Shown here in pieces: positions 1 through 64,000 of a stretch of 64,000 bases of DNA; the stretch's first letter is position 1; the number at the start of each line of letters is the position of its first letter. This DNA comes from Acidobacteriota bacterium (lineage in GTDB: Bacteria; Acidobacteriota; Vicinamibacteria; Vicinamibacterales; SCN-69-37): positions 186,001 through 250,000 of the forward strand of contig JADYYY010000005.1 in NCBI GenBank assembly GCA_020853395.1. The letters are read 5' to 3'. The notes beneath the pieces are model-generated. The model worked only from the letters and a program-made list of their open reading frames with translations, did no database searches and was not told where the DNA came from. The position numbers and the translations under genes were made by a program.

Positions 1-8314: not shown

Positions 8315-11125
8315 TCAGACCTGGCGGTTCTCGGCACCGATGCCGGCACCGGCATCCGAGCGCAGCTCGAACGCGCGCGCGAGCAGTTGCTCCTGGTTGC
8401 GCGCGTGCCGCGCGGCCGACCCTTCCGCCGGGCTCGAGCTCCGCGGCCGCGCCAGCACCGCCAGCCGGCGCGGTCCGACGAGATCCTCGATCAGCGGACG
8501 CACGAACTCCCACGCGCCCATGTTCTCCGGCTCCTCCTGGACCCAGAGCACCTCTTCGAGCCGGGGATACGACTCCAGGCTCTGCAGCATCTCGTTGATC
8601 GGCAGCGGATAGAGCTGCTCCACCCGCGTGATCGCGACGGCCGGCGACGCGTGCCGGTGCGCGCTCGTCAGCAGATCCACCGACACCTTGCCGGTGGCGA
8701 AGACGAGCCGCCGCACGTCGTCCGCCCGGCGCAGCGCCTCCTCGTCGTCGATCACCTTCATCCACTGCCCTTCCGCGAGATCGGCCGGCGCCGAGGCGAC
8801 GAACGGGTGACGCAGCAGGCTCTTCGGCGTGAGGACGACGAGCGGGAGCGGATCCTTCACGAGCAGCGCCGCCTGCCGTCGCAGCACGTGGAAGTACTGC
8901 GCCGCGCTCGTGCAGTTGACGACGCGCACGTTCGTGTCGGCGGCGAGCTGCAGGAAGCGCTCCGGGCGGGCGCTCGCGTGGTCGGGGCCCTGCCCCTCGT
9001 AGCCGTGCGGCAGCAGCAGGACCAGCCCCGGCTCCTGCCCCCACTTCGCGCGCGCGGAGAGCACGAACTCGTCGAGCATCATCTGCGCGCCGTTGATGAA
9101 GTCGCCGTACTGCGCCTCCCAGACCACGAGCCGATCCGGCGCCTGGATGTCGTAGCCGTACTCGAACCCGATGGTCGCGTTCTCGGTGAGCGGGCTGTTG
9201 TGGATCTCGAAGGCCACACGCGCCTGCGGGATCGACTGCAGCGGCGAGTACCGCGCGCCCGTGTTGGCGTCGTAGAACACGGCGTGCCGGTGGCTGAACG
9301 TGCCTCGCTCGACGTCCTCACCGGTGAAGCGAACCGGCGTGCCGTCCTCGAGGATCGACGCGAGCGCCAGCTCCTCGGCCATCGCCCAGTCCACGGTGCG
9401 CTCGGTCAGCGACGCGAATGCCTGCCGGCGCCGCTCGCGCCCGCGCTCGAGCTTCCGGTTGATCGCGAACCCGTCGGGCACGACGAGCAGGCTGGCGTTG
9501 AGCGCGCCCAGCCGGTCGGCCGGCACGGCCGTGCGCGTGTGCTCCGCCGTGCCGGGCGCCGCGATCTCCGGCAGCTCCTCGACGAGGCTCTTCTCGGGAT
9601 CGAGCGCGTCGTAGATCCGCTGCAGCCGATCGAGCCGCAGGTTCAGCAGCGACTGCGCCTGCTCCTTCGACAGCAGGCCGCGCGTCTCGAGCGTGCGCGC
9701 CCACATCTCGCGCACCGTCGGATGCTCGGCGATCTTCCGCGAGATCACCGGCTGCGTGAACGCCGGCTCGTCGCCCTCGTTGTGGCCGTAGCGCCGGTAG
9801 CCCACGACGTCGATCAGCACGTCGCGGTGGAACTTCATCCGGTAGGCGTACGCCAGCCGCACCACGGCGACGCACGCTTCGGGATCGTCGGCGTTCACGT
9901 GAAAGATCGGGATCTTGAACCCGCGCGCCGGCCCGCTCGCGTACAGCGTGCTCGCCGCATCCTGCGGGTTGGTCGTGAACCCGATCTGGTTGTTCGCGAT
10001 GATGTGGACCGTGCCGCCGGTCGTGTAGCCCGGCAGCCGGTGCATGTTCAGCGTCTCGACGACGATGCCCTGGCCGGGGAAGGAGGCGTCGCCGTGGATC
10101 AGGATCGGCAGAACGGCGTCGGGATTGAACACCGGCGCGCCGCGCTTCGACACGTCGCTGCCGGCGGCGCGCGCCATCCCCTCGAGCACCGGGTTGATCG
10201 CCTCGAGGTGGCTGGGGTTCGGCGGCATCGACACGAGCATCTTCACTTCCTCGCCGCCGTTCACCGCCCGCGACGCGCCGAGGTGGTACTTCACGTCGCC
10301 GCTCCACTGCAGGCCCTCGTCGTCGTCGAGGCCGCCGCGGACCGGATCCTTGAACTCCGCGAGGATCTGCTCGTACGGCTTGCCGAGCACGTGCGCCATG
10401 ACGTTGAGCCGGCCGCGGTGCGCCATCGCGATGAACGCCTGCCGGATGCCCGACTCGGCCGCGTCCCAGATCAGCTCGTCGAGCACCGGCACGAGCATGT
10501 CGAGGCCTTCGATCGAGAAGCGCGTCTTGCCGGGGAACGTGCGGTGGAGGAACCGCTCGAACGCCTCGACGTCGGTGAGCCGATCGAGCAGCGCCGACGG
10601 ATCGATCGGATCCCGAGGCGCGCGGTAGCGGCCGGTCTCGATGGCCTCGTTGAGCCAGTCGCGCTCCTCCGGCACGAAGATGTGGGCGATGTCGTAGCCG
10701 GTCGTCGAGCAGTAGATGTGCCTCAGCCGCTCGATGACGTCCCACATCGTGCGCGCGCCGGCCGTCACGGGGCCCTTGACGAGCGTGGCCGGCAGCGCCT
10801 TCAGATCGTCGACGGTGACGCCGTGCGTCTCGGGCAGGAGCGCCGGATCGCCGAGCCTGCGCGCGCCCAGCGGATCGATCTGCGCCGCCAGGTGGCCGTA
10901 GAGCCGGATCGACTGCGCCAGGTTCGCGGCGCCCACGATGAGATCGATGAGATCGGGCCGAACGGTGGGGGCGCCGGCCGGCGGGGTGTCGGCCGGCGGG
11001 GTCCAGTGCCGGAAGAGCGCGCGGGTCGCCTCGTCCACCGATGCCGGATCGGCGCGGTAGCGATCGTACAGCTCGAGCACGACCCCGGCGTTCACCCCTT
11101 GAAAGTCGTTCAAGTCGAAAGGCAT
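8315..11125 (-). CDS. sucA: 2-oxoglutarate dehydrogenase E1 component
   Basis: Thiamine-diphosphate-dependent decarboxylating subunit (936 aa, normal for bacterial SucA). It shows the family start [18 protein letters not shown] and the TPP-site region [53 protein letters not shown] and the C-terminal pyrimidine-binding domain with [19 protein letters not shown] follow. The ATG at 11125 ([10 protein letters not shown]) is preferred over more upstream in-frame starts, which add a non-conserved basic stretch. It is the first gene of the sucA-sucB-lipoprotein unit; the 200 bp upstream to the divergent gene at 11326 must hold its promoter. Confidence 0.97.
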
Positions 11126-11325
11126 ATCGGCGCCAGCACTCGATCCTACGTCAGACGCGCGTCGAAGCGGATGTCCGCTCGCGCCGCGTGCGGCTCGCGA
11201 TTCGCAGCCTCCACCATTATCGGCGCGTGATCGGCCGGCGATCGGCCGCAACGCTGGCGATCGACCGGCGCGCGGGCGGCGGCCGCGACCGGAGCGGTAT
11301 AGTGGGAAGGCACGAGGAGGCAGCG

Positions 11326-12144
11326 ATGCGAGCCCATTCCGTCCGCACGCGGCTCACCCGGCGAGGCGCGCTCGCGGCCTGCGCCGTGTGGCTATGGATC
11401 GGGATCGCGGCCGCCGCCGCGCCCGCGCTCACGAGCGTCTGGCGGTCGCAGCCGCTGACGATCGACGGCGCGCCGGCCGAGTGGCCGCCGCTCACGTCGC
11501 TCGAGGCGGGCCCCGCCGTCGGCGTGCAGAACGACGGCGAGTTCCTGTACGTCGTCGTCTCCGCGGCGGATCAGAAGTGGCGGCCGCTGCTGGAAGGCGG
11601 CCTCGTCGTCTGGCTGGACCCGAAGGGTGGCAAGGCGCAGACGTTCGGCATCTGGCTGCCCGGTCCCGCGGAGCCGGCGCCGCCAGGCGCCACGCCGATG
11701 CCCGCGGCCACGGCCGGCCCGAGCGGCGTGTCCACCGACGTGCTCGATCAATTCGATCTGCTCGGCCCGGGCAAGAGCCAGCGGCGGCTCGTCGACGTGA
11801 CGCCGGAGATCGGCGTGGAGGTCGCATCCGGTCTCATCGGCGACGCGGTCGTGTACGAGATCAAAGTACCGCTGCTGAAGACCGAGGCCCGGCCGTATGC
11901 GGTTGCGGCCGCGCCCGGCGCCACGATCGGGATCGGCCTCGCCACGCCGGAGATGCCGCGGCGCCAGCGGCGGCGGCAGGACCTCGTGGGAAGCACCGGC
12001 CAGGTCGGCGGATATCAACCCGGCATTCCGGGCTACACGCCGTACATCCCCGGCATGGGCGGCCGGGGCTACACGCCGTACGCGCAGAAGGACGAGCGGC
12101 CGAAGCCGCTGCTCGTCTGGTCGACGCTGAAGCTGGCGAAGTAG
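11326..12144 (+). CDS. Secreted protein with CBM9/DOMON-like beta-sandwich
   Basis: A 272-aa secreted protein of unknown role. The start ATG at 11326 has a good Shine-Dalgarno (gaggaggcagcg) and gives a signal peptide (RLTRRGALAACAVWLWIGIAAAAA). The mature part begins WRSQPLTIDGAPAEWPPL and continues VGVQNDGEFLYVVVSAAD, the pattern of CBM9-like or DOMON ligand-binding sandwiches. The last ~60 residues are low complexity, rich in Gly, Pro and Tyr (PGIPGYTPYIPGMGGRGYTP). It is divergent from sucA and convergent with fumC. Confidence 0.7.
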   Translation: MRAHSVRTRLTRRGALAACAVWLWIGIAAAAAPALTSVWRSQPLTIDGAPAEWPPLTSLEAGPAVGVQNDGEFLYVVVSAADQKWRPLLEGGLVVWLDPKGGKAQTFGIWLPGPAEPAPPGATPMPAATAGPSGVSTDVLDQFDLLGPGKSQRRLVDVTPEIGVEVASGLIGDAVVYEIKVPLLKTEARPYAVAAAPGATIGIGLATPEMPRRQRRRQDLVGSTGQVGGYQPGIPGYTPYIPGMGGRGYTPYAQKDERPKPLLVWSTLKLAK

Positions 12145-12174
12145 ACGCGCGGCACCCGCCGCCCGCCACGCGTC
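12144..12174. terminator. Possible bidirectional hairpin between convergent genes
   Basis: A GACGCG (12144-12149) and CGCGTC (12169-12174) pair brackets the 36-bp gap between the CBM9-like gene and fumC, which converge here. There is no T-run, so intrinsic termination is only a possibility. Confidence 0.3.
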
Positions 12175-12180
12175 CGTCAG

Positions 12181-13575
<1,395 letters not shown>

Positions 13576-13587
13576 GGCGGAGCTCCG

Positions 13588-13622
13588 AAATAGAAAACGG
13601 TCCGAGCGGGAGCTCGGACCGT
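13588..13622 (-). terminator. Intrinsic terminator downstream of cytochrome c gene
   Basis: A perfect 11-bp inverted repeat (ACGGTCCGAGC at 13597-13607, GCTCGGACCGT at 13612-13622, loop of 4) is followed on the minus strand by TTTTCTATTT. It lies 53 bp after the stop of the diheme cytochrome gene and ends ~13 bp before the fumC GTG start. It should end the upstream transcript; a role as fumC leader hairpin is possible. Confidence 0.75.
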
Positions 13623-13675
13623 CAAGGGTAGCAGACGCGCGAGACGAACGCGCCCGCGTCGAGGCTGCGAAACGC

Positions 13676-14275
13676 CTACTGCGGACCGCCGGGCGCGCCG
13701 CCGGGACCGCCCGGAGCGCCGCCAGGCCGCGCGCCGCGCTGCGGCAGCGTGGGGCCCGGATTGATCAACGTGAAGTTGCCGCGCCCCCAGCCGTTCGGCG
13801 GCGCCATGGCCGGCTTCTTGTTGCCCTGGTGGCAGCTCCAGCAGCTCACTTTCTCCTTCACGGCGGTATCGCCGACGGCGTTCAACGTGTCGGCGTTCAG
13901 CGCCATGGTCATCTGGATCATCTTGCGGGCGATGTCCTTCTCTTTCTTCTCATCGTCCGCGAACTTGAAGCTCGGGCCGCGGCCGGGCTGCGGCGGCGGC
14001 GCGCTGGTATCGACGGTGTGGCAGTGGCCGCAACCCTCGCCGGCGGGGGCGGCCACGCCCAGCGCCTCGACGAACGTCTGCATCAACTGCTGCACCTGCG
14101 GGCGCGACCATTCCTTGGGTAGAACCTTGATGTTCTCGAGCGGCGCACCACCGCCTCGGCCGCCCGGCCCCTGGCCGGGGGGCGGTCCCTGCTCGCCGGG
14201 GGCGGCAGAGACAAACGCCACCGCCCCGGCCAGCATGGCCGCGGCAGTGACCAGCTTCCGTGACAGAACACGCAT
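13676..14275 (-). CDS. Diheme c-type cytochrome (reaction-centre cytochrome c subunit-like)
   Basis: A secreted or periplasmic 199-aa cytochrome. The signal peptide ([17 protein letters not shown]) is followed by two heme sites, CGHCH (82-86) and CWSCH (145-149). The region [24 protein letters not shown] and the helix [14 protein letters not shown] match the photosynthetic reaction centre cytochrome c subunit family, which acidobacteria use widely outside photosynthesis. Gly/Pro-rich tails flank both ends. The ATG at 14275 follows an appropriately spaced ggagg. The electron partner is unknown. An upstream in-frame extension was rejected because it lacks protein character. Confidence 0.85.
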
Positions 14276-14477
14276 GAGGGCCTCCAGAAAACGGACGCCG
14301 TATCTTACGCGGTTTTGTCGGAGTTCTGTCAGCCGACGGCGAAGGGCGCCTGTCACCGATGCCGAGGTCGGGACGTACCGGTTGGACGATGCCGTACCGT
14401 CGAACCGGCGGCCGAAACCGCGCCGTGCCGCCGGTCGGCCGCGCGGCGCGCTGCGCTTTGAGACACTATTCCGCGAG

Positions 14478-15500
14478 ATGAAGAAGATTGGGTTTCTGTC
14501 CTTCGGGCACTGGACGCCGTCGGCCGAGTCGCAGGTCCGCACGGCGGCCGATGCGCTGCGGCAGTCGATCGAGCTGGCCGTCGCGGCCGAGGCGCTGGGC
14601 GCCGACGGCGCCTACTTCCGCGTGCACCACTTCGCGCGCCAGCTCGGCTCGCCGTTTCCGCTCCTCGCCGCCGTCGGCGCGCGCACGCGCACGATCGAGA
14701 TCGGCACGGCCGTCATCGACATGCGCTACGAGAACCCGCTCTACATGGCCGAGGACGCAGGGGCGGCCGACATCATCGCGGGCGGCCGGCTCCAACTCGG
14801 GATCAGCCGAGGGTCACCGGAGCAAGTGATCGACGGCTGGCGCTACTTCGGCTACGCCCCTCGCGAGGGTGAGAGCCACGCCGACATGGCCCGCCGGCAC
14901 GCCGAGGTCTTCCTCGACGTCATCGAAGGCAAAGGATTCGCGCAGCCGAACCCGCGGCCGATGTTCCCGAATCCTCCCGGCCTGCTGCGCCTCGAGCCGT
15001 ATTCGGAAGGGCTGCGGGATCGGATCTGGTGGGGCTCGAGCTCGAACGCCACGGCCGAGTGGGCGGCGAAGCTCGGCATGAACCTGCAGAGCTCCACGCT
15101 CAAGGACGACGAGACGGGCGAGCCGCTGCACGTGCAGCAGCGCAAGCAGATCGAGACCTACCGCGCGGCCTGGACGCGGGCCGGCCACCGCCGCGAGCCG
15201 CGCGTCTCGGTGAGCCGCAGCATCTTCGCGCTCGTCGACGACCGCGATCGCGCCTACTTCGGACGTGAGGGCCGCGGCAGCGACCAGATCGGCTACATCG
15301 ACGCGAACACGCGCGCGATCTTCGGCCGCTCGTACGCCGCAGAGCCCGACGTGCTGGTCAAGGAGCTGGCCGCCGACGAGGCGATCGCGGCGGCCGACAC
15401 GCTGCTCCTCACGGTGCCGAACCAGCTCGGCGTCGAGTACAACGCGCACGTCATCGAGAGCATCCTGAGGTTCGTCGCCCCGGCGCTCGGCTGGCGCTGA
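14478..15500 (+). CDS. LLM class flavin-dependent oxidoreductase
   Basis: A 340-aa bacterial-luciferase-like TIM-barrel flavoprotein that would use FMNH2 or F420. It opens KKIGFLSFGHWTPS and has GADGAYFRVHHFARQLGSPFPLLAAVGART, the IEIGTAVIDMRYENP strand and the GGRLQLGISRGSP phosphate-loop region, all characteristic. DRIWWGSSSNATAEWAAKLGMNL is the later nucleotide-contacting segment. The ATG at 14478 is preceded by a weak purine tract. A much longer upstream open frame covers the antisense of the cytochrome gene and is not coding. Substrate unknown. Confidence 0.88.
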   Translation: MKKIGFLSFGHWTPSAESQVRTAADALRQSIELAVAAEALGADGAYFRVHHFARQLGSPFPLLAAVGARTRTIEIGTAVIDMRYENPLYMAEDAGAADIIAGGRLQLGISRGSPEQVIDGWRYFGYAPREGESHADMARRHAEVFLDVIEGKGFAQPNPRPMFPNPPGLLRLEPYSEGLRDRIWWGSSSNATAEWAAKLGMNLQSSTLKDDETGEPLHVQQRKQIETYRAAWTRAGHRREPRVSVSRSIFALVDDRDRAYFGREGRGSDQIGYIDANTRAIFGRSYAAEPDVLVKELAADEAIAAADTLLLTVPNQLGVEYNAHVIESILRFVAPALGWR

Positions 15501-15597
15501 CTACGCCGCGATCGTCTTCCGGGCGCAGGCCGATGCGCCGTGCGCACCCGGATCTAGAATCGCGAGAGCCCCCGGCCACGCGAGGAGCACACGAACG

Positions 15598-16074
15598 ATG
15601 ACACCGAAGAACACCATCTGCCTGTGGTTCGACAAGGACGCCCTCGACGCCGCGCGCTTCTATGCCGCCACCTTTCCGGACAGTGAGGTCACCGCGGTCC
15701 AGACGGCGCCCGGTGACTATCCCGGCGGCAAACAGGGTGACGTGCTGACGGTGAAGTTCACCGTGGCCGGCATCCCCTGCCTCGGCCTCAACGGTGGGCC
15801 GACGTTCCGGCACAGCGAAGCCTTCTCGTTCCAGATCGCCACCGACAGCCAGGAGGAGACGGACCGCTACTGGAACGCGATCGTCGGCAACGGCGGTCAG
15901 GAGAGCCAGTGCGGCTGGTGCAAGGACCGCTGGGGGCTGTCGTGGCAGATCACGCCGCGTGCCCTGACCGACGCGCTCGCGGCCGGCGGCGCCGAGGCCA
16001 AGCGCGCCTTCGCGGCCATGATGCCGATGAGGAAGATCGACATCGCCGCCATCGAGGCGGCGCGACGCGGCTGA
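15598..16074 (+). CDS. VOC family protein (PhnB / 3-demethylubiquinone-9 methyltransferase-like)
   Basis: A 158-aa vicinal-oxygen-chelate fold protein. The MTPKNTICLWFDKDALDAARFYAATFPDSEV start, FTVAGIPCLGLNGGPTF and the closing CGWCKDRWGLSWQITPRAL are diagnostic of the PhnB-like group, often mislabelled as ubiquinone methyltransferases. No SAM motif is present, so a methyltransferase activity is not supported. Dimeric metal-dependent or binding roles are possible. A good gaggagc ribosome site precedes the ATG at 15598. Confidence 0.9.
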   Translation: MTPKNTICLWFDKDALDAARFYAATFPDSEVTAVQTAPGDYPGGKQGDVLTVKFTVAGIPCLGLNGGPTFRHSEAFSFQIATDSQEETDRYWNAIVGNGGQESQCGWCKDRWGLSWQITPRALTDALAAGGAEAKRAFAAMMPMRKIDIAAIEAARRG

Positions 16075-16109
16075 CCGCTCGCGGCCGCGAGTGGTAAGAA
16101 TAGACGCCC

Positions 16110-17081
16110 ATGCGCCGAGCGCTCCTCATCCTTCTCAGCGTGATCGTGGCCCTTGCGGCCGGCGGCGCCGTCTTCGTGGCGCTGCGGCAGCATCTGACCT
16201 TCGACGCGCCCTACCCTGACGTGACGGCCTCGTCGGATCCGGACGTTATCGCGCGCGGCCGCTACATCGTGCGCGACGCGGCGCCGTGCGCTTCGTGCCA
16301 CGGCGACCCCTCGCAGCGCGAGGCCTACTTCGGTGGGGCGGACGTGGCGCTCAGCGGCGGATTCGTCTTCGACATCCCGCCCGGCAGGTTCTACACGCGC
16401 AATCTCACGCCGGATCCGGACACCGGCCTGGGACGCGTCTCCGACCGCGCGATCGCGCGCGCCGTCCGCTACGGCGTTGGCCACGACGGCCGTGCGCTCT
16501 TGCCGTTCATGGAGATGCAGGGATTGGCCGACGACGATCTCGTCGCGGTCGTGTCGTACCTGCGAACGCTGGCGCCGGTCCGGCACTCGGTACCGCCGCA
16601 CGAATACACGCTCCTCGGCAAGGTGATCCGGGCGACCGTGCTCGCCAACCCGGTCGGCCCGGCGTCCACGCCGCCCTCGCGCGCGCCGCGCGGCGCCACG
16701 ATCGAAGCAGGACGGTACCTCGCCGAGTCGGTCACGCTGTGCTGGGCCTGTCACACCCAGCGCAGCCAGATGACGGGCGCGCTCATCGGACCGAAGTTCG
16801 GCGGCGCGACGGACTTCATCGAGTCCGACGATCCCGGACGCTCGTGGTCGCCGCCGAACCTCACGAGCGATCCCGAAACCGGACGGGTCGGCATCCTGAG
16901 CGAAGACGATTGGGTGAAGCGCTTCAGGATGGGACAGGTGATCCCGAGATCGCCGATGCCGTGGCAGGCGTTCTCGCGGCTGAGCGAGGACGACCTGCGC
17001 GCGATCTACCGCTATCTCAGGACCGTGCCGCCCGTGAAGCACGACGTCGGCCCGCTCGTCGTCACCCTGAACGGCCAGTAA
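16110..17081 (+). CDS. Membrane-anchored diheme cytochrome c
   Basis: A 323-aa cytochrome with one N-terminal transmembrane anchor (ALLILLSVIVALAAGGAVFVAL) and two class I heme sites, CASCH (60-64) and CWACH (211-215). Each sits in its own cytochrome domain, with later methionines as likely sixth ligands (for example the LLPFMEMQGL region). The organisation resembles the cytochrome subunits of periplasmic alcohol or gluconate dehydrogenases. Its position 104 bp before the PQQ-dependent dehydrogenase suggests it accepts electrons from that enzyme; this is inference. Confidence 0.88.
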   Translation: MRRALLILLSVIVALAAGGAVFVALRQHLTFDAPYPDVTASSDPDVIARGRYIVRDAAPCASCHGDPSQREAYFGGADVALSGGFVFDIPPGRFYTRNLTPDPDTGLGRVSDRAIARAVRYGVGHDGRALLPFMEMQGLADDDLVAVVSYLRTLAPVRHSVPPHEYTLLGKVIRATVLANPVGPASTPPSRAPRGATIEAGRYLAESVTLCWACHTQRSQMTGALIGPKFGGATDFIESDDPGRSWSPPNLTSDPETGRVGILSEDDWVKRFRMGQVIPRSPMPWQAFSRLSEDDLRAIYRYLRTVPPVKHDVGPLVVTLNGQ

Positions 17082-17185
17082 CGAGACCGGCCGGCGAATG
17101 CGCTAACATCAGCCGATTCCTCACAGTTGGACGCGAGCGCCGCCATCCCGATCGCGATGTCGGCCGGCGTCCGGGAGACGGTCAC

Positions 17186-19042
17186 ATGCGCCGGTTCGGA
17201 TCGTTCGGACGGAACCTCGCGCGCCCGCTCGGCGCGTCTTTGCTCGTCGTGCTCGCCTGGGCGCTCGCCGATCGCGACGTCGCGACGCAACAGCCTGCGC
17301 CGGGCGCGCCGGCCCAACCGCCGGGCCGGGGCGGTGCGCCGGCCCCCGCTGGCGGTGGCGGTGGAGGAGGCCGCGGGCGCGGGCTCGCCAACGATCCCGT
17401 CGCGCAGGCCAACCTGGCCGCCATGCGCGCGCCGCTCGATCGGCTGACGCCGGTCACCGACGAGATGCTGCGCAATCCGCCGCCCGGCGACTGGCTCCAC
17501 TGGCGCCGCACCTACGACGGCTGGGGCTACAGCCCGCTCACCGAGATCAACCGCGACACGGTGAAGAACCTGCAGGTCGCGTGGACCTGGAGCCTGAGCT
17601 CCAGCCCGGGCGCGGTGATGGAGTTCACGCCGCTCGTCCACGACGGCGTCATGTTCCTCTGGAACTTCGGCGAGACGATCCAGGCGCTCGACGCGAAGAC
17701 CGGCACGCTGCTCTGGCAGTACGCGCACCAGTTGCCGAAGGACTACCCCAGCCTGCCCGGCTTCTTCCGCACGAAGCGGAACCTCGCGATCGGCGGCAAC
17801 AAGCTCATCGTGCCGACGATCGACATGCGCCTCATCGCGCTCGACGTCAAGACCGGCACGAAGCTCTGGGACGTCAGCACCGACGACTACAAGAGCCTGC
17901 GCACCTACAACAGCGGGCCCATCGTGATCAAAGACAAGGTCCTCGTCGGCGCGGGCAACTGCTCGCCAGGGCACACCAATTCACCCGGGCCGCTCCAGGG
18001 CGTGTTTCCCCCTGGCGGCTGCTTCATCACGGGCCACGATCTCGAGACCGGCCGGGAGCTGTGGCGCTTCAACACGATCGCGCACGCGAACGAGCCCGGC
18101 GGCGACACCTGGAACAACCTGCCGGACGAGAAGCGCGGCGGCGGCGCCATCTGGGTGGTCGGGCAGTACGACCCGGAGCTGAACCTCACCTACTGGGGCA
18201 CCGGCTCGCCCTCGCCCTGGTCGACCGTCACGCGCGGGACCTACGACGCGAAGGGGCTCTACATGAACTCCACGCTCGCGCTCAATCCCGACACCGGCAA
18301 GCTCGTCTGGCACTACCAGCACATCGGCGCCGATCCGTACGACCAGGACTACGCGTTCGAGCGCATCGTCGTGCCGGTGAACTTCGGCGGGCGCACGCGC
18401 AAGGCGGTCATCACGGTCGGCAAGCCCGGGATCTTCGAAGCGCTCGACGCGGCCACGGGCGAGTTTCTCTTCGCGCGCGATCCGGGCGCGCAGAACGTGG
18501 CCACCGCGATCGATCCGGTGACGGGTGTCAAGACGTTGCTGCCCGAGCCGTTGCCCGAGGGCGTCACGCGGTGCCCCGGGAACATCGGCGCGCGCAACTT
18601 CCCCGCCGGCGCGTACAGCCCGCTGACGAATCGCTACTACCTCCCCATCAACGACGTCTGCATGGGCAAGCAGGGCGACACGCCCGCCCGCTTCCTCGCG
18701 CTGGGCCTGACGACGCAGGAGTTCGTGTGGGACATGAAGTCACGGGTGCCGCAGTCCTCGGCCCTACTCGCCACCGCGGGCGGCCTCGTGTTCTCGGCGA
18801 CGCCGGACCGCTACTTCCGTGCGTTCGACGATCGCGACGGCAGGGTGCTGTGGGAGAGCCCGCGACTCAACGACATCCCGAACGCGTTTCCGATGACCTA
18901 CATGGTGGACGGCAAGCAGTACCTCGCGATGCCGGTCGGCAACACCGGGCTGCAAGGCAACAACGCGCTCGGCACCGCCCCCGAGCTCGCCGCCGTGCGC
19001 GGCGCATCGTCGTCCATCCTCTGGGTGTGGAAGCTGCCGTAG
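17186..19042 (+). CDS. PQQ-dependent quinoprotein dehydrogenase
   Basis: A secreted 618-aa eight-bladed beta-propeller dehydrogenase. A signal region (ASLLVVLAWALADRDVA) is followed by a Gly/Arg-rich linker, then the propeller with repeated tryptophan-docking motifs: ALDAKTGTLLWQY, ALDVKTGTKLWDV, GHDLETGRELWRF, ALNPDTGKLVWHY, AFDDRDGRVLWES. YWGTGSPSPW and DPYDQDYAFE correspond to the Ca/PQQ-site region of methanol/ethanol dehydrogenases. No adjacent Cys-Cys pair typical of methanol dehydrogenase is seen. The type I alcohol dehydrogenase-like substrate is unknown. The partner cytochrome lies upstream at 16110-17081. No PQQ biosynthesis genes are in this window. Confidence 0.92.
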   Translation: MRRFGSFGRNLARPLGASLLVVLAWALADRDVATQQPAPGAPAQPPGRGGAPAPAGGGGGGGRGRGLANDPVAQANLAAMRAPLDRLTPVTDEMLRNPPPGDWLHWRRTYDGWGYSPLTEINRDTVKNLQVAWTWSLSSSPGAVMEFTPLVHDGVMFLWNFGETIQALDAKTGTLLWQYAHQLPKDYPSLPGFFRTKRNLAIGGNKLIVPTIDMRLIALDVKTGTKLWDVSTDDYKSLRTYNSGPIVIKDKVLVGAGNCSPGHTNSPGPLQGVFPPGGCFITGHDLETGRELWRFNTIAHANEPGGDTWNNLPDEKRGGGAIWVVGQYDPELNLTYWGTGSPSPWSTVTRGTYDAKGLYMNSTLALNPDTGKLVWHYQHIGADPYDQDYAFERIVVPVNFGGRTRKAVITVGKPGIFEALDAATGEFLFARDPGAQNVATAIDPVTGVKTLLPEPLPEGVTRCPGNIGARNFPAGAYSPLTNRYYLPINDVCMGKQGDTPARFLALGLTTQEFVWDMKSRVPQSSALLATAGGLVFSATPDRYFRAFDDRDGRVLWESPRLNDIPNAFPMTYMVDGKQYLAMPVGNTGLQGNNALGTAPELAAVRGASSSILWVWKLP

Positions 19043-19057
19043 ACGGCTCGTGGCTTA

Positions 19058-19140
19058 CGGCGGGGTGGCGCCGGAGGGGGAGGCCCCGCGTGGGCGCGCG
19101 TGCGACGCCCGTGATCATGCGCGTGTGCCGAGCACCACGT
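19058..19140 (-). repeat. Dispersed ~85-bp intergenic repeat, copy B
   Basis: The reverse complement of copy A at 4549-4633; the 23-bp identical core is 19102-19124. It sits 16-98 bp after the stop of the PQQ dehydrogenase, in the gap before the convergent epimerase gene. A GTTAGGC motif follows at 19145-19151, but no matching partner for an integron attC site was found. Confidence 0.75.
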
Positions 19141-19198
19141 AGCTGTTAGGCAACAGGACGCGCGTCCTGCAGCCGCCTCGTGGCTTTCGAAGCGGCGT

Positions 19199-20143
19199 TC
19201 AGCTCTCGAGCATGCGCCTGATCCCCTCCCGGTACGGGGTTGCGGTCAGGCCGAACGCCCGTTCGAACTTCGTGCTGTCGAAGACGTAGTCGTGTTCGAA
19301 CTGATAGAGCATTTCCATGTTCTCGCGGAGCACCGGGACGAAGAGCCCCATCACGGACAGCAGCCAGCGAGGGGCGGCCTGCAGCCGGTTCGGCCGGCCC
19401 GCGATCTCGCACGCGAGGCGAACGAAGCGTTCGCCGCTCATCGGCTCCTTGCTCGTCAGCGCATGCCAGACCTGTCCGTACGCATCGGTCCGGTTCGCCA
19501 GGAGCGCCAGCGCGCGGGCCGCATCGGGTGTGAACGTGAACGTGTGCTCCGCTTCTGGATTGCCGATCCACTGCGGCGTCTTGCCCGCCTTGATCCGCTC
19601 GGTCACCGTCGCGTGTGTGAGGCTGAGTGCCGCGCCAGGACCGTAGAAGTCTGCCGCGCGCACGATCATCCCGCGGAGCGTTCCTCGCCGCACCTCGTCC
19701 ATGAGCGTCGTGGCAATCCGCGCGCGCACGTCGCCCTTGCGGCTCGACGGGTTGTACGGAGTCGTCTCGGTCATCGGGCCGTCCACCCGCCCGTAGGCGT
19801 AGACGTTGTCGAAGAAGACCAGGGCGCTCCGATGCCGCAGGCAGCCGTCGATGACGTTCCGCATCACGACGGGCCATTGTTCCTGCCACACGCGGGTGTT
19901 GTACGCGAGGCCCGCCACGAGATAGGCGACCTCGCTGCCCGCGATCGCATCAGCGGTCGCTCGGGCGTCGAGCAGATCGGCCCGAACGACGTCATCCGTG
20001 TCGTGTTCGGCGCGCGGCGAACGGCCGACCTGCCTCACCCGCACCTCGAACGCGCGGAGCTCGCGCGACAGCCCCCGGCCGATCACGCCGTTCGCCCCGA
20101 GGATCGTGTGCAACGGCACGGATCGCACTATGGCATAGCTCAC
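19199..20143 (-). CDS. NAD-dependent epimerase/dehydratase family protein
   Basis: An atypical short-chain dehydrogenase, 314 aa. The Rossmann motif is near the N-terminus (TILGANGVIGRGL). Later blocks are VAYLVAGLAYNTRVWQEQW, LVFFDNVYAYG and VRAADFYGPGA. These resemble acidobacterial and proteobacterial NAD(P)-dependent nucleotide-sugar-type epimerases. The classical YxxxK pair is not obvious, so activity is uncertain. The start is ambiguous: GTG at 20143, 20128 or 20119. The last gives VPLHTILGANG, a more standard N-terminus. Confidence 0.8.
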   Translation of the reverse strand: MSYAIVRSVPLHTILGANGVIGRGLSRELRAFEVRVRQVGRSPRAEHDTDDVVRADLLDARATADAIAGSEVAYLVAGLAYNTRVWQEQWPVVMRNVIDGCLRHRSALVFFDNVYAYGRVDGPMTETTPYNPSSRKGDVRARIATTLMDEVRRGTLRGMIVRAADFYGPGAALSLTHATVTERIKAGKTPQWIGNPEAEHTFTFTPDAARALALLANRTDAYGQVWHALTSKEPMSGERFVRLACEIAGRPNRLQAAPRWLLSVMGLFVPVLRENMEMLYQFEHDYVFDSTKFERAFGLTATPYREGIRRMLES

Positions 20144-20240
20144 TCACGGTTTCCGGTCTCGCCAGCGGGCCTCGCGAGCGGTTCTGGCCCGCCCCGGGAC
20201 CGGTGCAACGGCCCCATAGCGGCCTGTCGGTTAGCCGCCC

Positions 20241-20799
20241 TCAGCGCAGTCGATGCTGTTCCGAGGCCCGGCTGACCGAAGGAAGCGAGATCTGCCAGAC
20301 AGAGGCCGTGGAGACCTGGAGAGCCTGCGTGGTTTCTGCGACACCGCGTGAGGCGACGCGTCTGACATGTTCGAGGCGCCGCGGCGGCATCGTTCCGGTC
20401 GAGGTAGCCGCCGGCCGCGAGCTTCAGCAGGATGAGATCGCTCACGCGCGGCACGGGCAGGACAACGCCCATCACCTCGAGCGGCTCCGACCGCGCCACG
20501 ACCTCGCGCTGCCACGCCCAGCGTCCGACGACGATGTCGATGTCGGTGGCGTCGGCGAGCTGGATGTGGACCACGCCGGCCAGCGGGTCGTCGGCGTCCC
20601 CACGTCGCGGATCGACCGCCGCGCCCGTCTCCATCAGGCGGCTCCACATCCCGGCGTCGAGGACGCGGAGATCCGTTGTCAGCAGATCGATATCGGCGGT
20701 GAATCGTGGGTAGCCGCGAGCGGCCAGTGCATGGCCGCCGATGAGCGCCACGGGGATGCCGAGCGCCTCGAGCACGCGCACGACGGCACGGACGCTCAC
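20241..20799 (-). pseudogene. Nucleotidyltransferase-like gene with a frameshift
   Basis: The first ~135 residues are a clean nucleotidyltransferase fold: VALIGGHALAARGYPRFTADIDLL matches the G-G/S...D-x-D core, with later DIDIVVGRWAWQRE and VPRVSDLILLKLAAGGYLDRNDAA. After DAAAA (~20386) the frame becomes Arg/Pro-rich nonsense. Moving by one base restores a natural continuation, LEHVRRVASRGVAETTQALQ, ending at a TGA at 20241-20243. The natural reading is therefore a single extra base in a C/G run, or a sequencing error. The gene overlaps its upstream partner (20796-21050) by 4 bp. Confidence 0.7.
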
Positions 20800-21050
20800 C
20801 CTTCAGCCGATCGCGAACGGGGCCGTCCCGCGCGGCGGGTGGCGGCGATCGCGGCGCGGGCGGTCCGCAGATCGACCTCGTGCGCGGCCATGTACGCCGC
20901 CAGGCCTTCCGCGCTCAACCGCATCGCGAGCTCGACACGCTCGGCCGGCGTGAGCGCGAGCATCCGCTCGCGGTCCATGCGCGCGATGTCGCTGGCCAAC
21001 GCGCTGTGCACGTACGCCAGTATACGCGGCGTCTTACCTGAGCCATCCAA
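20796..21050 (-). CDS. Small helical protein paired with nucleotidyltransferase
   Basis: An 84-aa protein of unknown function. The centre has an amphipathic helical segment (MLALTPAERVELAMRLSAEGLAAYMAAH) and the C-terminus is basic. I recognise the general pattern of small proteins located before AbiEii/MNT-like nucleotidyltransferases, but not a named family. An internal ATG (MDRERMLALTP) could be the true start. It overlaps the downstream nucleotidyltransferase by ATGA, so the two form a translationally coupled pair, possibly an antitoxin/accessory and toxin-type enzyme. Confidence 0.55.
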   Translation of the reverse strand: MDGSGKTPRILAYVHSALASDIARMDRERMLALTPAERVELAMRLSAEGLAAYMAAHEVDLRTARAAIAATRRAGRPRSRSAEG

Positions 21051-21119
21051 TGAGCCGTGCCTCCCGGATTGACGCGCGTTGTCGATCGAGAGGCGCGCAG
21101 TCGCCGCCGGCGGCCCGGA

Positions 21120-21345
21120 TCTCTGGCCAGGTCAGTACGTCCAGGCTGGCTCCGGCATCGCGGCTTCATGGTTTCCCGCAGCAGGGCAATCGTCCCGTCC
21201 CGGATCTCGAAGACCATGAAGGCGCAACGACGCCGTCGCCATGCCGAGGCACTCGACCGAGGATTTGTCGGATCGTTCGTATCGATCGCGAACTGGCCGT
21301 TCGACATCTGGATGCTGGAAGGTTTCGACCAGTAGGAACGCAGCC
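21120..21345 (-). pseudogene. Possible decayed NTF2/SnoaL-like fragment
   Basis: The 444-bp gap 21051-21494 has no intact gene. On the minus strand one frame reads SKPSSIQMSNGQFAIDTNDP followed later by FMVFEIRDGTIALLRETMKP. The second segment resembles the last strands of NTF2/SnoaL-fold proteins, with coding-like third positions. No start, no proper end and a disrupted middle are seen, so it is at best a remnant. The rest of the gap shows nothing I can name. Confidence 0.25.
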
Positions 21346-21413
21346 CTGCCTCTCTGACGCTCGAGGTCCGAGGACCCCGCGACCGCTCGACCTGGCGGGG
21401 TCGTGATCGGTGA

Positions 21414-22481
<1,068 letters not shown>

Positions 22482-22490
22482 CGTCTCCGG

Positions 22491-22910
22491 CTACCGCGGC
22501 TGGCGCTCCAGCGCGCCGATGAACGCGAGCAGGTCCGCCGGACCCGCTGACGCGGCGTCGTACACGCGCGCCATGTCGAGCTCTTCGTACGCGTGCGCGA
22601 CGACATTGCGGAAGCCGGCCGCGCGAACCAGGCGGTCGGCGAGCGTCGCGTCGATGATGCTGCCCGCCTGAAGGCGGCGAAAGGCGTCTGCGTAACTCCG
22701 AGGAGTTCCGAGGTCGTACGCCACGCAGGCGGCCACCGCGAGATCGATCACGATCTGCGTGGCCTGCCACATGTGGAGAATCACGGCGTCGGCCGCATCG
22801 GTCGAGGCCACGAAGTCGGCCTTGCGCTCGGGCAGCCGGCTTCGCACGCGTGCCAGGTGGCGATTGACAGCCGCGGTCCGCTCGGCCAGCACCGCGCGGT
22901 CAATCCTCAT
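22491..22910 (-). CDS. hepT: HEPN-domain toxin HepT-like (type VII toxin-antitoxin)
   Basis: A 139-aa all-helical HEPN (DUF86) protein, a predicted RNase toxin. The active-site motif Rx4HxY is intact: R101-NVVA-H106-A-Y108. The upstream helices (AVILHMWQATQIVIDLAVACVAY) are typical. In characterised HepT-MntA systems the tyrosine in this motif is AMPylated by the partner to silence the RNase. The gene starts at ATG 22910, five bases after the stop of the MNT gene at 22916-23347, consistent with a two-gene operon. Confidence 0.88.
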   Translation of the reverse strand: MRIDRAVLAERTAAVNRHLARVRSRLPERKADFVASTDAADAVILHMWQATQIVIDLAVAACVAYDLGTPRSYADAFRRLQAGSIIDATLADRLVRAAGFRNVVAHAYEELDMARVYDAASAGPADLLAFIGALERQPR

Positions 22911-22915
22911 CGGGC

Positions 22916-23347
22916 TCACCGGGGCAGCGCGCCGAGCACGCGCTCGTACGCGGGTTCGAGGACGGGCGCGAGGTCGCACCAGGTGTCGATCGCCTCGAGC
23001 CGAAACCCGTCGAAGCCGCCGGGCTCGCGCTCGAACAGCAGCGCGCCGTCACGCGCCACCCGATAGCGCAGCAGCGCGCCGGCTCGATCCAGATCCACGA
23101 GGTCGACGCGGTCGGCGTTCACGTGTTCGACCAGCCGGGCCAGGAGCCCGTCCGCGTCGAACCCTGCCTCCGCCCGGTACGCGAAATCCCAGTCCGATCG
23201 ATCGTGCGCGTCACCGCGCGCGCGCGATCCGTGCAGCACGAGCAGCCGTAGTGCCGGCGTCTCGGCCGCGAGCGCACGAAGAGCGTCATCTGCCGGCGAT
23301 GCGACCACGATGGCGACGATGGTAGCAGCCGACAGGGCCGTCGTCAT
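22916..23347 (-). CDS. mntA: MNT-domain nucleotidyltransferase antitoxin MntA-like
   Basis: A 143-aa minimal nucleotidyltransferase. The catalytic signature GSx10DxD is intact: G40-S41 in LHGSRARGDAHDRSDWDF, with D52 and D54. In type VII systems MntA transfers AMP to the HepT tyrosine. Start options are GTG 23350, ATG 23347 (used) and GTG 23308. The last removes a hydrophobic Ala/Val stretch not expected in this cytosolic family. It lies directly upstream of hepT. Confidence 0.88.
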   Translation of the reverse strand: MTTALSAATIVAIVVASPADDALRALAAETPALRLLVLHGSRARGDAHDRSDWDFAYRAEAGFDADGLLARLVEHVNADRVDLVDLDRAGALLRYRVARDGALLFEREPGGFDGFRLEAIDTWCDLAPVLEPAYERVLGALPR

Positions 23348-23350
23348 CAC

Positions 23351-23712
23351 GCGTCAGCGCCTCGAGCGAACGCACGGCGGCGCCGCCGGCGTTCGCGCCT
23401 CGCGGTCGCGTGTCGTCCCCTTCGCGCCGCCGGTCGAACGCGTGCTCGTCGTCGGGGTGCCGGCAGCGGAAAGACCACGCAGGACCGAGACCGATCTTCG
23501 TCGTGTCACGCGCGACTGGGCCGGGACGAAGGACCCGCCATCGCGGCGCGCGCGGCTGCTACGTCGGCCGCGGGCGCCTTCACGCCTGACACTCGATCAA
23601 CGATGACGGCGGCGCGCACGGCAGGAGCCGGATTCCGTCGCTATCATCGGCGTGACGGTGAAGAACACGCACATCCGTTGCGGGATTCGCGGTCAGAACC
23701 GTCGCAGCAGGG
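23351..23712. other. Intergenic region without recognisable gene
   Basis: About 360 bp between the divergent mntA and DUF1800 genes. Frames on both strands are Arg/Pro-rich shadows. The last ~50 bp are in frame with the DUF1800 gene back to a TGA at 23659-23661. No promoter or repeat stands out. Confidence 0.5.
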
Positions 23713-25383
23713 GTGTTCGTCGGCGTCACCCATGCCTACGAGGAGACAAACCTGACCACCCAGCCCGGCGGCGGCGTCCTGTGGCCGATGCAGGGCAAGT
23801 GCTACAACGTGGCACCGTTCGCGCAGGTGCCGATTAGTCTGTACGAAGGCGGCGACGAGACGGGCTTCATGGGAGGCGATCGTGTCCGCCCGATAGCCCG
23901 GCAGCCGCCGCTGAACGCTGTGGATCACCTCCTCATGGATCTCTCGCTTCGCGCCCTCAACGGATTCGGGCTTGGCGCACGGCCGGGCGAGCGCGCCACG
24001 ATCGGCGACCCGCGCGGCTGGCTCCGGGCGCAGCTTCGCGCCGGGGCGCCGATCGTGCAGGCGCCAGCGGAAGCCACGCCGGACCAACTCACCGCCGCCA
24101 TCGAGGCGTTCCGGATGGCCGGGCAGGGCGCCGTGAACGACACCGGCCGGGCCGCTCGGCAGGAAGCGCGGCGACGGCTCACGTCGATCGCCGCGGCCGA
24201 GAGCCGGCAGGCGCTCGTGCAGCGCATCACGAGCGCGCGCCCGTTCGTCGAACGGCTGGTCGCGTTCTGGTCGAACCATCTCTGCGTGTCCACGGCCGCC
24301 AAGGTGCTGGTCGCACCGCTCGCCGGACGCTACGAGCGCGAGGCCATCCGGCCGCACGTGCTCGGGCGCTTCGAGGATCTCGTGCTGGCCTCGGCGACGC
24401 ATCCGGCGATGCTCGTCTACCTCGACAACCTGCAGTCGATCGGCCCGAGCTCGCCCGCCGCGCGCGCGAGCGGCCGCGGCCGCGGCACCGCGCGCGGGCT
24501 CAACGAGAACTACGCGCGCGAGCTGCTCGAGCTGCACACGCTCGGCGTGGACGGCGGCTACACGCAGCAGGACGTGCAGGAGCTGGCGAAGATGCTGACG
24601 GGCTGGACCGTGGGCGGGCTCACGCCCGAGCGGCCCGCGGCACGCGGCGCGCCGGGCGGGCGCGGTGTCGCGCGCGGCCGCGGACGGGCCGCCGCCATAC
24701 CGGTCGAAGCCGCCGGCGCCGGCGTCGGCTTCGCCTTCAGGCCGCTCCTGCACGAGCCCGGCGCGAAGACGCTGCTCGGCACCCGCTACGACGAGTCAGG
24801 ACAGGCCGAGGGCGAACGGGCGATCCGCGCGCTCGCCCGCCATCCGGCCACCGCACGGTTCATCGCGACGAAGCTCGTCCGCCACTTCGTCAGCGACGAC
24901 CCGCCGCCCGGCGCGGTCGATCGGATCGCGCGGCGGTTCCGCGAGACGGGCGGCGATCTCGCGCTCGTCGCCGAGGCGCTCATCGACCTGCCGGAAGCCT
25001 GGACGCTGGAAGCGCGCAAGTTCCGCACGCCGCAGGACTGGGTGGTCGCGATGCTGCGCGCGTTCGACGTCGCCGACGCGGGCGCTCTCGTGCTGCCGGT
25101 GCTGCGTCAGCTCCGGCATCCGCTCTGGTCGCCGCAGGCGCCGAAGGGCTTCGGCGACACGGCGGCCGAATGGGCCGATCCCGATTCGCTCCTGAACCGC
25201 GCCGAGCTGGCCCGCGGCATGACCCGCCGGCTCCGGCTGCCGCGCGTCGATCCGCGCGCGCTCGCGGACGTGATGGACATCGCGCCGGGCGATCCCCTAC
25301 GCCGGTTCCTCGACGACGCGTCGATCGCCGTCGAGGAGCGCATGGCGCTCGCGCTCGCCGGCCCGGCGTTCCAATGGAGATGA
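23713..25383 (+). CDS. DUF1800 family protein
   Basis: A 556-aa DUF1800 protein, a family of unknown biochemical role usually encoded next to a DUF1501 protein in acidobacteria and planctomycetes. The domain starts at about residue 72 (LSLRALNGFGLGARPGER). Characteristic segments are FVERLVAFWSNHLCVST, NENYARELLELHTLGVDGGYTQQDVQELAKMLTGW and PATARFIATKLVRHFVSDDPP. A Gly/Arg-rich insert sits in the middle. The start is uncertain: ATG 23935 fits the family, but the in-frame stretch from GTG 23713 has strongly coding-like third positions and an unusual sequence with two acidic patches. It ends in an ATGA overlap with the DUF1501 gene. Confidence 0.85.
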   Translation: MFVGVTHAYEETNLTTQPGGGVLWPMQGKCYNVAPFAQVPISLYEGGDETGFMGGDRVRPIARQPPLNAVDHLLMDLSLRALNGFGLGARPGERATIGDPRGWLRAQLRAGAPIVQAPAEATPDQLTAAIEAFRMAGQGAVNDTGRAARQEARRRLTSIAAAESRQALVQRITSARPFVERLVAFWSNHLCVSTAAKVLVAPLAGRYEREAIRPHVLGRFEDLVLASATHPAMLVYLDNLQSIGPSSPAARASGRGRGTARGLNENYARELLELHTLGVDGGYTQQDVQELAKMLTGWTVGGLTPERPAARGAPGGRGVARGRGRAAAIPVEAAGAGVGFAFRPLLHEPGAKTLLGTRYDESGQAEGERAIRALARHPATARFIATKLVRHFVSDDPPPGAVDRIARRFRETGGDLALVAEALIDLPEAWTLEARKFRTPQDWVVAMLRAFDVADAGALVLPVLRQLRHPLWSPQAPKGFGDTAAEWADPDSLLNRAELARGMTRRLRLPRVDPRALADVMDIAPGDPLRRFLDDASIAVEERMALALAGPAFQWR

Positions 25384-26549
25384 CCATGCACCGCCGGACG
25401 TTCCTTCGTCACATGTGCGCCGGCGGCATCGCGACGTTCGGGTTCCCGACCGTCAACTTCGCGCAGATCGCGTCGCCGGGCCGCTTCGTCTTCGCGCTGC
25501 TGCGCGGTGGATTCGATGGCCTGTCGGCCGTCGTCCCCTACGGCGATCCGGCGTACTCGTCGCTGCGAGGCCAGTTCGCGTTCCAGCCCGCCGAGCTCGT
25601 GGAGCTCACCGACACGTTCGGCCTGGCGCCCGGGCTCGCACCGCTCAAGGAGCTGTGGGACGCGCGCGAGCTCGTCGCGCTGCACGCCATGGCGATCCCA
25701 TACCGCACCCGCAGCCACTTCGACGGTCAGGCCGTGCTCGAGACGGGCATCGATCGGCCGATCGGCTCGTCCGACGGCTGGCTCAATCGCCTCCTGCAGA
25801 CGATGTCCGGACGCCGCGCGGGGATCGCGATCGCGGCCGGCATGCCGCGCTCGCTGAGCGGGCCGTTCGACGTGCAGACCTGGTCGCCGGCGCAGCTCGG
25901 CGCGGTGGACGACGCGTATCTGGAGCGGCTGGCGGCGCTCTATCGCACGGACAAGATCCTGTCGGGCCGGTTCGAGGCGGCCGTTCAGCAGAAGGACGTG
26001 GTCGGCGAGGAGCCGATGGCCGGCGGCAACGCCCGGCGGGGCGGCATCACGCCGCTGATGCAGGCGGCCGCGCGCATCCTCCGCCAGGACTCCGGCCCGA
26101 ACGTCGCGGCCGTGGAGTTCAGCGGCTGGGACACGCACGCCAATCAAGGGGTGGCGGGCGGCGCGCTCGATCGGCTGCTCGGCCAGCTCGCGGAAGGGCT
26201 CATGGCGTTCCGCCGCGACATGGGCCCGGCCTGGTCCGACACGACCGTCGTCGTGATGACCGAGTTCGGCCGCACGGCGCGGCCGAACGGCACACGGGGC
26301 ACGGACCACGGCACGGCCGGCGCGGGATTCGTGCTCGGCCCGAAAGTCGCGCGGGCAGCCGTGGTGGCGGACTGGCCCGGGCTGCGCGATCAGGATCTGT
26401 TCGAGCGCCGCGATCTCGCGCCGACACTCGACACGCGATCGGTGCTGAAAGCCGTCGTAGCCGCCGCGTTCGACCTCACGCCCGCGCAGCTCGCGCGCGT
26501 GTTCCCCGAATCGGCGGCCGCGCGGCCGCTGTCGTCTCTCATGACGTGA
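25380..26549 (+). CDS. DUF1501 family secreted (Tat) protein
   Basis: A 389-aa DUF1501 protein, related to the sulfatase/alkaline phosphatase fold. A twin-arginine signal is present (HRRTFLRHMCAGGIATFGF), indicating export in folded form. Family blocks: FVFALLRGGFDGLSAVVPYGDP, YRTRSHFDGQAVLETG, VEFSGWDTHANQG, and VVVMTEFGRTARPNGTRGTDHGTAG with the usual metal-site-like Asp/His. The ATG at 25380 overlaps the DUF1800 stop by four bases, so the pair is translationally coupled and probably acts together at the cell surface. Confidence 0.9.
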   Translation: MTMHRRTFLRHMCAGGIATFGFPTVNFAQIASPGRFVFALLRGGFDGLSAVVPYGDPAYSSLRGQFAFQPAELVELTDTFGLAPGLAPLKELWDARELVALHAMAIPYRTRSHFDGQAVLETGIDRPIGSSDGWLNRLLQTMSGRRAGIAIAAGMPRSLSGPFDVQTWSPAQLGAVDDAYLERLAALYRTDKILSGRFEAAVQQKDVVGEEPMAGGNARRGGITPLMQAAARILRQDSGPNVAAVEFSGWDTHANQGVAGGALDRLLGQLAEGLMAFRRDMGPAWSDTTVVVMTEFGRTARPNGTRGTDHGTAGAGFVLGPKVARAAVVADWPGLRDQDLFERRDLAPTLDTRSVLKAVVAAAFDLTPAQLARVFPESAAARPLSSLMT

Positions 26550-26584
26550 GCCGGCGCGGCCGCGGCGTGTTGCGCCGAAGATCG

Positions 26585-26650
26585 GCGCCAGCGAGCCGTG
26601 CGCGGATCTGCCGCGCGCACGACACGAGCGCCTTCGCGACCGACGGCCTG
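26585..26650 (-). other. Short fragment similar to the C-terminus of the HEAT protein gene
   Basis: On the minus strand this gap sequence translates to [19 protein letters not shown]. Its last ten residues are identical to residues of the C-terminus of the HEAT-repeat protein at 28102-28623 ([16 protein letters not shown]). No start or surrounding reading frame is intact. The rest of the 200-bp gap 26550-26749 shows nothing else. Confidence 0.3.
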
Positions 26651-26749
26651 CAGGACCTCGACCCGACGGGACGGACCGGCGGATGAACAGGTCGTGCCGC
26701 GCGTCTCACCGCCCGATCGACCGGCGCGAGATCTCTTCGTCGTCGAATC

Positions 26750-27904
26750 TCAATGGCTCCGGGGATAGTCCTTCCAGAGCCACTCGAGTGCCTGCGCCAG
26801 CGTCTGCGCCTTCATCGCTCGATCGGTGTGCCCGGCGTTCTTCACGAACGAGTACTGATAGGTGTAGCCCCTGGCGGCGAGCACGCGGGCCATCTCCTCG
26901 CTGGCTTGCACCCAGTCGTGCATACCGTCGCGCATCACGTTCGGATTGAGCAGATCGCGATCGCCCACCGCCAGCCAGATCCGAATCGGCTTCCTCGGCG
27001 AGCTCTGGATGAGGCTGCGATGGAACTCCCACGCGCCGCCGGGTGTGTCGGGGTTCGACGGCCATTGCTGGTTGACCGCCGTGATCGAGTACGCGAGCAC
27101 GCGATGGTACAGGTCGTTGCGGTACCACGCCATGATCAGCGCGGCCGAGCCGCCGGAACTCCCGCCCATCGTCGCGCGCGCGTCCGGATCGCGCGAGAGC
27201 GTCACGTTGTACTGCTCCTCGACGCGGGGCAGCACTTCGCTTTCGACGAAAGCCGCATAGGTCCCCGACATCGTGTCGTACTCCAGCCCGCGCTGGCTGC
27301 CCTGCGCGTCGCCGCCGCCGTTGCCGATCGAGATCGCGATCATCGCCGGCACGCGCCCCTGCGCGATGAGGTTGTCGAGCGTGACGAAGAGCATCGGATC
27401 GGGCCCGTCGGCGCCGACGATGAACGGTGCCGCGGCGCCGCGCAGGTACTGCTTCGGCACGTACACCTGTACGCGGCGGGTCCACGGCGCCGGATGGCTG
27501 GTGGTGACGATCAGCCTGGCGGGATTCTGGGGATCGGGTGTTCCGAAGGTGCCAGGGTCTCGCGCGATGCCGGGATAGATCCGGCTCTCAGCGGAGCTCA
27601 TCTGGAATTCGAAGACGTCACCCACCGGGACGCCAGGCCGTGGCATCGTCTCGGGCGCGGGCGTGTGCGTCGGCCCGATGACGTAGTTGCCGACCGTGTC
27701 GGCCGGCGGGAGCGTGCCGTCCGGCAGCTCGATCTTCTCGACGAAGCCTGGTGTGTGGGGGTCGCGCGTGGGCGGCGTCGGGCGGGGCGCCGCGGGAGCG
27801 GCGGCCGCCTGCGCGCTCGGGGCGGGCGATTGCGATTGCCCTGCCAGGACCACGTGCATGGCCCCCAGTGCGGCCACCAGCATCCAGACGCTGAGTTGAC
27901 GCAT
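26750..27904 (-). CDS. Secreted esterase (esterase D / Fes-like alpha/beta hydrolase)
   Basis: A 384-aa exported alpha/beta hydrolase. The signal peptide is WMLVAALGAMHVVLAGQ and an Ala/Pro-rich linker follows. The catalytic domain has the nucleophile elbow MGGSSGGSAAL with S250 as likely nucleophile. An acid candidate lies in VGDRDLLNPN and a histidine in KNAGHTDRAM. AQGRVPAMIAISIGNGG and YNVTLSRDPDARATMG are typical of the Fes/esterase D family, which cleaves siderophores, feruloyl esters or glycosyl esters. The ATG at 27904 has a perfect GGAGG seven bases upstream. The specific substrate is unknown. Confidence 0.88.
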   Translation of the reverse strand: MRQLSVWMLVAALGAMHVVLAGQSQSPAPSAQAAAAPAAPRPTPPTRDPHTPGFVEKIELPDGTLPPADTVGNYVIGPTHTPAPETMPRPGVPVGDVFEFQMSSAESRIYPGIARDPGTFGTPDPQNPARLIVTTSHPAPWTRRVQVYVPKQYLRGAAAPFIVGADGPDPMLFVTLDNLIAQGRVPAMIAISIGNGGGDAQGSQRGLEYDTMSGTYAAFVESEVLPRVEEQYNVTLSRDPDARATMGGSSGGSAALIMAWYRNDLYHRVLAYSITAVNQQWPSNPDTPGGAWEFHRSLIQSSPRKPIRIWLAVGDRDLLNPNVMRDGMHDWVQASEEMARVLAARGYTYQYSFVKNAGHTDRAMKAQTLAQALEWLWKDYPRSH

Positions 27905-28101
27905 CGCGCCTCCGGTGATTGAAGCCGCTACAGTAGCGCACGTCGTGGTATCCGGCCACGGAGACATGCCGCGCGGCCCGGCCCATCCTGCGTGAAAGGA
28001 CTTGCCGGTGCGCCGCGCCAGGTCAGCCAGCGGCCGGACGCTGAACGCGCAGGCGAGCACAGCCTCGCGCGCGCTCGCCGACCCGCCGACCGCGGAAGTC
28101 G

Positions 28102-28619
28102 TTACGGCGTCGATCCGGCGAGGCGGGCACGGATCTGCCGCGCGCGGGAAAGGAGCGCTTTTCGCCCCGATCGCTCGAATGCGGCGAGATGGCGGCGGAC
28201 GACGGGCCGCAGGGCCGGCAGGGATTCGGCGAAACGCGCCAGGCTGTCGAGCGCCCATGCGCGCACGAAGAGCTGCGGGTGAGCGACGTCGCGCTCGAGG
28301 ATCGCGACGGCCCGCGCACGCTGCCGTGGCGTCCACCGGAACAGCGGCAGCGCGCGGACGATTTGCAGCCGGATCTCCCACGCGTCGTGCTCGGCGAGCG
28401 GTCCGATGAACAGCCGCTTGTACGGCGCGACCCACTCCGGATGCGCATGGGCGAGCTTCTCGACGAGGTCCAGCGCGCGCAGCGTCACCAGCCAGTCGGG
28501 ATCGCGGGCGAGCGCGACGAGCTCCTCGACGCGGGCCGGATCCGCTTCGACGAGCCGCCGTGCGGCGGCCACGTGCGCGATCGAACGCCGATCGCCGCCC
28601 GTGAGCAACGCGCGCAGCG

Positions 28620-28623
<4 letters not shown>
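28102..28623 (-). CDS. HEAT-repeat protein overlapping parC
   Basis: A 173-aa helical-repeat protein without a recognised enzyme domain. Repeated pairs such as [35 protein letters not shown] and [17 protein letters not shown] give the HEAT pattern. A basic C-terminus ([20 protein letters not shown]) may contact nucleic acid or partner. The GTG start at 28623 overlaps the TGA of the ParC-like gene (GTGA), implying translational coupling. A link to topoisomerase function is possible but is only inferred from position. Confidence 0.7.
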
Positions 28624-31004
<2,381 letters not shown>

Positions 31005-31218
31005 GGCCGCGAATTGTACCGCGGCGCCGCAGGCTCGGCGGCGCGGCGGGGGCGCACGCAACGCCTGCTGGACGCGGCCGGCAGCTCACGTGTCAGCGCG
31101 TTCTCGCGCGCGACCTGCGCCCGCAAGCATCGCCCGCGAGCGTGCGCCGGCCGGCGCTACAATCGGCAGGCTCCCCGCGCACACCGCGTATCGACGATCG
31201 TCCGGAGACGAACCCGCC

Positions 31219-31602
31219 ATGGCAAAGCGCGCCCCACGAAACCACGAGCCGCCGTCTCGCCTGATCGACGCGCGAATCGAGGAGCTCGGCGATTGGCGAG
31301 GCCGGGTGCTCGGCCGGATCCGTGCCCTCGTCCGGGCCGCCGATCCCGCCATCGTCGAGGAGTGGAAGTGGGACGTGCCGGTCTGGTCGCACGACGGCCT
31401 GATCTGCACCGGCGAAACCTACAAGCAGACCGTGAAGGTGACGTTCGCGAAGGGTGCGGCCCTGCCGGACCCGTCGCGGCTCTTCAACGCCAGCCTCGAA
31501 GGGCGCACCAGGCGGGCGATCGACATCCACGAGGGCGACGAGATCGACGAGCACGCGTTCAAAGCGCTCGTTCGCGCCGCCGTGGCGTTGAACAGACTGT
31601 AG
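31219..31602 (+). CDS. DUF1801 (YdhG-like) domain protein
   Basis: A 127-aa DUF1801 protein of unknown molecular function. Typical features are IRALVRAADPAIVEEWKWDVPVW, the GETYKQTVKVTFAKGAALPDP strand region and the closing ALVRAAVALNRL. Starts earlier in the frame overlap the antisense of parC. The ATG at 31219 is followed by a basic N-terminus and sits 215 bp from the divergent parC start. A 9-bp tandem repeat begins four bases after its stop codon. Confidence 0.85.
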   Translation: MAKRAPRNHEPPSRLIDARIEELGDWRGRVLGRIRALVRAADPAIVEEWKWDVPVWSHDGLICTGETYKQTVKVTFAKGAALPDPSRLFNASLEGRTRRAIDIHEGDEIDEHAFKALVRAAVALNRL

Positions 31603-31605
31603 ACG

Positions 31606-31641
31606 GGTACGACAGGTACGACCGGTACGACGGGTACGACA
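31606..31641 (+). repeat. 9-bp tandem repeat, four copies
   Basis: GGTACGACN repeats exactly four times (last base A, C, G, A) immediately after the DUF1801 stop codon at 31600-31602. The following 31642-31888 region contains a GGTGAT/ATCACC hairpin at 31765-31783 without a T-run, and no gene. Confidence 0.95.
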
Positions 31642-31888
31642 GGCGACAGGAGCGAACTGACGCGGGTCACCTTGATTTTGGATGCGCGAGAGGGTCGCGC
31701 GTGGCCGTCGCTTCGCGACAGGGCCGGAACGCCGTCGCGGCCAGGCGTCGGGCGTCGGCGCCAGGGTGATGGAGGAAATCACCTTCCTCGGCCGCGACGA
31801 GCGTGCTGAGAGCGCGGCCAGAATCCGGCCGCAGGTCTCGACCACGCGGCGCGCGATCCTGCGGATTCGACGGCGCGATCCGCGTTGT

Positions 31889-32962
31889 TCAGGGCCGCCA
31901 GTCCGCGATGAAGAGGTTGGTGTCGCCCTCCTTGGCCGCATTGCGGTTCGACGCGAACACGAGCTTCGTGCCGTCGGGCGAGAACATGGGGAACCCGTCG
32001 AAGGTCGGACCGAACGTGACCTGTTCCTGGCCGGTGCCGTCGACGTCGATGAGGAACAGATCGAAGTTGTTGCCGCGCGGGTTCGCGGCGTTCGAGGCGT
32101 AGATGATGCGCTTGCCGTCGGGCGTCCAGTACGGCGCCCAGTTGGCGCCGACGCCCGTCTTCGTGACCTGGGTCAGATTGCGGCCGTCACGATCCATCAC
32201 GTAGACCTCGAGCGACGTCGGCCGCCAGATCGCCTGCTTCAAGAGACGGAAGAAGTCGTCGAGCTCCGGGCCGGGCTGCGGATGACGGCCGCGGAACACG
32301 ATCTTCGACCCATCGGGCGAGAAGAACGGCCCGCCGTCGGGACCGGGCAGGTTCGTCAGGCGCCGCACGTCCGATCCGTCGCCGTTCATGGAGTAGATCT
32401 CCATGTCGCCGTCGCGCACGCTCGTGAACACGACGCGGCCGTCCTTCGCGATCGTCGCTTCGGCGTCGTACCCCGGCGCGCTCGTCAGCCGCTGCAGGTT
32501 CGTCCCGTCCTCGTTCACGCGGAAGATATCGTACGACTCGTAGATCGGCCAGACGTAGCCCTGCGCCATGCTCGGTACCGGCGGGCAGGCTGCCCCGGCG
32601 AGGTGCGTGGAGGCGTAGATGATCGACCGATTGTCCGGATAGTAGAAGCTGCACGTCGTGCGCCCCTGCCCCGTGCTGACGAGCTTCACGTTCGATCCGT
32701 CCACGTTCATCGTGTAGATCTGGTCGCAGCCGTGGTTGCGGTTCGACTGGAAGCTCAGCTTTCGCCCGTCGAACGAGAAGTACGCTTCCGCGTTCTCCCC
32801 GCCGGACGTCAACTGCTTCACGTTCGCGAGGTGGCGCTCCCCCGGATAGACGAGCGCCGCCGGCGCCTGCGCCGGCGGCCCGGCCTGGCGGGGCGCGGAC
32901 GCCCAGCCGACGAGGCCGAGCAGGGTGAGTCCAAGCACGGGCAGCGCGTTCACGTTCGACAT
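31889..32962 (-). CDS. Secreted TolB-like beta-propeller (PD40) protein
   Basis: A 357-aa exported protein with signal sequence VLGLTLLGLVGWASA. It has at least five PD40/WD40-like TolB repeats, for example EAYFSFDGRKLSFQSNRN, GPFFSPDGSKIVFRGR, WAPYWTPDGKRIIYASN, FPMFSPDGTKLVFASNRN. The repeats form a six-bladed-type propeller used for protein or peptide contacts in the periplasm or outside. Not TolB itself: the N-terminal TolB domain and a tol-pal context are absent. It starts at ATG 32962, 20 bp from the divergent dinB start. Confidence 0.85.
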   Translation of the reverse strand: MSNVNALPVLGLTLLGLVGWASAPRQAGPPAQAPAALVYPGERHLANVKQLTSGGENAEAYFSFDGRKLSFQSNRNHGCDQIYTMNVDGSNVKLVSTGQGRTTCSFYYPDNRSIIYASTHLAGAACPPVPSMAQGYVWPIYESYDIFRVNEDGTNLQRLTSAPGYDAEATIAKDGRVVFTSVRDGDMEIYSMNGDGSDVRRLTNLPGPDGGPFFSPDGSKIVFRGRHPQPGPELDDFFRLLKQAIWRPTSLEVYVMDRDGRNLTQVTKTGVGANWAPYWTPDGKRIIYASNAANPRGNNFDLFLIDVDGTGQEQVTFGPTFDGFPMFSPDGTKLVFASNRNAAKEGDTNLFIADWRP

Positions 32963-32982
32963 ACGTAGGATGATACCGGGTC

Positions 32983-34059
32983 TTGCCCGATCTCCGACGC
33001 ATCATCCACGTGGACATGGACGCGTTCTACGCGTCGGTCGAGCAGCGCGATCGCCCGGCGCTCAGGGGCCGGCCCGTCGCCGTCGGCGGCTCGCCCGCGT
33101 CGCGCGGGGTCGTGGCGGCGGCGAGCTACGAGGCGCGCCGGTTCGGCGTGCGATCGGCGATGCCGATGGCGCGCGCCGTCCGGCTCTGCCCGGCGCTCGA
33201 CATCGTCCGCCCGGATTTCCAGAAGTACCGCGCCGTGTCCGACCAGGTCTTCGCGATCTTTCGATCCGTCACGCCGCTCGTCGAGCCGCTGTCGCTCGAC
33301 GAGGCGTATCTCGACGTAACGGACAACGCCTGGCACGAGCCGCTCGGCGTCACGGTCGCGCGGCGCGTCAAGGCGCTCATCCGCGAGCGCACCGGCCTGA
33401 CGGCCTCGGCCGGCGTCGCGCCCAACAAGTTCCTGGCGAAGATCGCGTCCGCCTGGCGCAAGCCCGACGGCCTGACCGTCATCGCGCCCGAGCGCGTCGA
33501 GACGTTCCTTCAGCAGCTTCCGGTCGACGCGCTGTGGGGCGTGGGGCCCGTTACGGCCGAGCGACTGCGCGAGCGGGGCATCGAGCGGCTCGTCGACGTC
33601 CGCCAGGTCGATCCCGCCGTGCTGCGCTCGGCCGTCGGCAGCCTCGCCGAGTGGCTGGTCGCACTCGCTCACGGGCGCGACGACCGGCGCGTACAGCCCA
33701 ACCGCGAGGCGAAGTCGTCGTCGAGCGAGTGCACCTACGCCGCGGACCTCGTCGATCTCGATCGCATCCGGGAGGAGATCGCGGAGCTGGCGCGCGAGAA
33801 CGCCGACTGGCTTCGCGCGCGCGATCTCGTCGCGCGCACGGTCACGATCAAAGTGCGGTATGGCGACTTCGCCACCGTCACGCGCAGCCACAGCGGCCGG
33901 CCCACGGCCGACGCCGCCGACATCGTCCGCCGGGCCGTCGGCCTGCTCGAGAAGACGGCCGCCGGAGAGCGCCCCGTGCGGCTGCTCGGCGCCGGCGTGC
34001 ACGGCCTCGCCGCGCGCGAGACGATCGATGCCGGATGGCTGCCGTTCGACGAGCGCTGA
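32983..34059 (+). CDS. dinB: DNA polymerase IV (Y family)
   Basis: Translesion polymerase, 358 aa. Metal-binding residues are D11 in HVDMDAFYASVE and D106-E107 in LSLDEAYLD. The finger region ASYEARRFGVRSAMPMARA, the thumb HhH (LWGVGPVTAERLRERGI) and the little finger (KSSSSECTY) are in order. The start is TTG at 32983, ten codons before the first catalytic aspartate. The clamp-binding QLxLF motif expected at the C-terminus appears only as GWLPF. No LexA box was recognised in the 20-bp upstream gap. Confidence 0.95.
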   Translation: MPDLRRIIHVDMDAFYASVEQRDRPALRGRPVAVGGSPASRGVVAAASYEARRFGVRSAMPMARAVRLCPALDIVRPDFQKYRAVSDQVFAIFRSVTPLVEPLSLDEAYLDVTDNAWHEPLGVTVARRVKALIRERTGLTASAGVAPNKFLAKIASAWRKPDGLTVIAPERVETFLQQLPVDALWGVGPVTAERLRERGIERLVDVRQVDPAVLRSAVGSLAEWLVALAHGRDDRRVQPNREAKSSSSECTYAADLVDLDRIREEIAELARENADWLRARDLVARTVTIKVRYGDFATVTRSHSGRPTADAADIVRRAVGLLEKTAAGERPVRLLGAGVHGLAARETIDAGWLPFDER

Positions 34060-34075
34060 GCGCGAGCGCCGGCGG

Positions 34076-35104
34076 CTACGCCGTGAGCCCGAGGTCGGCC
34101 GACGAGCGCGACGGCTCGATCCAGCCCTGGAGCTCGCGGCCGACGATCGCCGCGAGCGCGTCGAGCCACGCGTCGTGCGTGTTGAGGCACGGCACGCGCC
34201 GGTACTCGCCGCCACCCTCGAGCCGGTAGATCTTGCCGTTCGTCAGATCCATCTCCTCGAGCGTCTCGAGGCAGTCGGCCGTGAACCCCGGGCAGAGGAC
34301 GGCGAGGCGTTCGAGCCGGCGGTGGGCCAGATCGCGGAGCGTCTGCTCGGTGTAGGGCTGCAGCCACTCCTCGCGACCGAACCGCGACTGGAACGACACC
34401 GTGACGCGATCCTGCGGCCAGCCCATGACCGCCGAGAGCGCGCTGGCGGTCGCGAGACACTGCTGCGGATACGGGTCGCCCAGCGTGGCATATCGCTTCG
34501 GCAAGCCGTGGAAGCTCATGAGCACGTGGTCGGCGGGCCAGTCGCCGAGCGCATCCCGAACGGTGGCCGCGAGCGCCTGGATGTACTCGCGCGCGAGGAA
34601 ATACGGCGGGACGACGCGGACGGGCGGCACCACCCGCCGCCGCCCGGCTTCCTCGAAGAACTGCTGCACGCTCGAGCCGGTCGTCGCGCTCGCGTACTGC
34701 GGGTACATCGGGACCGCCACGAGCCGATCGCACCCGGCCGCGATCAGCTCGTCGATGGCTCGCGACACCGGCGGCTGTCCGTACCGCATCGCGTAGGTGA
34801 CGCGCACGGCAGCCCCGGGCGAGGCGCGCTGGAGCCGCTCCTCGAGCCCGCGCACCTGCCCCTGCGTGATGACCGCCAGCGGCGACCCTTCCGGTGTCCA
34901 GATCCGCCGGTAGAGCTCGGCTGAGCGCTTGGGCCGCGTCGGCAGCACCATGCCGTACAGGATCGGCCACCACAGCGCGCGCGGCAGGTCGATCACCCGC
35001 CGATCGTTGAGAAACTCGTGCAGGTACCGGCGCAGCGCGGACGTTTCCGGCGCGTCCGGCGTGCCCAGTTGCAGCAGGACGATGCCGACCGAAGGGGCGG
35101 ACAT
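34076..35104 (-). CDS. hemH: Ferrochelatase
   Basis: Inserts Fe2+ into protoporphyrin IX, the last step of protoheme synthesis; 342 aa. It opens GIVLLQLGTPDAPE. It has YAMRYGQPP, VPMYPQYASATTGSS, the active-site histidine region SFHGLPKRYATLGDPYPQQC, VSFQSRFGREEWLQPYT, and CPGFTADCLETLEEMD with the second conserved acidic pair. The ATG at 35104 gives the classical N-terminus. It is divergent from the hemA-hemG operon across a 119-bp promoter region, and its 3' end faces dinB across 16 bp. Confidence 0.97.
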   Translation of the reverse strand: MSAPSVGIVLLQLGTPDAPETSALRRYLHEFLNDRRVIDLPRALWWPILYGMVLPTRPKRSAELYRRIWTPEGSPLAVITQGQVRGLEERLQRASPGAAVRVTYAMRYGQPPVSRAIDELIAAGCDRLVAVPMYPQYASATTGSSVQQFFEEAGRRRVVPPVRVVPPYFLAREYIQALAATVRDALGDWPADHVLMSFHGLPKRYATLGDPYPQQCLATASALSAVMGWPQDRVTVSFQSRFGREEWLQPYTEQTLRDLAHRRLERLAVLCPGFTADCLETLEEMDLTNGKIYRLEGGGEYRRVPCLNTHDAWLDALAAIVGRELQGWIEPSRSSADLGLTA

Positions 35105-35223
35105 GGTTGGAGCGTAGCGCGCCGGGCAGGGCGCGCGTAGCGTTCGGACAAAGCCCGGACAATCGGACAATCCGATGACACTTCCCGCCGCCCGCATGAA
35201 TAAGATCACCTGAGAGGTCTTTC
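35105..35223. promoter_or_regulatory. Divergent hemH/hemA promoter region with CGGACAA direct repeats
   Basis: The 119-bp region between divergent start codons contains three CGGACAA heptamers at 35145-35151, 35156-35162 and 35164-35170. The first two are 11 bp apart, the spacing of tandem sites bound by OmpR/PhoB-family regulators. Such a regulator (40628-41305) is encoded inside the hem operon. A tgaataagat tract at ~35195-35204 may be a -10 element for hemA. The operator assignment is inference. Confidence 0.45.
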
Positions 35224-36057
35224 GTGTTCGTCCTTCACCAGCCGCCCGGCCGAGCGACCTTGCCCGTCGACGCACCCGTCTGGCGCACGTGTCTGCGCGA
35301 GGTGGCGTTCGTCGACGACTGGCATCGCGCGGCACCCGGACAGCAGCTCGTCGGCCACGCGGAGGCGTACGCCCTGCTGCTCGAGATCGTGACCGGCCTG
35401 CGATCGCCGCTCGTCGGCGAGACGGAAGTGCAGGCGCAGTTCAAGGCCTTCCTGGCCTCGCTCGATCCGGCAGCGCACCTCGATCTGCACCGGCTCGGAC
35501 AGCGGGTTCTGGCGGACGCGAAGTACATCCGCCAGCATCATCTCCAGGGATTCGGCGCCCACTCGTACGGAGTGCTGGCCGCTCGCCGCGTGCCCTCGGG
35601 CCGGCGCGTCGCGCTCGTCGGCGCGGGCGCGCTCGCCGGCCAGGTCACGGCGGCCCTTGCCGGCCGTCACACGATCGACCAATGGGCGCGGCGAGCCGTC
35701 GAGGGGCGGCCGGCGCTCCTGCTCATCGCCACGGCGGATGCGCGCGGCGTGGTCAGCTCCGCGCCGACGACGCTCGTCCTCGCCTCGCCGGTGGCGTCGG
35801 CCGTGGCCGCCACCGTCGCCCGCTGCTACGCCGATGTGCGCGAAGTCATCGACCTGCGCTCGGCCGATCAGCGATCGCCGATCGCCGACGACCTGCCGGT
35901 CGTCACGCTCGACACGCTGTTCGCCGACGCGCGCGGCTCGGCGTGCATGCCCGCCGAGCGGATCGAGGCGGCGCGGTCCGACATCACCCGCCTCGCACGT
36001 GCTTTCGAGCGCCGGGAACAGGTGCGTCCCCTCGGGTGGGACGATCTGTGCGCCTGA
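35224..36057 (+). CDS. hemA: Glutamyl-tRNA reductase, short divergent form
   Basis: First enzyme of C5 heme synthesis, glutamyl-tRNA to glutamate-1-semialdehyde. It is only 277 aa, against ~420 in most bacteria. RTCLREVAF (C23) matches the catalytic cysteine region STCNRTE. GLRSPLVGETEVQAQFKAFL matches the GLDSMVLGE block, and GRRVALVGAGALAGQV is the NADPH Rossmann motif. The N-terminal strand is shortened and the C-terminal dimerisation helices are missing. The assignment rests on these blocks plus position: the first gene before hemCD, hemB and hemL. GTG start at 35224. It overlaps hemC by ten bases. Confidence 0.8.
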   Translation: MFVLHQPPGRATLPVDAPVWRTCLREVAFVDDWHRAAPGQQLVGHAEAYALLLEIVTGLRSPLVGETEVQAQFKAFLASLDPAAHLDLHRLGQRVLADAKYIRQHHLQGFGAHSYGVLAARRVPSGRRVALVGAGALAGQVTAALAGRHTIDQWARRAVEGRPALLLIATADARGVVSSAPTTLVLASPVASAVAATVARCYADVREVIDLRSADQRSPIADDLPVVTLDTLFADARGSACMPAERIEAARSDITRLARAFERREQVRPLGWDDLCA

Positions 36058-37526
36058 GGCTGCTCAGCCGATCGAGCGCGCTCGCGACACTCCAAACCGA
36101 CTTCGTCGAGCGCGCGTTGCGATCGCGCTGGCCGTCGCTCGCGATCGACCGCGCGACGCGATCGTCGGAGGGCGACCGCGATCGCCGGCTCGATCTGTGG
36201 GCGACGGGCACCAAGGGCGTTTTCACCGCCGATCTGTCGGCCGCGCTCCTCGCCGGCGACGCCGAGGCCGTCGTCCACTCCTGGAAAGACCTGCCGATCG
36301 ACGATCGCGCCGAGACGCTCGTGGCGGCGACGCTCGAACGCGCCGATCCGCGCGACGTGCTGCTCGTCCGGCGCGAGGCCGCCGAAGCGCGGCCCGAGAC
36401 GCTGCGCGTGCTCTCGTCGTCGCCGCGGCGCGTCGCCGAGATCACCGCATCGGGCCACGGTCTGCTGCCGTGGACGATGTCGGCGTGGGAGAGCGTGCCG
36501 GTGCGCGGCAACATCGCGACGCGCCTTCGCAAGCTCGTGAACGGCGACGGCGACGCGCTGGTGATGGCGAAGGCGGCCCTCGACCGGCTGCTGTCGGCCG
36601 AGGCACCAGCCGGCACGGCCGCGGACGTCCGCCGCCTCGTCGATCGATGCCGCTGGATGGTGCTGCCGCTCCAGGACTTCCCGACGGCCGCCGCCCAAGG
36701 CGCCATCGCCGTGGAGGTCGCGGCGCATCGCGCCGACGTGCTCGACGTGATGCGCGCCGTGAACCACGAGCCGACGTGGCGGGCCGTCCTCCGCGAGCGC
36801 GAGACGCTGCGGGCGTTCGGCGGCGGCTGCCACGATGCGGTCGGCGTGACCGTGCTCGTGCGAGACTACGGAGAGGTGATGAGCGTACGGGCCAGCGTGC
36901 CGGACCGCCCGCCGGCGCACTCGTGGACGCTGACGCGCCCGCCGGCGCCGCTGCCGCCACCGACGACGATGGATCGGGTTTGGCCGCAGCCGTCGGAACG
37001 GGAGTTCACGCGACGCCGGCCGATCGACGCGGCCGGCAGTCTGCCGGAGGGCGGCGTGTGGGTCACGCGCGCCGAGGCGCTGCCGGCCCGCTGGATGCCG
37101 GCTGCCGACCAGCCGGTGTGGGCTGCCGGCCGCCGCACGTGGGAAAGGCTGGCCGCGCGCGGGATCTGGGTCAACGGCTGCGCCGAAGGGCTCGGCGACG
37201 CCGAACGCCCCGGCATCGATCAGATGGTCGGACATCCCGTACCGTGGCGACGCCTGACGCACGCCGAGGCCGGCGATCCGGAGGCGCTGGTCACCTACAC
37301 CGCGGACGTCCAATTCCCGGCCGATCTCGAGGCCCGCACGCACTTCTACTGGACGAGCGGCAGCGCGTTTCTTCGGGCGCTCGCGCTCCATCCCTCGATT
37401 GCCGGCGGGTGGCACGCGAGCGGCCCGGGACGGACGGCGCGCGTGATTCACGACGCGCTGGCGTCGCCGGCAAGGGCAAGCATCTGGCTGGACTACACCC
37501 AATGGCTTCGTCACGTGACACCCTGA
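36048..37526 (+). CDS. hemC: Fused hydroxymethylbilane synthase / uroporphyrinogen III synthase-like (HemC-HemD)
   Basis: A 492-aa two-domain protein. Residues 1 to ~290 are porphobilinogen deaminase. HSWKDLP (D81) is the catalytic aspartate, VPVRGNIATRLRKL binds the growing chain, and FGGGCHDAVGV carries the dipyrromethane cofactor cysteine C261. Residues ~325-492 form a second domain (GGVWVTRAEALPAR, VWAAGRRTWERLAARGIWVNG, HFYWTSGSAFLRAL) that resembles the HemD part of HemC/D fusions such as that of Leptospira. No other hemD is in the operon, so this domain most likely supplies uroporphyrinogen III synthase. It starts at GTG 36048 inside the end of hemA. Confidence 0.88.
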   Translation: MRLRLLSRSSALATLQTDFVERALRSRWPSLAIDRATRSSEGDRDRRLDLWATGTKGVFTADLSAALLAGDAEAVVHSWKDLPIDDRAETLVAATLERADPRDVLLVRREAAEARPETLRVLSSSPRRVAEITASGHGLLPWTMSAWESVPVRGNIATRLRKLVNGDGDALVMAKAALDRLLSAEAPAGTAADVRRLVDRCRWMVLPLQDFPTAAAQGAIAVEVAAHRADVLDVMRAVNHEPTWRAVLRERETLRAFGGGCHDAVGVTVLVRDYGEVMSVRASVPDRPPAHSWTLTRPPAPLPPPTTMDRVWPQPSEREFTRRRPIDAAGSLPEGGVWVTRAEALPARWMPAADQPVWAAGRRTWERLAARGIWVNGCAEGLGDAERPGIDQMVGHPVPWRRLTHAEAGDPEALVTYTADVQFPADLEARTHFYWTSGSAFLRALALHPSIAGGWHASGPGRTARVIHDALASPARASIWLDYTQWLRHVTP

Positions 37527-38497
37527 ACGCCGCCGCGCCAGCGTGGTCGCGGCTTCGCCTCCGGCAAACGGCGCATCTCCGCGACCTGGTCGCCGAGACG
37601 TCCTTCTCCGTCGCGCAGCTCGTTCAGCCGGTGTTCGTGGACGAAGCGCTGACCGGGAGCGAGCCCATCCCCGGGCTCGGCGACAACGCCCGGCACGGCC
37701 GCGCATCGGCGCTCGACGCCATTGCCCGTGATCTCGACGCGGGCGTGACGCACTTCCTGCTCTTCGCCGTGCCGTCCGCGAAGCGCGAACACGCGCTCGA
37801 GTTCGGCCACGCGGCCCGCACCGTCGAGTCGATCGTCTCGAGATTCGGCGATCGCCTCCATCTCTGGGTGGACATCTGCCTCTGCTCGTCGACGACGCAC
37901 GGGCACTGCGCGGTGCTCGAACCGGGGGGCGGGATCGATCTCGGCGCGACGCTCGACGCGCTCACCCGCGCATCGGTGAGCGTCGCCGACGCCGGCGCCC
38001 ACGGCGTCAGCCCGAGCGACATGATGGACGGCCGCACGGCGGCGATTCGCGCCGGGCTCGACGCGGCCGGCCATGGCCGCGTGCCGATCATGAGCTACAG
38101 CACGAAATTCGCGAGCCAGTTCTACGGACCCTTCCGCGTGGCGGCCGACTCGGCGCCGCAGTTCGGCAATCGCCGGCACTATCAGATCGACGTGCGCTCC
38201 CGCCGCGACGCGATCGGCTCCAGCCTCCGGTGCGCCGAGGAGGGCGCCGACCTGCTCATGGTCAAGCCGGCGATGACGTCGCTCGATCTCATCGGCCCGA
38301 TCGGCGACGCGACGGGCGCGCCGGTCGGCGCGTACCAGGTGAGCGGCGAGTATGCGAGCCTCCTCGCGCTCGCCGAACGCGGCTTCGCGGACTTCGACGC
38401 GGCGTTCGCCGAAACGCTCCACGTGCTCCGCCGCGCCGGCGCGGCGTTCATCATCACCTACGGCGCGCGGCGCGCGCGCGCGGCCGGCCTGGCATGA
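37502..38497 (+). CDS. hemB: Delta-aminolevulinic acid dehydratase (porphobilinogen synthase)
   Basis: Condenses two 5-aminolevulinate molecules to porphobilinogen; 331 aa. Schiff-base lysines are K202 in SYSTKFASQFYGPF and K255 in LLMVKPAM. The zinc-type cysteines C126, C128 and C136 (DICLCSSTTHGHC) indicate a Zn-dependent rather than Mg-only enzyme. PGGGIDLGATL is slightly unusual in the region that normally reads GxIxND. It overlaps the hemCD end by 25 bases and hemL by ATGA. Confidence 0.97.
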   Translation: MASSRDTLNAAAPAWSRLRLRQTAHLRDLVAETSFSVAQLVQPVFVDEALTGSEPIPGLGDNARHGRASALDAIARDLDAGVTHFLLFAVPSAKREHALEFGHAARTVESIVSRFGDRLHLWVDICLCSSTTHGHCAVLEPGGGIDLGATLDALTRASVSVADAGAHGVSPSDMMDGRTAAIRAGLDAAGHGRVPIMSYSTKFASQFYGPFRVAADSAPQFGNRRHYQIDVRSRRDAIGSSLRCAEEGADLLMVKPAMTSLDLIGPIGDATGAPVGAYQVSGEYASLLALAERGFADFDAAFAETLHVLRRAGAAFIITYGARRARAAGLA

Positions 38498-39777
38498 GCA
38501 GCCAGTCGCTGTTCGATCGCGCGCGGCTCACCGCGCCCGGCGGCGTGCACAGCCCGGTCCGCGCCTTTCGCAGCGTCGGCGGCACGCCGGTGTTCTTCGC
38601 GTCAGCCGCCGGCCCGCGCCTCACCGACGTTTCGGCCGTGAGCTACATCGATTTCTGCATGAGCTTCGGGCCGCTCATCCTCGGCCACCGCGATCCCGTC
38701 GTTCGCGATGCCGTCGCGCGCAGCCTCGAGGACGGCTGGTCGTTCGGCGCGTGCGAGCCGTATTCGCTCGCGCTCGCCGAGTGGATCCTCGCGCGCGTGC
38801 CCTGGGTCGAGCGGCTGCGCTTCGTCTCGTCCGGCACCGAGGCGGTGATGTCGGCGCTGCGCGTCGCTCGCGCGGCGACCGGCCGCTCGACGATCCTGAA
38901 GTTCGAGGGGTGCTATCACGGCCATGCCGACGGCCTGCTCGTGCGCGCGGGCAGCGGCCTCGCCGGCCGGACCGCGGCGACGAGCGCCGGCGTTCCGGAC
39001 GGCACGCTCGCCCACACCGTCGTCGCGCCGCTCGACGACGACGCGGCGGTGGCGCTCGCGTTCGAGCAGCACGGCGAGGATCTCGCGGCCGTGATCGTCG
39101 AGCCGGTGCCGGCCAACTACGGCCTGCTGCCGCAGCGGCCGGAGTGGCTCACGATGCTCGCCGAGGCGTGCCGCGCGAACGGCACGCTGCTCATCCTGGA
39201 CGAAGTGATCACCGGATTCCGCACCGGTCTGGCCGGCGCGGCGGGTGCGTTCGAGATCACGCCGGATCTCGTCTGCTACGGGAAGGTCATCGGCGGCGGG
39301 TTTCCCGTCGCCGCGTACGGCGGCCGCGCGGACCTGATGGCGCTCGTCGCGCCGGACGGTCCCGTGTATCAGGCCGGCACGCTCAGCGCGAATCCCGTCG
39401 GCATGCGGGCCGGCCTGGCGACGCTCGAGGAGATGACGCGGCGCGACGGCTGGACCGTGCTCGAGCACCGGGCGGACCAGTTCGTCCGCGAGCTCGGTGC
39501 GGCACTGGCCGAGGTCTCGTCCGATTTGCACGTCGTGCGCCACGCCTCGCTGTTCTGGATCCGCCGCGGTTCGGCGGAACCGGTGCGACGGCCCGACCGG
39601 ATCGGCGCGGATCACGCCGAGTGGTTCGCGCGGTTCTTCCACGCCGCGCTCGCGCGCGGCGTCTACCTGCCGCCGTCGGCCTATGAAGTGAGCTTCCTGT
39701 CGATGGTGCACGACCAGGCCACGCTCGAGCAGGCGCGCGCCGTGCTCGCTCAGGCGGCCAGGGACGCCGAGCCATGA
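38494..39777 (+). CDS. hemL: Glutamate-1-semialdehyde 2,1-aminomutase
   Basis: PLP-dependent class III aminotransferase-fold enzyme making 5-aminolevulinate, 427 aa. The start SLFDRARLTAPGGVHSPVRAF is canonical. The PLP-phosphate region is VSSGTEAVMSALRVARAATGR, the PLP aspartate is in LLILDEVITGFR, and the internal-aldimine lysine is K264 in YGKVIGGGFP. It confirms the C5 pathway together with hemA. It overlaps hemB upstream and the histidine kinase gene downstream, both by ATGA. Confidence 0.97.
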   Translation: MSSQSLFDRARLTAPGGVHSPVRAFRSVGGTPVFFASAAGPRLTDVSAVSYIDFCMSFGPLILGHRDPVVRDAVARSLEDGWSFGACEPYSLALAEWILARVPWVERLRFVSSGTEAVMSALRVARAATGRSTILKFEGCYHGHADGLLVRAGSGLAGRTAATSAGVPDGTLAHTVVAPLDDDAAVALAFEQHGEDLAAVIVEPVPANYGLLPQRPEWLTMLAEACRANGTLLILDEVITGFRTGLAGAAGAFEITPDLVCYGKVIGGGFPVAAYGGRADLMALVAPDGPVYQAGTLSANPVGMRAGLATLEEMTRRDGWTVLEHRADQFVRELGAALAEVSSDLHVVRHASLFWIRRGSAEPVRRPDRIGADHAEWFARFFHAALARGVYLPPSAYEVSFLSMVHDQATLEQARAVLAQAARDAEP

Positions 39778-40628
39778 CGGGCGGGCCGATCGGCAGCCGG
39801 GTGCACTACGTGATCGCCATCTGCTGGCTCGTCGCGACGGTGTCGCTGGCCTCGTGGTGGCTGGCCCTCGGGCTCTCGCTATCGCCGACGACCGCGATGC
39901 ACCGCATGTTCCTCTGGGAGGGCGGCGCGTTCATCGCCCTGCTCGTCGCCGGCGGCACGACGATCGTGCTGGCGATCCGGCGTGAGCACCTCCGCCGCCA
40001 GTCGCTCGAGACGTTCTTCATGTCGTTCACCCACGACTTGAAGACCTCGCTCGCGCGGGTCCAGCTCGAGGCCGACGGTCTCCGTGAGGACTGGCCCGAG
40101 GCGCTGCCGAGCGAGGCGCTCGATCGGCTGCTGCACGACATCGTGCGGCTCCAGATTCAGCTCGAGAACTCGCTGTTCGTGGCGCAGCCGGACGGCCGGC
40201 TGCTCAGCGAGCGCATCGACGTGCGCACGGCGGTGGCGCGGCTCGCGCTCGACTGGCCCGATCTCTCGATCGCCGTCGAGGGCGACGCGCTCGTCCTCGT
40301 GGACGCGCGCGCGTTCGACGCCGTGCTGCGCAACCTCCTGCAGAACGCCGCCGTGCACGGCGGCGCGCGGCACGTCCGCATCCGCGTCGAGCCGCAGGAT
40401 CGCGGCAGCGTGCGGCTGACGGTCGAGGACGACGGCCGCGGCGTGCCGGCGGAAGTGCTCGCCGGCCTCGGCCAGCCGTTCGCGCGCGTCGGCCGCACGG
40501 GCGGCACGGGCATCGGGCTGTTCGTCTGCGGCAGGCTCGTGGCGCGCATGCACGGCGCCCTGCAGTTCCTCTCGCCGTCGGCCGGCCAAGGGCTGACGGT
40601 GCGCATGGAGCTGCCAGGGGCGTCCTGA
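39774..40628 (+). CDS. Sensor histidine kinase inside the heme operon
   Basis: A 284-aa membrane histidine kinase. Two transmembrane helices (~12-34 and ~48-68) are separated by only ~13 residues, so it has no extracytoplasmic sensor domain and probably senses within or near the membrane. The phosphoacceptor is H87 in SFTHDLKTSLARVQ. The ATPase shows the N box LRNLLQNAAVHG, G1 DDGRGVP and G2 GGTGIGLFVCGRL. The gene is translationally coupled to hemL (ATGA) and to the response regulator (TGATG), so it is co-expressed with the heme enzymes. The signal is unknown; heme, porphyrin or redox state are plausible. Confidence 0.92.
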   Translation: MTGGPIGSRVHYVIAICWLVATVSLASWWLALGLSLSPTTAMHRMFLWEGGAFIALLVAGGTTIVLAIRREHLRRQSLETFFMSFTHDLKTSLARVQLEADGLREDWPEALPSEALDRLLHDIVRLQIQLENSLFVAQPDGRLLSERIDVRTAVARLALDWPDLSIAVEGDALVLVDARAFDAVLRNLLQNAAVHGGARHVRIRVEPQDRGSVRLTVEDDGRGVPAEVLAGLGQPFARVGRTGGTGIGLFVCGRLVARMHGALQFLSPSAGQGLTVRMELPGAS

Positions 40629-41305
40629 TGCCGCGCGTGTTGCTCGTCGAAGACGACGAGTCGCTCGGCCGCACGCTGACCGAGCGGCTCCAGAAGGAAC
40701 GGCTGGACGTCGTGTGGGCCACGACCGTGGCGAGCGCGACGACCGCGCTCAAGGAAGGCGGGTGGGACTTGGCGATTCTCGACGTCCGGCTGCCCGATGG
40801 ATCCGGCTTCGGGCTGGCGCGCCAGATCAAGCGGACGTCGCTCACGCCCGTCATGTTCATGACGGCGCTCAACTCCGCGGAGAACCGGCTCGAGGGCTTC
40901 GAGACCGGCGCCGACGAGTACCTGCCGAAGCCGTTTCACCTGAAGGAGTTCATCCTCCGGGTTCGGCACGTGCTCGCGACGCAGCACGTCCCGGACGTCG
41001 TGCGCACGCACGGCCGCGAGATCGATCTGCGTGCGCTCACGGTGACGACGCCGGGCGGCGAGCGCGCGTTCCTGCAGGTGCGCGACGGCCAGGTGCTGAA
41101 GCTGCTGATCGCCGCGGCGCCGGCCGCCGTCGATCGATCCGCGATTCTCGACCGCGTGTGGGGACGCGATCAGTTCCCGACGCCGCGGGCGGTGGACAAC
41201 ACCATCGTCCGCCTGCGGCAGGCGCTGCAGGACGATGGCGGGCACTTCATTCGGTCGGTCCGCGGCGTGGGCTATCAATGGACGCCCGATCCGGAGGCGA
41301 CATGA
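40628..41305 (+). CDS. OmpR-family response regulator inside the heme operon
   Basis: A 225-aa DNA-binding response regulator. The receiver domain has the acidic pocket VEDDES, phosphoacceptor D52 in ILDVRLPDG, T79 in FMTAL and K101 in YLPKPF. The C-terminal winged helix (~130-222) ends SVRGVGYQW, the OmpR/PhoB hallmark, with recognition-helix region AVDNTIVRLRQAL. Its start overlaps the kinase stop and its stop overlaps the hemE start (ATGA). Likely targets include the hemH/hemA divergent promoter (CGGACAA repeats); this is inference. Confidence 0.94.
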   Translation: MPRVLLVEDDESLGRTLTERLQKERLDVVWATTVASATTALKEGGWDLAILDVRLPDGSGFGLARQIKRTSLTPVMFMTALNSAENRLEGFETGADEYLPKPFHLKEFILRVRHVLATQHVPDVVRTHGREIDLRALTVTTPGGERAFLQVRDGQVLKLLIAAAPAAVDRSAILDRVWGRDQFPTPRAVDNTIVRLRQALQDDGGHFIRSVRGVGYQWTPDPEAT

Positions 41306-42330
41306 GCCATCCGTTCCTCGCCGCGCTGGAAGGCCGCGTGCAGGCCGTGCCGCCCATCTGGTGCATGCGGCAGGCCGGCCGCTACCAGCGCGCGTATCAG
41401 CAGTTCCGGCAGCAGCACTCCTTCGAGACGCTGTGCCGGGAGCCCGAGCTCGCGGCGCAGGTCGCGATGGCCTCGATCGACGACTTCGACTTCGACGCGG
41501 CCATTCTCTTCAGCGACCTGCTGTTCCCGCTCGACGCGCTCGGCCTCCCGGTGCGCTACGACGACGGCCGGCCGGTCGTCACCCGCCGGCTGACGGCCGA
41601 CACGATCGGCGAGCTGCGCGACGTGGACGCGGCCGCCGCCGCGCTCGCGTTCCAGAGCGAGGCCGTGGCGGCGCTGCGGCGCCGGCTGCCGGGCGAGAAG
41701 GGGCTCATCGGGTTCGTCGGTGCGCCGTGGACGCTCTTCGTGTACGCGGTCGAGGGCACGCACGCCGGATCGCTCGTCATCGCGAAATCGTCGCGGGCGC
41801 TCTACCGGCGCTTCGCGCCGATCGTGGTGGAGCTGCTGGAGCGCGCGATCGGCGCCCAGCTCGCGGCGGGCGCCGACCTCGTGATGGTGTTCGACACGGC
41901 GGCCGGCGAGCTGTCGCCGCCGGCCTTCCGCCACCTGCTGCTTCCCGATCTGCGCCGGCTCGCGGATCGCTTTCCGGGCCGGCTCGGCTACTACGCGCGC
42001 GGCCTGCATCCAGCACACCTTGAGCACAGCATGGCGCGGCCGAGCACCGCGTGGGCAGGGCTCGGGGTCGACTGGCGTTGGAACGTGCCGGACGTGCTCG
42101 CCTCGGACGCCGACCGCGGCTTCATCCAGGGCAACTTCGATCCGGCCCTGTTGCAGCTCACCGGCAGCGACCTCCGGCAGGCGATCGACGAGTTCCTCGA
42201 GCCGTTCGCCCAGCTCGAGCCGGAGGCGCGCGCCGGGTGGATCTGCGGGCTCGGCCATGGCGTGCTGCCGGGCACGCCCGAAGAAAGCGTCAAGACCTTC
42301 GTTCAGACGGTCCGGAGGCGCCTGTCATGA
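41302..42330 (+). CDS. hemE: Uroporphyrinogen decarboxylase
   Basis: Decarboxylates uroporphyrinogen III to coproporphyrinogen III; 342 aa. The family signatures are PIWCMRQAGRYQRAYQQFR near the N-terminus and GLIGFVGAPWTLFVYAVEG in the middle. Catalytic aspartate region: AAILFSDLLFPLDALG. The C-terminal GNFDPALL and GLGHGVLPGTPEESVKTFV segments are conserved. The ATG at 41302 overlaps the response regulator stop, and the end overlaps hemN by ATGA. Confidence 0.97.
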   Translation: MSHPFLAALEGRVQAVPPIWCMRQAGRYQRAYQQFRQQHSFETLCREPELAAQVAMASIDDFDFDAAILFSDLLFPLDALGLPVRYDDGRPVVTRRLTADTIGELRDVDAAAAALAFQSEAVAALRRRLPGEKGLIGFVGAPWTLFVYAVEGTHAGSLVIAKSSRALYRRFAPIVVELLERAIGAQLAAGADLVMVFDTAAGELSPPAFRHLLLPDLRRLADRFPGRLGYYARGLHPAHLEHSMARPSTAWAGLGVDWRWNVPDVLASDADRGFIQGNFDPALLQLTGSDLRQAIDEFLEPFAQLEPEARAGWICGLGHGVLPGTPEESVKTFVQTVRRRLS

Positions 42331-43679
42331 ACCGCACGGATCTGTTCGCCAAGTACGACCTGCCGGTCCCCCGGTACACGAGCTATCCGACCGTGCCGCA
42401 ATGGCACGCCACGCCGACACCCGACGAGTGGGTCGACTCGCTCACCCGTGCGGCGTCCGCCGACAACGGATCGATCGCCATCTACGTCCACCTGCCGTTC
42501 TGCGAATCGCTCTGCAGCTACTGCGGCTGCAACACGGTCATCACGCGCGACCACGGGCGCGAGGGGCCGTACGTCGATCTGGTGCTGGCCGAGCTCGACC
42601 TGTATCTGTCGCGCGTGCCGTCCCTCGCGCAGACGCCGATGCGCGAGATCCATCTCGGCGGCGGCACGCCGACCTTTCTCTCGTCCGGCTCGCTCGTGCG
42701 GCTAATCGACGGCCTCATCGGACGGCTCTCGGCCGGCGCCGAGTTCATCGGCGCGGTCGAGGTGGACCCGCGAGTCACGACCATCGAGCAGCTCGAGACC
42801 ATGCGCGCGCGCGGGTTCCGCCGGATCTCGCTCGGCGTGCAGGACATCGATCCGGAAGTGCAGCACCTCGTGAACCGGCATCAGCCGGTCGAGCTGACGG
42901 CCACGCTCTGCGCGGCCGCGCGCGATCTCGGCTACGAGTCGCTGAACGTCGATCTGATCTACGGGCTGCCAGGACAGACGCCCGAATCGATGACGCGGCT
43001 CGTGCCCGAGATCGTCCGGCTCGCGCCGGATCGGCTGGCCGTCTACAGCTTCGCGCGCGTGCCCTGGATCAAGCCGGCGCAGCGCCGCTTCCGCGACGAC
43101 CAGATCCCGACCGGCGCGGAGAAGCGGCGGCTCTACGAGATCGTGCGCGACGGGCTGCTCGAGGCGGGCTACCTCGAGATTGGCCTCGATCACTTCGCGC
43201 GCCCGCACGACTCGCTGGCCGTGGCGGCCGCCCGCGGCACGCTGCACCGCAACTTCATGGGCTACACGGACGTCCACACGACGACGATGGTCGCGCTCGG
43301 CGTGAGCGGCATCTCCGAGACGGACGATTGCTATCACCAGAACGAGAAGGTGCTCACGCGGTACGAGGAGCGCGTGCGCGCCGGCGAGATCCCGACACAT
43401 CGCGGCCACCGGCTCTCGCCCGAGGATCGGCGGCGGCGCGCCGGCATCGCCTCGCTCATGAACACGCTCTGCGCCGATCTTTCGCCGGCCGATCTCGAGG
43501 CGAGCGCCGGCCGGCTCGCCGAGCTGGCCGACGACGGCCTGCTCGACGTGCGCGGCCATCGCCTGATCGTGCGGCCGGAGGGGCGGCCGTTCCTGCGCAA
43601 CATCGCCGCCGCGATCTTCGACGAGTACGCGCAGCTCGATCGACAGCGCACCGGGCCGCTGTACTCGACCTCGGCCTGA
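42327..43679 (+). CDS. hemN: Oxygen-independent coproporphyrinogen III dehydrogenase (radical SAM)
   Basis: Converts coproporphyrinogen III to protoporphyrinogen IX anaerobically; 450 aa. The radical-SAM cluster is CESLCSYCGC (C59, C63, C66 with C68), preceded by IAIYVHLPF. Further HemN blocks are EIHLGGGTPTFLS, EVDPRVTT, FRRISLGVQDIDPEVQ, NVDLIYGLPGQTPESM and YSFARVPWIKPAQRR. The conserved N-terminal KYDLPVPRYTSYPTV marks true HemN rather than HemW. Its presence with HemG and HemH shows the protoporphyrin branch. Confidence 0.96.
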   Translation: MNRTDLFAKYDLPVPRYTSYPTVPQWHATPTPDEWVDSLTRAASADNGSIAIYVHLPFCESLCSYCGCNTVITRDHGREGPYVDLVLAELDLYLSRVPSLAQTPMREIHLGGGTPTFLSSGSLVRLIDGLIGRLSAGAEFIGAVEVDPRVTTIEQLETMRARGFRRISLGVQDIDPEVQHLVNRHQPVELTATLCAAARDLGYESLNVDLIYGLPGQTPESMTRLVPEIVRLAPDRLAVYSFARVPWIKPAQRRFRDDQIPTGAEKRRLYEIVRDGLLEAGYLEIGLDHFARPHDSLAVAAARGTLHRNFMGYTDVHTTTMVALGVSGISETDDCYHQNEKVLTRYEERVRAGEIPTHRGHRLSPEDRRRRAGIASLMNTLCADLSPADLEASAGRLAELADDGLLDVRGHRLIVRPEGRPFLRNIAAAIFDEYAQLDRQRTGPLYSTSA

Positions 43680-43680
43680 C

Positions 43681-44886
43681 ATGCGCGCCGCGCGCGTCGT
43701 CGGCGGCGGGCTGAGCGGGCTGGCCGCAGCCTCGCACCTGTCGGATGCCGGATTCGAGGTCGAGGTCGTCGAGGCGTCGGGCCGGCCCGGCGGGCTGATC
43801 GAAACGCTTCGCACGCCCGACGGCCTCGTCGAGTGCGCCGCCAACGCGTTCGTCTGGACCGAGACGACCGCGCGATGGTTCCAGCGGCTCGGCCTGACGC
43901 CGGCGTTCCCCGGGCCGCTCTCCCGCCGGCGCTTCGTGTTCCGAAGCGGCCGGCCGCGGCGATGGCCGCTCGGCATCGCCGAGTCGCTGTCCATGGCCGC
44001 ACGCGGCGTCGCCGCGCTCGGCACGCGGCGCACGCGGCCGCACGAGCGCGAGAGCGTCGCGGCCTGGAGCGCGCGGGTCGTCGGCCGGGGCGCCACCGAG
44101 TGGCTCGTCGGCCCGGCCCTGCAAGGCATCTACGGCGCGCCGGCGGATCGTCTCTGCGCGCGCGTGATCATCGGCCGGGAGCGCCCGCCTCGCTATCAAG
44201 GCCAGCGGCTGGCCGCGCCCGAGGGAGGTATGGGCCAGTTCATCGACGCGCTCGTGAACGATCTCGAGCGGCGAGGCGTCACGATCCGGCTCGGCCATGA
44301 CGTGAACCACCTCGCCGCAGACGTCCCGACGGTGATCGCGACGAGCGCGCCGCCGGCCGCGGCGCTCGTGGCGTCGCACGCGCCGGCGCTGGCGGATGCG
44401 ATTCGGCGCGTGAGCATGACGTCGATCGTGACCACGACGGCGTTCTTCGCGCCGCATCCGGACGACGCGCACGGCTTCGGCGTGCTGTTTCCGCGCTCGA
44501 CGGGCGTCGAGGCGCTGGGCGTGCTGTTCAACGCCGACGTGTTCGCCGGCCGGAGCGCGCTGCGATCGGAAACGTGGATCTATCGGACGACCGGCGCCGC
44601 GGCGACGCTGCCTTCCGGCGAGACGATCATGACGGTGCTGGCTGCCGATCGCGAGCGGCTGACCGGGCGCCGCGACGCCCCAGTCTCGTGGCGGATCGTC
44701 CGCCGGCCCGACGCGCTGCCGATCTACTCGTGCGATGTGCTCGACGTCGCTGCGCGCGTGCCGGACTGCCCGCCGTGGCTCGCGCTGGCGGGCAACTACC
44801 TCGGCAGGATCGGCGTGGCGGCGCTCCTCGAGGGATCGGAGGCGGCCGCCGCGCGGCTGATCGCCGCTAGCGCTTCTCGACCCTGA
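43681..44886 (+). CDS. hemG: Protoporphyrinogen oxidase (HemG/HemY type)
   Basis: FAD-dependent oxidase of protoporphyrinogen IX to protoporphyrin IX, 401 aa (shorter than the usual ~460). The dinucleotide motif is VVGGGLSGLAAASHLSDAGF, followed by EASGRPGGLIETL. VVGRGATEWLVGPALQGIYGAPADRLCAR and the C-terminal LALAGNYLGRIGVAALLEGSEAAA are family signatures. It starts one base after the hemN stop and is the last gene of the operon. Its 3' end overlaps the convergent PPIase gene by 20 bp. Confidence 0.92.
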   Translation: MRAARVVGGGLSGLAAASHLSDAGFEVEVVEASGRPGGLIETLRTPDGLVECAANAFVWTETTARWFQRLGLTPAFPGPLSRRRFVFRSGRPRRWPLGIAESLSMAARGVAALGTRRTRPHERESVAAWSARVVGRGATEWLVGPALQGIYGAPADRLCARVIIGRERPPRYQGQRLAAPEGGMGQFIDALVNDLERRGVTIRLGHDVNHLAADVPTVIATSAPPAAALVASHAPALADAIRRVSMTSIVTTTAFFAPHPDDAHGFGVLFPRSTGVEALGVLFNADVFAGRSALRSETWIYRTTGAAATLPSGETIMTVLAADRERLTGRRDAPVSWRIVRRPDALPIYSCDVLDVAARVPDCPPWLALAGNYLGRIGVAALLEGSEAAAARLIAASASRP

Positions 44887-45970
44887 CCTGCTTCATCACG
44901 ATGTCCTGCCGCGGCGTCTCGCCCTCGACCGACACCGTCGCGATCGTGCGGACGACGTCCATGCCGCTGATCACGCGGGCGAAGGCGGTGAACTTCCCGT
45001 CGAGGCCGCGGCACTGGCCGGTACAGATGAAGAACGACGTGGTCGCGCTGGCCGGATCGTCGCCGTGCGCCATCGAGACGACGCCGGGCACGTGGGTCGT
45101 GTCGTTGAACTCCGGCTTGAGGGGATGCACGAGCCGGCGCTGCGCGCCGGTGAGCGGCGTCGCCCGGAAGTTGAGCGCGCCGGTCTGGATCACGAAGTTC
45201 GGCACGATGCGGTGGACCTTGATGCCGTCGAAGATCTTCGCCTGGGCGAGGCGGAGGAACTGCCGCACCGTCTCGGGCGCGACCTTCGGCAGCATCTCCA
45301 GCTCGATGTGGCCCATGGTGGTCTCGATCACCGCCTTGTAGCCGGCGAGATCGGCCGGCGTGTCGTTGACGAACGGCTCCGGCGGCGTATCGCGAATCGT
45401 GATGTTCGTGATCTCCACGCGCGCCTTCGGCAGGCCGGCCGCGCTGGCCTCGGCCGCCGAGATCGCCTGCACGACCTCCATGCCCTCCACGACGCGGCCG
45501 AACACGTCGTACTTGCCGTCGAAGTCGGGCTGATCCGTCACGCACACGAAGAACTGCGCGCCGCCGCTCGCCGGCATCGACAGATCGCGCACCGTCGAGA
45601 CGGCGCCCGACGTGTGCTTCTGGTCGTTCTCCTCGCGGGCGAGCTGGTGAAACCCGCCCTGTCCGTAGTCGGCGGCCTTCGCCGGGTCCTTCGTGTTGGG
45701 ATCGCCGCCCTGGATGACGGCGTTCTTCAACACGTAGTGGAACAGGGTCTTGGCGTACGCGCCGTCGCGCGCCTGCTTCATGAAGAAGCCGACGTGGTTC
45801 GGCGCCACGTCGGGGAGGAGCTGGATGACGAACTGCCCCAGCGTCGTCTCGACGACGGCCTGCTTCCCTCTCATCTCCTCCGCCGAGTACGGCGACTGGA
45901 CCGGCGGTTGGGCCGAGGCCGCGGGAGCGGCCGCAGCGGACAGCAACAGGACGAGGATCCCGGCGCGCAT
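44867..45970 (-). CDS. Secreted peptidyl-prolyl isomerase with two cyclophilin domains
   Basis: A 367-aa exported protein: signal peptide (GILVLLLSAAAAPAASA) and two cyclophilin-type domains in tandem. Domain 1 is at ~53-205 (VVETTLGQFVIQLLPDVAPNHV, FHYVLKNAVIQGGDPNTKD, GGAQFFVCVTDQPDFDGKYDVFGRVVEGM). Domain 2 is at ~223-367 (AVIETTMGHIELEMLPKVAPETV, SFFICTGQCRGLDGKFTAFARVISGM). Catalytic Arg is not conserved in either FHY or HRI motif context (R retained only in domain 2, VHRIVPNFVIQ), so domain 1 may be degenerate. Starts at ATG 45970, divergent from the rhodanese gene. Confidence 0.9.
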   Translation of the reverse strand: MRAGILVLLLSAAAAPAASAQPPVQSPYSAEEMRGKQAVVETTLGQFVIQLLPDVAPNHVGFFMKQARDGAYAKTLFHYVLKNAVIQGGDPNTKDPAKAADYGQGGFHQLAREENDQKHTSGAVSTVRDLSMPASGGAQFFVCVTDQPDFDGKYDVFGRVVEGMEVVQAISAAEASAAGLPKARVEITNITIRDTPPEPFVNDTPADLAGYKAVIETTMGHIELEMLPKVAPETVRQFLRLAQAKIFDGIKVHRIVPNFVIQTGALNFRATPLTGAQRRLVHPLKPEFNDTTHVPGVVSMAHGDDPASATTSFFICTGQCRGLDGKFTAFARVISGMDVVRTIATVSVEGETPRQDIVMKQVRVEKR

Positions 45971-46010
45971 GCCCGCATTGTAGCGGCAATGATTGCGGCA
46001 TAATGACGAT

Positions 46011-46874
<864 letters not shown>

Positions 46875-46875
46875 G

Positions 46876-47319
46876 ATGCCGGCGCTGCCTCAGACACTCC
46901 AGGCGGTGCTCGAGACCTTCGAGATGTTCAGCGATCCGGCGGATCGCACCGGCCTGCTGCTGAGCTACGCGGATCAGTTCAGGGAGGTGCCGGCCGCGGT
47001 CGCGAGCCGGCCGTTCCCAAAGCACCATCTCGTGCCGCACTGCGAGTCCGAAGCGTACGTGTGGGCGCTGAAGCAGCCGGACGGCACGCTCAAGCTGCAC
47101 TTCGCGGTCGAGAACCCGTCCGGCATCTCGGCCAAAGCGCTCGCGACGATCCTCGACCGATCGCTATCGGGCCTGCCCCCGTCCGAGATCGCCGCCGTCA
47201 CGCCCGACATCGTCGAGAAGATCTTCCGGCAGAACATCTCGATGGGCAAAGGGATGGGCCTGATGTCGATGGTGCAGGCGGTGCGCAGCCTGGCGAAGGC
47301 GGCCGAAGCGGGACGCTAG
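46876..47319 (+). CDS. sufE: SufE family sulfur-acceptor protein
   Basis: A 147-aa SufE/CsdE-like protein accepting persulfide sulfur. The active-site cysteine is C56 in LVPHCESEAYVW; further conserved parts are LHFAVENPSGISAKALATIL and the ending MGLMSMVQAVRSLA. No SufS or SufBCD gene is in the window. Its partner in this locus is the rhodanese two bases upstream, an arrangement that suggests sulfur donation between the two; this is inference from position. Confidence 0.88.
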   Translation: MPALPQTLQAVLETFEMFSDPADRTGLLLSYADQFREVPAAVASRPFPKHHLVPHCESEAYVWALKQPDGTLKLHFAVENPSGISAKALATILDRSLSGLPPSEIAAVTPDIVEKIFRQNISMGKGMGLMSMVQAVRSLAKAAEAGR

Positions 47320-47361
47320 AGAAGACGCTGGGGCGACGGTTTCGGGGGCCGAGGGATAGCG

Positions 47362-49044
47362 ATGCAGGCGAATCAGCGTCAGCCGGTAACCGCGCCGCGG
47401 ATTCCGATGGCGGATCTGCCGGACGTGGACATCGCGTCGGTCCTGGCTGACATCCGCCAGCTTTCGTCGGCCGACTTCGGCGGGCGCGCGCCCGGGTCGG
47501 CCGGAGAGCAGCGCACGGTCGACTACCTCGTGCGCCGCTTCCAGGAGGCCGGCGCCGCGCCTGGCCATCCGGACGGCGGGTGGGTGCAACACGTTCCGCT
47601 CGTCAGCCTTCGCGCCCACACGTTCACCGATCTGGTCGTGGCGTTCGACGACCATCGCGAACGCTTCCAGCCGCACGAGGAGGTCGTCGCCTTCAGCCGC
47701 CGGGTGACCGACGACATCACGGTGAACGACTCGGAGATCGTCTTCGTCGGATACGGCGTGCAGGCGTCCGAGTACGGCTGGGACGACTTCAAGGGCGTGG
47801 ACGTGCGCGGGAAGACGATCGTCGTGCTCGTCAACGATCCGCCCGTGCCGCTCGATCCATCGAAGCCGGATGAGCTGGATCCCGCCATGTTCACGGGCCG
47901 CGCGATGACCTACTACGGCCGGTGGACGTACAAGTGCGAGAAAGCCGCCGAGCTCGGCGCCGCGGCCGTGCTGATCGTGCACGAGACCGGGCCGGCCGGC
48001 TATCCCTTCACGGTCGTGCAGGGCATGGACGGCGAGCGGTTCGACCTCGTCACGCCGGATCGGAACATGCGCCGGGCCGCCATCGAGGGCTGGCTGTCGC
48101 GCGACGCGGCGGTCCGGCTCCTCGCGCGCGCAGGTCTCGACTTCGACGAGCTGAAATCGCGCGCACGCACGCGGGAGTTCGCGCCGGTCGCGCTCGGCGG
48201 GCGCGCGTCGATGTCGTTCCGCCAGACGCTGCGGACCGTCGACTCCCGCAACGTGATCGCGAAGATTCCCGGCGGCGATCCCGCCGTCGCCGACGAGCAC
48301 GTCCTCTACGTCGCGCACTGGGATCATCTCGGAACGTCGGAGACGCCGCGCGGGACGGCCGTCCATCACGGCGCGAGGGACAACGCGAGCGGCGTCGCGA
48401 TGCTGATCGAGTTCGCGCGGCGGTTCGCGCGGATCTCACCGAGGCCGCGGCGCACGATTCTGCTCCTCGTCGTCACGGCCGAGGAGTCGGGCCTGCTCGG
48501 ATCGGGCTACTACGCGACGTTCCCGCTCTATCCGCTCGAGACGACGCTCGCCGCGATCAACGTGGACGAGCTGAACGTGTGGGGCCGCACGCGCGATGTG
48601 ACGGTCATCGGCCTCGGCGCGTCCGACCTCGACGCGTATGCGGCGGAGGCGGCCGCCGAGCAGGGACGCGTGCTCTGCGCCGATCCGGAGCCCGAGAAAG
48701 GCTTCTACTACCGGTCGGATCACTTCAACTTCGCGAAAGCCGGCGTGCCGGCGTTCAATCCCGACTCGGGCGTCGAATTCGCCGGCAAGCCAGCCGACCA
48801 CGGGCAGCGGGTGCGAGCGGAGTGGACCGAGAAGTATTACCACCAGCCGTCGGACCAGGTGCAGGATTGGTGGGATCTCGGCGGCGCCGCCGAAGACGGC
48901 AAGCTGCTGTTCGCGCTCGGCTACCGCGTGGCGAACGCCGAGGCGTATCCGGCGTGGTCGGCCGGCCGCGAGTTCCGCGCCGTCCGCGAGCAACGTCTCG
49001 CCGCGTTCCGCCGGTCGCGCGACGCGGCCGCCTCTCGGGGATGA
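47362..49044 (+). CDS. M28-family metallopeptidase with PA domain
   Basis: A 560-aa di-zinc aminopeptidase-type peptidase. A protease-associated domain (~110-260, IVFVGYGVQASEYGWDDFKGVDVRGKTIVVLV) is inserted before the catalytic part. Zinc/catalytic residues: H319 in VAHWDHLG, D340 in GARDNASGVA, E374-E375 in VTAEESGLLGSGYY, D402 in INVDELNVWG, H454 in YYRSDHFNFAK. No clear signal peptide is seen from ATG 47362. The usual relatives are secreted or periplasmic, so the true start could be different. It is followed one base later by a CPBP protease gene. Confidence 0.9.
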   Translation: MQANQRQPVTAPRIPMADLPDVDIASVLADIRQLSSADFGGRAPGSAGEQRTVDYLVRRFQEAGAAPGHPDGGWVQHVPLVSLRAHTFTDLVVAFDDHRERFQPHEEVVAFSRRVTDDITVNDSEIVFVGYGVQASEYGWDDFKGVDVRGKTIVVLVNDPPVPLDPSKPDELDPAMFTGRAMTYYGRWTYKCEKAAELGAAAVLIVHETGPAGYPFTVVQGMDGERFDLVTPDRNMRRAAIEGWLSRDAAVRLLARAGLDFDELKSRARTREFAPVALGGRASMSFRQTLRTVDSRNVIAKIPGGDPAVADEHVLYVAHWDHLGTSETPRGTAVHHGARDNASGVAMLIEFARRFARISPRPRRTILLLVVTAEESGLLGSGYYATFPLYPLETTLAAINVDELNVWGRTRDVTVIGLGASDLDAYAAEAAAEQGRVLCADPEPEKGFYYRSDHFNFAKAGVPAFNPDSGVEFAGKPADHGQRVRAEWTEKYYHQPSDQVQDWWDLGGAAEDGKLLFALGYRVANAEAYPAWSAGREFRAVREQRLAAFRRSRDAAASRG

Positions 49045-49045
49045 C

Positions 49046-49849
49046 GTGAAGGTCCGCCGCGCGCTGACGGCCGCCGTGCTCCTCTCGTTCGTGTACGCGG
49101 CCGTGCGGCTGTTCTGGTGGCTCGACGATCAGCAATCACCCGCCTCGTACTCGGCGACCTGGAGCGGCCTCTTCAAGGCCGGCATCTGGGTCCTGCCGAG
49201 CGCCATGGCGGCCGCGCTGCTCGCGCGCCGGGGCGCAGCCGATCGATGGCCGGCGCTCGGTCTCGACGCCGGCATCGCGCGCGGCCTCGCGTTCGGCCTG
49301 ATCGCAACGCTGCCGATGGCGGCCGCCGTCGCCGCTTCCGGCTATCGGACGGCCACCGGCGACCTGATCGTCGGGACGGTACTGCTCGGGCCCTTCGCCG
49401 AGGAAGTGCTCTTTCGAGGCTTCCTGCTGACGCACCTGCGGCGGAGCGCCGGCCTCTCGCTGCCAGCCGCCGTCGCGCTCAGCGCGCTCGCGTTCGGGGC
49501 AGCGCACGGCCCGCAGCTCAACGCGCACGTGGGGTCCTACTACATCAGCTCGCCGTGGGAGCTGACGCTCGTGCGCGTCGGCATGCTCGCCGGACAGATC
49601 GCCACGCTGACCGCCGGCGGCATCGTCTTCGCCTGGGTCTATTGGCGGTTCGCCTCGCTCTGGCCGGCGATCGGCCTGCACGCGTTCCTGAACTTCTGGC
49701 TGACGATCTCGACCGATCAGGCGCGCACCGTGCCGGGGTGGTCGCTCAGCCTCGTGGCGATCGCCCAACTGCTCTCATTCGTCGTCGCGCTCTGGCTCGT
49801 GCGGCATCCCGGCACGTCGCGCTACTGGCGGCTCGCTCGTCTCTCCTGA
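49046..49849 (+). CDS. CPBP (Abi/CAAX) family intramembrane metalloprotease
   Basis: A 267-aa polytopic membrane protein with about seven helices. The glutamate motif EExxxR is E119-E120-x3-R124 in GPFAEEVLFRGFLLTHLRR. Second-motif histidine regions are AFGAAHGPQ and IGLHAFLNFW. These proteases relate to the CAAX-processing Rce1 family; bacterial substrates are mostly unknown. The GTG start at 49046 lies one base after the M28 peptidase stop, implying co-translation. It converges on metH. Confidence 0.88.
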   Translation: MKVRRALTAAVLLSFVYAAVRLFWWLDDQQSPASYSATWSGLFKAGIWVLPSAMAAALLARRGAADRWPALGLDAGIARGLAFGLIATLPMAAAVAASGYRTATGDLIVGTVLLGPFAEEVLFRGFLLTHLRRSAGLSLPAAVALSALAFGAAHGPQLNAHVGSYYISSPWELTLVRVGMLAGQIATLTAGGIVFAWVYWRFASLWPAIGLHAFLNFWLTISTDQARTVPGWSLSLVAIAQLLSFVVALWLVRHPGTSRYWRLARLS

Positions 49850-49895
49850 TGACGTTCCGGCCGCGGCGCGGAGCAGTGCCCCGACCGTCGGTACG

Positions 49896-53566
<3,671 letters not shown>

Positions 53567-53570
<4 letters not shown>

Positions 53571-54619
53571 CGTCGCGGCCTTTCGTTGGAGAGGGAGACG
53601 TCAGCGGCGCCCTGCGTCGTGCGCGGTGCCCGGCGGCGCGGCGCGGAAACCGTTCGCGGCCGACGGCTGGACGTGCGTGCCGCGGCCGACGGCTTGATCG
53701 CCGAGGCCACCAGCACCGTGAACGGATCGGCCGTCCGCCGCGCGCCCACCCGCACGACCGGCTGGTGAAATCCCGACGCGGCGAGCAGCCGGCGCAGGCT
53801 CTCGTCCGTGAACCCGAGCCAGCGGTCGCCCAGCTTCGATCGGACCCACGTCTGGTCGTGCTCGCGGAGATCGAGAATCAGGACGCGGCCGCCGGGGCGC
53901 AGCACGCGCCACGCTTCGGCGAGCGCGGCCGCCGGGTCGTCCGCATGGTGGAGCGCCTGCGAGAGGATCGCGACGTCCACGCTCGCGTCTCCGAGCGGCA
54001 GCCGCTCGAGCTCGCCGCGCTTCCAGGTGATGTTGTCGACGCCGCGGCGGGCGGCCAGGGCGCGTGCGCGCGCGAGCACGTCGGCCGATCGGTCGATCGC
54101 GGTCACGCGCGTCGCCCAGCGTGCGGTTTCGACCGTCAGGTACCCCTCGCCGCAGCCGAGATCGGCGACGTCGGCCGCGGGCAGCAGCAGCGACAGCGCC
54201 CGCGCCCAGGCTGCCCAGCTCCGCCCGGGCACGAACTGGCGCCGTTCGCTGCCGCCGCCGTGCTGCAGGAAGTTCTCCTTCCGCAGCCGGCGCACTTCCT
54301 CGAGGCGGCTGTCGTCGCTCCTGGTCTCGTCGGTGGCGTGCTCGAACTCGCCGTGCAGCCAGCTCCACAGTGCGGCCCTGGGCCCGGCCTGCCCGGCGAC
54401 GTCCGGCGCCAGCCGGTACCACGCGAACGTCCCGCGCCGCTCCTCGACGACGACGCCGAGCTTGCGGAGCAGCCCCAGATGCCTGGACACGCCGGACTGC
54501 GCCATGGCCAGCACAGCGGTCAGTTCCGTGACGTTCAGCGGCTCGCGCGCCAGCGCGCGCAGCAGCCGCAGCCGGGCGGGATCGGCGAGGACGCGCAGGA
54601 GGCCAGCCGTATCGATCAC
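53567..54619 (-). CDS. ArsR-family regulator fused to SAM-binding methyltransferase domain (SahR-like)
   Basis: A 350-aa fusion. Residues ~5-85 form an ArsR winged helix ([39 protein letters not shown]). Residues ~130-310 form a class I methyltransferase domain ([14 protein letters not shown] at 151-164, [15 protein letters not shown]). This architecture is that of SahR, the S-adenosylhomocysteine-responsive regulator of methionine-cycle genes in proteobacteria. The gene directly precedes and overlaps metH. No ArsR metal cysteine pair is present. A Ser/Thr/Arg-rich C-terminal tail (~310-350) looks disordered. GTG start at 54619. Confidence 0.88.
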
Positions 54620-54662
54620 ATCAACAAATCTACATATATCGATGACGTATCGCAACCGCCGT
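54608..54662. promoter_or_regulatory. AT-rich divergent promoter/operator between SahR-like gene and hydrolase
   Basis: The 54-bp gap between the two divergent start codons is conspicuously AT-rich for this genome. It contains two ATCGAT hexamers (54611-54616, overlapping the start region, and 54638-54643). It also has CATC...GATG arms (54619-54622 and 54641-54644), with catatatcgatg in between. This is a plausible autoregulatory operator for the ArsR-methyltransferase protein and -10 region for both directions. Assignment is inference. Confidence 0.4.
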
Positions 54663-54673
54663 AGAATCTGGCG

Positions 54674-55303
54674 GTGCGCACCTATGCCGCCGCCGGCCGC
54701 CGGCGCGCGCCGCTGCTCCTGCTCGCCCACGGCGCGGGCGCGGGAGAGCTGCACCCGTGGATGGAGCGCGTCGGGCGCGGTCTGGCCGAACGCGGCGTGA
54801 CGGTCGTGACCTTCGAGTTCCCCTACCTGCGGGCTGGACGCCGCGTCCCCGATCGCGGCCCGGTGCTCGAGGCCGCATTCCAGGAGGCCTGGCGCGCCGT
54901 CGCGAGCTCGGCCGACGGCCGGAGCGCCGCGGCGCTCTTCGCCGGCGGCAAGTCCATGGGAGGCCGCATCGCCACGCAGGTGGCCGCGACGGGCGGGTTC
55001 GCGCCGGCCCCGCGCGGTGTGCTCGCGTTCGGCTATCCCCTCCATCCACCGGGCCGGCCCGCGGAGCGTCGCGATCGACACCTCGCGCGCGTCGGCGTGC
55101 CGCTCCTGCTGCTGCACGGCACGCGCGATCCGTTCGGGTCGCCCGATGAGATGCGCGCGCTCGCCGCCGCGCTGCCGCTGGCCACGCTGCACCTGGTCGA
55201 CGGCGGAGACCACTCGCTCGAAGCGCCGCGGCGCGTCGATCCGGCGGGCGCCGCATTCGCCGCCGTGCTCGATGCCGCGGCCGCGTGGATGCGCCAGGCG
55301 TGA
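54674..55303 (+). CDS. Alpha/beta-hydrolase (KANL3/Tex30-like)
   Basis: A 209-aa small alpha/beta hydrolase. The oxyanion-side LLLLAHGAGAGELHPWM, the nucleophile elbow AGGKSMGGRIATQ (Ser in GKSMGG), an aspartate in LLHGTRDPFGSPDEM and the histidine in VDGGDHSLEAP make a complete triad. The family includes KANL3/Tex30-type proteins and dienelactone-hydrolase-like enzymes; the substrate is unknown. GTG start at 54674, divergent from the SahR-like gene and 17 bp before pepF. Confidence 0.88.
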   Translation: MRTYAAAGRRRAPLLLLAHGAGAGELHPWMERVGRGLAERGVTVVTFEFPYLRAGRRVPDRGPVLEAAFQEAWRAVASSADGRSAAALFAGGKSMGGRIATQVAATGGFAPAPRGVLAFGYPLHPPGRPAERRDRHLARVGVPLLLLHGTRDPFGSPDEMRALAAALPLATLHLVDGGDHSLEAPRRVDPAGAAFAAVLDAAAAWMRQA

Positions 55304-55320
55304 CCCGCTATGATGCCGGC

Positions 55321-57147
55321 ATGACGCCCCCCGCTCCCGCCCGCTCCCGTCGTCGCGCCGACATCGATCGCCGCTACCAGTGGGACCTCGGACACATCTA
55401 CCCGGACTGGACGAGCTGGGATCGGGCACGGGCCGAGCTCGAAGGCGCGATCGCGGAGTACGGGAGCCTGAAGGGCACGCTGGCCGAAGGGCCCCACCGG
55501 CTGCTCGCCGCCATGCACCTCAACGATCGGCTGGGGCAGCTCGCCTACAGGGTCTACTTCTTCGCGTCGCTGCGGTACGACGAAGACCAGCGCGACAACC
55601 AGATCAACGCCAGAAGGCAGCAGGTGCAGGCGCTGATGGCGCGTTGGCAGCAAGCCACGTCCTGGTTCAGTCCGGAACTGCTGGCGATTCCGCTGGCGAC
55701 GGTCCAGGCGTGGATGGCACGCGACGAGCAGCTCGCCATCTATCGCTTCTACCTCGAGGAGATCTATCGCCTGCAGGAGCACGTGCTCGACGAGCAGGGT
55801 GAGCGCCTGTTGTCGCTCTCGGCGCAACTCTCGGGCGCGCCGCCGCAGGCGTATCAGGCGCTGTCGGTCGCAGACGCCAAGTTCCCCGAGATCACGCTCA
55901 GCACGGGCGAGACCATGACCTGCACGTACGGCCAGTACCGCGCCGTGATGGCGACGAACCGGCACCAGCCGGACCGCCGCGCGGCCTTCCTCGGCCACTA
56001 CGGCACGTTCGCCGCGACGCTCAACACCTATGCCGCGCTCTACCACGCCGTGTGCGAGCGCGACTGGTTCCATGCGCGATCACGCGGCTACGAGACGACG
56101 CTCGACGCCGCGCTCCACGGCAACAACATCCCGCGCAGCGTGGTGGACAATCTCATCGCCACCACCCGCGCCAGCGCGGGCGTGGAGCCGCTGCGGCGCT
56201 ACCACCGGCTCCGCCGGCGCGCCTTGCAGCTCGATCGCTACTACCCCTACGACTTCTCGATCCCCATCGTCGAATGGGATCGCCGCTACGCCTACGACGA
56301 CGTGCTGGAGGCGATCGTCCGGTCGGTGTCGCCGCTCGGCGATGCCTACCAGGCCAGGATGCGCGAAGGCTTCGCGGGCCGCTGGATCGACGTCTACGAA
56401 ACCGAAGGCAAGCAGAGCGGCGCCTACTCGGCCCCCGTGTACGGCGTGCACCCGTACATGCTCCTCAACTGGGCCGACACGCTCGACGATGTGTTCACGC
56501 TCGCGCACGAGATGGGCCACTCGATGCACACGCTGCTCTCGCACGCGCGCCAGCCGTTCGTGTACTCGGATTACACGATCTTCGTCGCCGAGGTGCCGTC
56601 GACGCTCAGCGAGATGCTGCTGCTCGATCATCTGCTCGACCGCGCGCACGATCGGCAGGAGCGCATCGTGCTGCTCACGCACGCCATCGACGAGATCTCG
56701 AGCACGTTCTACACCCAGGTGCTCTTCGCCGATTTCGAGCTCGCGGCGCACGAGCTGGTGGAACGCGACGAGCCGGTCACCGCCGACGTGCTGAGCGTCC
56801 TGTACAAGTCGCGGTTCGAGGCCTACTACGGCGACGCGGTCGACCTCGAGGATCTGACGCCCGCGACCTGGGCCAGGATTCCCCACTTCTACGGGTCGCC
56901 GTACTACGTCTACCAGTACGCGACCTGCTTCGCATCGGCCGCGCGGCTGGCGGCCGGGATCCGCCAGGGCGGGACAGCCGGCGCGGAAGCGCGGGATCGA
57001 TTCCTGACGCTCCTCGCGGCCGGCGGCAGCAACCATCCGATGACGCTGCTCGAGGGCGCGGGCATCGACCTGAGCGAGCCGTCGACCGTGCAAGCCGTGT
57101 CCCTCGAGCTGAACACGTTGCTCGATCGCCTCGAGGAGCTCCTCTGA
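55321..57147 (+). CDS. pepF: Oligoendopeptidase F (M3B family)
   Basis: A 608-aa cytosolic zinc oligopeptidase. The HExxH site is HEMGH at 396-400 in FTLAHEMGHSMHTLL, with the third ligand glutamate expected ~25 residues on (IFVAEVPSTLSEMLLLD). The N-terminal helical PepF domain (WDLGHIYPDWTSWDRARAELE) and the C-terminal PHFYGSPYYVYQYATCFASA are family hallmarks. The ATG at 55321 follows aatgatgccggc with a weak ribosome site. A start at 55285 would add a non-conserved 12 residues. Confidence 0.95.
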   Translation: MTPPAPARSRRRADIDRRYQWDLGHIYPDWTSWDRARAELEGAIAEYGSLKGTLAEGPHRLLAAMHLNDRLGQLAYRVYFFASLRYDEDQRDNQINARRQQVQALMARWQQATSWFSPELLAIPLATVQAWMARDEQLAIYRFYLEEIYRLQEHVLDEQGERLLSLSAQLSGAPPQAYQALSVADAKFPEITLSTGETMTCTYGQYRAVMATNRHQPDRRAAFLGHYGTFAATLNTYAALYHAVCERDWFHARSRGYETTLDAALHGNNIPRSVVDNLIATTRASAGVEPLRRYHRLRRRALQLDRYYPYDFSIPIVEWDRRYAYDDVLEAIVRSVSPLGDAYQARMREGFAGRWIDVYETEGKQSGAYSAPVYGVHPYMLLNWADTLDDVFTLAHEMGHSMHTLLSHARQPFVYSDYTIFVAEVPSTLSEMLLLDHLLDRAHDRQERIVLLTHAIDEISSTFYTQVLFADFELAAHELVERDEPVTADVLSVLYKSRFEAYYGDAVDLEDLTPATWARIPHFYGSPYYVYQYATCFASAARLAAGIRQGGTAGAEARDRFLTLLAAGGSNHPMTLLEGAGIDLSEPSTVQAVSLELNTLLDRLEELL

Positions 57148-57223
57148 CGGCTCGACGAGGACGGACGCGCGCCGGCAACGCGACCTTGTAACTTTGGATT
57201 GACGATTCGGACTGCTGGATCCC

Positions 57224-57301
57224 GCGGAAGGGGGATCCCCCACTTCCACGGCGCTCATCGTCGTAAGTGATTGATCCGTAAGGATCGGGTAGTCGATACC
57301 C
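57224..57301 (+). other. Three consecutive small hairpins in the leader of the DUF349 gene
   Basis: Within the 212-bp gap before 57360 there are three inverted repeats in a row. They are GGAAG/CTTCC around the palindrome GGGGATCCCC (57226-57247), GATCC-GTAA-GGATC (57273-57286) and GGGTA-GTCGA-TACCC (57287-57301). None is followed by a T-run and none matches a riboswitch class I know. It could be a structured 5' leader or chance. Confidence 0.3.
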
Positions 57302-57359
57302 CGCCGAGAGACCGCCTCCAGCGTACGGCACAGACCTTTCTTACAGAGATGTCCAAACC

Positions 57360-60284
57360 ATGGGACTTCTCGACAAGCTGAAGCCGCAACCCCGTTGGAA
57401 GCACGCGGATCCGGCCGTCAGGCTGGACGCCGTCCGCGAACTGGACGATCAGGTGGAGCTCGCCGCCCTGGCGGAGTCCGACCCAGACGTCCGCGTGAGG
57501 CGGGCCGCGACGGCACGCGTATCGACGCCCGCGGCACTCGGCCGGATCGCGGCGAACGATGCGGATGCCGAGCTGCGTGACCGCGCGGCCGATCGGCTCG
57601 TCGCGCTGGCGACGCGCGTCCTCGCAACCGACGATGCGGCCGGCCTGGAACTGGCCTTGTCCGCGCTCGGCGAGCTGTCCGACCCGCGACGGTTGTCGAC
57701 GATCGCCAAGAGCGATGCCGCCGAGCCGGTGACGCAGGCGGCGCTCACTCGACTGTCGGGCGAACGTGCCCTCGGCTCGGTCGCACGGCAGGCGCGGCAT
57801 GCATCGACGGCCGCCGACGCGCTCGCTCGGCTCACCGATCCAAACGAGCTCGTCGAGGTCGCGCTCCACGCGGTGTCGGCCGAGATCGCGCTCGCCGCGT
57901 TCGACCGCATCGCTGCCGACGGCCCAGGCGTTGCGCAGCTCCGCGCCATCGAATCCGCTGCCCACAAGAACGTCGCCCGCAAGGCGCGCACCATGATTCA
58001 GGAACTCGAAGCGGCCGAAGCCGCCCGCCTCGCCGCCGTCGAAGATCGCCGCCGCCGCGCGTCCGCCCTCTGCGACGCGGTCGAGCAGGTCGGCAGCCTG
58101 ACGGACGTCGCCGCCGCGCGAGCCGAGCTCGCGCGCGTGGTTGACGCGTGGAAGGCCCTGGCGATCGGTGAGCCCGAGCTCGTCGAACGATTCCAGCGCG
58201 GTCAGGCCGCCGCCGACGTCTGCCTGACGCGCCGCGAACGCGAAGCCGCCGAAGCGGCCGACCTGCGCCGGCTGCGAGCCGAGGCGATCGCCACGCGCGA
58301 CGCGCTCTGCGCGCGCGTCGAGACGCTCGACGGCGACGACGCGCTCGAGCAGTTGATTCCAATCGAAGAAGAATGGCGATCGCTCCTGCCGCTCGTCGGC
58401 AACGGCCCGGAGGCCGACCGACTGGCGGAGCGCTTCGCCCAGGCGGTCGCCGCGTGCCGCAAGCGGCACGAGATGGGCGCCCTGCTCGCGGAACAGCGCG
58501 CCGCCCTGGAGGCGCTCGTCGCCGAAGCCGAAAGGCTCCCGGCCGACGACGCGGGCGCGCTGCCGCGGTGGGACACGCTCAGCCGCGAGGCACGCGGCGT
58601 CGCCGCCGTCTTGAACGATTCCGGCCGGCCCGCCGCCGATCTTCTCAACAGGCTCGCCGTCGTCGCCGAGCGGTTCGACGCGCTGGCCAAAGCCCGGCAA
58701 GCCGCGATCGATGCCGCCGCCGAACAGGCCCGCCAGGCGGTGCTCAACCAGTTCCGCCATCTGACCGAGCGCGCCAAGCGCGCCGCCGAAGCCGATTCGA
58801 TCACCCTTCGCGAAGGCGAGCGCCTCATCCGCGACATCACGGCCGCGTTCGACACCGCGGCGCGCGCCGCGGCGTGGCACGAGATCGACGAGGCCGTCGC
58901 GCGGCTGCGGGCGCTGCAGGAGCAGATTGCGCCGCGCGTGCGCGAGCTGCGCGAGATGGACGAGTGGCGCCGCTTCGCGAACGGCCAGCGCCAGGAGCAG
59001 CTCATCGCGATGGCCGAGGCGATTGTCGGCTCGCTTCGCGGCGACGAGGAGGCCGGCAGGCCGTCCGATCTCGCCGCCACCGCCCGCGCCTTGCGCGAGC
59101 TGCACACCAAATGGCAGGAAGTTGCCGAAGCCCCTCGTCAAAACGCCCAGCGGCTGTGGGATCGCTTCCGCGCGGCGACCGACTTCATCCGCGCGCGCTG
59201 TGAAACCCACTTCGCCAAGCAGCGCGAAGAGCGGCGCGCGGCGCTCGATCGTAAGAAGGAGATCGTCGAGGCAGCCGAAACGCTCGCCACGTCACAGGAT
59301 TGGACGAAGACGGCCGAAACGCTGCAGCAGTTGCAGGCGGAGTGGCAGACGCTCGGTCCCGTGCCGCGCGAGATCGGCCGCGAGCTTTCGCAGCGTTTCC
59401 GGACGGCGTGCAGCACGTTCTTCACGCGCCGCCGCGAAGACCTCACGGACCGCAAGAAGGCGTGGACGGAGAATCTGGCGGCGAAGGAAACCCTGTGCGC
59501 CCAGGCCGAAGCGCTGGCCGAATCCACCGACTGGGAGGCCGTCGGGGCCGAGATGAAGAGGCTGCAGGCCGCGTGGAAGACGATCGGCCCGGTGCGCCGC
59601 AGCCGCTCCGAGGCGATCTGGAACCGTTTCCGGTCGGCCGCCGACACGTTCTTCACGCGCTATCACAATCGCCACGAGATCACGCTCAACGCCAAGCTCG
59701 CCGAGCGGGAAGCGCTCGTCGTCGAGCTCGAATCGATCGCCAACAACGATCCGACCGCGCTGCCGGCCGATCTGTCGGACCGGGTGCAGCAACTGCGCAC
59801 CACCTGGAATCGCAGCGTGCCGATTCCCGCTCCAGGCATGCGCGTCCTGAACGATCGCTGGCAGACGGCCATCGGGCGCGTCGTGATGCTCGCCCCGCAG
59901 GTCTTCGCCGGCACGGATCTCGATCCGACGGCCGTGCTTCGGAAGATGGAGAAGCTCGTCGCGCGCGTCGAGTCGTTCCTCGGCGACATCACGGATCAGC
60001 CGGCCGGCCTGTCGCCGACCGAGATGCTGGCCGCCAAGCTCCGCTCGGCGCTCGCGTCCAACGCCATCGGCGGCCGCGCCAGCGACGACGCGAAGTGGCG
60101 TGCCGCAGCCGACGCCGTCAAAGAGGCACAGGCCGCGTGGCAGCGTCTGCCGCCGGTCGCCGAACCGGAAGCGCGCGTGCTGAGCGCCCGGTTCCGCGAG
60201 GCGTGCCGCCAGATCACCGATCGGTCGCGCCGCCAGGCCTCGCCGAATCGGCGGCCTCAGGAGCGCGAAGTCGCGGCGGTGTGA
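57360..60284 (+). CDS. DUF349 repeat protein with N-terminal HEAT-like region
   Basis: A very long helical protein of 974 aa without signal peptide. Residues ~10-220 form HEAT-like two-helix repeats (RWKHADPAVRLDAVRELDD, DPDVRVRRAATARV, LARLTDPNELVEVAL). From ~250 to ~930 come several DUF349 units recognised by helical blocks such as LQQLQAEWQTLGPVPREIGRELSQRFRTAC and MKRLQAAWKTIGPVRRSRSEAIWNRF. DUF349 proteins are predicted coiled-coil scaffolds with no firm function. Acidic N-terminal repeats plus basic DUF349 blocks suggest nucleic-acid or protein binding. A large open frame on the opposite strand is only a shadow. Confidence 0.9.
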   Translation: MGLLDKLKPQPRWKHADPAVRLDAVRELDDQVELAALAESDPDVRVRRAATARVSTPAALGRIAANDADAELRDRAADRLVALATRVLATDDAAGLELALSALGELSDPRRLSTIAKSDAAEPVTQAALTRLSGERALGSVARQARHASTAADALARLTDPNELVEVALHAVSAEIALAAFDRIAADGPGVAQLRAIESAAHKNVARKARTMIQELEAAEAARLAAVEDRRRRASALCDAVEQVGSLTDVAAARAELARVVDAWKALAIGEPELVERFQRGQAAADVCLTRREREAAEAADLRRLRAEAIATRDALCARVETLDGDDALEQLIPIEEEWRSLLPLVGNGPEADRLAERFAQAVAACRKRHEMGALLAEQRAALEALVAEAERLPADDAGALPRWDTLSREARGVAAVLNDSGRPAADLLNRLAVVAERFDALAKARQAAIDAAAEQARQAVLNQFRHLTERAKRAAEADSITLREGERLIRDITAAFDTAARAAAWHEIDEAVARLRALQEQIAPRVRELREMDEWRRFANGQRQEQLIAMAEAIVGSLRGDEEAGRPSDLAATARALRELHTKWQEVAEAPRQNAQRLWDRFRAATDFIRARCETHFAKQREERRAALDRKKEIVEAAETLATSQDWTKTAETLQQLQAEWQTLGPVPREIGRELSQRFRTACSTFFTRRREDLTDRKKAWTENLAAKETLCAQAEALAESTDWEAVGAEMKRLQAAWKTIGPVRRSRSEAIWNRFRSAADTFFTRYHNRHEITLNAKLAEREALVVELESIANNDPTALPADLSDRVQQLRTTWNRSVPIPAPGMRVLNDRWQTAIGRVVMLAPQVFAGTDLDPTAVLRKMEKLVARVESFLGDITDQPAGLSPTEMLAAKLRSALASNAIGGRASDDAKWRAAADAVKEAQAAWQRLPPVAEPEARVLSARFREACRQITDRSRRQASPNRRPQEREVAAV

Positions 60285-60324
60285 TGCGGGGAGTGAATCC
60301 TCGGTCCTGAGTCCTGGTCGGAAC

Positions 60325-61221
60325 CTACTCGCGCGGCGTACCGAAGAGCCGAGCGAAGTTCCCGCCGAAGATGAGATCCTGATCGTCCCGGCTGACGCCG
60401 AGGTCGGTCAGCACCGCGCGTTGCGCGTCGTACACGGCGCGATGCCAGCCTCGCGGAAAGAACGACGAATCGGTGCCGAACAGCAGCCGTGACGCGCTGA
60501 CCACGTCGAGCGCGCGGGCGAAGACGTCGCGCAGCGTCAGGTTCGGGTGGAATCGGATCCAACTGTTCGAGCTGGACGTGTCGAGCAGCACGTTCGGCGC
60601 CGCGGCGGCGGCCATGAGCGCCTCCCGCAGCATGCCGGCGCCGAAGTGCGGGACGATCACGGGCACCTCCGGATAGCGGACCGCGACCGCCGCCACGGCC
60701 AACGGATCGCCGAGCCGCAGGTCGAACCGACTCGGCAGCCCCAGCCTCCCGCGAATGCCCACCGTGAGCGTCCCGCAATGCACGAACACCGCGCGGCCGT
60801 ACCGGCGCGCCGCCTCGAACACGACCGCCGTTCGCGCATCGTCGACCGCGACGTGGTGCATCGCGGGAAAGAGACAGGCCGTCGAGAGCCGCTGTTCGCC
60901 GAACGCGCGATCGAGCCGCTCGACGAGGTCCGTCATTCCTGGATGGACCATGAAGGCGCCGGCGATGCGGGTCGGGTGCCGGCGGACGGCGACGGCCACG
61001 GAGTCCTCGTCGCCAGGCGCGCTGGCGATGAGCATCGCGCGTTGAACGTCGTGCCGATCGAGCTCGGCGGCCCATCGATCCGCGAGGGCCGCGGCATCGC
61101 CCGGCGAATCCCAGTCGAGCTGACGCGGCAGCGCGACGTCGGCGTCGCCGACGCCAGCTTCGCGACCCAGCGCCTGAAAGAACCCGGCAGAGAAGAAGTG
61201 GCAGTGTGCGTCGGCAATCAT
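60325..61221 (-). CDS. Amidohydrolase family 2 (TIM-barrel) protein
   Basis: A 298-aa amidohydrolase-2 (ACMS decarboxylase-like) TIM barrel. Metal-site motifs are HCHF in MIADAHCHFFSAG, HCGTL (AVFVHCGTLTVG), the VPHFGAGM strand and D in LLFGTDSSFFPRGW. FGGNFARLFG closes the fold. Substrates in this family are hydrolysed or decarboxylated aromatic acids, or unknown. The ATG at 61221 overlaps the MFS transporter stop (ATGA), so importer and enzyme are probably one pathway unit. Confidence 0.9.
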   Translation of the reverse strand: MIADAHCHFFSAGFFQALGREAGVGDADVALPRQLDWDSPGDAAALADRWAAELDRHDVQRAMLIASAPGDEDSVAVAVRRHPTRIAGAFMVHPGMTDLVERLDRAFGEQRLSTACLFPAMHHVAVDDARTAVVFEAARRYGRAVFVHCGTLTVGIRGRLGLPSRFDLRLGDPLAVAAVAVRYPEVPVIVPHFGAGMLREALMAAAAAPNVLLDTSSSNSWIRFHPNLTLRDVFARALDVVSASRLLFGTDSSFFPRGWHRAVYDAQRAVLTDLGVSRDDQDLIFGGNFARLFGTPRE

Positions 61222-62441
61222 GACGTTGCGTCCTCGGTTGCGATGGCGAAACGGAAACCCAGCCGCTGTTCGGCGAACACGAAGTACGGCAGCGCGAGGG
61301 CCGCCAGCAGCGCCGCGATGCCGAAGGCGGGTCGAAAGCCGTGGGCGTGGACGAACCAGCCCATCAGCGCGGAGCCCACGCCGATGCCGGTGTCGAAAGC
61401 CGCGAGCATGGCGCCGAACGCGGCGCCCCGCCGAGCCGGCGCGACGTGCCCGAGGACGAACGCCGTGTAGGCCGGATGCGTCAGGCCGAAGCCGGCGCCG
61501 AACACGAGGCCGGCGACGAGCATGCCGAGCTGATCGTGGGCCAGCGCGAGCAGCACCAGGCCCGCCGGCGGCGCGAGGAAGCACCAGAGCAGGACGCGGC
61601 GGTGGCCGAGTCGATCCAGCGTGCGGCCCACCGTTACGCGCGCGAAGAGCGTCGCGGTCGCCATGGCGGTCAGGAAAAGGCTGCGCGGTGCGACGCCGAG
61701 CTCATCCGCGAAGAGCGCCGAGAAGCTCGTGAGCGATCCCCAGCCGAACGTCACGAGCGCCATCGCAATCGACAGGAGCAGGACGCGCCACTCGACGTGC
61801 GTCCGAATCAGCGCGACCGGGCCGTGTCGCACCAGATGCCGCGGCGCGCGCTTCAACGCCGCGCGCGCGCTCGTCCTCGGCGCGATTCGATCGTCGGGCA
61901 GGAACCAGGCGATTCCAGCCATCAGGAGGTTGAGCGCCGCGAGCTCCGCACAGAGCACGGCCCAGCCATGGCTGTAGACCCAGAAGCCGAGCGCGGGTGC
62001 GGCGCCGATCGCCATGACCGAGGCCAACCCCCAGTAGCTCAGTCCTTCGGCGCGGCGGCTCTCGGGAATGGTCGCCGTCATGTAGGCGCCAGACGCCGAC
62101 AAGAGCGCCGACCAGATCAGGCCATGGCCGAACGCGACGACGAGCAGCAGGGTGTTGCTGGCGACGAACGCATAGCTGCCGGTAACGCCCGCCAGCACGA
62201 GGCTCACGACGATCAGCACCGGCCGGTGGCCGAGTCGATCGGTAATCGGGCCCGTGAAGGCCGCCGATGCGGCCGACGAGAACGTCAGGACGCCCTGGAA
62301 CAGACCGGCGACGGCGGTCGACCCGCCGAGTGCGAGCACGCGATACGGCGCGGCCGGCAGCAGTTGGAACACCGAGACGAAGACGGTGAAGCTGTAGCAG
62401 AACATCGTCACGAACCTGGGCGTGAACAGCCGCTCGGACAT
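61218..62441 (-). CDS. Major facilitator superfamily transporter
   Basis: A 407-aa twelve-helix permease. The loop 2-3 signature is FTGPITDRLGHRPVLIV, and the equivalent in the second half is VTVGRTLDRLGHRRVLL, showing the internal duplication. AFGHGLIWSALLSASGAYM and FGLTHPAYTAFVLGHVAPARRGAAFG resemble MFS sugar/drug transporters. The direct overlap with the amidohydrolase gene suggests uptake or export of its substrate or product; specificity unknown. Confidence 0.92.
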   Translation of the reverse strand: MSERLFTPRFVTMFCYSFTVFVSVFQLLPAAPYRVLALGGSTAVAGLFQGVLTFSSAASAAFTGPITDRLGHRPVLIVVSLVLAGVTGSYAFVASNTLLLVVAFGHGLIWSALLSASGAYMTATIPESRRAEGLSYWGLASVMAIGAAPALGFWVYSHGWAVLCAELAALNLLMAGIAWFLPDDRIAPRTSARAALKRAPRHLVRHGPVALIRTHVEWRVLLLSIAMALVTFGWGSLTSFSALFADELGVAPRSLFLTAMATATLFARVTVGRTLDRLGHRRVLLWCFLAPPAGLVLLALAHDQLGMLVAGLVFGAGFGLTHPAYTAFVLGHVAPARRGAAFGAMLAAFDTGIGVGSALMGWFVHAHGFRPAFGIAALLAALALPYFVFAEQRLGFRFAIATEDATS

Positions 62442-62488
62442 GAAGCGCTCAGTATAGGGCGCGCATTCGTGCTTGATAGAATCGAGGG

Positions 62489-62980
62489 ATGCCGGAACTG
62501 CCCTCGCGGCTCTGGAAGGACCTGCCGCTCGCCAAGCGTCTCCTCGCCGCGGACGCCTTCTGGAGGGACGAGGACTCGCCGGAGATCGAGGTGCAGCAGC
62601 AGGAGGCGGTCGTCGCCCTGGCGCGTCGGTTGAAGTTCAGACCGAAGAGCATCCTGGCCGAGCCGGTGGAGCGGCGCGCGGCGCAATTGGCGCATCTGCC
62701 CGAGGTCACGGACGCCATTGCCACGCGCGCGCTCATCGCGTATCACTTCCGTAACCAGCAGGCCCTCATGTCGAGCTTCCTCGACGCCTTGGGCATCGCG
62801 CACGATCACGGTCTCATCACCCAAGAAGCGGTGCGACCTCCGGACCGCGAGCGGCTTGGGAGTGCCGTGGCGACGATGAAGGGCGCGTTCGACCCGGAGG
62901 ACGTGCGGATTTATCTACGGACGCTGGCCGTGCTCGATCCGGAGACTTGGGCGAACGTCGACGTTTGGCTGAACGACTGA
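62489..62980 (+). CDS. Conserved unknown protein
   Basis: A 163-aa soluble, mainly helical protein not recognised as any characterised family. It starts MPELPSRLWKDLPLAKRLLAADAFWRDEDSPE and contains VVALARRLKFRPKSILAEPVERR, and it ends EDVRIYLRTLAVLDPETWANVDVWL. Composition and codon use match neighbours, and the ATG at 62489 is sensible, 48 bp from the divergent MFS gene. The 40-bp gap to the next gene suggests co-transcription. No catalytic motif can be pointed out. Confidence 0.7.
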   Translation: MPELPSRLWKDLPLAKRLLAADAFWRDEDSPEIEVQQQEAVVALARRLKFRPKSILAEPVERRAAQLAHLPEVTDAIATRALIAYHFRNQQALMSSFLDALGIAHDHGLITQEAVRPPDRERLGSAVATMKGAFDPEDVRIYLRTLAVLDPETWANVDVWLND

Positions 62981-63019
62981 CGGCTGTTGCCTGGCGTCCT
63001 AATTGCGTAAGGGCCGCAT

Positions 63020-63622
63020 ATGACCTGGCGAGTTCGCGCACTCTGGTGTCTGGCGGTCATCGCGCTGTCGACTCCTGCAGTCGAGCTGTTCGCACGGGCC
63101 ACCCCGCCCGCCCAGCCTCCGGCCGTTGCGGCGTCGCCAGCGCCACAGGCGCCTGACGCCACGACGCCGCCTCCACCTTTGACGGTCACGCCGGCGCAGA
63201 TCGAGCGGGTTCAGCGCGCACTCGCCCGCCGGCAATCCGGCCTGCGCCTGGACGAGCAGCAACTCCGGTTCTACCTGGAGATCATCGCCAGGCAGCCGAG
63301 CTTCGCCGAGTACACGCGCGGGTACGATTTCCTCAACGGTCCCACCCGGCGCGGCAATCCGATGACGCACCAGGAATTCCTGGACATGGTGACGCCGAAG
63401 GAGATGTACAGCTCCGACTTGATCCCGGCGATCGATCGGCTGCAGGCGGCGTTCACCAACTGGATCGGCCAGTCGCTGATTCGGCGGGCGCTCGAGGAGC
63501 TCAAGCAGGCCAAGGACGATCGTGAGGTTCAGGAGATCCGCGAGCGGATCACGCGCGAGCTGGACGCCCTCACGAGCGCCGGGAAAGGTAAGCCCCCAGC
63601 ATCCCGTTCCACGGCGGAATGA
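63020..63622 (+). CDS. Secreted protein of unknown function
   Basis: A 200-aa exported protein: signal peptide (LWCLAVIALSTPAVELFA), an Ala/Pro-rich linker (~30-60) and a helical region (~65-190) that I do not recognise. It includes LRLDEQQLRFYLEIIARQP and ALEELKQAKDDREVQEIRERI, suggesting a coiled coil. Its 3' end overlaps the convergent ferredoxin gene by 53 bp. Confidence 0.65.
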   Translation: MTWRVRALWCLAVIALSTPAVELFARATPPAQPPAVAASPAPQAPDATTPPPPLTVTPAQIERVQRALARRQSGLRLDEQQLRFYLEIIARQPSFAEYTRGYDFLNGPTRRGNPMTHQEFLDMVTPKEMYSSDLIPAIDRLQAAFTNWIGQSLIRRALEELKQAKDDREVQEIRERITRELDALTSAGKGKPPASRSTAE

Positions 63623-64000
63623 CGATCGAGACGGCGCCCGAGGCCCGCGCCTGGCACGCGAGCCGGATCAACGGCCGCTCCTCGTCGGTGCTCGGGTAGC
63701 CGAACACGCGCATCCGGCGGCGTTCGTCCCGATCGACGACCGGCGACAGCTTCTCGGCCCCGCCGAGCACGCCGACCCAGCACGTCCCGCACGACGCCGC
63801 CCGGCACTCGACCGGAATCGGGCCCTCGCCGGGCGTACATCGCAAATCCCTCGAGCGATAGTCGCGCGGATCGCTCTGCGCACCCGACGCCAGCTCCTGA
63901 CCTTCGAGGACCGTGAACTTCGCGTCCGGATCGTTTTCGTCGAACGTGACGGTCCACCGCTTCTTGAGGCCGCGGGTGAACCCGAGCAGGCCCTGCCAGT
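63570..64000 (-). CDS. [2Fe-2S] ferredoxin-domain protein, 5' end beyond window
   Basis: Read on the minus strand the frame is open to the right edge, so the start is missing. About 142 residues are visible. A plant-type [2Fe-2S] domain is clear: VECRAASCGTCWVGV gives the CX4CX2C loop and LACQ supplies the fourth cysteine. Upstream WTVTFDENDPDAKFTVLEGQEL is the preceding beta-grasp part. The trailing sequence after LACQ is short. The partner enzyme is not visible. A TTG at 63845 is not a credible start because the domain begins upstream. Confidence 0.85.
   Translation of the reverse strand, partial: WQGLLGFTRGLKKRWTVTFDENDPDAKFTVLEGQELASGAQSDPRDYRSRDLRCTPGEGPIPVECRAASCGTCWVGVLGGAEKLSPVVDRDERRRMRVFGYPSTDEERPLIRLACQARASGAVSIVIPPWNGMLGAYLSRRS

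Follow-up and report, generated by a model that had tools for sequence, protein, structure and literature searches.

The window analysed here (64,000 nucleotides, positions 186,001-250,000 of contig JADYYY010000005.1 from an Acidobacteriota bacterium) contains an operon for heme biosynthesis in which the genes for a histidine kinase and an OmpR/PhoB-type response regulator lie between hemL and hemE (Table 1). Read directly in the sequence, the hemL/kinase joint is an ATGA at 39774, the kinase/regulator joint a TGATG at 40626-40630, and the regulator/hemE and hemE/hemN joints are ATGA at 41302 and 42327, respectively; these joints, together with the Pfam domains, bear out the statement of an earlier note on this DNA that such a pair overlaps its neighbours on both sides. 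A sigma-70 scan of both strands of 35050-45000, which covered spacers of 16-18 only, found no promoter, but because it also misses the proposed hemA promoter (spacer 19-20) this null result is weak evidence against internal promoters. The hemA gene is the better of only two weak GlutR_N matches in its genome (the other having E 0.325). The hemCD product matches the bifunctional porphobilinogen deaminase/uroporphyrinogen synthase of Leptospira interrogans at 36% over 519 positions, its hemD part being named solely from Leptospira similarity, and the position of the hemY/hemG-type gene is comparable to that of hemG of L. interrogans.

Table 1. Features of the heme biosynthesis locus (window coordinates).
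Feature	Position	Strand	Basis and remarks
hemH, ferrochelatase	34076..35104	-	Pfam Ferrochelatase 2.6e-105; divergent from hem operon
hem-box-like direct repeat 1, GGACA-N6-GGACA	35146..35161	+	one of 2 genome-wide GACAAWNYNNKGACA matches
hem-box-like direct repeat 2, GGACA-N6-TGACA	35165..35180	+	other GACAAWNYNNKGACA match; conserved promoter register
-10-like element TAAGAT	35201..35206	+	lies 20 bp (computed) downstream of box 2; hexamer picked by eye
hemA, short divergent glutamyl-tRNA reductase, GTG start	35224..36057	+	GlutR_N 9.5e-5, under Pfam cut-off
hemC/hemD-type fused gene (hemCD)	36036..37526, start approximate	+	Porphobil_deam 5.8e-45
hemB	37502..38497	+	ALAD 5.8e-96
hemL	38494..39777	+	Aminotran_3 3.4e-59; 58% to L. 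interrogans HemL
hemK, histidine kinase, 284 aa	39774..40628	+	HATPase_c 3.1e-21; HisKA 7.5e-5
hemR, OmpR/PhoB-type response regulator, 225 aa	40628..41305	+	Response_reg 1.5e-21; Trans_reg_C 7.5e-16
hemE	41302..42330	+	URO-D 5.4e-79; HemE tree
hemN	42327..43679	+	Radical_SAM 1.2e-18; 47% to L. interrogans HemN
hemY/hemG-type protoporphyrinogen oxidase	43681..44886	+	Amino_oxidase 9.7e-22; named from position and family

Hydropathy places two hydrophobic stretches in the kinase at residues ~13-31 and ~50-68, joined by a loop of 8 residues in the alignment, as expected from the two helices and minimal external loop described earlier, and a signal that is membrane-embedded or internal, as then proposed, is likely. 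The HisKA match scores 23.1 bits against a Pfam cut-off of 26.9, and no cytoplasmic sensor domain was found in the kinase with Pfam. The regulator, whose receiver aspartate is D52 by motif, shares its receiver plus Trans_reg_C layout with PhoB-type regulators and finds its best NCBIfam match in TIGR02154 PhoB (6.3e-37, 127 bits), a score so far below the curated cut-off of 296 that the protein is not a PhoB member on this measure.

The heme two-component systems HssRS, HrrSA and ChrSA act on excess heme and are encoded next to genes for efflux or heme oxygenase. The earlier note implied that no known heme-responsive system sits inside the pathway itself; this part of it fails, and the hemL-hemE position is ruled out as novel, because the HemKR pair (Hklep/Rrlep) of L. 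interrogans is located precisely there (PMC2266917). The order hemA-CD-B-L-K-R-E-N is shared with the L. interrogans operon, and the regulator is 48% identical to L. interrogans HemR, compared with 35% for the highest-scoring regulator otherwise encoded in the same genome (one partial receiver match reaches 36%). In trees built from rows chosen for their similarity to the window, with Leptospira as the sole row from another phylum, L. interrogans HemR and 10 Acidobacteriota rows separate at 100/100 from 27 other regulators, all Acidobacteriota (nine of a clade d2 and 18 others); the bootstrap of this larger tree was not fully settled, and a second regulator tree, from which rows with <=150 aligned residues (L038, L039 and L040) were removed, agrees with it. 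Ten HemK rows likewise separate from 15 other kinases at 100/100 (L037, which starts inside the kinase, being excluded from this tree and from the promoter counts), and HemE of the HemKR type, including that of Leptospira, forms one clade at 100/100 against 24 others, i.e. 21 loci outside the HemKR type and three d2 loci rather than all 204 genomes.

The likeness to Leptospira HemK extends to the two-transmembrane domain layout and to individual residues. The phospho-accepting H87 and the phosphatase threonine T91 (His+4) are invariant in 10/10 kinases of the HemK clade and, with D52 of the regulator, correspond by motif and spacing, rather than by alignment of the L. biflexa sequence, to H98, T102 and D53 of L. 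biflexa (PMC2266917, PMC11426443). The first helix carries a signature, W...TV.L..WW, that occurs in all ten HemK-clade kinases from both phyla and in 0/16 other kinases, and six of the 13 residues of the two-helix region that are invariant across the ten belong to it. Identity to the L. interrogans kinase is highest in TM1 (57%, against 35% in DHp and 30% in the ATPase domain), but TM1 is more conserved than DHp in only four of nine comparisons. The external loop, of 28 residues in L. interrogans in the same alignment, is shortened to 5-8 residues in 4/10 HemK.

Both hem-box-like repeats lie in the hemH/hemA gap, inside 35105-35223, the region the earlier note had named for regulator binding. 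The PhoB box consists of direct repeats spaced 11 bp near the -35 region, and likewise the boxes here. All seven Acidobacteriota operons with a readable promoter, as well as that of L. interrogans, have NGACA-N6-TGACA upstream of hemA, and the distance from box to -10-like hexamer is 19-20 bp in each of the eight promoters; for these counts L036 and G014, whose contigs are equally long (42648), were treated as one organism and counted once, L005 was omitted beside L036, the promoter of L034, which starts in hemCD, was unreadable, and L049 was outside the scan. In a shuffle control, 7/20000 sequences match for the window and 0 to 7 of 5000 for the other seven promoters. HemR of Leptospira binds TGACA[N6]TGACA (PMC11426443), a form that the promoters here share only if the opening base of half-site one is left free: three of the four half-sites in the window read GGACA, there are two tandem boxes with GGACA as first half-site, unlike in Leptospira, and the exact published box occurs in 3/8 promoters (L036, L045 and L. 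interrogans). With <=2 mismatches the published motif occurs less often in the window than in shuffled sequence (8 matches against 17.9 expected). Without its first base it has seven matches in the whole genome, one of them at hemA, against two in the control; at the other six no heme gene was recognised by eye in the frame lists. The tightened motif GACAAWNYNNKGACA, derived partly from the very sites it then recovers, has two matches in this genome, both at hemA, and none in the reversed control. In eight relatives it has 14 matches against seven in the reversed control, with 5/14 at hemA, and the remaining nine were rejected as further HemR targets, their count being within chance expectation; a CytoC_RC cytochrome gene (G014) and an HlyD-family gene (G167) are among these nine and serve as leads only.

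The regulator is found at E <= 1.1e-74 in 7/297 sampled Acidobacteriota genomes, this one included, the next best match being at 2.1e-44, and in six of these seven the pair is within the hem operon; given this gap and placement, the insertion is not a chance event, and membership of the pair in the heme operon, read earlier from the overlaps, is supported. HemKR is thus newly described in Acidobacteriota, where it is patchy and accompanied by its own HemE lineage; we found no HemKR studies outside Leptospira in the literature, and Louvel et al. 2008 mention, with data not shown, a Bdellovibrio bacteriovorus homologue linked to heme biosynthesis genes. The 297 genomes include no close relative with an otherwise identical operon minus the pair, the finding that the earlier note would have taken as a refutation. 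The nearest exception, G230, whose HemE is of the same type, has hemN, hemY and hemH in a cluster from which the pair, hemA, hemCD, hemB and hemL are absent. The two other sampled genomes of the same family that are without the pair, G134 and G151, have neither ALAD (PF00490) nor a HemE match at E <= 1e-30, G134 having a HemL-like match of 38%. That the pair is a mere passenger, caught in the operon and regulating something elsewhere, would suit the labile gene content of the operon in places, since hemCD, hemB and hemL are missing from the G167 operon. However, G167 keeps the pair though these three biosynthetic genes are gone, the slot is identical in L. interrogans and Acidobacteriota, and the box accompanies the pair at hemA, whilst none was found in the hemH/hemE gap of the pair-less G230; we regard a passenger role as very improbable.

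Also new is the second regulator clade, d2, which is hem-linked and occupies the same kind of slot; forcing it and HemKR into one clade lowers lnL by 19.1 (AU p = 0.054). Regulators of family f31 (~37-41% identical to that of the window) were rejected as a further hem-linked group, with no hem gene in L047 and a hemN-like match of 25%, ~5 kb away, in L060.

Within this sampling, the arrangement, orthology, conserved residues, boxes and promoter geometry are established here, and we consider it highly probable that the pair is an orthologue of Leptospira HemKR and controls its own heme operon via hem-boxes. As a HemKR counterpart and a DNA site of its regulator's type at the operon promoter occur together, the pathway is very probably self-controlling. 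By analogy with the Leptospira experiments on phosphotransfer, box binding, activation and shut-off by ALA, the transmembrane pair of the kinase would sense how full the tetrapyrrole pathway is, by way of ALA, a porphyrin or heme, and, when product is scarce, would phosphorylate HemR, which would then bind the direct repeats at the -35 region and immediately 5' of it and activate hemA-CD-B-L-K-R-E-N-Y, its own genes included; with the pathway full, the kinase may turn phosphatase via T91 and operon activity drop back. In L. biflexa, ALA switches HemKR off via the HemK phosphatase (PMC11426443). The Leptospira picture is nevertheless not one of simple feedback, since hemin raises wild-type hem transcripts 2 to 4 fold (PMC2266917) and a HemKR double deletion leaves the hemA operon not significantly changed, pointing to composite control (PMC11426443). 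There are also differences: L. biflexa encodes the pair (LEPBIa1423/1422) away from hemA (LEPBIa1171), so that hemL/hemE linkage is not universal in Leptospira, and the hmuO-type heme oxygenase is a repressed target in Leptospira, whereas PF01126, the one heme-degrading family searched, is found in none of eight genomes here, this one included, a point that concerns the Leptospira regulon and not the identity of the pair. The mixed effects of iron, ALA and hemin in L. biflexa, the kinase's want of a recognisable cytoplasmic sensor domain, and G275, where a 19-kb stretch around the pair holds no hem genes, would also fit a system that rides in the operon and answers another signal (redox, oxygen or envelope state) with the heme genes as output. 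We think this improbable, given that the orthologous L. biflexa system is switched by ALA, that boxes stand at hemA in every readable promoter, and that the tight motif matches only hemA in this genome. Control of the heme operon by HemKR remains our preferred reading, and the earlier interpretation stands as to operon membership, the likely type of signal and a likely feedback role on tetrapyrrole synthesis, its denial of an in-pathway precedent excepted.

It is conceivable, and we propose it only tentatively, that heme operon, HemKR and hem-box form a self-regulating cassette that was transferred whole between Acidobacteriota and the lineage of Leptospira, with the bare transmembrane pair as sensor, as the TM1 signature and the shortened loops would suggest, and, perhaps, a membrane-soluble porphyrin or heme sensed inside the bilayer as ligand. 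The absence of any interphylum move, with both operon types being old and sorted by loss, is a possibility that we hold with comparable reserve: in the regulator and kinase trees, where Leptospira is the only other phylum, its branch lies outside those of Acidobacteriota. Against such sorting, both HemE types are found in a single order and a single family (f2), G167 has both clusters, and HemE of the HemKR type, Leptospira included, is a single clade. The occurrence in a second phylum, where the kinase is reduced and the promoter geometry fixed, opens HemKR to comparison, and the sensing site is to be sought first among the invariant residues of the two-helix region, six of which lie in the TM1 signature; if the cassette was transferred, a pathway can take its own feedback circuit with it across phyla.

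The heme operon of the window runs hemA-hemCD-hemB-hemL-kinase-regulator-hemE-hemN-hemY, with hemH divergent, and the overlaps that an earlier note had described at the regulatory genes were confirmed as ATGA (hemL/kinase), TGATG (kinase/regulator) and ATGA (regulator/hemE). A sigma-70 scan of the operon located no internal promoter, although its spacer limits also hide the proposed hemA promoter. The premise of the same note that no such system sits inside the heme pathway is wrong, since Louvel et al. 2008 (PMC2266917) place the L. interrogans pair hklep and rrlep (HemK and HemR, together HemKR) between hemL and hemE, co-transcribed with both (data not shown there), and mention similar linkage in Bdellovibrio (data not shown). 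They further report that L. biflexa mutants of the pair require hemin or ALA, and that transcript levels of hemA, hemE and hemL drop by a factor of 2 to 10 when either gene is mutated singly. Our literature search, which left most subscription journals outside its reach, found no paper on HemKR in Acidobacteriota.

Features of the heme operon and of the hemH/hemA gap in the window
Feature	Position	Strand	Remarks
HemA	35224-36057	+	short, 277 aa; GlutR_N match under Pfam cut-off
hem-box-like repeat 1	35146-35161	+	GGACA-N6-GGACA in hemH/hemA gap
hem-box-like repeat 2	35165-35180	+	GGACA-N6-TGACA in hemH/hemA gap
histidine kinase (hemK counterpart)	39774-40628	+	Pfam domains HisKA and HATPase, no others
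response regulator (hemR counterpart)	40628-41305	+	downstream of kinase, upstream of hemE

The best tblastn match of the window regulator in a plasmid collection was L. interrogans (188 bits at 48% identity), with no other organism above 116 bits; the top-scoring other regulator of its own genome is 35% identical. Both operons share the order hemA-CD-B-L-K-R-E-N (K-R, kinase-regulator pair); past hemN L. interrogans has a DUF5683 gene followed by hemG, with hemH farther on and on the opposite strand. Identities between the two are 58% for HemL, 49% for HemB, 47% for HemN, 46% for HemE, 36% for CD, 34% over 140 residues for HemA and 31% for the kinase; the L. interrogans hemA, annotated as hypothetical, is so named here from its match to window HemA, itself the better of just two weak GlutR_N matches genome-wide. 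In maximum-likelihood trees, all with Leptospira as the sole non-acidobacterial row, the L. interrogans regulator joined 10 Acidobacteriota regulators (100/100), its kinase joined nine Acidobacteriota kinases, and its HemE, with ten others, stood apart from 24 other acidobacterial HemE (100/100).

By kinship the host of the window is itself acidobacterial, its closest records with a name being Acidobacteria MAGs. Among 297 sampled Acidobacteriota genomes the regulator was found at E <= 1.1e-74 in seven, the window's own among them (following match 2.1e-44), and the slot between hemL and hemE is kept in five of these (G000, G014, G277, G067 and G025). G167 has the order hemA-K-R-hemE, alongside an additional ordinary hem cluster (L101), and in G275 no hem gene was present in the 19-kb stretch covered at the pair, which there (L044) adjoins an LptF/LptG gene. 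Four of seven genome-collection loci fell in the HemKR clade; three of them (L034, L035 and L036, the last treated as identical to G014) are hemL-K-R-hemE, and the fourth (L037) is cut within the kinase. HemE matched at E <= 1e-30 in 204/297 genomes and at E <= 7.0e-111 in seven of those (following match 4.4e-58), namely G230, which lacks the pair, and the six genomes whose operon includes it. The HemKR operon is thus patchy in Acidobacteriota and carries a HemE lineage of its own, a pattern that suggests its transfer in one piece. In G134 and G151, two members of the window genome's family, neither ALAD nor, at E <= 1e-30, HemE was matched; they are perhaps heme auxotrophs, though G134 has a HemL-like match.

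Families f13, f11 and f36 include nine genomes whose hem operons hold a different regulator clade, d2, either as hemL-K-R-hemE (L046, L049, L050, L051), as hemCD-K-R (L094, with hemE next, and L100, at a contig end), or as a lone regulator between hemL and hemE (L095, L096, L097), which leaves no space for a kinase. Clade d2 may or may not share an origin with HemKR (AU p 0.054); among its nearest tree relatives are f49-family regulators and L055, whose surroundings, as far as covered, held no hem gene. An exact TGACA-N6-TGACA, the HemR target site published by Imelio et al. 2024 (PMC11426443), lies between hemH and hemA in L050, one of six d2 genomes whose hemA upstream region was covered; no such box was present in that region in L094, L096, L097, L098 or L100. 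A further, unrelated-looking kinase-regulator pair lies between hemL and hemB in G005 (L054).

Upstream of hemA, NGACA-N6-TGACA, its first base relaxed only once sites had been seen, is found in the window and also in L035, L036, L041, L042, L043, L045 and L. interrogans, with 19-20 bp from TGACA to a -10-like hexamer, chosen by eye, in 8/8 promoters. Matching shuffles numbered 7/20000 for the window and, per 5000, 7, 0, 5, 0, 0, 7 and 4 for the others in the order listed. Across nine HemKR-type loci the looser NGACA-N6-NGACA occurred at hemA in all six readable promoters and three times elsewhere, and GACAAWNYNNKGACA matched twice in the window's own genome, both times in the hemH/hemA gap (reversed control, 0). 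Against a hem-box reading, the window has fewer matches than shuffles to the published motif at <=2 mismatches, and in eight relatives 9/14 motif matches lie away from hemA (control, 7). Two such distant motifs, possibly chance, are a 15-base sequence in G167 (L112), identical to the hemA box of that genome and ~40 bp before an HlyD-family gene (E. coli MacAB is reported to export protoporphyrin, PMC4263509), and a box-like one in G014 (L106) that precedes a CytoC_RC-type cytochrome gene by ~60 bp, on the contig that also carries the hem operon. In L035, L036, L043 and L045 the gap from the end of the hexamer to the presumed hemA GTG is 6 bases (starts by eye; L045 has an earlier ATG in another frame), so that these messages may be leaderless; the window gap is 17.

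The window kinase has two hydrophobic segments separated by 8 residues in the alignment, bearing out the description of two helices with almost no external loop. Its identity to the L. interrogans kinase is 57% in TM1, 33% in TM2, 35% in DHp and 30% in the ATPase domain; TM1 identity alone is weak, since TM1 exceeded DHp in four of nine comparisons (L041, L042, L043, L091) and DHp exceeded TM1 in five, and the few residue types of a helix inflate identity. The TM1 signature W...TV.L..WW is stronger evidence, being present in 10/10 HemK and 0/16 other kinases, hem-linked ones among them; for three of the 16, little sequence lay ahead of the match. Invariant in all ten HemK are 13/56 two-helix positions against 30/204 in the catalytic part; the pair E49-G50 is seen outside the clade too and may be structural. 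Loops span 5-8 residues in four HemK, 19-23 in five and 28 in L. interrogans. The Leptospira periplasmic loop is reportedly replaceable with function kept, and the kinase without its membrane part does not complement (PMC2266917), whilst the soluble core shows kinase behaviour with phosphatase undetectable (PMC11426443). Together these point to the helices themselves as the HemK sensor.

Most likely the window pair works as proposed for Leptospira: scarce tetrapyrrole would switch the kinase on, phosphorylated HemR would activate hemA from sites at and before the -35, and a full pathway would turn the kinase into a phosphatase, ALA being reported to shut HemKR down through HemK phosphatase activity that needs T102 (PMC11426443). 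Of the feedback circuit on tetrapyrrole synthesis first envisaged, HemKR-type control of the operon stands as most likely; simple end-product feedback fits poorly, as hemin raised wild-type Leptospira hem transcripts 2 to 4 fold (PMC2266917). We are highly confident that the pair is HemKR and controls the window heme operon; HemKR is known from Leptospira, and what is new here is an acidobacterial HemKR within a heme operon.
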